The notes below the pieces were generated by a model. That model made no database searches. It had not been told where the DNA came from and saw only the letters and a program-made list of their open reading frames with translations. From Chloranthus sessilifolius (lineage: Eukaryota; Streptophyta; Magnoliopsida; Chloranthales; Chloranthaceae), in NCBI GenBank assembly GCA_021018995.1, contig CM037593.1:34113810-34177809 (forward strand): 64,000 bases of DNA, in the 5' to 3' direction. This document shows, in pieces, positions 1 through 64,000 of this stretch (positions are counted from its first letter, which is position 1; the number at the start of each line of letters is the position of its first letter). The position numbers and the translations under genes are program-made.

Positions 1-770
1 TTGGGCTTTTTGATGCTGTTGGTGGCTTTTTCTTTCACACTGTGCCCCTCACCGACGACAGTGATGATCTTATGCCCAAATGTAAACTTGAGCTTTTGGT
101 GCAATGTGGAGGGGATCGCTCTAACTTCATGCAGCCACGGGCACCCTAACAGCAGATTGAATGAGGATTTGATGTCCATCACTTCAAATAATATGGAGAA
201 GGTCATTGGCCCAATTAACAGTGCAAGGTCAACTTCTCCCATCATCTCTCATCGTGTGTTATTGAAGCCTCTAACACTCGTTCTCATGGGCCTCAGCATG
301 CACGGATCTACCCCGATCTTGGTGGCGGTTCTCAGTGGGCATATGTTTAATGCAGACCCGTTATCGATTAAAACCAAGGGAATTTTTATATTCTCAAACT
401 CAATGATAATGTTAAGGGATTTGGAGTGACTACTCCCTTCATCTGGTAAATCGGCATCTGAAAATGAAGTGACATTTGGAGCCATCACTTGACCAATTAT
501 CTGCCCGACTTCATCCGAGCTAACCTGAAGTGATACATGCACATTCTTTAATGCCCCCATTAATGTTTGGAAATGGAGTGGGGACGTCATTAGCAGATCC
601 CATACAATAGTATGAGCAGACATTCTTCTTAACTGAGTCTCCAATATATGCTCACGGCTCATTTTTTCAAAAGGGTTCACGACACTATCCTTCTTTCCCT
701 CTGGTTGGGTCTATGTTGTTGCTGGTGCTTCTGATTACTTCAAAATCCTCTCGAATTGAGTAACAAAGTC
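1..770 (-). mobile_element. Ty3/gypsy fossil, gag-protease part
   Basis: Read on the minus strand, this is the end of gag and the retropepsin-like part of a plant Ty3/gypsy element. The protease-type stretch LIDNGSALNICP near 340-370 and the downstream phrase LLGCPWLHEVRAIPSTLHQK near 80-170 are typical of the Tat/Ogre-type branch as I remember it, so the branch is an inference. The element runs off the left edge of the window. It is partial and broken, and its right side meets the LTR-like unit that starts at 783. Confidence 0.75.
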
Positions 771-782
771 TACTACCCCTTC

Positions 783-3231
783 TGTAATATCCTAAAAAAT
801 TGAGCATTAAATAGTGACCTCGGGATCCGTGCCCAATTGGTTGTAGGTTTGACCAAGTGATGGTCAAACAATGAACTCATGGAGTGATGAACTGACGTGG
901 TGTGTATGTGACCTAAGTGTAGTAAATGGTATTAGCTTTGAGCCACATACACCTATCTCTGATGTATGCGCTTAACACCGAAACCGGAGAGAGGATATAA
1001 GGGTTTAATAACCCTAAAATCCTTTTGTTTGGGTTGTGGAAGAGAGAGTTAAGAAGAGAGAGAGAGGGAGTAAAGAGGAGTTATTGAGCCAAGAGTTAAT
1101 GCAAATCAAGGGGGGGTCAGCATTGATTGTCGGATTCGACGTGTGAAAGATCGTTGAAGCGAAAAGTTGGAACCCTAGTCATCAAACCTAACAAATCAAT
1201 CCTTTAAAGGGATTATTGAGGTGAGTTTCATTAGAATTAAATGCATAGATGTTTGATGGTTAAATTCAGTCAAGTATGGTTTAAATGGTAGATTAAAGAT
1301 TTAGAAAAGAAAGAAAATAGAAAAGGAAAGGAGTTGGAAGAACAGCCTGAAAGGGGGCTGAATCTGGCCAAATTGATTAATTAAAATCGAGATTTGATTA
1401 ATCGATTTTGGTCTAGAAGTTGAAAAGTCAGGGATACCCGATTTCGATTAATCGATTTGGAAATCAGTTAATCGATGTTGAAGGTCGATTAATCGATTTA
1501 GAAATCGACTAATCGACTGGGTACCTCCAGTGGCTGGAGAAACAAGACCTGGGGAAATCGACTAATCGATTTTGGACTTTCGACCACTCAATTTGAGAAT
1601 CAATTTTACTATTTTAGGGATTTCGATTAATCGATTTGGGATTGATTAATCAATTTTGGATCTCGATTATTCGATTTTGGGAATCGATTAATCGATTTGG
1701 GTTTCGATTAATCGATTTTGGGAATCGATTAATCGATTTTGGCAGTTTCACTTGACTTTCTAGTTTGACCTTGAGATTCATGGAGGGTCTAGGACCTTCT
1801 TTATTATATCTTTAGTGATATATTGCATGTGTTGTGATGTATCATAGGTGGTATGTGTGAAAGCAAGCACAAGGAGCCGCATGGGACCTTGAGGCTTGGA
1901 CCTTCGGAGACCTGAGGTAGGGAAACACCTTGAACATGTATTTTAATTGCAAGAGCATGTATGTAGTGAGATAGAACTCAAACTAAAAACGTTTCAACTA
2001 TATAAATCTTTGTGAAAAGGATGCGTGTGTGACACCAAGAATATGATAAAGGCATCTGTGTGGTGCGAGTAACTGAGACCAAGAAATCAAATGAGAATGA
2101 GACATCCCCAGGGGATGAGAAAGTAATAAAGGCATCAGTATAATGCGAGTAAATCAGACATCCCAGGGATATAAATATGATTGAATAACTACTGTTGAGA
2201 CCTAACTAATATAAGATAGCACTTTACACGGTGAACAACTATATGTAAAGCACATGTTATTTTTATTATTTGAGGTTTGATTAGAATACCCCACCAACGT
2301 GGCGGGATACCCACGACTGACTCGACAAGATATTCGTGACCGGTACGACGGCCAATCCGTACACCAGTGTGGAGGTCTATCCATACACAGTAAGCACATT
2401 CCAGGGATGTTGAGATGAGATTAACCCCGCCGCCTATTGAGAAAGGGGCTTGGATAGTATTCCCAGGGAATACATATAACAACTGTCTATATTGCTCGGG
2501 GATAACTTAAGTTGAAGATTTAAATTTTGCTTTAACCCTGTTCAGTGTCATTCATGATAAATTAACAGTAAAATGAAACATGCAAACTACCAGTAAACTT
2601 GAATGCAAATTACCATCTTTTAAACTGTTTTCTAGCAAATGCATAGACATATCATGCTTTGAATATCATAGAATATATGTGAGACTTGACTTATATGTTC
2701 ATTGTGTTGTTCCCTATTGAGCTAGGATGTAGCTCACCCCTTTAGACTATACGTCGCAGGTCCATTGTTAGCAGCGGCCGAGGCTTCGGGAGATGTAGAT
2801 CCGGGAGATCCAGATTACGTGCTTGGGGACGAGTTGGAGCCTCCTCCCAAGGACTTCTTCTAGGAGACTCTGCTGTGTACTTTGATAGAGAGTCAGTTTT
2901 GAGAGTAGATTGTACAGCTTGGTATGTCAAGCCTTTATTTTTTGTCAAACAATATAATTAGATAGATATAATTCTTTTGGGTGAACCATATGAGGTGATT
3001 TGTTTATCACCGATGGTTCAGATCGGTTCTCTGTTCATGCAGTGGCATGAAAGTAGAACCGTCTTTTAAATATGCTAGATGGGCATATTGATTTTCCGCC
3101 TTGTGCAGTTAATTGCTTTATCTTGTTAATTGTTGCTTGTTATACCATTGTTTCGTATAAATTTTGGGGCACGGTCTGGAGGATCATGCTAATGGCACGG
3201 GTTTCGGGGTGTCGAAATTCGGGCTGTCACA
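783..3231 (+). mobile_element. LTR-like unit, probably Ty3/gypsy (Tekay/Del type)
   Basis: The unit opens with TGTAATATCC and closes with GGGCTGTCACA, so it has TG...CA ends about 2.45 kb apart. It is followed at once by GTTGGT, which resembles the start of the usual Met-tRNA primer site. Near 2720-2765 it carries the phrase 'gagctaggatgtagctcacc' upstream of a splice-acceptor-like CAG, a feature I associate with Tekay/Del LTRs. No second LTR and no matching target duplication are seen, so it may be a solo or truncated LTR. It lies against the gypsy gag fossil. The family call is inference; an old, broken fossil. Confidence 0.5.
1377..1741. repeat. Phased palindrome array ATCGATTAATCGAT
   Basis: The motif CGATTAATCG and close variants recur within the LTR-like unit. 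From about 1622 to 1741 the copies start roughly every 20 bp (near 1624, 1643, 1664, 1684, 1704 and 1724). Each is a perfect or near-perfect palindrome separated by TTTGGG or TTTTGGGA. Earlier copies (1377-1600) are spaced irregularly. Confidence 0.85.
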
Positions 3232-3309
3232 GTTGGTCTCCCATTTCTTTCGAAAATGGATGAATTTTATTAATAAGGACTCACATCTTTTGGTTGATAC
3301 TTATGACTA

Positions 3310-5495
3310 ATTTTGCAGTTTCGAGCATTCACGTTTATATCCAATCCCCTCCTTGATACTCATGTAGAGGAGAAAGTAATTGGTGAGGGGCAAGTATATG
3401 AAGACTCAAATTCGATGAAAAATTATCCGCCATTCAGAGGTGACTATGAATTGAGTTTTGTATAATCATGTATAATATTATAGTCATATCTCTCATGTAT
3501 GAGTGACACATTATATATCTATTTTAATTAAAGAAATGAGAGTGCTCCGCCATCGAAGACATGGGTTTCCGGTTTAGTTAGTACCCAAAATTACAGTATC
3601 AGGGAACTATCAGGAGATGACGAGATTACTGAACATGCAGGCTCAGATAGCAACTCAAGTTATTCAGTTGGAGTGGGATTCCAGGGATGAATTATTGGGA
3701 ATAAATTAAAAGAAGCAGACTTCGAAATTGAAGATGATAACTTAGAAGGAGAGAGTTTCGCAAGGAAGCTGAGATTTGATAGGATTGGAAATACGTCTTT
3801 GACTATCGAAAAAAAAATTCTTCCCAAGAAGAATTTCTCACTGCCTTGAAGAATAATGCTATGTTGAGAAACTTTTAATTGAAACTAATAAAGACAACTA
3901 AGAGGATTGTTGCAACTAGATGTGCGGACAATATTTTTTCATAACGTATTCACCCGAGTAGGAGCAATGTCGGTGACGATTCTTTCATAATTAAAATAAT
4001 AAATTCTGAGCACAAACACAATCCACTTAATATAGCTATACAAAAAAAGGGAGGTCATCGACAAGCCTCAAGTGATTGGGTAGCTTCCAAAATAACGAAT
4101 ATGTTGAAGGACGCTATTGATTATGCGCCTGCCAAAATTATCTCTGAAATCTAAATAAATTGGAGGGTAATAATAAGCTATCGTAAAGCATGGAAGGAGA
4201 AAGAGATAGCATTAGCTAACATTAGGGGCGATTGGGAGTCGTCTTATGCTAATCTCCCCTCATATATTGTAGAATTGCGTAGATTCGATCTCGCCACCTT
4301 TATGAAATTATAATGTTTGTATGATGACTCATTCCTTAGATTTTTTTAGGCATTCAGTCCCTTTATCTATGGATATAGAAGAATATTGAGGCCCATAATT
4401 TTGATTGATGGAACACACTCAGAAGGTAAATTTTTCTGTCCGATGCTAATTGTGACAGCTGTTGATGGCAACAACGGTTTGGTCCCCATTGCTTTTATTA
4501 TAGTTGATGGTGAAACAAAAGATGCTTGGGAATGGTTTCTTTGATGTCTTCGAGAAGCAATCATGGATGATGATTGAGCAATTGTCAAAATTTCAGACCG
4601 TGTAGATACAATTAGATCGACAGTTCTAAAAGTATTTTCTAATGCTACTCATAGCTTTTGCTTCTTTCACGTTGCCAAGAACTTCGGGGAGTTTTAATTT
4701 AGGAATCCGGCTTTGTGGAACTTACTGTGACCTATTGCTTCGGCATATACCGTAAAAGAATATGATGAGCTAATGACGAAACTTGAGGGTGTGACCCTGC
4801 TGGTGCAAAATATTTTCGGCAGAGTGAACCATGGAGGTGGTCTAGAGCGCTCTTCCCTGGTCGTAAATACGATCTTCTTACTATAAATATGTCTGAGTGC
4901 TTGAACTAAATCCTAGTTCATGCTAGAGGTCTACCAATAATAGCCCTTATTGAAGCAATGAGGAAGAAAGTTGCCCAAAATTTTTATGACAGAGCTATAG
5001 AAGGTAAAAAAATGTCGAAGGGTTTAACCCCATACGCATCTGATATCTTTAAAGAGGCTGACGAAGCAGCTAGGTTTTGCCAAGTTCTACCATTATCACC
5101 CAACATTTATGAGGTATCAACGTCGACATTTAAGTACAATGTACATTTAGATAAGAGGTCATATTTTTGTCTTTGTTTTGACATTCTGGGCCTCCCTTGT
5201 ATCCATGCCATGGCTTTGTTGGAATAATGCAGATCCGTCGATATATTGTGAGGAATGGTATACGTCGGCACGGTATTGTGAGACATATAGTAAGGTAATC
5301 GAACCGACTCTAGATGAACCTCAATGGCACGTCAAGCATGTTAGTCCTGTTATTCACCCGCCTCACTGCAGGAACCCCCCAGGTTGACCACAAAAAAGAA
5401 GGTTAAAATCCATACTTGAAAAGAAACAGAGAATGCATTGTACAACTTGTAAGCAGGAGGGACACAATCGATCAACTTGTCAATGACCACAGTGA
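3310..5495 (+). pseudogene. MULE transposase relic (old element)
   Basis: This is a decayed Mutator-like transposase. Pieces in order are: a MuDR-type DNA-binding segment (about 3860-4150); the DDE core with LIDGTH (first Asp near 4407) and KISDRVD (second Asp near 4590); the HSFCFFHVA Cys/His segment near 4650; a SWIM-type segment FDILGLPCIHAMA near 5178-5215; and a terminal zinc knuckle CTTCKQEGHNRSTC near 5437-5478 (CX2CX4HX4C). Many stops and shifts lie between them, so it cannot make a protein. It is collinear with the better-kept transposase at 52207-54897 but clearly a different, older lineage. The left end of the element is missing where it meets the LTR-like unit. Confidence 0.9.
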
Positions 5496-6140
5496 AAAAA
5501 ATGTAAAACAAAATAATTAATTTTTCTAAGTGAGATACTTCTTGTAATAAGTAGAGTGTTCAATCTTAACAATGGTGAGGAATGTATAATATGTAGCTAT
5601 TGTACCTTGGTATTTATATGGATGATCCACTGCATTTCTTTATATCCGATGTCTAATATATGTGTCATTTGCTAGAATTTATTCAGCTTATATCAGTCTA
5701 TAATGTTTGTAATAGGTTCTCTTATATCTCCTGCAAATTACTTATTATGTCTCGCATCGATCCTTTAATGTCATATTTAGTTCTTAAATTTTACTTATGC
5801 AGGGGACAATTGAAGTTTAAAGTTTTATTTTAACTCTTAATAAGTCCTTCATTGTCTAGCAGAAGTACTTTATTGTCTTATGAGAGCTCTTACAATATTT
5901 GATGTTCTTCCTGTTCTTACTCATATGGCTGATGGTGGATCTTGTTTCAGATATCCAGGTCTCTTTAAAAGTAAATGGGAAATTGACGACGGACACAATC
6001 GTTGAACTTGACAAGCACCACACTCAAAATAATGTAGACAAAAATTATGGAAATTTCTAAGTGACAAACTTGTTGTAATAAGTATGATACTTATTGTAAT
6101 AAGTACGGTACTGAATAAGAAAAGTGGTGAGAAATATATA
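5460..6140 (+). repeat. Tandem duplication of the transposase 3' end
   Basis: The stretch from GGACACAATCG at 5460 (zinc-knuckle codons and 3' flank, including the phrase 'cttgtaataagtagagt') recurs in diverged form from 5991, an offset of about 531 bp. It is a direct repeat that copied the last codons and trailer of the transposase relic. Confidence 0.7.
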
Positions 6141-6279
6141 AAATATTATAATGAGTATATCGCTGGACAATGTATAACTTCTGTAAGTCTCGTGTTGCTC
6201 ATTGTATGACCATCGTACTTTATTATGTTATTGGATAATCCACTGTTCTTTCTCTGATGTGTAATATATATGGATCTCT

Positions 6280-7490
6280 GTATGATCTCATATCAGTAAT
6301 TTATTGTCTGATATCAGTCTTTTATTGTTTACACACTGTCACTTTATAGTTCTCCACCTTTACCCATGCAGATCACAATGTAGTTAATGTTAAATATTAG
6401 TTTAATAGCAGACATGTACTGTCTCATAACAGTACTTTATTGTCTGATATCAGTCCTTTAATATTCTCACATCAGTCTTTTATACATTCAGATTACTCAT
6501 GCAGGACAGAACATAGTTCAATACTGAAATGAGTATGATATTAGTCCTGTCCTGTCTCACCACAGGATTTTATTATTTGATAATAGACCTCTAATGTTCT
6601 CACATCAGTCCTTTAATGGTTCAGATAACTTTACTCCTGTAGGTCAGAATATTATTTCAAGTGATGTACATGTCTGATATCAGTCTTGTACTGTCTCACA
6701 TCATTATATTATTGTCTGATACCAGTCCTTTAATATTCTCACATCAATACTTTACAGATTCAGATTACTCATACAGGTCAAAATGTAGTTTACTGCTAAA
6801 AATGAGTCTGACATCAGTCCTATCTTGTTTCACATCATTACATTATTGTCTAATATCAGTCCTGTGAGAATATACTTTGAAGCTAAATATGAGTCTGATA
6901 TCAGTCCTTTACTGTCTCACAACAGTTTTATATTGTCTAATATTAGTCCTCTAATGGTCTGATATCAGAAATATTAAATGACTGATATCAGTCCTCTAAT
7001 GGTCTGATATTAGAAGCATTAAATGACTGATATCAGTCATCTAATGGTTTGATATCAGAAACATTAAATGGCTGATGTCAAACCATTAGAGGACTGATAT
7101 CAGTCACTTAGTTAATCAGATAACTTTACTTATGCCTGTGACATTCTAGCTTAAAGGTAAATATGAGTCTAATATCAGTCTTGTATGGTCTCATATGTGT
7201 ACTTTATAGAGTTCAAAATAAGTGCTTTAATGTTTCAGATAAAATTAGTCATGCCTGTGATAATATAGTTTGAAGCTAAATATGAGTCTGATATCAGTAT
7301 TTTATTAAATGTCTGATATCAGTATTTTATTAAATGTCTGATATCAGTATTTTATTAAATGTCTGATATCAGTCCTCTAATGGTCTGATAAATGTCTGAT
7401 ATTAGACCATTAGATGACTGATATCAGTCATTTACTGTCTCACATAATTACTTTATTCTCTGATTTCAGTCCTCTAATGTTCTTACATCA
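6280..7490. repeat. CTGATATCAG palindrome array 1
   Basis: Dozens of copies of GTCTGATATCAGTCCTTTAATG and variants lie here. The core CTGATATCAG is a perfect 10-bp palindrome, and linkers such as CCTTTAATG or ATTTTATTAAATG separate cores. Sparse copies begin near 5690. Blocks occur in both orientations, for example 6960-7110. The array lies between the transposase relic and ULP-a. Confidence 0.9.
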
Positions 7491-8435
7491 GTCAATTAAG
7501 CTATTATAATGTCTTATATTGATCTTATATTAGTTCTATAACATCTTTCAATCATCCTATTTCAGATATTAAAAGTTGAAAAAAAAATGGCAAAATGGCT
7601 GAAGCAAGAAAAGTGGAAATTTGATGGGGATAACCGATAAGCGATCAAAGGAGCAATGAACTATCGCAAGTTAGGCCGATGGTACGGTCATTTAAGCAGT
7701 GACAAGAAAGAGCTCCTCCTCCAATAAAGTTATTTAAAATTTTTATGGTTGATTAGCGAATTCATCACCCAATCCAGATAGCTTGTACATGCCATTATTA
7801 GAGGCTTCGATTCGGAGCACTAGACATTCTCCATTGGAGAGTATGTTGTTCCGTTAGTCCGAATAGACATGAGGAAGATTTTGGGCTTGAAAGTTAGCTC
7901 CCCTTCAATATAGGCAGAACCTTCAGTGCCAATAGATCCTGAAGGTGCAGCCACTTTTAGGGAGCGATTATTTGGGCAAATGGCAGCCGGGCAGTCAGTC
8001 ACCAGAGATCAGATCGAATCAGCCCTCGATGCACCTACCCTAGCCGATGTTGACTTCATCCGACTTGCGAACTTGTACATGTTATCCTTCCTGACATTCG
8101 CCATACGATCGATGAGGAATACATCGCTCTCGCGAATGATCTTCGCATGTTCAATGGCCACAATTGGGGGGATGTGGTTTATGCTTTACTTGATCGATTC
8201 CATATATGCAGCCATGTGTTCTCTAGGTGGTATTGTGTGCTAAGTTGCACTATTCTATTACATGTATGGGCATTCGAACACGTTCCTCAAATTTCACCGG
8301 GTAAAGTGAAGAATGCATGTAAAGAGTGGCCGCTGCTCTTGAAATATATGCCACTGAAGATTTCGTGCGCCGATGCGAACTTCTAGTTTCAAAAGTTTTA
8401 AAAGTTCAAGGTACTATTCTATCAGATATTTAATT

Positions 8436-9155
8436 TTGTGCTTATATCAGACCATTAGAGGACTGATATTAGACATTTAATAAAGTACTCATATCAGACT
8501 ATTATAGACCTAATATCAAACCATTAGAGGACTGATATCAACCATTAGATGACTGATATTAGATATTTAATAAAGTACTGATATCAAACTATTAGAGGAC
8601 TAATATCAGACATATAATAAAGTACTCATATCAGACCATTAGAGGACTGATATCAGACATTTAATAAAGTGCTCATATCAGACCATTACAGACCATTAGA
8701 GGACTGATATCAAATATTTAATAAAGTACTAATATCAGATCATTAGAGGACTGATATCAGACATATAATAAAGTGCTCATATCAGATCATTAGAGGACTA
8801 ATATTAGACTATTAGAGGACTGATATCAGACATTTAATAAAATACTGATATCAGACCATTAGAGGACTGATATCAGATAATAAAGATCTGTTGTGAGACC
8901 TGATATTAGAGATTTAATGTAGTACTGATATCTGACCATTAGAGGACTGATATCAGTCCTCTAATGGTCTGATATCAGTCATTTACTGGACTAATATAAG
9001 ATATTTAGTCTAATATACTGATAAAAGACCATTAAAGGACTGATATCAGACAATAAAGATCTGTTATGAGACCTGATATCAGAGATTTCATGTAGTACTG
9101 ATATCTAATCATTAGAGGACTGATATCAGATATTTAGTAAAGTACTGATATATAT
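8436..9155. repeat. CTGATATCAG palindrome array 2
   Basis: Units of the form GACCATTAGAGGACTGATATCA and GACATTTAATAAAGTACTGATA alternate. The palindrome CTGATATCAG is the core again, with spacings of about 22 and 25 bp. It is mostly in the opposite sense to array 1, with a switch near 8950. It lies inside ULP-a between the N-terminal domain and the acidic region, probably in an intron. Confidence 0.9.
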
Positions 9156-9589
9156 TTATCTATTACTGTACGTTATCGTTGGAGATCTTGAGCCACCTAA
9201 GGGACCTGGACTTCATAAACTGAGCAACCCAAAAAAGGAACTAAGGAAAAGAGAAATAGAAGAAGAAGGAGATGATGAGTGTATAGATGGAGAAGGCAAT
9301 GAGGAAGAGGAAGAAGATGATGACATCGATGTCAATGAGTATAGTGTACGGCCGAGATTGGCAGCTGTTGGCACTGGTTTTCGAGCTTCTGAGGGAGAAA
9401 AAAGACTTCTTGCTAGAATTGAAGTATTAGAAGTCGAGGCGAGGTCGATTCGTCCCCTTCTCGCGGTAGTTGAGAGGCAAGGTCACTCGATCAAAGTCCT
9501 TAGACAACAAAATTTGTTATTATTGGGACATGTTAAGACACTTGAGCCGGTATTAGAAATATATCAGAGCTCCGAGAATGGAGAGGACT

Positions 9590-9900
9590 GAGAGGGAGAT
9601 GAGAGTGGAGGAAGTAGAGAGTTTGAGAGAGATGGAGAGGGCCAAGAAGAGAGAGTGGGGGAGGGTAGAGAGGGAGATGGGACTGGAGGAAGTAGAGATA
9701 TTGAGAGAGATGAAGAGGGCCAAGAAGAGAGAGTGTGAGAGGGTAGAAAGGGAGATGGGACTGGAGGAAGTAGAGATAGTGAGAGAGATGAAGAGGGCCA
9801 CAAAGAGAGAGTGGGAAAGGGCATAGAGGGAGATGACACTGGAGGACATGGAGAGTTTGAGAGAGATGGAGAGGGCAAAAAAGAGAGCGGGAGAGGGAGT
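9590..9900 (+). repeat. Four 78-bp tandem repeats coding a charged helix
   Basis: Four copies of a 78-bp unit start near 9590, 9667, 9745 and 9823. Read on the plus strand each gives 26 residues such as REMGLEEVEILREMKRAKKR, dense in Glu, Arg and Lys, as expected for a coiled coil or single alpha helix. The fourth copy is preceded by a stop. They form part of ULP-a. The minus strand gives long Ser/Pro/Leu-rich frames here that are shadows. Confidence 0.85.
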
Positions 9901-11477
9901 TGAAACAAGGACAGCCGAAGTAAAAGAGAGGAGAAATGACTGCGACAATTGTTGAAGGAGAGCAGGTATTTAGTTCGAAATAAATGTAGTTACCTATGCA
10001 GTCCTCTATCTATTTTTACGCGATATTAGTCCTTTATAATTGGGGTTTGTATAAATATAGGTTGCAAGGAAAAGGGCACGACTACCTGAGGTCAGCCTTG
10101 CTTGGCAGCGTCCAGTACGGGAGAAAAAGCCTAAGAGACAGGTTGACATGACTACCTGGTCAACTGAAAAGCTAAGGACTAAGTTGAAAAAGCAAAGGGA
10201 AGTGATGGAGACAATAGGCAAAGAGTCTGTAATTACCGAGAAAGCGACGAAAAAAATATCGAAAGACTATGCCTCGTTAGATGAGGCCCATCTGGTTGCC
10301 CATATTTGGCGTAAAATCGATGATGCAAAGAAAATGGGGGTTATGACGGTGGAGGGTAGAAATCAGTTTGCCTCTTTTTTTTGGGCTTGTCGGACTCATG
10401 TGATATGTAATATAGCTTACTTAATCAAGTTGAAATTTCATTTAGCAATTGTATATTGTTGAACCACTCATAAACCCTATACTTGGTGTCATTTACAGAT
10501 TGATGGTGTCAAAGGTTGAAGAACTCCAGATAACCGTTAAGCTCATTAAGAGTCTTAGGCCAAAAATCCAGGTGGAGGAAAACATGTTAAACGCAAAGAT
10601 GATGGGCACATATCGCAAATACGGTTCGCATATCATGTACATTCTGCCAGTTGTGTTTGCGGTGAGCACTCCTCTCTCAGGCTCGTTTCCTTGGGTCCTA
10701 CAAGTTATGACTGGTAATCGTTAATTGAGTGCATCTTCATGCAGGAATTACTGAAGGAGAAGATGTTAAAGTTTGAGGAGGTACAAAATAATGACTTGGT
10801 ATACCGTGCGATCAAGGATGAGAAACAAAAAATAACTGTTTGGGAGGGCGATGAAGAGTTTGATCATTCTTGCCTTCCTTTCCTCAACAAACCCTACTTC
10901 AAATATGTGACTGCCCATTGTGCAACGGTAACTGTAATTCATTCTTTCGAAGAAACTGATTATTCACTGCTCATATAATTAGTATTCTATAATATAATTA
11001 ACCCTTCGCTAATCACGGCTTAGATATTACATCTATAGGTTTTAATCCCCTCACACAGTATTTCTGAGGCCCACTATGCGCTAGCTGGCATCGACCTCAA
11101 GGAGAAGGCAATTTTTCTACTAGACCAATGGCCAAGCCAGAATTCGGCATGTAGAAACATCACACGCATACCTTGGTAAACAAATAAGTGGGTCATTTAA
11201 TCTATTAATTTATTTCTCATCTATAGGTTATGTACTTAGTATTTATATACTCGATTTATTTTAGGCTACCCATCTCCTGCGCCTTTTATACCTGAATAGA
11301 CTGGAAAAAATATTCGAGAAAGCTCTATTCTGGCCACTATTCTTCACTAAGGGCCTCCCAAAACAGCCTCGAGGGTCGGCGTACTGTGTAATATTTGTAT
11401 TAAAATATGCCGAAAATATAATGGCCAAGAGAGAAGATAAGTTCCAAATTCGAGCGAAAGATGTAGTTGCTTTTTGA

Positions 11478-11869
11478 AAGCAATGTGTGTCAGATATTCT
11501 GATGTATCAGTCTCAATCATGTCAGTAATGTTATGCTATTTTCAACAAATTGATATGCCGAAGTTCTAAATTTGTGGTTGTCAGTGATTTGTAAAGTTGT
11601 GAATTTGTGAATGTGTGAAATTGTATGCTCTAGTTGTGAAGTTGTGAATTTGTGATATTGTCATGAGTAGTTTTGCCAGAAATAGATATGTTTATTTCAT
11701 TAATGTAGGTATTTGTGAATAGATATTAAATGTCTTAGATATTTCACTGCCTACATATTGCAGGTACTTATGATATTGATGTTACAGATATTTAATCGAA
11801 TTGATATATCAGTTCAGTTGGCTCATTGTTAATTATCGAATTTGATCGTGTAGGTAAGTCTCATGTTAG
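11478..11869. other. Gap without recognisable gene
   Basis: AT-rich sequence after ULP-a. It contains short repeats of TTGTGAATTTGTGA near 11580-11660. I see no coding signal and no clear element end. Confidence 0.5.
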
Positions 11870-14240
11870 ACACGTAGGCTCCAAATGTGATGGACAATTA
11901 CATCAGTCAAGTTAAACACTGATAATAGTGACTTGGATAATAGTTTTTGCATGGTTGAGCCTCATATGAGCCATTTACTGTCTCCTGTGAGTCCAAGTAT
12001 GACTCATGTGAGACCTTTATGCTTTAAATGTGATAGACAATCACATCATTCATATATAAACACTGATTGTAGGCTTCAAGTCATTCAAGTAAGTCTCATG
12101 TTAGACCTGTAGGCTTCAAATCTGATTGTCAATGACATCAGTCATGTTAAACACTGCGAGCTTTGAAGTACCGACTTATGATTTTCCCTAACTTGGTCAC
12201 ATATGAGTCATTTACTGACTCATATAAGTCTAAATAAGTCTCATGTTAGACATGCAGGCTTCAAATCTGATAGTCAATGTCATCAGTCAAATTATAGTAT
12301 GATAACAGTGATAGACTAATAGAGATTTGACATGGCTAGGTCAGATATGAGTCACTTACTGACTCTTATAAGTCCAAGTAAGTCTCATGTTAGATATGTA
12401 GGCTCCAAATGTGATAGAGAATCACATCAATCAAGTCAAATGTGATATACAATCACATCATTCATGTATAAATACTGATTGTAGGCTTCAAATTATTCAA
12501 GTAAGTCTCATGTTAGACCTGTAGGCTTCAAATATGATTGTCAATGACATCAGTCATGTTAAACAATGAGAGTTTTGATGTACCGACTTATGATTTTGCC
12601 TGACTTGGTCACATATGAGTCATTTACTAACTCATATAAGTCCAAGTAAGTCTCATGTTAGACATGTAGGCTGTAAATCTGATAGTCAATATCATCAGTC
12701 AAGTTATAGTATGATAATGGTGACATACCAATGGGGATTTGGCATGGCTAGGTCAGATATGAGTCATTTACTGACTCTCATAAGTCTCACGTCAGACACG
12801 TAGGCTCCAAATGTGATGGACAATCACATCAGTCAAGTTAAACACTGATAATAGTGACTTGGATAATAGTTTTTGCATGATTGGGCCTCATACAAATCAT
12901 TTACTATCTCTTGGGAGTCCAAGTATGACTCATGTGAGAACTGCATGCTCCAAATGTGATAGACAATCACATCATTCATGTATAAACACTGATAATAGTG
13001 ACTTGGATAATAGTTTTTGCATGACTGGGCCTCATACGAGTCATTTACTGTCTCCTGTGAGTCCAAGTATGACTCATGTGAGACCTGTATGCTCCAAATG
13101 TAATAGACAATCACATCATTCATGTATAAACACTGATTGTAGGCTTCAAATCATTCAAGTAAGTCTCATGTTAGACCTGTAAGCTTCAAATTTGATTGTC
13201 AATAACATTAGTCATGTTAAACACTGCGAGCTTTGATGTACCGGCTTATGATTTTGCCTAACTTGATCACATATGAGTCATTTACTGACTCATATAAGTG
13301 CAAGTAAGTCTCATGTTAGACACGTAGGCTCCAAATCTGATAGTCAATGTTATCAGTCAAGTTATAGTATGATAACGGTGATGTACCAATGGAGATTTGA
13401 CATGGCTAAGTCAGATATGAGTCATTTACTGACTCTTATAAGTTTAGGTTAGACTAACATGGGACATATAGGATCCAAATATGATAGTCAATGATAATAG
13501 TCATATTGAATACTGCGAGCATTGAAGTACAATAGAGATTTGACATGACTGGGTCGCATATAAGTCATTTACTGACTCTTATAAATCTAAGTTAGATGTG
13601 AGACCTGTAATCCAAATATGATAGACAATGAGATCACTCAAGTTAGTCGTCTATCAGTGATGTACAAATGGGGATTTGGCATTACTGGGTCACATATGAG
13701 TAATTTATTGACTTGTATTAGTCCAAGAGCGACTCATGTGAGACATGTAGGCTCCCAAAACAATGAGTCAATCACATCAGTAGTTATAGTTTGATAGCAG
13801 TAATGTACCAATAACCATTTTTCATGAGTGAGTCTGGTATGAGTCATTTATTGACTCTTATAAGACCAAGTTAGACTAATGTGAGACCTATAATCCAAAT
13901 ATGATAGACAATGAGATCAGTCATGATATAGTTCGATAATAGTGGCGTACCAATAGTCATTTTCCATGACTAGGTAAGCAAATGAGTTATTTACCGACTC
14001 ATATAAGTAGTAGAGAGACTCGTGTGAGACTTGTAGGCTCCAAATTTGATAGTCAATGACATCAGTCATGATATATAGTCTGATAATAGCGACGTACCAA
14101 TAGTCATATTATAGTATGATAATAGTGACGTACCAATGACGTACCAATAAGTAATTTACCTGTGCTGGGTCTCATATGAGTCTTTAACAAACTCTTTAAG
14201 TCCCACAAAGACTCATGTCAGTCCAGTAGGCCTTTGAGGA
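11870..14240. repeat. Long tandem array, units of about 110-150 bp
   Basis: Recurrent phrases are AAGTCTCATGTTAGAC, GTAGGCTCCAAATGTGATAG, ACAATCACATCAGTCAAGTT, TAGTATGATAACAGTGA and ATATGAGTCATTTACTGACTC, in the same order through about 2.4 kb. Copies differ by substitutions and by loss or gain of sub-blocks. At 12,830-13,150 two adjacent units are nearly identical. The GTGATAGACAATCAC piece is itself an imperfect palindrome. No gene is supported; the short frames on both strands come from the repeats. Confidence 0.85.
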
Positions 14241-14597
14241 TGGATTGAATATCACCAAATTGAAAGAAGACAACCTAGTTCATACACAGACATGTATATA
14301 TGGATGATAATATTCCTCGGCTTCTATTAGAAGACCTGAAATCTGCTTCACTTTTTCCTTAAAACTATTGAGACTTACGAATAATTTTAGATGATTTTAG
14401 TAATCTCATTTGTCACATTAGTTGCATGTATATCCGAAGCAGTCAAACAGAATCTAAAAAAGTTGGGTACTAGACTATATTTACTTCTATAAATGACTTT
14501 CAAGAAATTAAAAATGCTTCGGTGCTTCGCTTGTAACATCTCAAAATTATTAAACAATCATAAATAAAACTAACCAAAATATGTAGATAACCCTAAA

Positions 14598-15140
14598 TCA
14601 AGGAAGGCTTCCTTTTCCTTTACTGCTTATTGACGTGGTCACCTCAAATTTTTTGGCGAACTCTTCAATCTCTACCGTCACTTTTACTTTTAAATCGTCC
14701 CTTTTAGTGTTCTCCAACTTTGACGCCAGAGCCAGGATTCGGGATCTTTCGTCCAACCAGCTAAAGTACCCACATTGATAACATGTAAAGTACTTACGTC
14801 CGAGATTCTTTAGAGAGTTAAAATTGCTCCGTTGTTTGCTTCTGACAGTAGCAAAGAGAATGAGCATCGTCCAAGTGAACCGTTTTATCATTACCGACAG
14901 TCCGATTTACGATTCCCGAACATTCGTCCTCCCATATGAAGAACGCACAATGGTAACACTTATAATATTTATGGTCGAGATTCCTGTCAGAGTTTAAAAC
15001 CCGAAGAAGTGCTGGTTTTTTATAGTAACATAGGGCTGCACCCTTTTCATCAACAATCTTCTTTTACGATCAATCTTTAATCCAATTTCCACGCATTCCA
15101 CAACCAAAATACACGTCCATTTTAGCTTCTCTCTATAAAG
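14598..15140 (-). pseudogene. Gene piece with two GRF-type zinc fingers
   Basis: The minus strand holds two copies of a GRF-like zinc-binding pattern. The first, about 15040-14925, reads LCYYKKPALLRVLNSDRN and then KYYKCYHCAFFIWEDE. The second, about 14860-14740, reads SLCYCQKQTTEQF and, after a frame change, NLGRKYFTCYQCGYFSWLDE. A charged helical tail follows (KLENTKRDDLKVKVTVEIEE). GRF fingers are single-stranded nucleic-acid-binding modules in other proteins; here the match is by eye. The piece has broken frames. It lies about 270 bp beyond the stop of ULP-b, on the same strand, and probably belonged to the same element. Confidence 0.65.
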
Positions 15141-15414
15141 ATATGAGATACAATTGCAACTAAATTGACCATACAATAGAGAATAACTGCGAAAATGGTA
15201 AATGACAATATAAGTGTAATTTAATTGAAGAACACTTTACAGAAAAGAATAAACTTAGAATTGCTACATGACAGTGCAAGTCAAATAAAGTCTTAAGAAC
15301 TCATAGTTCAATTCCAAAAAATATATTTCATTATTGATAAACTACTGCGTGTTTGTGGCAAGAGAAAAGTAGCATATGATACAAAAGACTGGATTATTTT
15401 ATATCAAAATTTGT

Positions 15415-17490
15415 CAAGGTTTAGCTTCTCCTCTAAGTAACTCTAACATAATCCTATCTCTAAAGTAAGGCATATGACATTAATCAAAATCGAAACTAAG
15501 CCCACGAAATGCATAGTCGATGTACTTTATCATAAAGACTCCGCAGTCAAAATAATTTGATTGATGTGGGATAGCAATCTGTCTAGTAAACAGCCAATCT
15601 CTGACGTCGATATTGTCGTCGCCTTGTTGAGCTAGGATCTTAAAAAGAACGTTTTTTCTGTATTTAAGAACATGCAGATTTTATTAATTTGACATATAAT
15701 AATAAAGATCTAGAGTTGAATGATATACATACCAATATGTTTACAATGTCCAGACAATGGACACTGTCACTCTGTCTACTAGACGAGTCTAAATACTCAA
15801 CTTTCCTCTCCTTCATGTATAATATGAATAAGGACCAATGATAGTCTCTATTGACAGGAAGGTAAACCTATTAAGTGGAGCCATATGTTAGTTAAGATGA
15901 GTGATAGACTCTAGCAATAGTACAAGTACGAAGGAAGCCTCTAAAATTTATCCAATTACCTTCTCACATTCATTTATTTTATATCCTAGTGCCTTGGGTG
16001 AAGTCCAAGCAATAAGGTTTTTGTTCGTATCGACTTCATCTTTCGCCAACGATTCTTTCAGTTTCGTCTAAACCAAATATGAAATGGGCTTAGGAGATAA
16101 TTACAAATTATAGAAAGTGAAAATGAAAAATTAGACTCTTACAATAAAATAAATTGAGAAGAAATTACTATTTATAAAAAAAAATTTATGATCATTCTCT
16201 CATTTCTTCATCAAGATAAAGTATGCATCAATTATCTACAAAATAAAATCACATATCACCCTGATCGATACCAATAAAGATATGTACTTTCTAAAAAAAT
16301 AGGATCATCGGATTGACTGACATCAGATGACCTATGGATATTAGATGGATGACTCTATGAATATAAGCATGTGTGCCTTTTAAAATGTTGGCCTTACCTC
16401 ACTGTCAAGTCAATTAGTACTGTAAACTAAGAATAAATTCTTCGTTGTGATGGACAGTCTATCATTCATGTGAATCTCATGTCTGCAAAACCACATAGGT
16501 TGTTAAGAGAAGAATTGAATTACATTAACTATAACTCAATAACTTTCAAAGGGATGAAACCATACTCCACGCGGCCATCATTAAGAGTTTTTTATATATC
16601 ATATTTATCATTCTGTGTTAGTGGTTTCATAGGTCAGTGGAAACCGTCATAGTCCTTCTGTGGATAGAGCACACATACAAATTAACAAACGTTCAATTAA
16701 ATTTAACATATATGTTTGAACATTTACATTAGCTAATTGACCATTCACCTTCAGCACACCCTTTGGAGGTGATCTCTTAGTTGTATTTCTCACACCATTC
16801 CTTCTTCTCTATGACCTTTCTTGCATGTATATCCTTCGATTAAATACGTTGGAAACTTATATTCTTAAAAATATAAAAGTTATTAATTTCACCATTTACG
16901 GAGATCACCTTTACTTCTTCTCCAGAGTTGTTTTTGAGGATTCGTTTATTACCCACTGTGGAGGTGCATGTGCTTGAGAGTGGACATTCAAAAGATTGAC
17001 CTTGTAGAGTTGATTGGCATGTTGAAGTCTTCGGTGGTAATGGGCTTTGCGAAGAACCCTTGAAATTATTTAACAATGTCATTTGCGGAGTAGCTCGACC
17101 TCTTACACTAGCCCACACTCGCTTATAAGTATCTATTACGCCCACCGACCTTATTTCACTTTCGCCAAGTGATTCCTTTTTATTGTTATCAAGTGTTAAT
17201 GTAACTCTGATTTTCTCTATAGATTCTTCTCTCATATCCCCGACAAATTCTCTATCATCATCGTCTTTCATGGACATTTGATCGGCTAGCATCTCTAAAA
17301 TCGGCATCATTTCATCGGTGACAGCAATGAAAGGCATATGCTCTTTATTATCTATATTAGCGATTCCACCTCATCTTCTTTCGAGGGCGCATGTATCCGA
17401 TGATTATCTTTATTGCTTTCGAATGATTCATGAGGCAATTCACTCTCATCTTCTGTAAATGTTTCTTCATAGTTCCTCTTTTCATCATCA
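15415..17490 (-). pseudogene. ULP-b, C-terminal half: Ulp1-like (C48) protease
   Basis: On the minus strand the Ulp1 catalytic parts are clear. The His/Asp part is YHWSLFILYMKERKVEYLDS near 15840-15780. The Gln/Cys part is IPHQSNYFDCGVFMIKYIDY near 15570-15510, with the Asp-Cys-Gly intact. The gene ends with LLRGEAKP and a stop near 15415. Upstream, 17337-16840 is an open frame of 165 residues (MPFIAVTDEMMPILEML...) that I do not recognise and that looks like the linker before the protease domain. The region between about 16,800 and 15,900 is AT-rich and may hold introns and decayed exons. At its upstream end the gene is cut by the CACTA element; it resumes at 31067 on the far side. Confidence 0.8.
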
Positions 17491-17493
17491 ATT
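17491..17493. repeat. Target duplication ATT, left of CACTA
   Basis: ATT directly precedes the CACTACG terminus and is repeated at 31064-31066 after the other terminus. A 3-bp target duplication is the rule for CACTA elements. Confidence 0.9.
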
Positions 17494-17640
17494 CACTACG
17501 TCAAAATAAGGAAAAAACCACTTTAGCAACAAAAAATAAACCACTGCTTAAAATAACGGTATAATATTCCACAGCTTAAAATAGTGGTGTCACTTATAAA
17601 ACAGTGGTTTGTATAAGTTAAAATGCTATCACGTGCCTCA
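17494..17640 (+). repeat. CACTA left terminus and subterminal repeats
   Basis: CACTACGTCAAAATAAGG is followed by ACCACTT, ACCACTGC, AGTGGTGT and ACAGTGGTTT within 120 bp. The same heptamer family fills the right end. Confidence 0.85.
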
Positions 17641-17819
17641 TCATGTGCAACTCCATCGGGAACCTAATTCCAAAAATCCTCTCTTGTCTCTCTTTATATC
17701 TATTCCTCCATTTTTAGTTTTCATCTTCAACCGTAGCCTCTCTCCCTCTCCCTCTTCCTCTCTCTCTCTCTCCCTCTCTAAAACATGAAACCCTAATCCA
17801 TTTTCTCTATTGATCCAGC

Positions 17820-18270
17820 AAAGGAATGCTCCGACTATAGATTCATTCGTTTGTTGATGAATTTGAGGAGGAGCGGATGTCAGATCTAGTGGAATTGAAG
17901 GAGGTTTTTGTGGAAGGATTGGAGATTCAGACTATGAGGAGTTGTAGAGGCGAGATCCAGCTACTCGAAGAGCAGATTCGGAAACGAGTTGGCTCCGTCT
18001 TCGAAGCTTGCTAAATCTGGTGGAGGCAAACAAAAAAGGAAGGTTAGTGGATCTGAAAAAACAAATTATGGGTTGATTCTCCAACGACTTCTCTCTTGCT
18101 CAAACTCCCACATCTCGTCAAAGCAATTCTAAATCTTTTTGCTCTTATCTCAGATTTCTGCAAAAAGCCTTCTCAATAGGTTTTTCTGCCCTCTAACTTC
18201 GTTTTGATTTTCAGTTTTTTTAATTATTGAATTTTATTTTTTCAATCTTTCTAGTGGATAATTCATGATT
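17820..18270 (+). repeat. Leader-like stretch shared with 59880-60120
   Basis: The phrases CGAGTTGGCTC, 'tcttcgaagcttgctaaatc' (here) and 'tcttcgaagcctgccaaatc' (60 kb), TGGTGGAGGCAA, and a following 'caa(c)aggtttttctgccctctaa' block recur in the same order at 59,950-60,115. It looks like the 5' exon and start of the first intron of an unidentified host gene. Here it is inside the CACTA and may be a captured piece; 17740-17770 upstream is a CT-rich leader. Confidence 0.6.
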
Positions 18271-18279
18271 TTCAGTTTT

Positions 18280-21200
18280 TTTTAATTTGTGAATAATTCA
18301 TGATTAATTCGGAGAACCTCAAATTAGTGAATTTTAAAAAAAAAAGTGAATTTGGATGCAATATGCATAGCACTGCAGATGCTACCTGAGAGCCATTGGA
18401 ATCACTAAGTGCAGCTGATTCCCCTTAAAGATCAATGCTTTGAATCTTGATCAGGAGTTCTTTTTTTTCCCTCCTTTACTAACCCAAAAAATATCTCTGT
18501 TTCATTTTCTAATCCCAAATTTAAGAATTTTAAGTTTAGTTGTTAGTATCGTTTACATTTCCTTTGTGAGAACTCTTTTCTGAACTCAGATCCCATTTAA
18601 ACTATCACTTGCAATCTTTCCGCAGAGCTTATCCTCCTTGACAGGAAGAGACTCACAATTTTTGTCCACCATCCTCTCTTAGATATCCTTCTCTATTGGT
18701 TGATTTCATCCTTTTCCCCAAATTTCCCAACCCTTTGAGAGATCATCACATTGAGAAGCCTCCATACAAGGGTTCCTTCCACTGGCTGCATTGTTGTCAT
18801 TCTCCAGTTTACCCTTCACGAACCTCCGCTCCGGTCGGTGGGCTCAACATCCTCTTTGATTCAATACATCTCGAAACTAGAAGTTTAGAGTGTTGTAGGA
18901 ACCACAAAACCAGTCTCCAGTCCTCAGAATGATCGTGGCATTCCCATCATTTCATACATTGATATTAATCTCATCGTTCCACAAAATTTCTCTGTTTTAG
19001 CGAAAGTATGTTTCAAATGGATATTGGAGTAGGAATAGGAATAGACTCAAATAAGTGTCAGTTTTGTAAAGTTTAGAACTCAAAACGCTAAGGAAGACCA
19101 GTTGGCATGCATCTATGATTCGATATGTACATGCAATCCATCCCCATTCCACAAAAGAGGAGCTATTAGTGAAAATGCATTGTATACCAAGGACATAATT
19201 GGCTAGTCAAACTGCAATTTGCTTCTCCAAGTATGCCATTGTCATCTTTCACACTTTATCTTTTGTGCCTAGGTGCCTAAACTATTTCTGCCACTCAATT
19301 GAAACTGTCAAAAACTAGTAGTCAAGCTGAACTAAAGCTTATTTTTGCTATTTAGATGGGGAAGATAATCCACATTGATAGACATTTTGATTGATAAACA
19401 TGTTTGTATTCGCAACATTTTGAAAAGGTTTATATGCTGTGATCGTTCTCCCAAAGTAGTCACCTTTCTTCTTCTTCTTCTTCTTCTTCTTGATAGTGCC
19501 TAGCGACAACTACTCACCGTATGCAATGATACATCTATTGAGCGTCGGTTTAACTGTAGTATGTTCTCAGTTCGTTTAGATCATCAGGATCTGATTTTGG
19601 GTTTATACAGTTACGATGAAGTATCTATTGACCAACCATTTTAAGGATTTACCGAATAAATTAGCATCACGATTACATTGCATGCTTTTCAATGCTTTAG
19701 TTTGAACGATAATTTTCTTTGATGTATTATATAATTTATAAACCTTAGGTGCTTGAAATGAAAATTTTATGTATGTGGTAGAAATCATTAGTGCGGCAAT
19801 TCTTGCAACTGATTCTACAAACCTGAGACAGAACTTTTCCAGCGACACCACTTCTTAAAAATGCTGCTCTTAACAGTAGTGCTTTGCAAAAATCACTTTT
19901 TTAAAAAGTTGAGCCACGCCAAATAGGACCTTAGTTGCTTGGAGGGTTCATTTGGCTGAGCTATAGTGTCTTAATTGGTTCTATCTGTTGCGACTGAGTC
20001 TCAGTTCAACTTCTCTAACGGGGCTACATCTGTTTCACCATTAGTTGGCCTAGTCTCTACTGGCATTGATTCATCAATTACCTAGGGACAAAAATGAGAT
20101 GACTTTTGTGAGTTGAGAGTAGAGGGTTCATATTTAGGAGAGCTAGGAGCCTGGGATTGACATCTCAACCTTGAAGTTGAGGTTGTGATTCAACCTTCTG
20201 GTGAGGTAATGGGCTTAATTCTGAGATCTTAAAGTCATCTAGTATCTAGACTTAGTGTGGATGCTTGCATTGAGCTGATAAATTGAAAATTATTTTTTAC
20301 TATTTCAATTTTTCTAAATCTTATATGGATCAAATTTAAGATAGAACTTAGATACCGATTTCCTTAAATGTTGTTCAGAACTGGGCAAGCCACTTTCATC
20401 TGCTGTGGGCTTTTATATATCCGGCATTTGTTTCAAATTTGAATAATAGCTACTACAAATGTTGTGAAATGAGACGAGAGGAGATTGAATCACTGCTAAC
20501 TTGTGATGTTTCACTGAATTTTGATGGTTGATTTTGAGGGCCATTCCTTGATTATCTTTTTTACAAGATTACTCTGATCATATCTTTTAATTTTCCAACC
20601 CTATTACCCTCCTCGATTGGAATTTGGGATCCCATGCCTTCCATTATGAAAACATGTGGTTTAAAATAAAAGATTTCCATAATAAGGTCGTAAAGTGATG
20701 CTCATTTTGGGTAGTAAATGTGAGTGCAAAATATAAATTTAAGATTAAACTCAAGAACCTCAAGGAAGAATTAAACAGTTCCACTAAAAGAGCAATTCAA
20801 GCAAATGAATAAATTTGTAGGCTGCAGGAACTTGGAGTATGTTGGTTAAAGGAAGGTGAAAAAAAATAATACAAAGGACACCAAGTTCAATGGTGCCATA
20901 GCAAGACATGAAGGGGGAAAAACTGCATAAGGAGTTTATCACTATGTGTTATCAGTTGGTTTGGATGTTGGAGTTGCTTTCATGGCTGTATTGGCATACT
21001 TTGAAAATTTTCGGAGAAATTTATCACTATGCCACCGTCCAAAACCGAAATCAAATTGGAGTCAGTACATTTTCGTTTCTGAATCGGTTTCCGATTCGAA
21101 CCAGTTCATTTTTAAATCGGAGTCGATACACACATCTTTGATTTTTAGATTTTTTCATTTGAAGCTTTCCAACATTTGTTTTTTTTCATAGGTAAGCATT

Positions 21201-24200
21201 GTTGATAGGTAAGCATGTAGCCTCAATGCTACATGCGTGAGGGCATCGTCACTAGGGCAAAAGGCCAATCTCGCTTTCCCATACTTGTTTCCATCTATTA
21301 CCGTTAAGTAGGGTCAAAGATAACCGTGTCATAACATTTGTGGTAAATCAAGGGTTTCACCGTTTGATGCAAGGAGTCTTTTAGTACTAATCTTGGGGCA
21401 ATGGTCAATTCTAACCTGGTTGAACTGGATTTTACATCTGCAGCCCTAGGAAATAGGAGAAACTTGATTGTTCAAGGACATATGTTCGAATCCAACCGAG
21501 AACCTGACCCAACCTGGTTAAAACCCTCTATGTTTTTATTTTTATTTTTATCAGTAAGCTTGAAATTCCAAGGTCCTCACCCCTTTCTATTGCCAAGAAA
21601 GAGAAGGAATACACCAAAATTTCAATATGACGAGGATACACTGAGAGCTAATGGAGCTTAGGCATTTTCATAATTTTTGGTTTATGCCACTCCGAACCAA
21701 AACGGAATCAAACTAGAATTGATTTGGTACGAATTGATATTCATCCATTACAAATTTGCACAAGCTACCTAGAATTTCGTTCTCCAATGGTTTCAGGTGA
21801 TTGGCCATTTGAGGAACTTTAGGTGGGGAAGTAGGAGAAGAGCTATTTGGAATTTAACTCCACTTGCTCTGTTTTCGATAATCTGAAAAGTGAGGAACAG
21901 TCCGGGTCATTGACAACAAAGAATCGGATTTGGAGGGTACTAGCTAATAGTTTTCGAGCCAGTTCGATCCGATTTGCTCAGTTTTTGGGTTGGGTTCTAG
22001 TTTTAGGTCAAAACTTGTGACCCTACGTGCATCTAAACAATAAAAAAGAATCAAATCGGAGGGAAGTCTAAACTATTCATGCAATATCCGGTAAAATCAC
22101 GGAGAGATTTCAGCAATATAAATAAAAAGGGTTAATGACTTATCAGGCGTCTCTCGCATGCATGTATGTTATTGTGGACCCGACTCTCCTGATCATCATT
22201 GAAACACTGAAATGGTGTCTAAATGATCTTACACTATCAATGGTTTAAGATGTGGGTCATCCATATATACCATCAAAGGGTTAGATTATAGATTGAAGTG
22301 CCATAGGCCCAAAATGGTGTTTTGGAGAGATTTAAATCATCCGATTTGTGAGCTATAATGCCAACCATTGTTTTCAGTTTTAATGACTGATATTAAAGTT
22401 TATCGATCATATGGTTCACATCCACCTATAGGCATGTTTCTTTGGGCTGAGACATGCTCCAATGATAGATTGCCACTAGGACAATTTAGATGGATCACAA
22501 ATGTGAGCCACATGCAATAGCTTAAAAATTGAGCCTGGTTCCCAAAGACTTCTCGCTATATCTACTTGAAATGAATACTTTTCGAACATTCCCAGATTAA
22601 TATAATCTTCACCACAAGTATGTGAAAGCACGTTTTCGTTAATTTATCTGTTTCAGTTTTAATTTAACTTAAATATACTATTTAGATGTAGCTTGTTAAA
22701 GTTTAAAACCCGACACACAACTCCGAGTCAATGAAGGCTTGAGACCTGAGTATAACAACCCAAACTCAGTCGCTTAATAATGAACAATTCTTTTGGCTTA
22801 AAAAATTACGTTTGTAATCCAATTTTACCTTGCAAGTACTCACATTCTTTTGATAGTTATCTTTTTTTTATTTAGAGAAAGTTACCTATATTAATTCAAT
22901 CGGTTTCAATTGAGTCTAGCTGACTTGCTCAGTTTAGCATAGTATCAAGTTCTTAAACAGTGTGTGTTTTCATAATAATGTTCCATTAAATTAGTTCTTC
23001 CTAATTAGATGATTCTTAGTATAACTGAAGCATTCAAAATGTGCAAAACTTGTGATAAACTGGCAAAAACTCTTAAAAAACATGACTGTGTTTAGTGGAA
23101 TCAAACCGCAATTGTTCTGATTAATGTAGTTACTAAGGTAAAATATTATCATTATTTTTACGATTTCTTGTCCTTTCTTCTACAAATTCTTACCTCATCT
23201 CATTTCTCCGTGGTGTCTCTTTTTTCGGTCGAAAGTGAAGGCGAAAAAGGAATAAACTAAATGCTTATCCTGTTCTTACCAAATTTGTGACAACTTATTA
23301 GATTTGATGCATTTCTAAATTTCTAGGTGATGGAGTCGGATCAAGCAAGCAAACAGGACACATTCGGAACAGCCAAAGCGGTCATCTCGTGCTTCCAAAA
23401 GTTGGGTGTCTCATTTGAATTGGATCAGGTGTGTTGGATACACTGCAGATTAATTATATTTGTAGCTTCCGAGGAAGATACATTATCTCCAAATCAATGT
23501 CAAAACTTGTTGATTAATTTGAGAACTTGGCTGAGTATACTAGGTACAGCTAGGAGCCAACTATCTCAGAACTTGTTTCATATAAAATAAGCAAGTTTTT
23601 TATTAATTCTTCTATAACTTGGAAATCAGAAGTTTTGAGTTCTCATTGCTCTGAATCATGGCAACATCCCCCGGCCTTAAGAATAAGGGTTAATGGGAGC
23701 GCCCCATTCTTGTACAAATAGCACTTTTGATCACTTTTAGGTCATGACACGCTTTTTTGACCAGTGCAAGCTGACTAAACTTTGTATGAATTTTGTTCAA
23801 CAAAAAATACACATGCATCAGAAGATTCAAACCATTTGATTTGGGAACTTTAATATAGACCATTATTCATATCCAATGTAGGGGTTTTGTGCTAAAATTG
23901 GTTGGCAGAGATCTTCGAAGGAACATTTTTTTTTCGGGCTGAGTTGAGTTCAAATGATGGGCTGCAATTTCGTTGAACTTTTTTTTTTTTTTTTTACCAG
24001 ATCCCTAAGAATAGTTGTGACAAATAATTTTTGCTACAAATAAATATTTAAATGTGGGTTTTCTTTCAAGGTTAACAAGAATAACAATGATTTCAATCCA
24101 TTATTCAATCCTCTTTTCTCTAATTTTCCTTTGACAATATCTCTTTCTTGTTAATAGATACAACAGATTAGGGACCCCCGAAAGCAGCTCGAGATGGTGG

Positions 24201-24260
24201 GTGTTCCCGAGGAGTATCTGTCTGGGCATGCGTTTCATATGTACCATCTCACGTCACCTG
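18280..24260. other. CACTA interior, no gene recognised
   Basis: AT-rich, intron-like sequence. 18600-18990 has short open stretches with splice-like borders (for example SPQNDRGIPIISYIDINL near 18,920), and 23327-23440 gives MESDQASKQDTFGTAKAV with splice-like borders. Both may be further captured exons, but I do not recognise the genes. A (CTT)n run lies at 19465-19490. Confidence 0.4.
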
Positions 24261-24267
24261 ATTAGAC

Positions 24268-24724
24268 ATGGGTGCTAGCCTTGTGAAGCAAGTTGCTATT
24301 GCCCACCAATGATGTTGCAGGAGATGGTAAATTTTTAAAGTATCTTATAGAGTTTCTTCTAAGCTTATTCTCTCACTTTATTGCACTTGTGTTCGGCTGT
24401 GTGTGTGTTTTATATCAATGGGATTGATTTATTTGTTTTTTTTTCTTCTCCTTTACTTTTTAATATTATGTTTTCTTTTGTAGTGTCAAAGTTCTTGTAT
24501 AATGAACCGCCCTTGGGGTTTATCTTTTGTACTTTCATCTGTTGGCAGGTACTACTTGTGCCACTGTCCTCACTCTGGCAATTTTTGCTGAGGGGTGCAA
24601 GTCTGTAGCAGCTGGAATGAATGCTATGGATTTAAGGAGTGGGATCTCAATGGCGGTTGATTCTGTGGTAACAAACTTGAAGAGCAGAGCACGGATGATT
24701 AGTACATCTGAAGAAATAGCTCAG
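24268..24724 (+). pseudogene. CPN60: Captured CPN60 (mitochondrial chaperonin) exons
   Basis: Two exon pieces of a plant mitochondrial HSP60 gene. The first (about 24268-24326) reads GASLVKQVA then TNDVAGDG, with a shift between them, and ends at a GT donor. The second (24549-24724) starts after an AG acceptor and reads [20 protein letters not shown], then [15 protein letters not shown] and [14 protein letters not shown]. This covers the ATP-site segment GDGTT of group I chaperonins. Codon phase across the intron is correct (GAT G|GT ACT). The rest of the gene is absent. It is a transposon-captured fragment inside the CACTA, followed within about 60 bp by an RPN10 piece. Confidence 0.93.
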
Positions 24725-24784
24725 GTTCGATCCAAATCGAGTGGAGCAAATTCGTTTGCTCATAGGGGAAGATCGTAGTTGGAG

Positions 24785-25250
24785 GGGGAAGAAGAAAGCG
24801 GAGGCCTTTCTTGCTGCCGCAAACAATAGCGATAGTAGTCACATTGTTCATGTTCCTCCTAGTACCGATGCACTTCCTGATGTGCTTATTAGTTAAATGG
24901 CTAAAATTTACTTAAAGGTTACTTTTGACATTTTTAGTATTTAGATTAATTGGTATGCATTTTAGATGACACGGTTCATCTTCCATTGCAGTACACCAAT
25001 ATTCACAGGTGAGGGGGAAGAAGAAAGCGGCTTTGTTGCTGCTACAACAGTTGGTGGTTCTGGTATAGATTTGGTGTGGACCCTAACTTAGATCCTGAGC
25101 TTGCTCTTTCTCTTAGAGTTTCAATGGAAGAGGAGAGAGCAAGGCAAGAAGCTGCTGCTAAAAGGGCCGCAGAAGATACTAATAGGCAAGAAAGGGCAGG
25201 GGACCCGACTTTTTAGGAACAGGTTCAGCTGTTGGTTTAGGTCCAACAGG
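24785..25250 (+). pseudogene. RPN10: Captured RPN10 (26S proteasome subunit) exons
   Basis: Two exon pieces of the ubiquitin receptor RPN10. The first (24785-24894) reads AEAFLAAANNSDSSHIVHVP and then PSTDALPDVLIS. The second (from about 24992) reads [17 protein letters not shown] and, after a one-base shift, [20 protein letters not shown] then [17 protein letters not shown], which is the first ubiquitin-interacting motif. The intron between them (24895-24991) has GT-like and AG borders. The N-terminal VWA domain is absent. It is a captured fragment, on the same strand as its neighbours in the CACTA element. Confidence 0.93.
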
Positions 25251-25259
25251 TAATTCTAT

Positions 25260-27040
25260 CTATTTTCATATACCAATTCTTCAGTAGCTATTGGTTTAGG
25301 TCCTAAACCAAGAGCCAGTGATGGATCTGAACATTTTTATGGTTGTTTGAGGAACATAATGTTATGGAATTCCTGGTTCTTGCTGGTGACCATTGCAAAA
25401 TTCACCATTCAGTAGTTGGGATGGATCTAAGCATTGGCCACCTATCCCTTGGGTTCGAGAACCCTACTCAGTAAGCATTGGCCACCCATCCTACAGATTT
25501 TGTCCTAGTGCTCTGGATGTGTGAAGTTCTATTTAGTACTAGGGTTATATCTTATAGCTATCCCCCGTTACTTAGTTCCCCTAATATGAATATCTGTTTG
25601 TTGCTAAAATGTTAATAACTTTCGTTTCTGAACTTTAAACTTCATCTCTAATAGGTCTCGTCAGAAATCGCATCATGTTCTTGTTTTACAAAAGAATGTT
25701 TTAAAAAATTCGATCATACGCTTGTTTTATTTCTTATTTAAAACTTTTATAGTTAGTTTGCTAGTAATGCCTTCCAAGCTCCATTTAATCCAAAGTTTTA
25801 TAATATGATGATTCTAGATCTGCTCTAATATTTAGCTATTTTGATCCACTTTTGTAAGATTCCTGTGAAAATTGTTCTATTTAATCTTCTCTATAGAATA
25901 AGCCTTGCTTCTTCTTTAGTATCACAGATCTGTGATTCTTCTTCATAAGTTGATGTAGAGTATGATTCAAAAGCAATCTCTGTTAATTATAAAACATAGA
26001 CAACTGTACTAGATCTTTTGGTGGCTGTAGAGTAAAAGGTTACCATGTTGGGTATACCTCAAAGTTTAAGGCTTTTGTTCTATTTTGATGTTTAGAGAGA
26101 CATGTAAATTAGTGGCATAAGTATTAAGCGTTAAACTGATATCTCATACATTGATCTAACTTTAGGTGCTAAGTTAGATCCTTTATTTTAAGATGATAGA
26201 TCACTATTGAAGCAGCTATAAAATTTTGTTAGCTGTTATGGCCATGACTATAACTTGACTAACAAAATTTTGTTATCTCACATCAGACTTTAGCCATGGC
26301 ACCGGCCTTAAAATTTCCTCAGCACTACCCAACCACTTTCGAACCAATACCTTAGAAATGTGATTTGAACCCATGCTCTTTCGTGTTTTAGTATTTGTAA
26401 TGTACATCTTTCATATCAAAATCTAGTAAGATTCAGGTTCATATCTGCGATTTCTAGGTTTTTTTTCTTCGTTTATTAAGTTTTTTTTTATTTTTTTGGC
26501 AGACGATCAATCAATGCATGTAATCATGTAGCATTATAACACTGCCCTCTTGACACCATTTATAGCAATTTCATCAATGCTGTAAATGGACGCAAAGTCC
26601 ATGGACCGCTTTAACCATTGCCAAACGCTACGGTGGATACATTTAATAAGGGGTCTGTCATATGTCCATTGTCTGATATTCTGATTGTTGCTGTATGAGT
26701 GCATTCTTATGATGGTTTTTGCCTTAATATTTCTAGTCAAGTTTCATGTAGTTCTATAAGAATGGGACTTTCTATGGTCCAATCCCTTTTATTTAATTAT
26801 TTATTGATTGGAAGGCGTGTATGATTTATTAAAAGTGGATCTATATCAGAATATAATGAAGCATAGATATTTGGTTACTCAGCATATGGTACATCTATTC
26901 TTATTGTGCTTTGAGGCTATTGAGAAGAAGCATACATGATATGGCTTTTCTACCTTTTTTTGGTTTTTTTGTTTTCCTTTTTTTCAATCTTGTTTTATTA
27001 TTTTTTATGCTCTTCCATAATATTCTTGAAGTCCACGATC
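25260..27040. other. CACTA interior between captured genes
   Basis: No coding sequence recognised. Low-complexity T-runs and AT-rich sequence; probably intron remnants or filler. Confidence 0.5.
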
Positions 27041-27046
27041 ACATCT

Positions 27047-27392
27047 TGAAATTGTCTTCAAAAGAAAGAGAGAAAGGGCGGAGAGGACCAAAGCAGAGGA
27101 CTTTGATGCCAAGGAAGGCGAGTTACTTAAAGAAGACAATGAGCAAGAAGAGGAAGTCTTTGATCAAGTTTGTCTTCAAAATTTTCAATTAGTTATTATG
27201 TTTTATTTTTTATAATTTTATTTAATGAAATTTTGTTACTTCTGTAGTCTTGAATCAAATTTTGCATACAAAAGTCATTCATGTGTTCTTAACCTCGAGA
27301 TTCTTTTCTAAATACAGGTTGGTGACTACTTGGGTACTTTGATCAAAATACTCGAGGCTTCTTTCTTGCCTTTCTTTGATGAGCTTTCTTTA
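27047..27392 (+). pseudogene. Captured importin-5 (importin beta-3) exons
   Basis: The first piece (about 27058-27176) reads KRKRERAERTKAEDFDAKEG, then ELLKEDNEQEEEVFDQ. The second (27319-27389), after a CAG acceptor, reads VGDYLGTLIKILEASFLPFF then DELSL and a stop. Both match, from memory, adjoining exons of plant importin-5/KPNB3 (the acidic EEGELLKEENEQEEEVFDQ stretch followed by a HEAT repeat). HEAT repeats before and after are missing. Captured, in the same orientation as the other pieces. Confidence 0.9.
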
Positions 27393-27773
27393 TAAATAAC
27401 ACCTAAGTGGGTAAGTTTTCATACAATGTATGCCTATATATATATATATATATATTCTTTATAATGGTGTTTTAGGATGATTGAGCGTACTTTCCAACTT
27501 CTGCACTCATGATTGTTAAAATTATTTTCCGTGATGAATATTAGGTTTTTTGTTTATATGTTTGCGACTTTTGAGTTCGTACTCTCCTTCAATTGTGACT
27601 AGGTGAAATCCATATGTTCCGTGATGAATATTATTATACAAATATGCCATTTGGTCTTTATTTTTCAGAGGTACACATACTACTCTTCTTGCAATGGATT
27701 TGTATCGTTTTCTTTTGAAGCTTATGAATCTTGAACTTGATGAACAGGCTACGATTTGTGTTTTATGAGACGC

Positions 27774-28760
27774 TAGTTTACAGGGCCAATCTCAATGCAA
27801 ATTGGAAACATTCCCACTCTCAAAGCCCTGTATGTGTTCAAACTTTTGTGAATTGAATTTGGAGCTTGATCCAGTGCTAATCTTGTTTAGGGTTCTAGAG
27901 TTCAACCAGTTTTCTGGTGATCTTCCTCCATGACTTGGGGCCCGGCGGCATGGAGCGAATGTAAGGCCTCTCTTTGATCCTTATATGTGATTTTGATTTA
28001 CGGGGTTCACTATAATTGGTGTTTCTATGACAATCATGGTTGACTATGGCTCGTCTGCATGCTTTAATTTCATCGAACAAGTTTACGGGAGTTGTTGCGT
28101 AGCCGCTTGCAAATCTAACGAACTTGTAGGACTTGTATGTGTACATAATTTATTATTATTGTTTTTTTAAGCTAGCGATAGTTCGAGATTTGATTTTTTT
28201 TTCTTTTTGGGCACAATGCAGTCGAATAAGTGATAACCACTCTACTGGAAAGATGCCCGATTTTATTCAAAACTGGATCCATCTCAAAAAATTGTAAGCA
28301 TTCTTATTCTTTAATTTTTTTTGCTCCTTATAGAGAATATATTCTGAATTTGATTAATTATTTCTTCCATTAACAGAGCAATTCAGAGCAGTGGTTTGGA
28401 AGGGCCTATTCCTTTGTCCATTTCGGCTTTGAGTAGTTTAACTGACATGTGAGTAGATCCTTCTTAATTTGTATTGCCCTTTTTTAAAGGTTGTATAGGA
28501 TTTTAAACTAGATTCGGTGTGTTTTTTATACACAGGAGGATTAGTGACATGAATGGAATGGAATCAGCTTTCCCACGATTGCCAAATCAGGCGGCGATGA
28601 AGACACTGTGAGTTAAATGCTTCTTCTCTTTGACGTGCAGTGCTATTGAAGTAGGCAATTAATAATTTGATTATGTGGTGCAGGGTATTGAGGAATTGTA
28701 ATATTTCGGGAGAGATTCCTCCATATGTTGGACAAATGACGAATCTGAAAAACTTGTAAA
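27774..28760 (+). pseudogene. Captured LRR-VIII receptor kinase exons
   Basis: A run of six small exons, most about 72 bp with 24-residue leucine-rich repeats, separated by short introns: FTGPISMQIGNIPTLKALY (27774), VLEFNQFSGDLPP (about 27891), RISDNHSTGKMPDFIQNWIH (28222), AIQSSGLEGPIPLSISALSS (28378), RISDMNGMESAFPRLPNQAA (28536) and VLRNCNISGEIPPYVGQMTN (28684). This series of one-repeat exons and the wording match the malectin-type LRR-VIII kinases as I recall them. Signal peptide, malectin and kinase parts are absent, and there are stops. Captured in the CACTA. Confidence 0.9.
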
Positions 28761-28764
28761 TTTT

Positions 28765-29480
28765 TTTTTATTTTCCTCGTTTTTTTTTTTTTTTTTGACA
28801 TCACAGATTCAATCCCAGCTTACTTATCAAAATAACAAACCTACCTTGTAAGTTGATCCTAATAGAGAAAACAAATATGTTCTTCAGTAGATGTCACTCT
28901 TATTTGCTTGCTTTACTACTTGTAAGGAAGATATTGTGGTGCAATGAAATGCAGAGTTCAAGTCAGTTTTTAGGGACTAAACTGCCTAACTCATGCCAAA
29001 AGAAAATAAAAAGTTGATGGCCTTTCTTGTTGGCAAACAAAATTATTAAAGAGGCATAAAAAGTTCATTGAGTTATAGATCTTAAGACTTATGATTGAGT
29101 TCGATTATGATCTATGTTCCTATTGTTGAGAAAGCATCAATTGGGAAATGGCGATCCTAGAAAATCGAGGCCATGAACCTTTATAGAAATTCTGTTAAGA
29201 ACAGTGACCTATTGTTTTCATATGCCCAGAATTTGGATCTCTTATCACATTGAAATGAAGGTAGCATATGATCTTTGTTTAGTTGTATTCTAAGATTAAC
29301 TTTTTTATTACATGCGGTTGCGAGGAATTAACATTTTGTATGGAAGTTATAGTAAACTATGTGAGCTTCTCTATGGATGCAAATTTGGATAAATATATAG
29401 GAAGCATCAACGATACTCTCTTGGTTGTTCTGATTGCCTGCTATCTATTGTTGGATATAAAATATCCATGAACAGATATG
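28765..29480. other. CACTA interior between captured genes
   Basis: T-runs and AT-rich sequence with no recognised coding signal. Confidence 0.4.
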
Positions 29481-29489
29481 AACTGCCAC

Positions 29490-30090
29490 AAGATGATCAA
29501 ATTTATTCAGTCCACTCAGTTTATCAATAAGGATATTCATATGTATCATAGTGAAAACAACACCCCTACATTGGCACGGATGTCTAATTTGAATGAGGAG
29601 CTTGGGCATGTATTTTTAGTCGGCTTTCTTTTTTATTTATCGCTAAAGACTATATAGCCTGTTGCAAATTGTCATTTGTATCTTGTTTATATGTTCTTGT
29701 GGCCGGTAATTTAATTTTAAAATTCGTAAAGGGTTTGAGGTATCCTTTAGATCTGATTTCCTTCCCTGGGGTAAGTGGAGTACATATTCTCTGATAAGAC
29801 CGGAACCTTAACATGAAATCTAATGGAGTTATTCAAGTGTTCAATTGGTGGAGAGGTGTACGGAACTGGTATCACTGAAATAGAAAGGGGTGGGGCTCAA
29901 AGAAATGGTTTGAGAGTTGATGAGGTATGTTTGCTTATGTTTTGGTAAAAAGTGCATATATTTTCTTATAATGTAAATTTAATTCACTTTGCTAATTTCT
30001 TTTAGGTAAAAAAATCAGCTACTATTGTACATGAAAAGGATTTCAATTTTGATGATGCTAGGCTAATGCGTGGTGCTTGTTCTTGCAAGG
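29490..30090 (+). pseudogene. Captured P4-ATPase (ALA flippase) exons
   Basis: Pieces in order are: [20 protein letters not shown] then [17 protein letters not shown] (about 29497-29610), the region just before the phosphorylated-Asp motif DKTGT; then [20 protein letters not shown] and [15 protein letters not shown] (29822-29922), the region just after it; then VKKSATIVHEKDFNFDDARL and MRGA (30006-30085). The DKTGT motif itself is not present between them. The match is to plant phospholipid-transporting ATPases (ALA family). A captured fragment with introns, the last in the row. Confidence 0.92.
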
Positions 30091-30830
30091 TAGATCAATC
30101 AGTTGAAGCAAAGAGAACAAATGACATGTAGCTATATATTTTCTTATTGAAAAAATATTGTTAAGTACATTCTTACATATGTGGAACTAGATGTTGTATT
30201 TTTTTAATGCAACCCATTTTAGAACAAAAATGTCATTGTAAATATTTAATTGCTTAATATCATAAATATTTAATTACGTTCTCCTTTTGATTTCAGGCGA
30301 AGCTTTTCGATTTGAAGCTCACCTTAAACGGATCACTAGGGGACGGGGATACTTGGCAAGAGAGGCGAAACATTTTTTTTTTTTTTTTAATTATGAAAAT
30401 AGGTCATGGGGTCCTTAGATTATTAACTCTCTTTCTTTTCTTCTTTTTTTTTTTGTTTGAATAAAAAGATTGAGCATGTAAAGTTTAAAATATTTGGTTG
30501 ATTTGAAAGGTTGGATCATAGGTTGAGATGCAATCTTTTGTTTGAATAAAAGAATTGAGCATCTATTTTATTTATTAATGGCATTGAATGATCTGCATTT
30601 GAGTTGAATAGATGCGTTTAAATATAAGATTAATAGCTTTTTTTTATATAATTTTTTTTAAAGCATTAAAAAATTGCATTAAAAAAAAAGTATTATAAAA
30701 AGCATAAAAAAAATTGCATTAAAAAAAACATAAAAAATATATTATTTAAAAAAAATTTGCATAAAAAATTGTCGATGTAATTTTTTTTTTTAAATATATA
30801 TATTTTTTTAAAAAAATTTGCATAAAAAAA

Positions 30831-30973
30831 TCACTGCCCTAAACAGTTGTAAAAAAAGAAGTGGTTTTTTTTTACCACTATACAAGACAGTGGTTTATGA
30901 AGTTCATAAACCACTGTCTTGTATAGTGGTAAAAAAAAACCACTCCTTTTTTTACAACTGTTTAGGGCAATGG
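30831..30973. repeat. Near-perfect hairpin in CACTA right subterminus
   Basis: About 70-nt arms around a centre at 30902 (TTTATGAA-G-TTCATAAA). The arms include AGTGGTTTTTTTTT, ACCACTATACAAGACAGTGG and GCCCTAAACAGTTGT with very few mismatches. Confidence 0.9.
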
Positions 30974-31063
30974 TTGTTTGAAAAAAAACCACTATCAAAG
31001 ACAGTGGTTTTTTGAAAAAATCACTGTTTGAGGCAGTGGTTTTTTTGGCTTTTTCACGTAGTG

Positions 31064-31066
31064 ATT
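31064..31066. repeat. Target duplication ATT, right of CACTA
   Basis: ATT follows the right terminus CACGTAGTG and matches 17491-17493. Confidence 0.9.
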
Positions 31067-32990
31067 ATCTTAGAAGTACGACTCGTTCCATTAGTACGAG
31101 GGTCAATAGTGATCGACTCTTGTTTCATGGGCATACATGCATTTTGACTAGCTTTATTTCATTTACAAGTATCTCGAGAGACTTGCATATTTTCCTTGCC
31201 CTTCACGTTACTATCCCAAGGGACTTGCACTTTTTTCTTGCCCTTCACGTCACTATCCTAAGGGACTTACACTTTTTCCTTGCTTTTCACTTCCCTATCC
31301 CTCGTTGGGTTAGTTGAAGGACTTATATTTTTGGAGTCATTCTTTTCAGTAAAATTACTTATTCTTTCCGCATCTTTATTACAATTGGGAGAGAATTTGA
31401 ATTCGTACTATTTACGTTGGCCCTATTTTGCAATAGTAACCTATTAGTTAGATTTTCAAGACATTGTAACAAATAATAATAATTTCTATTAAGTAGCCTA
31501 CCTTCAAAATTGTTATCTCTAATTCTAATAATTTTAGGCCCTTTCTTAGATTACTGTTTAACTTCTTATGTCATTGCATTTGATGAACAAGTTTGTTGTT
31601 GGACTTCTCCAACACTGTGATGCGACTACCTTGTTCTTTAAAAGACATTTCTAGGAGTTGAAGATGATTGAATTCGCAACTAATATAATCATTAATCCCA
31701 TCCTGGATCACATCTTCTAATAATTTACAATTGGTGAATTCAAATTTTGAAATTATCTGTGGATAGTTATCAGGAGGGTGAGACCAAGTTATCAGAAGAA
31801 GCAATTTCTTCATTTACTCATAGCTATAAAATAGAATTGGTTGAGGTTAACACCAATAATACCTTAGGATTATTAGGCTCCGTAAGGTAATACTTCCGAT
31901 GATTACTTTTTACAGAGGTATACTTCGTATATCTTGAAAAATCATCGATAATTGAAGTTGGTGTTATAGTCGGAAAGTGCTCGTATGCCTAAATCTAAAA
32001 TAAATCACAAACTAAAGATTTGCTAGGGAATATGTGTCTTATGCGGTAAACGGTGTACAAATTGATAACGTTCGCAAAGAAAATAGCTAACCTCCAATGT
32101 AAAGGTACAACCAACAAGATTGGTATGCACACCGCATCTCTTAAAATTTAAAGCAGTAAATTGAATGGAGTTTAACAAACATATATGAGTAACCCGTCCC
32201 CATGCAATTTTGTTAAAGTACTCAATATTATAGACTAATTTCACATACGTCTCTTCAATTGTCTTGGAGCTATTCGGTATCATGAATGTCAAAAGAATAT
32301 GTAATAAGGTGAGACGATTAAAATCGACTCTAATTCTCTATACTAGCAACAGTCACTGCCTTTTATATTTCACCGACACTAATACTCCCTATCCGACCAA
32401 AATATTTCGTAAGAAATAAATTAATGTCTTTATTTTCGACATTCAAACCTTCCCCAGAGTTCTAGAGATAATTCTAACATGCTTAAGACCAAGTAAAGCG
32501 AGCATTTCTAGCAAGGAAAAATCGCAGTACGCTTGTCAATGGAGAACCTCTCAGACTCATAATCAAAATTTTCTATTAATATGTATATCAACTTGTTCAT
32601 TGTAGGAATATCTATTAGACGAAGAAGATGCTTCACTGCAGTTGAACTAAGAGCTTCAAGCTCTACAGGCAATAAAACACTTATAAGAGTAGAGACCTTA
32701 AGGGTAGAATATGCAATTTTATCCTCCTGTGTACAAGTTATAACATTACATTATAATTAATTTATGAATATGTGTCAGAAAGTTTTCAAATAAATAAATG
32801 CATTTATAATTTACCATGAGTGAATTCAGCCACAAGACCGTTCTTAGAGAAATATGACCTCTTTAAAGACTACGACAATCTCATAACAGACCTAACATAA
32901 TTCGTACAAAAAATCAATAAATATACTTATAACAATAAACAAATTTCCCTAATATTAACTATCATATTTCCTAATAAACAAATTTCCCTA
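31067..32990 (-). pseudogene. ULP-b, N-terminal half of the MULE Ulp1-like gene
   Basis: Minus-strand coding pieces upstream of the CACTA. 32720-32300 includes LVELEALSSTAVKHLLRL-type text near 32,690-32,620. 32292-32023 gives ICLLNSIQFTALN and KRCGVHTNLVGCTFTLEVSY, corresponding to GQYNIYGCTIALQIWAFEH in the younger MULE. 31813-31571 gives a helical segment ending in KEQGSRITVLEKSNNKLVHQ, likely coiled coil. Near the junction the frame reads TNGTSRTSKII and, across the CACTA, DDEKRNYEETFTEDESELPH, so one frame runs on when the insertion and one ATT are set aside. Older stops and shifts exist elsewhere in the gene. The order (N-terminal domain, coiled coil, linker, protease) equals that of the Ulp1 gene at 55683-58872. 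Confidence 0.72.
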
Positions 32991-33153
32991 ATATTAATAA
33001 CATAAACAGTTTGTCGTGAGTGACAAAGTATATGACAGAAATGGTCTTATATGAGACGGAAATTATTTTTATATGTGTCCCCTATAAATAGGGTAAATAG
33101 GGGATAGTTGGGACCCCGATCTGTAATTATCTCTAAAAATAACCATTTATGAG

Positions 33154-33420
33154 TTTAGGGCAGCATTACTATGTTTCTATCTACCTCAAACTTGCATTTA
33201 ATACAAATGATAAGTATTTAGGGCATCATTACTATATTTCTATCTGCCACAAACAACCCATTCATTAAAACAAAGATTCAACATTTAGGACAACATTACT
33301 ACGTTTCTGTAAAACTCAAATAAGTCATTCGCTAAAATAAAGGTTGAACATTTAAGGCAACATTACTACAACAGTGTTTTATGATTTACTCTTATCAGTT
33401 TACCAGGCAGTTGGAGATGT
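33154..33420. repeat. Four tandem units of 63-68 bp
   Basis: Units start near 33154, 33217, 33284 and 33352. Each has TTTAGGGCAACATTACTACG or a variant followed by TTTCTGT and an A-rich half. This lies upstream of ULP-b, where a terminal or subterminal region of the old MULE would be expected. Confidence 0.85.
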
Positions 33421-34560
33421 GCACGCAAAGATGTACGTGATCAGAAGAAGATGAGGCGTTGGCAGAGTTGAAGGTTTACAGAGACAGCAACATCAGACTT
33501 CTCCTTGTTGCTTCACGAAAATCAGCGGCAAGAGAGGAGGGTTTGCAAATCTTTGTTCATTGCTTTAAAAAAAATTCATATCTTTATAAAGTTCAAATAA
33601 TGGAACAACACTCGAGTTTTATGGTTCTGTAAAATGAAGAGAAGATGAAGAGAAGAGAACCCACTCGTCGGCAAGAAGATGAATAGAAGAGAAAACACCA
33701 ACTTTCTTTGATAGTTATGGAAGGATAAATGTTTTAGTAAATTTCTGTTAGGGTATTTTGATCCTCTAATAGTTTAATTGAAAGAAAAGAAAAGACATGT
33801 GCAAATTTTTTAGACCCTTCCAAGTAAATAATAAAAGAAAGTTTAGGGTCAAGACCTTGCTGAGTCATTTCCATGAAGTTAGGACCGGTGGATAGATTAC
33901 AAAGAGTTGGGACTGGGTAATACACCCTTAATAATATTCCATTCAAATGCAAAACATTCAATTAAAAAGTTCAAACCTTTTTTAATTGTGGAATGACCCA
34001 GATTCAATTATAAATGTTTCACGTGTCAAACATTTTGATTAATTTATTTATAAACATACATTCTTTGGCTCGATATGTGTTTTATAATTTATATTTCATA
34101 GGGAACCTTTTAGATAAAAAGTGTAAACTTCATTCCACAATTGGGTTTCGAGATCCATATGTATCAAAGAAAGAGCCGGGCTTCCAATAGTAGGTCCGAT
34201 ATAGAAATGGACTAGCTCCGATTAGTAAGCAGTGCCGGATATGTGCTAGTTCTAAAAGCCCGACTAAAAGTTAACTCGTTAAATCTCAACCTGAACTCGA
34301 TCAGACTCCATCAGGTAAATTATTTTATATAGAAATTGTGAAATTGCCAAGTGGCCCGAGGTCTGATCCAACTTGTTATGGGTCGAGTGTTGGCTTAGGT
34401 AATTTAAGCTCAGTTTATAAATGAGCTGGCCCATTCATGTCAGGCCCAATTAATTATCGGGCCAGGTATAATCGGGCCAGGTATAAGCTAACTTCAAAAA
34501 GCTCCCTTATAATCAGCCAGTTTAAGGCTCAATCCGAACCCGTCCTTGCCCATTGAGACC
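33421..34560. other. Spacer without a recognised gene
   Basis: AT-rich sequence. 34370-34500 has repeats of GGGCCAGGTATAA. No coding signal and no clear MULE right terminus were found. Confidence 0.5.
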
Positions 34561-34603
34561 CCTACATGACTATATCCGCTGTACAAGTGATATTTATATC
34601 CTA

Positions 34604-34616
34604 GAAGATTCTAGAA
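34604..34616. promoter_or_regulatory. Perfect heat-shock element
   Basis: GAAGATTCTAGAA fits GAAnnTTCnnGAA exactly, three alternating HSF-binding units. It lies about 650 bp upstream of the ATG of the intact HSF gene and just outside the duplicated segment, so copy B lacks it. Function is inferred. Confidence 0.6.
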
Positions 34617-35224
34617 AGTACGGATTGAGAGACAAATGGATGCACAATCATATGTCAGAAAGATCTAAGAAATTGACACATCTCCAGAACTTTCTCTTGA
34701 TCCCCAATATAGTCACTCTGTTTGCTTCAGCTGCCGTTCTCAAACAGAATCATGAGGGTCCCAGAAGAGAAACCCACCATGTTGAATTGCAAATACGAGA
34801 ACCAAAGAAACGCGAACCAACAAATCAAGCAATCAACTCAGTCAATCCCTTACCCATTTTGAATATGGAAGATACCTGAAACACATTTTACAGAGCCCCT
34901 GAATGAATTGGAACCTGTTTTCCTTCAGCAAACTCAAAAACCTCGAAAACCCAGATCACATTACCAAAACAATCCCAATTTCGAAGATGAATTCTATCTG
35001 AAACCATCAAAATCTGCAAACCCAAATCAGATAACCAAAAACCCACTTCATAGAGATCCTCTTTTCTGACAGAAAACCAAAAATCCAGCAAATCAATCCC
35101 TATTTCGTCTCATCACTAACAAATAGTTCGAATTGTAAAGATGAATTTTATCTGAACACATCATAATCTTCAAACCCATTCATTTCAGTGTCAATTCAAC
35201 ACTCTTCAACTCCCCTGTACTCAT

Positions 35225-35227
<3 letters not shown>

Positions 35228-35258
<31 letters not shown>
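35228..35258 (+). repeat. (CT)n in HSF 5' leader
   Basis: A CT microsatellite directly before TAGTAATGG. It is shorter in copy B (45195-45209). CT-rich leaders are common in plant genes. Confidence 0.85.
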
Positions 35259-35259
<1 letters not shown>

Positions 35260-35262
35260 GTA

Positions 35263-36166
35263 ATGGAAGTTGTAATTACTGTGAAAGAAGAGGAGATTAT
35301 TGGTGCTTCTTCAATGCTATCTCCACAGCCAATGGAAGGCTTACACGATGTGGGTCCTCCACCATTCTTGACCAAGACATTCGAGATGGTCGAGGACCCT
35401 GCAACTGATTCAGTGGTGTCGTGGAGCACAGCTCGTAATAGCTTCGTTGTCTGGGATTCCCACAAGTTTTCCACCAATTTGCTCCCTAGATACTTCAAGC
35501 ACGGCAACTTCTCTAGCTTCATTCGCCAGCTCAACACATATGTAAGTTTCCAATTCTCAGTCGTCTTCACTTAATTGGTTCTAGATTGCATTAGATGTGC
35601 TTGTTTCTAATAATAATGTGGTTCATGGCTATTTTGGAGAATTGAAATTTCTTTTTTTTTTTTTAAAGAATTACTTGCCAAGTTGTTGGTTTTTTATTTT
35701 TGATTTATTTCATTTTTTTTCTAGTGATGAATTCAAAGTTATATTGATTTCCTAGAGAGGAAAAAATCCCAACTCTTGCAAGTATTTTTATTTAATAATG
35801 AATAGGGACTTACATAAAGCTATATTTTTCAATTGTTGACTGTAAGTTGAGAATTTATTTTATTTTTTTCAATTTTCCAGTTTGGAAATCTGATTTTGGA
35901 TACTCTTGTAGTGTGGTGAAGGTTCTGGGTTCTTCTAATATTTGTGTTTTTCTGTAAGAATTGCCTCTTTTTGTGAAGGCGAGCTCAAGAATCTGCTAAC
36001 TGCTAAGTTATCAGCTAAGTTATTGCAGTTTTCTGTAGTTTTTGGGCAATATTTCTACTAAATTGGGTATTCTGGAATCTGGATCTCAGTTGACATGCAT
36101 TCCGCAACATGCTTTTTTTTTTTCCTTTTGTTTTGTTTTGTTTTTTTTTTTTCTGACAAGTTTCCG

Positions 36167-36221
<55 letters not shown>

Positions 36222-37646
36222 CTATTTAACCTACCCTGCACAGTGAAGGTTAAATAGTGCAAAATTGTCTTTCTAATATTGAATTCTGGAGATTTCTAGT
36301 AAAACTGAGATTCCATTTACTGTAAGTTCTTTAGGAGGGAAAAATTCTGACGTGTGTTTTAGTGGCTTATTTTATAACTTTTTAGCTTTTGGGTACCAAA
36401 AAAAGTTGCATCCTAATCCTATTCATGAAAAGAGATGCTATTTTTAGCTCAAGTGTATCTGATATGAATCCGATATGCATAGGATACATCCTATTCATAA
36501 AAAAATGCCTATCGTATCAGATACATCCGATATGTATCTGATATGAACCGGACAGAATACCAAATTCCCTTTGGGCACATTTTTTTAAATATTTACAAAT
36601 TAATACCTGGTCGATATGCCGATATATATCTCTCCTTTTTTTTGTTTTGAAAGGTATATATATCGCTCTTTAAACCATGGTTTCAACTATTTTCGGCGAT
36701 TCAAGATCATTTTCTTTGCTCAGTTTTTTTAAATTTCAAGCACTAGATTTTGCAAATTTTTTGCTTAATATAAATTCTTGGTAATTCTATCATCCTGTGC
36801 TAAATATAAATTAGCTTTGGTGATTAAATTCACTAATATTTATTGCAGGGTTTCCGAAAAGTTGATCCGGATCGATTGGAGTTCGCGACCGAAGGGTTTT
36901 TGGGAGGCCAAAAGCATCTCTTAAAGAACATCAAGAAGAGGAAACATGTCATTCGGAACATGCAACAACAGGGCATGGGAGCTTGTGTGGAATTAGGGCA
37001 ATTCGGGCCTGAAACCGAAATTGATAGATTAAAAAGAGATCGAAATATGTTGATGATGGAAATCATGAAACTAAGGCAGCAACAGCAGAAGTCTCATGCT
37101 CAGCTAGTCAACGTAGAAAAATGGTTGAACAGTACGCAAAGACAACAACAACAGATGATGGCCTTCTTAGCAAGAGCCTTAAAAAACCTGACCTTTATTC
37201 AGCAAGTAATTCAGCCTAACGAGGTAAAGAGGAACGAATTGGGTGGGATCAAAAGGAAACGGAGGTTAACAGCGAATGAAAGGTCAGAGAATTTGCAAGC
37301 CGAAGTGATCTCGGCCATGGGAACTCGAACAATAAGCTCAATTCAACAGACCCATGAAGAAGTTTCAATTGAATCAGAGATGGAGCGATTATTTTCTACT
37401 GTCGATAACAGACCAGGCTGTCCCGGTAAAGAGCAGATGGCTGAAGGTTCAGATTCGGGTTCTCTTAATGACATAGTATGGGAAGAATTATTGAAGGACA
37501 TATTTGCAGGTAGCAATGAAGAAGGGGATTGTTCCGAGATTGAGGTCGAAGTGGAAGAATTATCTGCGGAGCCATCCGAATGGGGCGGTGAAGATGCACA
37601 ACTATTGGTGGATCAAATGGGATTTCTCAAGTCATCCCGGCCCTGA
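35263..37646 (+). CDS. Class A heat-stress transcription factor, two exons
   Basis: Exon 1 is 35263-35541, the intron (GTAAGT...TTGCAG) 35542-36848, exon 2 36849-37646; phase 0, 358 residues. The DNA-binding domain (about residues 31-124) runs from [20 protein letters not shown] through [10 protein letters not shown], split by the intron exactly where plant HSF genes are split. The HR-A/B coiled coil (about 145-215, [18 protein letters not shown] onward) has the class A spacing. GIKRKRRL is a likely nuclear signal, [13 protein letters not shown] (about 320) an AHA-type activator, and LLVDQMGFL near the C-terminus an export-like signal. Together these suggest the A2/A6/A7 group. It binds heat-shock elements as a trimer in the nucleus. 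Oddity: the widely conserved Trp in DPDRWEFANE is Leu here ([10 protein letters not shown]), and also in copy B. Confidence 0.95.
36168..36218. repeat. (TA)n microsatellite in HSF intron
   Basis: About 25 TA units. They lie in a block (about 36113-36257) absent from copy B, which ends with the inverted pair CTATTTAACC/GGTTAAATAG. Confidence 0.95.
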
Positions 37647-38706
37647 AGGGAAAAAAACAATTAGTTCTTATGTTCTATGTTATCCACATCTGCAACTCAA
37701 CCATGTTGTTTTATAGTAATATGGTATTTATAGTGTGGTTTGTAGAAATGATCTACTCCAGGTGGTACCTCTACAACTCATCCATGATTTTTTGTTATGA
37801 ATGTTTTAATGAAAAGTGTGGTTTTTTGTTTGCTGTAAATTAATCTACAGGTAGTAGGGTTGCAATGTTACCAAAGTATGAAGGATTAGTGACGAGGATG
37901 ACCGAGATGCTTCTGTTTATCTATCCTTCGTGTCAGCCTTCATGAATTCTAGTAGTTTATTCATCTTTTGTTCGTAATGGTAGTCCGGGCAGGTCAACAC
38001 CACTGATCTGTTTTGATGGAACTGAATCAAAGTAAAAAATAGTTAATCGGTTTACTCGTATTTACGCCCTGAAGCACATTTGTGAGGAACTGCTTGGACT
38101 TTCTAGCTGATGTGCATTATGTGGTTTGGTTTTTTTTGTAGGCTTGATGAATATGGCTTACTGATGATATATGGGACGGCTTGAGGAATATCAATGGGGT
38201 CTTCAATCTTGGAAGCCAAGTGCTCTGTTGTATCCTTTTTACATATTAATTAGATTGGATGCTTTTTACTGCCTGCTTATTTGCTCTTATGATACTTCTT
38301 TTCACTAGTACTAATCTTGGAATCTATGGTAGATTCAAATTGATGCTAGATCATACTCATCTTATACAAATTGTTATTGCTTTGTAGCTAATTGGTTAGA
38401 TGATATATTTTGGTATGACCTTAGTATGGTGGTAGATTCAGATCCATGCTAGAGATAAGTACTTGTATCATATATATATATATACACTAGTGAACCCTGC
38501 ATGTGCGATGCATGTGAGAGTCGTTTGTTAGGAGAATGAATCACTACAACGTAAATTTCAAAAATCTTTTTTGCGTTTCATTTTAAATTGGGCGAACTCC
38601 TATTTAAACTTTCATTTATTTAATTTATTAAAGTACCCTTTTATCATAGGTGCATTAATCACGCACCTAATACCAACTCAAAGAAAAGAGAGTTGCAATT
38701 GGGTTG

Positions 38707-39595
38707 TGAACGATTGTCCCACATCGCTTGGGTCAATGGCCTTGGGCTATATATAATCTTGGGCAAACCTCACCTTACAAGTCGGTTTTGTGAGGTTGAG
38801 TTAGGCCCATGAATTTCTACATGGTATCAAAGCAGGTGACCACAGGGATGTAGGTTTCACTGTAATCGAGGGCATGCTCTTGATCATATCCTTTGGCAAC
38901 AAGACAGGCTTTCTGTCTAGAATTAGAGCCATCAGCATTAGTTTTCAATTCGAAAATCCATTTGCAGCCAATGACCTTTTTGTTTTAGGGAAGGAGATCT
39001 ACTGTTCATGTATGCTGTTGTAGAAGTGCATTGAACTCACTAGACATGGTAGATCACCACTCGGGATACTTGGATGCTTGTAGAATAGTTAGCGGCTGAA
39101 AATTTGGTTTTGGTGAGATATTGGTGGCTGCCAAGGTGAAGATTTTTTTCTTCTTGGAAATTTCACTTTTCAACTGTGTTTGCATAGGGTGAGAAGGTGG
39201 GTTAGAGGGTACTGTTTGTTGTTGTGGTGGAGGTGAAAGCAAAGGTTGTTGTTGCTGGGGATGGGTAGGTGATGATGAGTTTGATGTTGGTTTAATAGTT
39301 GGGGAGGGTAATGGATGGGGAGAGGGTGGTGGGGTGGGTCAATGGCCTTGGGCTATATATAAACCAGGGCAAACCTCACCTTATAAGCCGGTGTTTTGAG
39401 GTTGAGTTAGGTCCATGAAATTCTACATGGTATCAGAGCAGGTAACCAAAGGGATGTAGAGAGACACATTACACGTGAGGGGGCGTGAACGATAGTCCTA
39501 ATTTGCCTGGGTCCATGACCTTGGGCTATATTTAACCTGGGCAAACCTTTACAAGCCGGTTTTGTGAGGTTGATTTAGGTCCATGAAATTCTATA
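38707..39595 (+). mobile_element. TRIM-type LTR chain with a copia piece (copy A)
   Basis: Three short LTR-like units of about 90-115 bp lie at 38707-38821, 39336-39427 and 39486-39595. All share the phrases GGTCAATGGCCTTGGGCTAT or similar and GTGAGGTTGAGTTAGG, with ends TGAACGAT...TTCTACA. The first two are followed by Met-tRNA primer sites (TGGTATCAAAGC, TGGTATCAGAGC), and GTGAGGGGGCG before the third looks like a polypurine tract, so 39336-39595 is a classic TRIM. Between units one and two, 38880-39250 is a minus-strand piece of a Ty1/copia reverse transcriptase region. A broken fossil, older than the segmental duplication because copy B shares it. Confidence 0.8.
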
Positions 39596-39616
39596 GGTTG
39601 CACCGATATTGTAGTT

Positions 39617-39817
39617 TCTTTTTTGACAGAAAACCAAAAATCCAGCAAATCAATCCCTATTTCGTCTCATCACTAACAAATAATTCGAATTGTAAGGATG
39701 AATTTTATCTTAGAACATCATAATCTTCAAACCCATTCCATTTCAGTGTGAATACAACACTCTTCAATTCCCCTATACTTATAATTCTCTCTTTCGTTGT
39801 CTCTAGTAATGGAAGCA
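39617..39817 (+). pseudogene. Stub: third copy of the HSF 5' region
   Basis: From TTGACAGAAAACCAAAAATC to CTCTAGTAATGGAAG this repeats 35065-35268, the promoter-proximal leader and first codons of the HSF gene. Only about two codons remain before the copia fossil begins. It shows there were at least three HSF copies, or that copy A was itself once part of a tandem array. Confidence 0.9.
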
Positions 39818-42800
39818 ATCATAAAGACTTCTTCATGCAAGTCACCATCCAGAAAAGCAGTTTTTTTATCCATTTGATGCAATTCTAAGTCAAAATGAGT
39901 TATTAATGCCATGACTATCCGAAAAGATTCCTTTCTAGAGACAGGAAAAAATGTCTTTTTATAATATATTCCCTCCTTTTGAGTGAACCCTTTAGCGACT
40001 AACCTGGCCTTGTATCTTTCTACATTACCTTGGGAGTCTTGCTTGGTTTTATATACCCATTTGCAGCATACTGGCTTAGCTCCTTTAGGTAACTCACAAA
40101 GATCCCAGACCGAGTTATGTTTCATTAATTCCAACTCATCCTTTATAGCTTCGAGCCATTGAGTGGATTTGTCGCTCTTCATAGCTTGGTTAAAGGAAAC
40201 ATGATCTGTTTCTTTTCCAAAATCATACTCTCATTAAGGTAGACGATATAGTCATAAAAAATGACTGACTTCTTTGCTCTCTCTGATCTACGCAATGGTT
40301 GATCATTGGCGGTCACCATAGGAGCAAGAGCCTCCTCAAAGTGGGGTGTTGTAATAGGTATAGCCTCAGGTGCATGAATACTATCTTGAATGACTGGTGT
40401 TGGTGCCACCTTTTCTTGGATAAAAGGGATAAGAATTATAACTCGATTCTACTCAAAAGTGATTTTCCTAGGCTCAGCACTCCCACTGTTCTTAGTCCTC
40501 AAATAATTTTGCATATCTAGTCTCAACAATCCGAGTACTATGAGTGGGGCAATAAAATCTGTAGCCTTTTGAACTATCAGGGTAACCAATGAAATGACAA
40601 CTTATAGTTTTAGGATCCAATTTTCCTAATTGTTGATTATAAACCTTTGCTTTAGCTAAACAACCCCAAATGTGTAAATATCGTAAAGTCGATTTTCTTC
40701 CTACCCATAGCTCATAAGGAGTTTTGGGAACAACCTTACTAGGAACTCAATTCAGGATATGCATCGCTGTTTTTAAGGCTGCTCCCCATAAGAACATAGG
40801 CAACTTAGAGTTTCACAACATGCTTTTTACTATATCCATAAGAGTACGATTTCGTCGCTCAGCTATACTATTCTGTTCAAGTGTTCCTGGTATGGTGTAT
40901 TGAGAAATAATGTCATGCTCTTACAGATACAGGGGGAATGGTCCTGGATTACGACCTGTTTCAGAGTATCTATCATAGTATTCTCCACCTCTATCAGATC
41001 TCACAATTTTAATCTTCGAATTGAGTTGTAACTCAACTTCGACTTTATAGATTTATCATGAATGAGAAATATATAACCGAAACGAGAATAATCATCAGTG
41101 AAGGTAATAAAATACTTTTGACCACCAATAGCAGGAGTTGGAAACGGTCGATAAATATCAGTGTGAACTATTTCTAGCAAACTTGTGCTCCTGATAGCTT
41201 CTTTCTTATTAGTCTTTGTGAGTTTTCTTTTAACGCAATCGACACAAGTATTGAAGTCAGAAAAATCAAGCACATCAATTATATCATCTTTAATTAACCT
41301 CTCCATTCTATCTTTAGATATATGGCCTAAACATTTATGCCATAAAATGGAGGAGTTGTCGATTGCCCATTTTCGTTTCTTACTAACTTTATCATCCACA
41401 TGCATAGAAATTAAAGATTGGACGTAAGATGAATCAAAGTTCAATTTATAAAGATTGCCCACTAGTGAGCCACCACCCACAATATCGGAATCAAATGATA
41501 GAGTAAAAATATTATGTCCAAATTTTAATTCAAAACGTAATGAATTCAATTTAGAAATTGATGTAAGGTTTCTAGTGATATTGGAACGTAAATAGTATTA
41601 ACTAAATCCAAAATGAAACCATTATCTTAAAATAAGACGGAGAGTCCCAATGACTTTCACGTTTGCTTCTACTCCATTTTTGAGTTTGATGGTCCGTTCG
41701 CCCTTATTTAGCTTTCTGCTGGATCAAAATCTCTGCATTGAATTACTTATGCGAATAGTTGCATTAGAATCTATCCACCAAGTATTACATAGAGCATCAA
41801 CATAAAGTGATTCAAAACACACAAAAACTAGGTCATTACTTTTCTTAACTAGCCAATCTCTGTATTTCTGACAATTCTTCTTAACGTGTCCCTTCTTCTT
41901 ACAGAAGTGACACTTGATGCCAGAAGTAGATCCGTTAGCTTCTTATTTGGTTTCCGGTGGAGAAACTTTCACGTTCTTTCCTTGATATGATCCCTTCTTT
42001 CTCTTGAAATTTCCTTTCGATAGTCCAAGAGTGGCGTGATGAGCACTTTCTAGTTTTTCAACCCTAAGTCTTTCTTCTTCTTGGACACAGTGAGCGATTA
42101 ACTCGTTCATCTTCCATTTCCCTTTCTGCATGTTATAATTAATCTTGAACGTGTCATTGTGTAAGAAGAGAAGTCATGATAAAGTGAATAAGATAACCCT
42201 CAGAAAAGCGCATGTCCATTTTTTTCAATTGAGTCGCCATGTCACTCATTCTCATAATGTGCTCCCGTACGCCACTATGACCATTATATTTCATGATTCT
42301 CATTTTAACAATAAGACTACTGGCAAGTGCCTTAAAAGTCCCCTGAAATTATTCCTGAATGGCTTGAATGTATTCCTTTACATTGTGCGAGTCAGGAATA
42401 CCTCCTCGAATCACATCAGTACTGGAACTCTTTATAATCATAAGGCTCATACGATTTGATCTATCCCATTTTTCCAAATCTGTATTGTTCACTTCCAGAT
42501 CCTCAGCTAAGGCATCGACAGTGAATACCTTGGGTTTATCAAATTGTATAACATAGTCAAGATCCATGCAACCTAGAACAATTTAGACTTGTTCCTTCCA
42601 TTTGCCATAGTTTGAGCCACTCGAAGATTTAATTCCACCAATCATATTAGTAATAGAAGACGGGTTCAATGCTGTACAATAATTAAGGGCTTTATTATGC
42701 CAACATACAACTATAACAACGATCCATTCTACAAGATTATATTTATAGTATTTTATGCAAGAGTTAAATTATGTCAAGGAATATAATAAGAATTAAAAAC

Positions 42801-44672
42801 AATATGGTTTTATTGAGAAACAATTTGTATCATTATGACCTTTCGTTGGGTCTAGTCATAACACACTAGCCGCTTTCTCAATTGATATTATTGATTGTGA
42901 TACTAATTGTATCATTATGACCCTCCGTTGAGTCAAGTTACAACATGCCAACAGTACTCACACACAAAATAAGGAATAGTAAAACGCAACCATCATACAA
43001 CATTAAGTGATTCATCACCGTTGGGCAGAAGTAATCCCTCAAGTTGTGATGTTAATGTTTACTATACACTTTCACTGAATTTATAACACCATCTTTGACC
43101 AAAAATAAACCTCACTATGGAAACCACGACACTAGGAAAGATCATCACTGTTGGGCAGAAGAATCCTTTCAAGCCATGTTTTCTATTTGGGTTTGATAAT
43201 ATTTTAGATGGTCACAAAAGTGGTTGAATAATAAAATAAAATAAAATAAATAAGCCACTTAAGAGATGCAAGTAGCCAAATCTAACTCATGTCATGGGTA
43301 AGTGCCAAAATTCAATAATTAATCATGGGTAATATTATGTAAGTACCATCCTTGGTGGTTGTGCACAATTTCCAATATCCAACCCTAATTAAAGGCACTC
43401 AAACATACAACAATTATCCTATTAAAAATGATTAAAAGGATATCAGGTCATGTCAAACGTCACAACAGAGAGCTCATTTTCAAAAATAGGCCTCAAAATC
43501 AGATCCGGAATGCTCGAGAAAGTCAAAAATCATATATAATGTTTGAAAATTGGACTTATAGATAGCCCAAAAATAGCCCGAAAAGAATAAGGAAAAATAT
43601 GGATTAAAATTAGGCCTTATGGGCAAACGGATCGTGCCTAACGGGCCGAATCGGGTCATGAATCATGGGCTAGACTGGATCATGACCCGAGTCCGGTTAT
43701 TGACCGGGCCGGGTCACACCGGGTCAGGTCATGTGGAATATGGGTCTAAGGGCCGGGTTAGGCATGTGGACCTTATGGCACGAGGCCCATAATACTTGTT
43801 GTCCATTGAAAGGATTCTGTAGTGTCTTCTCCCAAAAAAAAAAAAAAAGGGAAAGAAACCAGAGACCAAAAGCTTCGAATTTATGCACGTGAATAGTTTA
43901 AAAGGCTTTAGGAATTTTAATGTGTTTAGAGTATTTGTGCAATTCTCTTGAGTGAGTGACACGCCACACCAAACTAATGGAGAACCAAAAGGTGGAGATT
44001 ACGTGATTGCCACAAATCTGTTGATACGTGAAGGGTTTCTCTACACGTCAGTGGGGATTCACGAGGAAATATTAAATAAATAAAGGGTTCCCTGATTCCA
44101 TGTTTGTAGAGAGAATATTTACACAACGACACAGCAGTAATGGCTATCCATCGTTGCGTTGTAGGGTACGTCTCTCTCTCTTGAGTTCAATATCACACAA
44201 GATAAAACTCATATATTAATGCTTTGACCGATCAAATATCAGGCATGGCTCTGATACTAATTGATGGATCTATCGATCAGACCATCCAAATATATGCCCT
44301 AGGATCTAGGCGCATGATTAATCAAAACAATAAATCAATAATCCATAAATCAAAATATATGTGCGCACCTTGAGTGTGAGCCATGAAAGGTGGGTTGCCG
44401 ATCTTCAACGATCTCCTCGCTTTGAATTCCTCCGAGCACAATGGGGATGCTTTTGCTAATAAGGAGGGTTGAAGTGTGTCGAGCGATCGTTGGGACCAAG
44501 CACCCCTTATATTTATAGCCAAAGAGTCCTTTCCCATTAAGGATTTGAATTACTAATTATATTGTGATTGGAAATCACAAACATATCTTAACTAAAAGAC
44601 TTAATTATTAGTTGCTTATTCTCTTCAAATTCACCAAATTAGAAACTATCACACAACAAGATTGATCTTACA
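39818..44672 (-). mobile_element. Partial Ty1/copia fossil
   Basis: Parts on the minus strand in element order are: a 5' LTR (44262-44672, TGTAAGATC...ATCCATCA, with a TATA-like box near 44,510); a primer site with TATCAGAGCC (near 44,250); a leader; gag with the zinc knuckle CHFCKKKGHVKKNC (about 42,690-41,880); integrase (LGHISKDRMERLIK, then FTDDYSRFGYIF, 41,549-41,001); and the reverse-transcriptase start (GFTQKEGIYYKKTF to LELHQMDKKTAFLDGDLHEE, 40,182-39,820). The RNase H end and 3' LTR are absent. It is partial and broken, with breaks in several places, and clearly not recent. Its inner end abuts the HSF stub. Confidence 0.9.
44262..44672 (-). repeat. Copia 5' LTR (inferred)
   Basis: TG...CA-type borders 411 bp apart next to the primer-site-like TATCAGAGCC. 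No partner LTR is left in the window for comparison, so the outer border is tentative. Confidence 0.6.
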
Positions 44673-45213
44673 CCATTCACCGGTCAACGAATTGACCATA
44701 GTGACGGCCACCAAAATAGAAACTTCTAACAGAGAAATCCACCTTATTGAATTGCAAATCCGAGAACCAAAGAAACCCGAACCAACAAATCAAGCAACCA
44801 ACTCAGTCAATACCTTACCCATTTTGAATATGGAAGATACCTGAAACACATTTTACAGAGACCTTGAATGAATTGGAACCTGTTTTCCTTCAGCAAACTC
44901 AAAAACCTCGAAAACCATGCTCACATTACCAAAAAAAATCCCAATTTCGAAGATGAATTCTATCTGAAACCATCAAAATCTGCAAGCCCAAATCAGATAA
45001 CCAAAAACCCACTTCGTAGAGATCCTCTTTTTTGACAGAGAACCAAAAATCCAGCAAATAAATCCCTATTTCGTCTCATCACTAACAAATACTTCGAATT
45101 GTAAGGATGAATTTTAACTGAAAACATCATAATCTTCAAACCCATTCCATTTCAGTGTCAATGCAACACTCTTCAATTCCCTTGTACTCATAATTCTCTC
45201 TCTCTCTCTAGTA

Positions 45214-47444
45214 ATGGAAGTTGTAATTACTGTGAAAGAAGAGGAGATTATTGGTGCTTCTTCAATGCTATCTCCACAGCCAATGGAAGGCTTACAAGAT
45301 GTGGGTCCTCCACCATTCTTGACCAAGACATTCGAGATGGTCGAGGACCCTGCAACTGATTCAGTGGTGTCGTGGAGCACAACTCGTAATAGCTTTGTTG
45401 TTTGGGATTCACACAATTTGCTCCCTAGATACTTCAAGCACGGCAATTTCTCTAGCTTCATTGCCAGCTCAACACATATGTAAGTTTCCAATTCTTAGTC
45501 GTCTTCACTTAATTGGTTCTAGATTGCATTAGGTGTGCTTGTTTCTAGTAATAATGTGGTTCATGGCTATTTTGGAGAATTGAAATTTGTTTTTTTTTTT
45601 TTTCAAGAATTACTTACCAAGTTGTTGGTTTTTTATTTTTTATTTTTTTCATTTTTTTCTCTAGTGATGAATTCAAAGTTATAGTGATTTCCTAGGGAGG
45701 AAAAAATCCCAACTCCTGCAAGTATTTTTATTTAATAATGAATAGGAACTTACATACAGCTATATTTTTCAACTTTTGACTATAATTAGAGAGTTTTTTT
45801 TTTTTTTTTTTTTCAATTTTCCAGTTTGGAAATCTGATTTTGGATACTCTTGTAGTGTGGTGAAGGTTCTGGGTTCTTCTAATATTTGTGTTTTTCTGTA
45901 AGAATTGCCTCTTTTTGGGAAGGCGAGCTCAAGAATCTGCTAACTGCTAAGTTATCAGCTAAGTTATTGCAGTTTTCTGTAGTTTTTGGGCAATATTTCT
46001 ACTAAATTGGGTATTCTGGAATCTGGAAATCAGTTGACATGCATTCCGGAACATGGTGCAAAATTGTCTTTCTAATATTGAATTCTGGAGATTTCTAGTA
46101 AAACTGAGATTCCATTTACTGTAAGTTCTTTAGGAGGGAAAAATTCTGACGTGTGTTTTAGTGGCTTATTTTATAACTTTTTAGCTTTTGGGTACCAAAA
46201 AAAGTTGCATCCTAATCCTATTCATGAAAAGAGATGCACTTTTTAGCTCAAGTGTATCTGATATGAATCCGATATGTATAGGATACATCCTATTCATAAA
46301 AAAATGCATATCTTATCAGATACATCCGATATGTATCTGATATGAACCAGACAGAATACCAAATTGCCCTTTGGGCACATTTATTTTAATATTTACAAAT
46401 TAATACCTGGTCGATATGCCGATATATATTGCTCCTTTTTTTTGTTTTGAAAGGTATATGTATCGCTCTTTAAACCCTGGTTTCAACTATTTTCGGCGAT
46501 TCAAGATCTTTTTGTTTGCTCAGTCGTTTCAAATTTCAAGCACTAGATTTTCCAAAGTTTTTGCTTAATATAAATTCTTGGTAATTCTATCATCCTGTGC
46601 TAATTATAAATTAGCTTTGGTGATTAAATTCACTAATATTTATTGCAGGGTTTCCGAAAAGTTGATCCGGATCGATTGGAGTTTGCGACCGAAGGGTTTT
46701 TGTGAAGCCAAAAGCATCTCTTAAAGAACATCAAGAGGAGGAAACATGCCATTCGGAACATGCAACAACAGGGCATGGGAGCTTGTGTGGAATTAGGACA
46801 ATTCGGGCCTGAAACCGAATTGATAGATTGAAAAGAGATCGAAATATGTTGATGATGAAAATCATGAAACTATGGCAGCAACAGCAGAAGTCTCATTCTC
46901 AGCTGGTCAACGTAGAAAAACGGTTGAACAGTACCCAAAGACAACAACAACAGATGATGGCCTTCTTAGCAAGATCCTTAAAAAACCTGACCTTTATTCA
47001 GCAAGTAATTCAGCCTAACGAGGAAAAGAGGAACGAATTGGGTGGGATCAAAAGGAAACGGAGATTAACAGCAAATGAAAGCTCAGAGAATTTGCAAGCC
47101 AAAGTGATCTCGGCCATGGGAACTCGAACAATAAGCTCAATTCAACAGACCCATGAAGAAGTTTCAATTGAATCAGAGATGGAGCGATTATTTTCTGCTG
47201 TCGATAACGAACCAGGATGTCCCGGTAAAGAGCAGATGGCTGAAGGTTCAGATTCGGGTTCTCTTAATGACATAGTATGGGAAGAATTATTGAAGGACAT
47301 ATTTGCAGGTAGCAATGAAGAAGGGGATTGTTCCGAGATTGAGGTCGAAGTGGAAAAATTATCTGCGGAGCCATCCAAATGAGGCGGTGAAGATGTAAAA
47401 CTATTGGTGGATCAAATGGGATTTCTCGAGTCAACCCTGCCCTG
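45214..47444 (+). pseudogene. HSF pseudogene (copy B)
   Basis: Exon 1 starts at 45214 and exon 2 at 46649, both with the same splice sites as copy A. Lesions against copy A are: a 12-bp loss near 45414 removing Lys-Phe-Ser-Thr of the DNA-binding domain; a one-base loss near 45462 that makes exon 1 end in [10 protein letters not shown]; a TGA at 46703-46705 in EGFLGGQ; a one-base loss near 46819; and TGG to TGA at 47380-47382. A downstream frame of 184 codons (46828-47382) keeps the coiled coil, nuclear signal and AHA motif but has no DNA-binding domain. It shares the unusual DPDRLEF with copy A. Confidence 0.95.
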
Positions 47445-48409
47445 AAGGGAAAAAAACAATTAGTTCTTATGTTCTATGTTATCCACATCTGCAGCTCAAC
47501 CATGTTGTTTAATAGTAATATGGTATTTATAGTGTGGTTTGTAGTTTGTTTGTAGAACTGATCTACTCTAGATGGTACCTCTACAACTCATCCATGATTT
47601 TTTGTTATGAATATTATAATGAAAAGTGTGGTTTTTTGTTTGCTGTAAATGTATCTACAGGTAGTAGGTTTGCAATGTTACCAAAGTGTGAAGGATTAGT
47701 GATGAGGATGACCGAGATGCTTCTGCTTATCTATCCTTCGTGTCAGCCTTCATGAATTTTAGTAGTTTCTTCATCTTTTGTTCGTAATGGTAGTCCGGTC
47801 TGCTGAACACAACTGATCTGTTTTGATGGTACTAAATCTGAGTAAAAAATAGTTAATCAGTTTACTCGTATTTATGCCCTGAAGCACATTTGTGAGGATC
47901 TGCTTGGACTTTCTAGCTGATGTGCGTTATGTGGTTTCGTTTTCTTTTGTAGGCTTGATGAATATGGCTTACTCATGATATATGGGAGGGCTTGAGGAAT
48001 ATCAATAGGGTCTTCAATCTTGGAAGCCAAGTGCTTTGTTGTATCCTTTTTACATATTAATTAGATTAGATGCTTTTTACCGCATGCTTATTTTCTCTTA
48101 TGATAGTTCTTTTCACTAGTACTAATCTTGGAATTTATGGTAGATTCAAATTGATGCTAGATCATCCTCGTCTTATACAAATTGTTATTGCTTTGTAGCT
48201 AATTGGTTAGATGATATATTTTGGTATGACCTTAGTATGGTGGTAGATTCAGATCCATGCTAGATATAAGTACTTCTATCATATATAAATTTGGCGAACT
48301 CCTATTTAAACTTTCATGTATTTAATTTATTTAAGTACCCTTTTTATCATAGGTGCATCATTCACACACCTGATACCAACTCAAAGAAAAGAGAGTTGCA
48401 ATTGGGTTG

Positions 48410-49275
48410 TGAGCGATTGTCCACATTGCCTGGGTCAATGGCCTTGGGCTATATATAAACTTGGGCAAACCTCAGCTTACAAGACGCTTTTGTGAGGTTG
48501 AGTTAGGCCCATGAAATTCTACATGATATCAAAGCAGGTAACCACAGGGATGTAGGTTTCATTGTAATCGAGACTATGCTCTTGATCATATCCTTTGGCC
48601 ACAAGACAGGCATTGTGTCTAGAGATAGAGCCATCAGCATTAGTTTTCAATTTGAAAATCCATTTGCAGCCAATAACCTTTTTGTTTTGGGGAAAAGGAA
48701 CTACTGTTCATGTATGCTATTGCAGAAGTGCATTGAACTCACTAGACATGGCAGATCACCACTCGGGAAACTTGGATGCTTGTAGATAAGTTCGCAACTC
48801 AAAATTTGGTTTTGGTGAGATATTGGTGGCAATCCAGGTGAAGATTTTCTTCTTGGAAATTTCACTTTTCAACCGTGTTTGCATAGGGTGAGAAGGTGGG
48901 TTAGAGGGTACTGTTTGTTGTTGTGGTGGAGGTGAAAGCAAAGGTGGTTGTTGGTGGGGGTGGGTAGGTGATGATGAGTTTGATGTTGGAGTGATAGTTG
49001 GGGAGGGTAATGGATGAGGAGAGGGTGGTTGGATGGGTCAATGGCCTTGGGCTATATATAAACTAGGGCAAACCTTACCTTGTAAGCCGGTATTGTGAGG
49101 TTTAGTTAGGCCCCTAAAATTCTACATGGTATCAGAGCAGGTAACCACAGGGTTGTAGAGAGACACGTTATACGTGAGGAGGCGTGAACGATAGCCACAA
49201 TTTGTGAGAAGCACATGTTGTGGCAAACTTTACAAGGTGGTTTGTGAGGTTGAGTTATGTCCATAAAATTCTACT
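48410..49275 (+). mobile_element. TRIM-type LTR chain with a copia piece (copy B)
   Basis: The same three LTR-like units as in copy A, at about 48410-48523, 49034-49126 and 49185-49275, with primer sites TGATATCAAAGC and TGGTATCAGAGC and the same antisense copia reverse-transcriptase piece (48560-48945). A broken fossil, copied with the HSF segment. Confidence 0.8.
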
Positions 49276-49304
49276 GGTTGCACCGATATTGTAGTTTTTT
49301 TTTT

Positions 49305-49900
49305 AGAATGCCATACCTCATAGATAGCCCAAATGAAGTGTCTGTGCAAACTTGCACGCATAGAGGATCTATTATTGGTCTAACACACTTGGAAGGGACT
49401 TGCACAAAGGGTAGGAGCAGGCGTGGGGATTAGAATACACGACCTGTGCTTCCACAAAGGAAGAAGACACCAATTGAGCTATTGGTCAACCGATGCTTGG
49501 ATATAAATAAGTGTTGGCCGCTCACATATATCAATAAATTAATTAACCCTTATTATGTTAAAAAAACTTATGTTAGATATCAGGTTTCTCCATAGATCTA
49601 TTATGCCCATTTTGACACAAATGGTCAAAATACATCTATTGTGTCTCTATATTTCATTTTGAGCAGACGAAAAAATTGTAACTCAAGCTCAAGCAAAATG
49701 CATACAATTGAAGCCTATAAGATGAAGACAATACGAATTAAAGCGGTAAATCGTAAGTAAGATGCATATGCTTGAAGTTGGTTCACCTAGTTTGCATACC
49801 CTTGAATTGGATGGAAGGTTGTGTGACATTACTGACATGAAAAACCTCTTTTTTTTAAATTTTGAACAATTAATTATTTTTATGGTGCAGTTATTTGCAC
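49305..49900. other. Spacer without a recognised gene
   Basis: No coding signal. 49330-49500 contains phrases such as 'cacttggaagggacttgcac' that look like repeat debris. Confidence 0.4.
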
Positions 49901-49909
49901 CCGTTTTTC

Positions 49910-50215
49910 CTGTGAAGAGCACTCTTCCACAGGTAAAAAACGTTTACTACCTTGAATCAGACGATGGAGAACAATTTTCGTCCCTGTATTTCACAAAATA
50001 GATCTTGAGATGATGGCACACTTATCAAATGGTCACTCTTGGGGATGTGTGCCACGTGGAATAAATATCTAATCGTCTGATAGGTGCGGCATGATCTCAA
50101 GATCTATTATGCGGATTATTAGGATGAAAAACGATCTCCATCGTTTGATGCAAGACAGTCAACAATTTTTTAGTGTGAAAGAGCGTGCATTCTGGAAAGA
50201 CAAGTGTGAATAACC
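49910..50215. mobile_element. Foldback MITE 1
   Basis: Two long imperfect inverted arms. The left arm contains TCAGACGATGGAGAACAATT then AAATAGATCTTGAGATGATG; the right arm holds their reverse complement (ATGATCTCAAGATCTATTAT, then GATCTCCATCGTTTGATGCA). It belongs to the same family as the element at 50281-50712 but is more diverged. No coding capacity. Confidence 0.8.
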
Positions 50216-50280
50216 TCCTTTATTTAATTTTTATTATTTTTATTTATTATTAATATGATTCCATTTTTATCATTAATTGA

Positions 50281-50712
50281 TGGGTATCTCTGTTTGTGCC
50301 CACTCATTCTCTGAAAGCGCCCACGTCCCAAACCCTTTGAAAAGCATTGATTGCGTTGGATTAGATGATGGATGTTATGTTTGACCTCGATATTCCACAA
50401 AATATATCTTGAGATCATGACTCATCTATCAGACGGTCATTATTTGATTTCATGTGTCACAGATCAACAAATAATGACCCTAAATTCATGTTTGAGCGTA
50501 ATGTGTGCCATATGATTCAAGGGCCATTTTTTTGGGATCCGTGACATATAAAGTAAAAAAATGACTGTCTGATAGGTGAGCCATGATCTCAAGATCTATT
50601 GTGTGGAATATCGAGTTGAAACATGATCTCCATCATCTGATCCAAAGCAATCAATGGTTTTGAACGGATGTGGGCACTTTCAGAGATTGTGTGGGCGCAA
50701 ACAGAGGTCCCC
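50281..50712. mobile_element. Foldback MITE 2
   Basis: Arms of about 200 bp. The left begins TATCTCTGTTTGTGCCCAC and the right, reversed, ACCTCTGTTTGCGCCCAC. Both continue through CTCTGAAAG, GCCCAC, CATTGATTG, GATGATGGA, CTCGATATTCCACA and ATCTTGAGATCATG. Almost the whole element can fold on itself. The target duplication is not resolved. Confidence 0.85.
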
Positions 50713-50910
50713 TAACTAAAATGAAGTCTTTATCATTTGGGATTTTGGTAACCATTGTGCATTAATGATGTCTACATAGTATGGGATTTTGCTACTATAA
50801 GCATTAGTTTTGCTAACTTACACCTAATCTTTATTGTCTTATGTGATAGAATGAAAGACTATCTTTTCAATAAAAATGAATCAAATGAGTATCAAATTTT
50901 GTATTCCTTT

Positions 50911-50913
<3 letters not shown>

Positions 50914-50966
<53 letters not shown>
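50914..50966. repeat. (TA)n microsatellite, left of MITE 3
   Basis: TA repeat interrupted by the MITE at 50967-51349; the run resumes at 51350. Confidence 0.95.
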
Positions 50967-50968
<2 letters not shown>

Positions 50969-51349
50969 AAAAGGCCTCCGTCCTCCATGGGAGGACGGTC
51001 ACCGTCCTCCAAGCTTCCACGTGGAGCTCTACATGGCAGCCAACATATTGTTTCGATGCCACGTGGAGCTAGGGTGCAGTGCTTAGATCATCTTTGCAAA
51101 AAAAAAAATTTGAAAACTCATCTCCACCGTGTATTTTTTTAACCGTGAAATGTAGACCAATGAAACCCGTCAAATTTTGACTTGTGGGTTTAAAAAGTTT
51201 TTTTCATTTTTTATTTTTTTTAATATTGATCTATACCGTCCACTTGTGCTCCACGTGGCACCCAAACAGTGCTTTGGATGCCACGTGGAGCTCCATGCGT
51301 ATCTTGGAGGACGGTGACCGTCCTCCATTGGAGGACCTAACCGACTCCC
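50967..51349. mobile_element. Inverted-repeat MITE 3 inside a TA repeat
   Basis: The left end has GTCCTCCATGGGAGGACGGT and CACCGTCCTCCAAG; the right end, reversed, GTCCTCCAATGGAGGACGGT and CACCGTCCTCCAAG. Both continue with CCACGTGGAGC blocks. Flanking sequence is (TA)n on both sides, so a TA target (Stowaway/mariner type) is plausible but cannot be told from the microsatellite. Confidence 0.8.
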
Positions 51350-51373
51350 ATATATATATATATATATATATAT
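51350..51373. repeat. (TA)n microsatellite, right of MITE 3
   Basis: Continuation of the TA run after MITE 3. Confidence 0.9.
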
Positions 51374-51527
51374 GAAATTTTTTTCAAAATCGACCACAAT
51401 AGTTTCACTTTTCCTAGTAGTGGACTGCTAGTTTATCCTTTTCCATAACCGACCAGCTTGAAGCTGAGCTAGTACCCCTAATCGTAAAAGGTGAAAATAC
51501 CCCTAAGGTTTGTAAAAGGTGATAAAA

Positions 51528-51634
51528 GGGAAATTTGCACTTTCGGCCCTATATATTTGCGTATTTGCAGAAACGGCCCTATAGTTTCAATCCTTGCATA
51601 AATGGCCAGCTCCAAGCCTAGCCGCCTGCACGTC

Positions 51635-51636
<2 letters not shown>
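51528..51636 (+). repeat. MULE left terminal inverted repeat
   Basis: Pairs with 59265-59380 over about 110 bp with scattered mismatches. A (TA)n run follows directly (51637-51698). Confidence 0.9.

Positions 51637-51698
<62 letters not shown>
51637..51698. repeat. (TA)n microsatellite inside the MULE
   Basis: About 30 TA units next to the left TIR. Confidence 0.95.
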
Positions 51699-51700
<2 letters not shown>

Positions 51701-51894
51701 TTCTCTATGCAAGCATTGAATCTAGAATTTCTGTATCATTTTTTAACAATTTCTATCTCTTGGAAAGCGATTTCGAGATTCCACTACAGGTCGTATAACA
51801 TAGAGAATACAACAGGCTAGGTAAGATATCGAGTACAATATCTTTTTAAGTTATTGTTTTACCAATTTTTCAAAACATTGTAGGTAGTCCAAGA

Positions 51895-52075
51895 TATATA
51901 AGATATCGATCGATATCTTAAGTTATCGACCGATATCTTAAGTTATCGGTTGATAATTTAAAAGAGGGTTTTTTTTTTTAAGTTTTTGGATTATGGTTTA
52001 TGTTAAAAGTCCATCGGCTAGATATCTTAGGATATCGGCCCGATATCTTAGGATATCGAGCGATATCCTATGATT
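51895..52075. repeat. MULE palindrome cluster 1 (left)
   Basis: TATCGATCGATATCTTAAGT, TATCGACCGATATCTTAAGT and TATCGGTTGATAATTTAAAA follow at 20-bp steps. After a gap of about 65 bp three more (GGCCCGATATCTTAGGATAT type) follow. It lies between the left TIR and the transposase start. Confidence 0.9.
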
Positions 52076-52206
52076 GACAAAAACGCTAAAGTTTTTATTT
52101 CTTTCATTTTTTAATAATATTTTTAAATAATTGTAGCGCTAAGTCAAACATAACTCTTTATAAACAACCAATTTTAATTTTAATTTTATAAATATTGTAG
52201 GTTGAA

Positions 52207-54897
52207 ATGGATGTTCCCCTTCTTTGCCATTTTCATTTTGTATGCGTGAGAGATAATACTTACAACGGAGGACATCGGAGGATTGTCACTGTCACGGAGA
52301 ATATATCATTTGATGAGTTTATAGAGAAAATGTACAAAGTCAGTCGGACACGACCGGAAGAACATTCTATTACACTTACTGTTTCATTACGCATAGGGAA
52401 TGAGCTTGTATTTGTCGAATTGTCTGACTCTGATGATCTTACAAACTTTTTTAGAGCATATCGTATCGGTGATGGTGTGATAAATATTTATATCGAAAAA
52501 TCATTAGTCACTACTGTAGCAGAAATTTTGCCGTCTTTAGAAACATTTCAACCGTTCAAGGAAACAAACGAAGATGATCGTGGTGTGGGAACAGAACATT
52601 TGATTGAAAATCAAGGAATACGGTATGAAGAGGAGAACATTGTTGCACCGATAATAGCCGACGATGATAGAAATATGAATATAGGATTTTGCCCCTACAG
52701 TAAACTTCTAGAGCAACCCTCTTCAGACATTTCGATGAGTGAAGGCGATAAAGATCAAGGATATTGTCATCAAATGAATCCGATGCATGATACATCTCAG
52801 TTCAACTTCGATTCGGTAAATCAGTGGGAAACGTTTTTAGTCGGCCTTAGTCCATATCAATGGCCTTCCTAACAAATAGCTTCGGAGCCAACGATAATCG
52901 AGCCTTCAACAGAACTGCCTCTCATACATCAAACATTCTCGCATCGGCTAACATCAATCCAAACAACTGCACATCAACCAAGCGTACATCGACGGGCTCA
53001 ATCCCAATCACGTAATAACCATCCAGTCGATGACGGTGATAGTGATCCTGAAAATAATGAAGCTCCGCCGTCTCCCACTTCGCGTGTTTATATTAATAGG
53101 GGAATTGATCAACCTCTGGTGGACGAAGACTATCAGCTTAATGACTCGGAAGGAGAGTATGTGGATTCAGACGATGAGGAACTGTATGAAGGGGGAACGA
53201 TTACCATTGGTTAGACGTTTAGAAATAAGAAATCATTTCAAAAAGTTCTTAAAAAATTTGCAATGACAAATAATTTTCAGATTAAACCAATAAAAACCAG
53301 TCCTCTTCGAGTTACTGCGAGGTGTGTTGAAGTAGAATGTGCTTGGCGAATACATGCATCGAAATTAGTAGGCGTAGACACGTTTGCTGTGAAAACTTTC
53401 CACCCAGAACACACGTGTGGAATGCCAGCTTTTGGAAGCGGACATCGCCAATGTACGACATCGTGGATAGCTTCATTCGTTAGAGATAATCTATTAAAGG
53501 GTTTTGACGAGACTCCTGCTTCAATAATTTTTTATATTGAAAAAAAATACGGTATAACAGTAGGTTACTGGAAAGCATGGAGAGGAAAAGAAATGGCGTT
53601 GAACGACATCCGAGGTAGCTGGAAAGAGCAATTTAAGATGTTACCGTCATATGTTGTCGAATTACAGTGGGTCGATCTAGACATACAGACCGAATTGTGT
53701 CTCGAGCCTGATAATGCATTTCAGAGATTCTTCGTGGCATTCGGACCTTGCATTCGAAGCTTTCGTAATACTTTACGAAGAATAATTGCGGTAGATGGAA
53801 CGCATTTGCATGGACGATACAAGGGAGTGTTGTTAATAGTTATGGGGATAGACGAGAATAGACATTTATTTCCTATAGCGTTCGACGTTGTACCAAAAGA
53901 AAATGAAGACCATTGGACATGGTTTCTTGATCTATTAGGGAGACGTGTAATACGTGAATTTGAAGAACAGTTTATTTTGATATCAGACAGACATAAAGGT
54001 TTGATGGAAGCAGTGGAAATTTTTTTTCCTAACGCCTTTCACAGCTACTGTATGCGACACCTGGCTCTAAATCTGTTTGATAAATATAAAGATACAATCT
54101 CTAGACCGCTTTTCTGGGTTGTTGCCCGTGCATTTTCAGAAGCAAAATTTAAAAGAATTATGCGAAAAATAGAAGACGACGCCCCGCCGGAATGTACAAA
54201 ATTGATTAAAGAAATTGGTGATCATTTCTGGGCACGCGCTTATTTCCAAGGGAGGCGTTATGATATGTTGACAACTAATATAGCTGAAAGCATAAATAGT
54301 GTATTGAAAATAGTCAGGGAGGAACCGATTGTGAGCATGTTAGAAACTATTCGCACAAAAGTAGCTGAATTTTATCTTCGTTGTCAGGAGGAAGGAAATA
54401 AAATGACACATGTGTTAACACCGATGGCAGAAAAACACATAACAAGAAATTCAGGATGGACCCATCGAAAAAACGTCATACCATATGGTCGTGATATATT
54501 TCAAGTTAAACGTGGTGATTACACTCATAGTGTCGATCTAGAATCGCGAACATGTACATATAGACGTTGGGCTATTCTTGGATTACCATGTTCACATGCG
54601 ATCGCCGCATTATCGCGCCGAAACAGAGAAAGAGAGATCCCCCAATTTTGTGAACACTGGGTTACCAGTGACTTATTTAGGGAAACTTATAAAGAACACT
54701 TTGTCCCGACCGTTGACAAACGCCAATGGACTTCGCAAATAAAAGACATTCAAGTTTTACCTCCCCACAAAATACGTCAAGCCGACCGTCCGAAGAAAAG
54801 GAGAATAAGATCTAAAGGCGAAGTTCGACCACTACAATGTAAAAATTGTAATAAGTACGGTCATAACCGTCGCTCGTGTAAATTTGTTAATATTTGA
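52207..54897 (+). pseudogene. MULE transposase, 897-codon frame with two stops
   Basis: One frame runs from ATG 52207 to TGA 54897, with in-frame TAA at 52870-52872 and TAG at 53212-53214; both could come from C-to-T change of CAA/CAG. The N-terminal ~110 residues (MDVPLLCHFHFVCVRDNTYN onward) are a compact domain I do not recognise. An acidic linker follows, then the MuDR-type DNA-binding segment (TFRNKKSFQKVLKKFAM), the DDE core with VDGTHLHG (first Asp, residue ~530), ISDRHKG (second Asp ~594), the Cys/His motif YCMRHL and TTNIAES (probable Glu). Next come a SWIM domain (CTYRRWAILGLPCSHA) and a zinc knuckle CKNCNKYGHNRRSC. It would bind TIRs and cut them in the nucleus. The catalytic part (53263-54897, 544 residues) is fully open. 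Upstream AG at 52198-52199 suggests a 5' leader intron. Confidence 0.95.
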
Positions 54898-55237
54898 AAT
54901 TAACTTATATTACTTCAAAGTTTGAGATTAGATTAGACCTAGTGGCGATCGAGCTTCCAAATGATCTCATTATAGAAGAGTATTTTGTTTTTCTCTTTTT
55001 CTTTCCTTCAACATTAACAGATTGTACCTCAATAAAAGAGTGATCAACATTCGTCAATTAATTAATATATTTTTTTGGACTAATAATTAAGTTTTGGAAT
55101 TGTTATTGAAATATATTGCTGTGCTTAATAAATCATTCATTCAAACAGGATTTGAAGTTGCCAAATCCGCCCATAATCTACTAGTGATTGGCATAGAGCC
55201 CTACCAAAGATATCTAGCTTCACAATTCCAAAAGGTA
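54898..55237. other. Transposase trailer
   Basis: AT-rich 3' untranslated sequence between the transposase stop and palindrome cluster 2. No gene. Confidence 0.6.
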
Positions 55238-55250
55238 GATATCTTAAATT

Positions 55251-55480
55251 ATCGGCCGATATTTTAAGTCATCGGCCGATATCTTAAATCATCGGCCGAT
55301 ATTTTAAGTAATCGGACGATATGTTAAATCATCGGCCGATAATTTAAATCATCGACCGATATCTTAAATCATCGGCCGATTACTTAAAATATCGGCCGAT
55401 TGTTTAAGGTATCGGCTGATGATTTAAGATATCGGACGATGATTTAAGATATCGACCGATGATTTAAGTCATCGGCCGAT
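55251..55480. repeat. MULE palindrome cluster 2: 12 copies, 20-bp period
   Basis: ATCGGCCGAT or one-base variants (ATCGACCGAT, ATCGGACGAT, ATCGGCTGAT) start at 55251, 55271, 55291 and so on to 55471, exactly 20 bp apart in all twelve cases. The 10-bp spacers are AT-rich (ATCTTAAATC, ATTTTAAGTC). It lies between the 3' ends of the two convergent genes. Confidence 0.98.
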
Positions 55481-56929
55481 TGGAATTGCTTCAAGAGAGG
55501 AAGGCTCTGTTGATAAATCAGGCAAAGTGAAATCTAAACATTAGATAAGTAATTGTTAGACAAATAAGATAAATTGATAACAACGAAAATGAAAATTATA
55601 CAAGTTAATAAAAATTAATAAAATTAATTATTTACAATTTCATCAAAAAACATCTCTACAAAAGTCTAAAAAATTTTACAGACATATTTAACTCTTCTTC
55701 CCAAACGTGCACATTAGATGTCCGATTTCGGCTCTAAATTGTTGCATATGTTTATCGTCAAAATCAATAGGCCGCTGTTGGGAGAAGTATTCTATATACT
55801 TCAAAACGTATGCACCGCAATCCCAACCGTTTTCTTGGATCGGGAGAACGACACTGTTGAACGCCGATACCTTTCACTGTTGATCGAAAGCTGACTTCAA
55901 ACCGACAGCGTAAAGAAGGCGCGGAAGGTGATTCAATAGACATTCTTTATGCGCTTCAAACCTTCTTGAGCACTCTCGGTCTGCTGGATCTATTAACTTA
56001 ATTTCTCGATCAACTAATGAAATTATAGCCAATGCCCAGTGGCTATGTTTTTGGCTATGCATCGAAAGATAAATCTACACATAAACGGAACTGAAATTTT
56101 AAATAATAAATTTTATTTAAAAGCCGTTAACGTTAAATAAAGCGAAGTTTAGTATTCAAAAACGTACCGTTCCACAGTCGATCGCGTGAATTCCACGGAT
56201 ATTATTTGTCAATAGTGGTTCCATCGGCTTTGAATTATTACGAACATTCCATTCGTCACAATAGGCCTGCCACCTATCGAGGTCGCTGAGCACAGCTATA
56301 CCTTCATTATCGATATATTTTTCAAATTTTTTCTCGTCTGTCATAAACAAGGTCTGAAACAGGATAATGTAGTAAGTAAATAAATTAGAAGAAGTTAATC
56401 AAGAGTCGTGATTGAAAAGACAAATAAAAGAAACAAACGAGCTTCCAATAAATATTTGAAACCTTACTGGCGGTAGCAGGTTAACCAAACTTTTTTCTAA
56501 GATTGGCCGTAAACAATGAATCGTTTATAACTTCAAGGACTCTCGAGTACGCGTCGATGACTTCATTGTCGAGCCACGAGCGTCCTTTGAGAACCTTCAA
56601 AAGAGCAACTGTGATGTCAATACCCCTGATAGTATTGACGATCACATTGTCCTCGTTCTCCGGTCGATTCCAAAAACTAAGTATATACTTTTGCTCCATT
56701 GATTTTGCCCCATCCTCCTCCACAACCAATCTTGGTTTTTTTATTATTGCTTTAGTGGTCGGAGACTTTCTCTTCTTACGAGCATGCAAGTCATAACCTT
56801 CGGCTTTATTTTTTGCAGATGATAGTTTCACTATAATTGTTTTTAGTGATGCCGGCTGTGACTCACAAGAAGGCTGCGTAAGAGGAGCACCATCATCACC
56901 CACATCAACCAAGGGTTATTTAGTAGGCT

Positions 56930-57200
56930 GAGGAGCAGTAGGTTTAGTGGCAGTAGATTTATGGGTAAGTTGAGGAGCGGCGGGTTTTGGGGCAGTTGAT
57001 TGTTGTCTTGGTTGAGGAGCAGTGGGTTTTGGGGCATTGGACTGATGGCTTGGTTGAGGAGCAGTTGGTTTTGTGGCACTGGACTGATGGCTTGGTTGAG
57101 GAGCAGTGGGTTTTGGGGCAGTAGACTGATGGCTTTGTTGATGAGTGGTGGGTTGAGGGACAGTTGATTGAGGATAAGTGGGGGAAGGAACGAAGGTGTC
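56930..57200 (-). repeat. Pro/Gln-rich repeat within the Ulp1-like gene
   Basis: Seven or so degenerate 30-33-bp units on the minus strand, coding KPTAPQPSHQSSA-like text. Low complexity; likely a flexible linker. Confidence 0.8.
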
Positions 57201-57283
57201 AAATAGCACAGAGGTTAAAATATTATCCTGCATAATTGTAAAAAAAAATACATTATAAAAAATAAAAAAATAAAAAATCGCAT

Positions 57284-57495
57284 TATCGACCGATAATTTA
57301 ACTAATCGATCGATAATTTACATTATCGACCGATAATGTAAATTATCGATTGATAATGTAAATTATCGATCGATTAATTAAATTATCGTCCGATAATGTA
57401 ACTTATCGGTCGATAATTTAAATTATCGTCCGCTAATGTACATTATCGATCGACTATTTAAATTATCGTCCGATAAGTTACATCGTCGGACGACA
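57284..57495. repeat. MULE palindrome cluster 3: about 11 copies, 20-bp period
   Basis: Units such as TATCGACCGATAATTTAACT, TATCGATTGATAATGTAAAT and TATCGTCCGATAATGTAACT follow at 20-bp steps. It lies in a probable intron of the Ulp1-like gene, the same place as array 2 in ULP-a. Confidence 0.95.
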
Positions 57496-58971
57496 AGCTA
57501 ATTTTGCATTAATTTGTAAAGAATTGATTTTGTTCTAAATTTGAAAAGTCTTGGTTTGGTACCTTTCTTAAATGAGAGATGACCGCATCAAGATCCTTCC
57601 GTATTGCTTTATTTTCTTCTTCTAAGGCCTTCTTATCTCTCCCGAGTTGTTCAATGGTGAGTGCTTGCCCTTTGAACAGCGTAAATGCACGCCGGAATTT
57701 TTTTTTATGTCTTTTATAGTCATGCGGAGCGTCTTGCATTCTTTTCTAAGCTCCGTTACTTCTTTGGTTAGGTGCGGTTGCCTAACTATCTGCTCTCTTG
57801 TTGGCTAGGGCCTAATATCCGGTTTGCCCTTTGGTTGACGTACAACGACCTCAAAATCATCGTTTTCGTCGCTATAATCTTCGTCATCCTCATTGTCGTC
57901 ATCTCGGCTAATCGGCTCTTCGGCTTTTTCTTTCGGACGTGTCGCATGACTTGGGATATCATCATATTCATCTATATTTTCTTCGGAGTAAGGCTCTTCT
58001 CTTTCCTCGGTCTCTTCCTTCTTATTTTCCATTTCTCTTAGAATAAAAAAATATCGAACCCATTTATACTATAATTTGTGCTTTTCAACTTCAAGCTCTA
58101 AAATCACTTTAGACTTAAGAAAATTTTCTCGATATAAATTAGGATTATGGCTGAATTTCGGGCCTTCCCATTTCATTAGCCTTGGAAATGGTTCTTTAAG
58201 CCCAATAGGAGCGGTGGCGACTGCAAGAAAGTGTTCAAATGCCCAAATCTGTAAGGCGATAGTGCATCCGTAGATGTTGTATTGCCCCTTTTTTGACCTT
58301 TTCGCCATTTCCCTTCTGCCACTCGCTTTTGATATACTATCTAATAAATTATTGTAAACTATCAGGCCCCACTTAACTCTTCAATGTTATCTACTAATTC
58401 TAAGTACCGTGTATCTACTTCCTGGTATGTGTCCGGAAGTAAAAAAGAACATACGAAAAATAATAATGATAGTTTCAAAAAATCATCGTTGGATAAATCA
58501 GCACTGTCAATAATTTCTTCAATACGAGATCTTTTCGCCAGCTTTCCCCGAAAGAATTTGTATCGAATAGTTGTTTCCTCTTTTACGGCCACCTTCTCAG
58601 ACTCAGGTTCCGTCAACATGTTGAGGCCTAAAATCAAGGCTATATCAATCTCTTGCAGGAGTACATTGGTGTTCTTGACCTTGAAAACATTATCTTCAAC
58701 CCAAAAACTTAAAATAGCGTCAACCAAGTCTCCAACGAATCCTAATCTCATTCATCCTAAATAGATGACCGAATATTGAATCATCTAATATTTTCTTTCT
58801 CTCTTCGTTACAGTGCATGTAAAATTTCTTAACACTAACTCCAGAACATTTTTCGATGGGCTTTAGAGTCATGATCATTTTTAATCACTTAGTAGGAACT
58901 GCAATATAAATAAAAAGCAATTAATAAACAAAAGAAGTGATTTTGAAAAAACTACTAATCCTCTAACTTAC

Positions 58972-59018
58972 CGATAATTTAAGTTATCGATCGATAACTT
59001 AAATTATCGGTAAGTTAT
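58972..59018. repeat. MULE palindrome cluster 4 (right)
   Basis: ACCGATAATTTAAGT, TATCGATCGATAACTTAAAT and TATCGGTAAG, three units at 20-bp steps, between the Ulp1 start and the right TIR. Confidence 0.85.
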
Positions 59019-59264
59019 CAGATTAGGTGGGAAACATTGGGGACTAAATGTGCTGAAATGTAGAAAAAATAAATTACCTGGAAATGTAATGTGACTTTTG
59101 TGACCTTTTTCCGCTTTGTCGCCGCTAAGTCGCCGCTATCTTGTTTTTTTCAGAAAAGTTAAACTTAAAACGTAACAGTAACAAATGAAAAGTAAAAGTA
59201 GCTTTTATACTCTCTTTTAAAGGACGGTGGAAAATTTTTTATATTATTTAAAATAGGTCCTTGT

Positions 59265-59380
59265 TGACGTGGAGCAAAGTGGAGCGGCTAGGCTTGAGGC
59301 GGTCATTAATGCAACGGATGAAACTATAGGGCCGTTTCTGCAAATATGCAAACATATAGGGCCGAAAGTGCAAATTTCCC
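59265..59380 (-). repeat. MULE right terminal inverted repeat
   Basis: Reverse complement of the left TIR. It contains GGGCCGTTTCTGCAAATATG and ends TTTCCC before TAAAA. Confidence 0.9.
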
Positions 59381-59639
59381 TAAAATCAAGCTTATTATCT
59401 TAGGCAGTTCTAAACCCCTTAACATTATCGTCTGCTTTGAAAATGAAGAAAAAATCACATCACTTGCATCAAAATAACCACGACTGTAGGCCATTGTAAA
59501 AAAATTAACTGATACAACAGCCCAAATATGAGGTTTATGAAATACAATGGCCCACTTAAATGTGCATTTTACATATACGTGAGTTCGAACCTATGACCTT
59601 AATTTCTAATTGATATAAGGCACCCAAATTCCTATTTCT

Positions 59640-60120
59640 AAATGAAACTGCGGTGGGAATCCTTCTCTTTCGTCTTCGTCGGCTAATGCGCATCTGACCT
59701 TCGTTGGCGGAATTCCTAACCCTCTCTTTCGTCTTCGTCTTCTTCTTCGTGTTGCAGTCCCTAATTTCTTCTTCTCCTTAAACTCTAATGCATCTTTTAA
59801 TCTCTGCACTCTTCTTCAACCCCTAATTTCTTCTCCTGAAACCCTAATTCTCATAAACTTTTGCCGACCTTCGACATCCTAAGAAGCACGAAATTGACTT
59901 GGCTCTACGCACTGATCTCAACCAGCTCCGAAACGAAGTTCTCCCATCTCGTCAAGACTAATCAAATCGAGTTGGCTCTATCTTCGAAGCCTGCCAAATC
60001 TGGTGGAGGCAACAACAAAGGAAGGTGTCATCTCTATTTTCTGTAATTCTGCAAAAAAATTTCTCAACAAGTTTGTTTCTACCGTCTAATTTCGTTTAGA
60101 TTTATAGTTTTTTTTTAATT
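59640..60120 (+). other. Leader-like stretch of an unidentified gene
   Basis: CT-rich leader with AAACCCTAATTTCTTCTCC phrases, then text related to 17860-18270 inside the CACTA (TCTTCGAAGCCTGCCAAATC, TGGTGGAGGCAACAA). One frame reads KHEIDLALRTDLNQLRNEVL near 59885-59945. It looks like a 5' exon of a host gene, but no downstream exon is recognised. Confidence 0.45.
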
Positions 60121-63100
60121 GAATTTTGTTTTTTTGATCTTTCGATGGTGTGAAATTTCAAATCTCTATTTAGTTATTCACAGATTTGACACTCATCCCG
60201 TTCTTTGGATTGCTGAAAATTATATTCTGAGTTATGGCCTTAGCATCCGTCCATCACTCTTGAATAATGCATTCCTATTCACCAATGGGGAATTTGGTTG
60301 GTGAAAATAATTACATTTTGTTGCTAAAAAGAAATTGATTGCATTAGAGTGCTTTGTGGTTTGATGGGATCAGGGCTAATATAGTATTTGATAAATACAT
60401 GAAGTCTTTGATAGATTTCCCAAGAGAAGGTTATTAAACTTTTTCAGTTTTTCATTGAATTTATATATCTAAGTTGGCCAAAATTTGTATAGTTCTTTAG
60501 ATTCTTTATGATACATATTAGGGTTAAATTACTGTCGAACCAGTGACTGAATAAAGAGGGAAGAGACTTGTGTCTCATTGATCACTTAGTGACGCGAGAC
60601 CATATATTGCAAAATGATAGATTTCCATATCTATTGTTAAGATCACAATTTTTTTTTTTCAAATTCAAAGGTAGTAAGGAATTAGTAAATAATAAGCTTC
60701 TTTTTATTATGTACTTAAAAGTCTAAATAGAAGGACTCTAGTGAATGGGTTTAGAGACTATAAAAGGGAGTTTTCACAGAAATTATGAAATAGAAGAGAT
60801 TTTTTTCTTTATGGCATACTCTTGAGCCTACCATTCATCTCAGCCATTGAAAATTGCGAATTTCTGCATAATTCTAAACCCTCAGTCTTTGTGAAGCTGC
60901 TACTGCTAGCTGTTCATCACCCTATTACTGCATGGCTACAAAATCTTTTTCTGTAAATCACGGTAATATTGTTCTTCATCCCTTAAGTCCCTATTACGAG
61001 GTATTTCTGATTTTATGAATTATGGATTGAGCCCAAAAATACAATTACCCATATATGTATTTACATTAATCTTAAATGAATTGCGGGCAACTTTTACTGG
61101 GATTTCTAGGTACAATTAACATATATAATCGTTGCTCTCTATACTGTGTTTTGCACAAAAATTTAGGGTTTTAGAATACGAATTTTTATTTGTATTTGCC
61201 TATCCTATAAGATTAGACTATTTATTCAAATCCTTGTTATTACGTAGATTTCTGGGTGGATTTAAGTGGGTTTTGACCTTTATAACTTGGTCTTATGATA
61301 TTGTGGGTTGCAGTCTATGCATAGTTCTATGCTCTTTTAACTACTAATTCTGTTTTTTCAGTGGAAATTTGTATAACAGATTAGAGCAAGCTTTGATTCC
61401 CCAATTCTCAACTGATTTGATATATATATATATAGCAACTTCAGTTCTACACTTTTTTAACTGCTGAAATGACACATAGCCTTTTATGTGTGTAATCTAC
61501 TGACACTTTAACTGCCACTTCAGTATTTATCTTTTTCATTGGACCACAACTTTTTCTACTTTGTGCTTTCTTATCACTATGAACAAATCATAGCAATCAC
61601 CTTTTTCTTGGACTACACATTGCTAGAAAGCAATCAGAAAGTAACAACATCCACCCACCCAGGGCCGACCCTGACATTTTGGGTGCCCAAGGCGAGTTCC
61701 TAAAATGGGGCCTCCGCTTTATGTTACTTTATAATATAAAAAAAATTTGCCATAATTTTTTTTTGACAAATAAAATAATACTCATATTCTATTTGACTAT
61801 ATATAATTTGAAAATGTAACTAAGAATTTAATATAAGTAAATATTAAAAGAAAATGCAATACAACATGAAAACGCAATACTCATATTTTGCAAGCAATTG
61901 AAAAAGAGACTAAAATTCCTCATCTCTTAAGCCTCCACATAAAGAAGGGAACCAAATACCTTTCCACCTAATTTATCAAAGCACTCTTTCACCAAAATCT
62001 CTGTTATCTATAGCTGTAATAAAAAGGGACAACTATATCAATTGTTCAATCCTAGACCAATATCCTGGTTAGTAGAGAATCTCGTATGCATATATGTGAG
62101 GCGTGCGCCTAGGCACGTTTTTACCAGGCTATCTAAACAATGGAAAATAAAGGAGCACCGCGGATTCCTGCAAGCACAAAATCCAAATCTGCCATTTTCT
62201 TAAGATTTTATCCAAACAGACAATTATGTATAGAAGTTATTGTTTTTGTTCAATTGGACGATGCTCTCTTGTTACATCTCGGTCTTACCCAAGCAGCTAA
62301 TAGAATCATCTTAAAATTCTTCTACTTTACTCCGTTAGTTTTGGGAGGATTTAGATGGAAAGGAGATTGATTAATTTCGTAAGAAAGTGTCACTTTCATT
62401 CAATATATTTTTGCTTTAATGGTGGATAACACTTTTCAACAATCTTGGAATTATTTTTTTACCTTGGGAAAAACTTGTCTTGTTATATGTTTTTCTCATA
62501 TTTTCTACTAACCAGGGACTCTTGGGGGAATCATTATCTCATGTTTGGTGCCATCTGCTCATAGAAAATTTCATACGATGCCAAAAATAAGTTTTTTTTA
62601 TATGAACTATTCATTTAGAAGTCCACAATTAAAGACCAATATTTACGCACGAGTGATATCATTTTCCCCGATAGACAATTTAGATTATAAATTAAGTTGT
62701 AATATGTGATTCTACTTGTGGTAACACTTTATTTTCCTAAGAAACATCAAGGACTTTGTTCTTTTTCCATACCACATTGGATAGAGCGATATTTAGATAA
62801 TGATGAAGGGATAAGGATCTTATGATGATGATGATGATGATGATGATGATGGTGATAATTAGACAGGGAGGTATATGAGAATCTTTTACAGAAATACTTT
62901 CATACTAGGTGAAAGTGTCACCTTCATCATCATCATCATAAGATCCTCATATCAGAAAAAAAACAACTGAAATTTTTTGAAAGAAAGCAAATTCAGTAAT
63001 AAAGTTTAAAATCTTAGTATCAGAGCCCATGTCATTTAGCTATGGTACTGAAGGTGATATGTATCAATTTCATCCAGTACAAACTGGTAACACGATCAAG

Positions 63101-64000
63101 GAAGCTGCCTTATCTGCACATTGTGGCAAAAGACGCCTTCATATTGGTCTTCAGACTTCAAATATGCCTCAATAAGTTGAAGAAATAAATGAATTTATTT
63201 GACTTGAAAACTTAGTAAATTTGTGAACATCTTTCTATTTGTTTAAGTTATCAAAGCAGCAAACTAAATTCTAGCTATACAAGTAACTCCATCCACATAG
63301 ATGCATATTGATAAGTCGAGAATCACTTGCCATTGTTGCAACAGTATCTTCTTGGGACATATGGTAGCCATAACTTTGTAAGGAGATAGTTGCTAGTTAC
63401 CTAGATCTAAGAGACTCCTACTTCATCCATTTGATCTTTAATTATATCTTTGTTATTAATCACATCCTGTAATAATGAGCTTAATTTTTTGTAACAAGCG
63501 ACCCATCCAAGGTATGCTAACCATGAATGAAAGCGCCTTGAGAAGGGGAAACCATTTTGGCAATCACTTTCCTTAATGTTTCAATTAACATTGTTGTAGA
63601 TGTTTCAAATTAAATTGATCGGTGTATGGTCTTGGCCTACTTTTGCTTGCTTCTTCTCAGAAATTAAGGTTATAAAGGCGGATGGTACAAGTAAATGACA
63701 CCAAAAATTTCTTTGTAAATAATCAAAAACATCAAAAGAGTTCATAATTAATTCAATCACTTCATAACCAAAGTTACTAATTCTGGAAAAAAATAACAAT
63801 TACAACTAAAATAAAGTAATAAACAAAACAAAGCAAACAAATAATAGCAAAAGGGAAACTACTACGATTCAAAGTACACATGAGAATGAAACCCCAATTC
63901 TTAAAAAATTAAATAAAACTCACATTCAAATTAAAAGAAAAAAGTATATACCTTCCAAGCGAGAGAAGCCCCAAGACTATGTGCAACAGAATTGTTACTG
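60121..64000. other. No supported gene
   Basis: AT-rich sequence with T-runs. The short frames are scattered and without recognisable domains. 61657-61740 has CAGGGCCGACCCTGACATTT, which resembles an hAT-type terminus, but no partner end was found. Confidence 0.5.
62812..62947. repeat. Hairpin built on (ATG)n/(CAT)n
   Basis: AGGATCTTATGATGATGATG at 62815 pairs with CATCATCATCATAAGATCCT ending near 62946; GGTGA/TCACC are inside. Arms are about 35 nt with a loop of roughly 60 nt. Confidence 0.85.

Follow-up and report, generated by a model that had tools for sequence, protein, structure and literature searches.

The window, the whole stretch of 64,000 nucleotides of the Chloranthus sessilifolius genome (2.17 Gb) that we analysed, contains a MULE with four arrays of one palindromic motif in its non-coding parts, here called arrays A to D (Table 1). 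The features of a MULE are present: a MURA/MULE transposase, TIR arms of 93 nt that are 87% alike (51520-51612 and 59296-59388, inverted-repeat search) and, in 11 of 20 copies, perfect 9-bp target-site duplications (TSDs) adjoining the GGGAAATTTG...CAAATTTCCC-type termini by which the element ends were set. The subterminal repeats of CACTA (En/Spm) elements are also short repeated sites for a transposon protein, bound by TNPA, but this identity was rejected because the termini with their TIRs, the 9-bp TSDs and the transposase domains are those of a MULE. The start of the transposase (window 52250-52520) has a candidate PB1-like domain that scores 23.5 bits (5.5e-5) where the cut-off is 23.6, and 0.0081 in copy L025. 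A second gene runs on the opposite strand and converges with the transposase gene. In the window piece of its first exon, DUF1985 (5e-5) and PMD (1.1e-4) each score under the Pfam cut-off, both exceed it in copies L022 and L028, and DUF1985 in L019 falls just under; this DUF1985/PMD part and the Ulp1 end probably belong to one transcript. The preliminary description had called this MULE the younger one, which is tenable in a relative sense only: the window copy has two in-frame stops in its transposase (52870-52872 and 53212-53214), a frame-shifted second gene, TIR arms diverged as above and no TSD where one was looked for at its ends. Just left of the MULE, at 50975-51350, lies a MITE-like stretch between TA repeats, with inverted arms (51022-51116 and 51201-51295) matching at 73%.

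Table 1 Features of the two MULEs in the window (positions count from the first nucleotide of the window)
Feature	Position	Strand	Basis and remarks
Array-bearing MULE, ~7.9 kb	51528..59380	no strand	TIR inverted repeats and termini compared across copies
Array C	51905..52064	no strand	5' of transposase; 20-bp units, then 21-bp units with 11-bp core; at least 1 site in 16/16 copies having that part
MURA-type transposase	52207..54897	+	MULE 3.3e-19, Transposase_mut 6.2e-12, DBD_Tnp_Mut 5.7e-11, SWIM 6.8e-5
Array A	55251..55480	no strand	12 sites at 20 bp, between 3' ends of convergent genes; 8-19 sites in 20/20 array-chosen copies
Second gene, Ulp1 peptidase end	55688..56074	-	Peptidase_C48 1.1e-10 (55688-55873); 0.027, under cut-off (55874-56074)
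42-bp tandem repeat, encoding tandem 14-residue peptide repeats in second gene	56929..57154	-	TRF, ORF
Inferred GT-AG intron of second gene	57236..57562	-	Splice signals in the sequence: donor in 21/21 elements, AG acceptor in 19/20 where located
Array B	57281..57494	no strand	Within that intron; 3-9 sites in 20/20 copies
Second gene, first exon	57563..58884	-	DUF1985/PMD, acidic stretch, coiled coil; frame-shifted in window copy
Array D	58966..59016	no strand	Limits approximate; 5' of second gene; TRF 58972-59009; at least 1 site in 18/20 copies
CTGATATCAG arrays of decayed MULE, between its genes	6286..7423	no strand	TRF, motif counts
CTGATATCAG arrays of decayed MULE, after PMD-like exon	8420..9158	no strand	TRF, motif counts

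A motif search of the window found the 12 sites of array A (55251, 55271 ... 55471) with each step exactly 20 bp. Seven of the 12 are exact ATCGGCCGAT, the other five have one mismatch, and 11 of the 12 fit ATCGNNCGAT. When up to two mismatches were allowed, the window held 38 motif matches for 11.2 expected, a number reached in none of 100 shuffles. The array had been described as twelve palindromes at exact 20-bp steps; the step is indeed exact for all 12, but not every site is a perfect palindrome, the central two bases being free. The repeat unit can be written ATCG-NN-CGAT-NNN-TTAA-NNN (TRF gives the span as 55238-55480 and the period as 20 or 40). The column profiles on either side of the core dyad mirror each other (correlation 0.954-0.989). 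The spacers of array A, themselves non-palindromic, are found in two orientations, with TTAA set in GAT-TTAA-GAT or in its complement. All sites had further been placed on nearly the same side of the helix, a view that is not supported: relaxed DNA needs more than 20 bp for two turns and, at 10.5 bp per turn, a 20-bp step shifts the face by -34 degrees per unit, so that neighbours look nearly alike while the whole array winds round the helix (-377 degrees over 11 steps). A 21-bp step, at the same pitch, stays on one face. Beyond array A, the motif recurs in arrays B, C and D.

Copies elsewhere in the genome were compared in two sets. The first, chosen by the array, comprised 20 of 40 scored genome places, not counting the window copy, which was itself among the 40; because this set had been selected by the array itself, a second was chosen by the transposase, taking 20 of 77 non-self matches independently of the array. 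All 20 array-chosen places proved to be copies of the window MULE, with a mean coding identity of about 95%, four of them (L011, L015, L026 and L028) without a matching left part. Whether other members of the family carry the array could be answered positively from the transposase-chosen set, in which the intergenic array is present in all 13 sampled copies with at least 88% transposase identity. At 84-86% identity, three of three copies retain the 20-bp repetition, although their cores are fewer or hybrid, and at 80-82% the intergenic array is absent from four of four. The location of the sites is highly skewed: the 20 array-chosen copies have 574 in 49.4 kb outside exon stretches vs a single one in 102.8 kb inside, the exon mask being the window copy's own gene model. 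Adjoining one copy (L010:9384-9774), a stretch 73% like the MULE left end has its own ATCGNNCGAT sites.

Column conservation was measured on units cut by register, not by motif match, and with end units dropped. Across the 334 array A units of 21 elements, mean conservation was 0.980 in the eight half-site columns and 0.990 in TTAA, vs 0.772 in the central pair and 0.615 in the six outer spacer columns. Among elements with four or more interior units, half-sites were better conserved than the outer spacer in every one for array A (21 of 21), array D (8 of 8) and array C (2 of 2), and in 16 of 19 for array B; the same held in 12 of 12 transposase-chosen copies, the eight remaining ones of that set (L041-L048), with few or no sites, having been left out of these statistics. 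The register is also kept, with 495 of 516 spacings of up to 125 bp being multiples of 20. The preliminary statement that spacers vary while cores are kept is thus right for the outer spacer but too simple for the spacer as a whole, which is not mere filler given its TTAA, and the constraint on cores, clear in array A, is weaker in the intron. In array B, half-sites reach 0.936 vs 0.905 for the outer spacer in the per-element comparison; compared with array A, TTAA conservation falls to 0.823 in array B and 0.830 in array D, and that of the outer spacer rises to 0.907 and 0.851, respectively. The two-block unit of core plus TTAA is clearest in array A.

These figures bear on one possible explanation, an ordinary tandem repeat that has no function and simply gains and loses units. 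Several observations suit it: the unit number in array A ranges from 12 to 22 by span across 21 elements, intron length varies among copies by roughly 20-bp steps, and TRF fits units of 40 and 60 bp too. Yet neutral units would vary equally in all columns, whereas in array A 12 of the 20 columns stay at 0.96-1.00 and eight drop to 0.54-0.81, and one motif is common to four separate places, an argument that is weaker for array B. An ordinary repeat is therefore disfavoured and we regard it as very improbable, in line with the initial rejection of simple tandem drift, for which the evidence is clear in array A and weaker in array B. A CpG-retention signal was sought in the half-sites and not found. 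In array A, 633 of 668 half-site CpGs are intact, and of the 35 that have changed, 29 read TG or CA; for coding CpGs of the window copy, two-copy comparisons show retention in 85-91%, about as the array rate predicts, so half-site CpGs are no better conserved than coding ones.

Self-complementary arrays could also fold as RNA and feed small-RNA silencing, in which case they would be host targets or by-products of no use to the element. The RNA fold of array A is very stable (-143.9 kcal/mol vs -58.5, sd 4.8, for shuffled sequence; z -17.8), but any tandem palindrome array would fold likewise. Co-variation gives a mixed answer: columns 14:17 of array B do co-vary (0.715 vs 0.521, 0/500 shuffles), the one result leaning towards folding, while spacer pairing in array A lies below chance (0.178 vs 0.426) and the central pair lacks co-variation. 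We consider a hairpin source improbable.

The preliminary description knew of no MULE feature like this array, but one is on record: tandem VANC-binding motifs are reported by Hosaka et al. 2017 (PMC5735166) from non-coding regions of VANDAL MULEs. According to the same article, the targets of VANC21 in VANDAL21 are short tandem motifs located in introns, between genes and in the non-coding termini, VANC21 binding accompanies methylation loss, the motifs vary by family, and VANC proteins combine DUF1985 with variable tandem peptide repeats. The window MULE resembles VANDAL21 and VANDAL6 as portrayed there (PMC5735166) in being a MULE with a DUF1985 protein, in its tandem short motifs in intron, intergenic and terminal non-coding DNA, in the family specificity of these motifs, in a VANC evolving faster than the transposase and in tandem peptide repeats in the variable part. 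It differs in its core, dyad-symmetric and with TTAA in between, whereas the VANDAL21 motif YAGTATTAY is given as directional and arrayed in one orientation (PMC5735166). The Pfam scan, in which frame-shifted parts were represented by their open pieces, gave no DUF287 beside DUF1985, unlike in VANDAL21. Moreover, VANDAL TIRs are characterized as degenerate or absent in PMC10398659 and PMC6446971, unlike the 93-nt, 87% arms found here. In ending with an Ulp1 domain and in running opposite to the transposase, the VANC-like gene recalls KAONASHI-type (KIU) VANC genes, treated in a 2026 review (PMC13317346) which states that Ulp1-carrying VANCs act like other VANCs; the KI-MULEs, by contrast, appear there as non-TIR elements. 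Gene content and orientation are also like those of grapevine MULEs with ULP1-like regions (PMC2528002) and of MULEs with antisense PMD ORFs (PMC6446971), neither source describing a palindromic array in its available text.

Divergent copies show the motif in the course of change. Three sister copies (80-82% transposase identity) have no ATCGNNCGAT and carry instead TAGCGGNCCGCTA-type sites at 21 bp. All three have such sites 5' of the transposase, and L049 and L050 also have them 5' of the second gene and within its intron; in L051 a single sister-type site lies upstream of the second gene, and an array looked for in its intron stretch was not found. Conversely, TAGCGNNNCGCTA is absent from all 20 main copies. 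Copies at 84-85% carry cores such as AGCGGCCGAT, composed of one half-site of each kind. In the one pair of subfamilies compared, the VANC-like exon has 59-66% amino-acid identity vs 80-84% for the transposase, so that of the two proteins the VANC-like one evolves faster. Since dN/dS between subfamilies is 0.19 for the VANC-like exon and 0.10-0.14 for the transposase, both genes are under long-term purifying selection; within the subfamily dN/dS values are high and scatter widely (0.24-1.56), as decaying copies would be expected to show.

This turnover weighs on two further explanations. One is a transcription-factor platform, in which the palindromes would be bound by an activator of the element's genes, from the host or encoded by a transposon, with no anti-silencing role. 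Symmetric sites fit a dimeric factor, and arrays C and D do lie upstream of the two genes; the largest two arrays, however, are intergenic (3' of both genes) and intronic, and a host factor would not easily follow a motif that differs between sister subfamilies of one genome, so we hold this explanation to be unlikely. The other is that the arrays are bound by the MURA protein and serve transposition as accessory or subterminal sites; the position of arrays C and D about 300 bp inside the TIRs, one per side, might suggest this. Arrays A and B are nevertheless far inside the element, array D has no sites in 2 of 20 copies, and the motif has changed while the transposase is still 80-84% identical, all of which makes transposase sites quite improbable.

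The spacing can also be followed across the genome, where exact ATCGNNCGAT pairs number 157 at 19 bp, 13,320 at 20, 5,618 at 21 and 695 at 22, counts that include other repeats (ATCGNNCGATACGTATC types, other spacers and ATCGATCGATCG types). A matched control palindrome, TACGNNCGTA, is paired at 20 bp once genome-wide. Since many of the listed 21-bp ATCGNNCGAT pairs are separated by different, likewise symmetric spacers (AATTTSAAATT, ACATTSAATGT), the ATCGNNCGAT core is common to further repeat families. The fixed 20 bp is a trait of the family; a step of 20-21 bp may be a wider one. TCGATTAATCGA palindromes at 20-21 bp steps occur at 1447-1742 of the window, outside both MULEs.

The second MULE, at ~3.2-16 kb of the window, is decayed and, judged by eye, retains transposase, PMD-like and Ulp1-like pieces. 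It has palindromic arrays of its own, of CTGATATCAG, at steps of about 22-25 bp in its non-coding parts; forty genome places were scored for them. Of the 30 TGATATCA in the window, 27 are in 6.2-9.2 kb, 14 between the genes and 13 after the PMD-like exon, and none falls in the transposase or PMD-like exon of this element. Tandem arrays of ~143-bp units adjoin its genes at 11880-14137, and these arrays at 12-14 kb contain none of the TGATATCA sites. Beyond the two MULEs, 18 other DUF1985 loci (of 150 scored) had no strand-symmetric array within 1 kb upstream. At one DUF1985 locus (L067) there is a short 21-bp repeat with a GCACTAGTGC core, which did not pass the symmetry control (0.338).

We propose that the arrays are VANC-type binding platforms for the protein of the second gene, enabling resistance to silencing, a reading to which we give a probability of roughly two in three; their function in the manner of VANC targets is likely. 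The second protein, a putative VANC-type DUF1985/PMD protein with an Ulp1 tail, would bind the arrays, reading the ATCG half-sites as the two-fold symmetric ATCGNNCGAT unit, probably as a dimer, and with TTAA halfway from one core to the next. A row of many such bound molecules would strip silencing marks from the element's non-coding regions, with a presumed loss of methylation, and once these marks were gone the transposase and the VANC-like gene could be expressed. This DUF1985/PMD-Ulp1 protein is a likelier binder than the transposase, given that the two largest arrays lie in the interior of the element, one intergenic and one intronic. Several lines of evidence argue for VANC-type platforms: the near-exclusion of sites from exons (574 vs 1), their four non-coding places, the column constraint in these four, the DUF1985/PMD and Peptidase_C48 domains, the change of motif between subfamilies, VANC21 as the sole PDB match of two copies, the palindrome that the decayed MULE has of its own, and a layout like that of the published VANC targets. 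Others count against them, namely a symmetric motif where published VANC21 motifs are directional, the weakness of constraint in the intron, half-site CpGs no better kept than coding ones, the 18 DUF1985 loci without an upstream array, which indicate that the domain and strand-symmetric arrays do not always go together, and the weakness of the VANC21 match. In PDB sequence comparisons of three copies tested singly, VANC21 (9lnj) was the sole match, a weak one, for L028 (E 0.34) and L019 (E 0.098); for L050 neither VANC21 entry (9lnj, 9lnk) matched, and neither did by profile search. Matches of the profile search to poxvirus VP39 were rejected as compositional and spurious-looking.

More tentatively, the arrays might form a lattice, a possibility that we rate well below the platform reading itself. 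A symmetric VANC-type protein at ATCGNNCGAT, alternating every 10 bp with a TTAA contact, would coat the non-coding DNA in a two-turn register; symmetry and a register of 20 or 21 bp would be maintained by selection, with the half-site itself drifting from ATCGG to AGCGG along with the protein, by way of arrays mixing old and new half-sites. A 2022 EMBO J article by Sasaki et al. (e110070) is said to deal, by its title, with the fast co-evolution of antisilencing systems and their targets, and its abstract reportedly names motif sequence, density and helical periodicity. Because helical periodicity is thus reportedly named there as a determinant, the 20-bp register cannot be claimed as new. 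VANC-type tandem target motifs are already known, and the system found here is a variant of them, with a dyad-symmetric motif in a TIR-bearing MULE; the symmetric motif, the two-block unit and the hybrid intermediates may be new features.

The finding places a probable VANC-type target system with a symmetric motif in a many-copy, TIR-bearing MULE family of a 2.2-Gb plant genome. With sister motifs and hybrid arrays caught in mid-change, this family makes it possible to test how a transposon protein and its DNA word evolve together. If the mechanism operates as proposed, it would represent a further sequence-addressed route for the removal of DNA methylation in plants.
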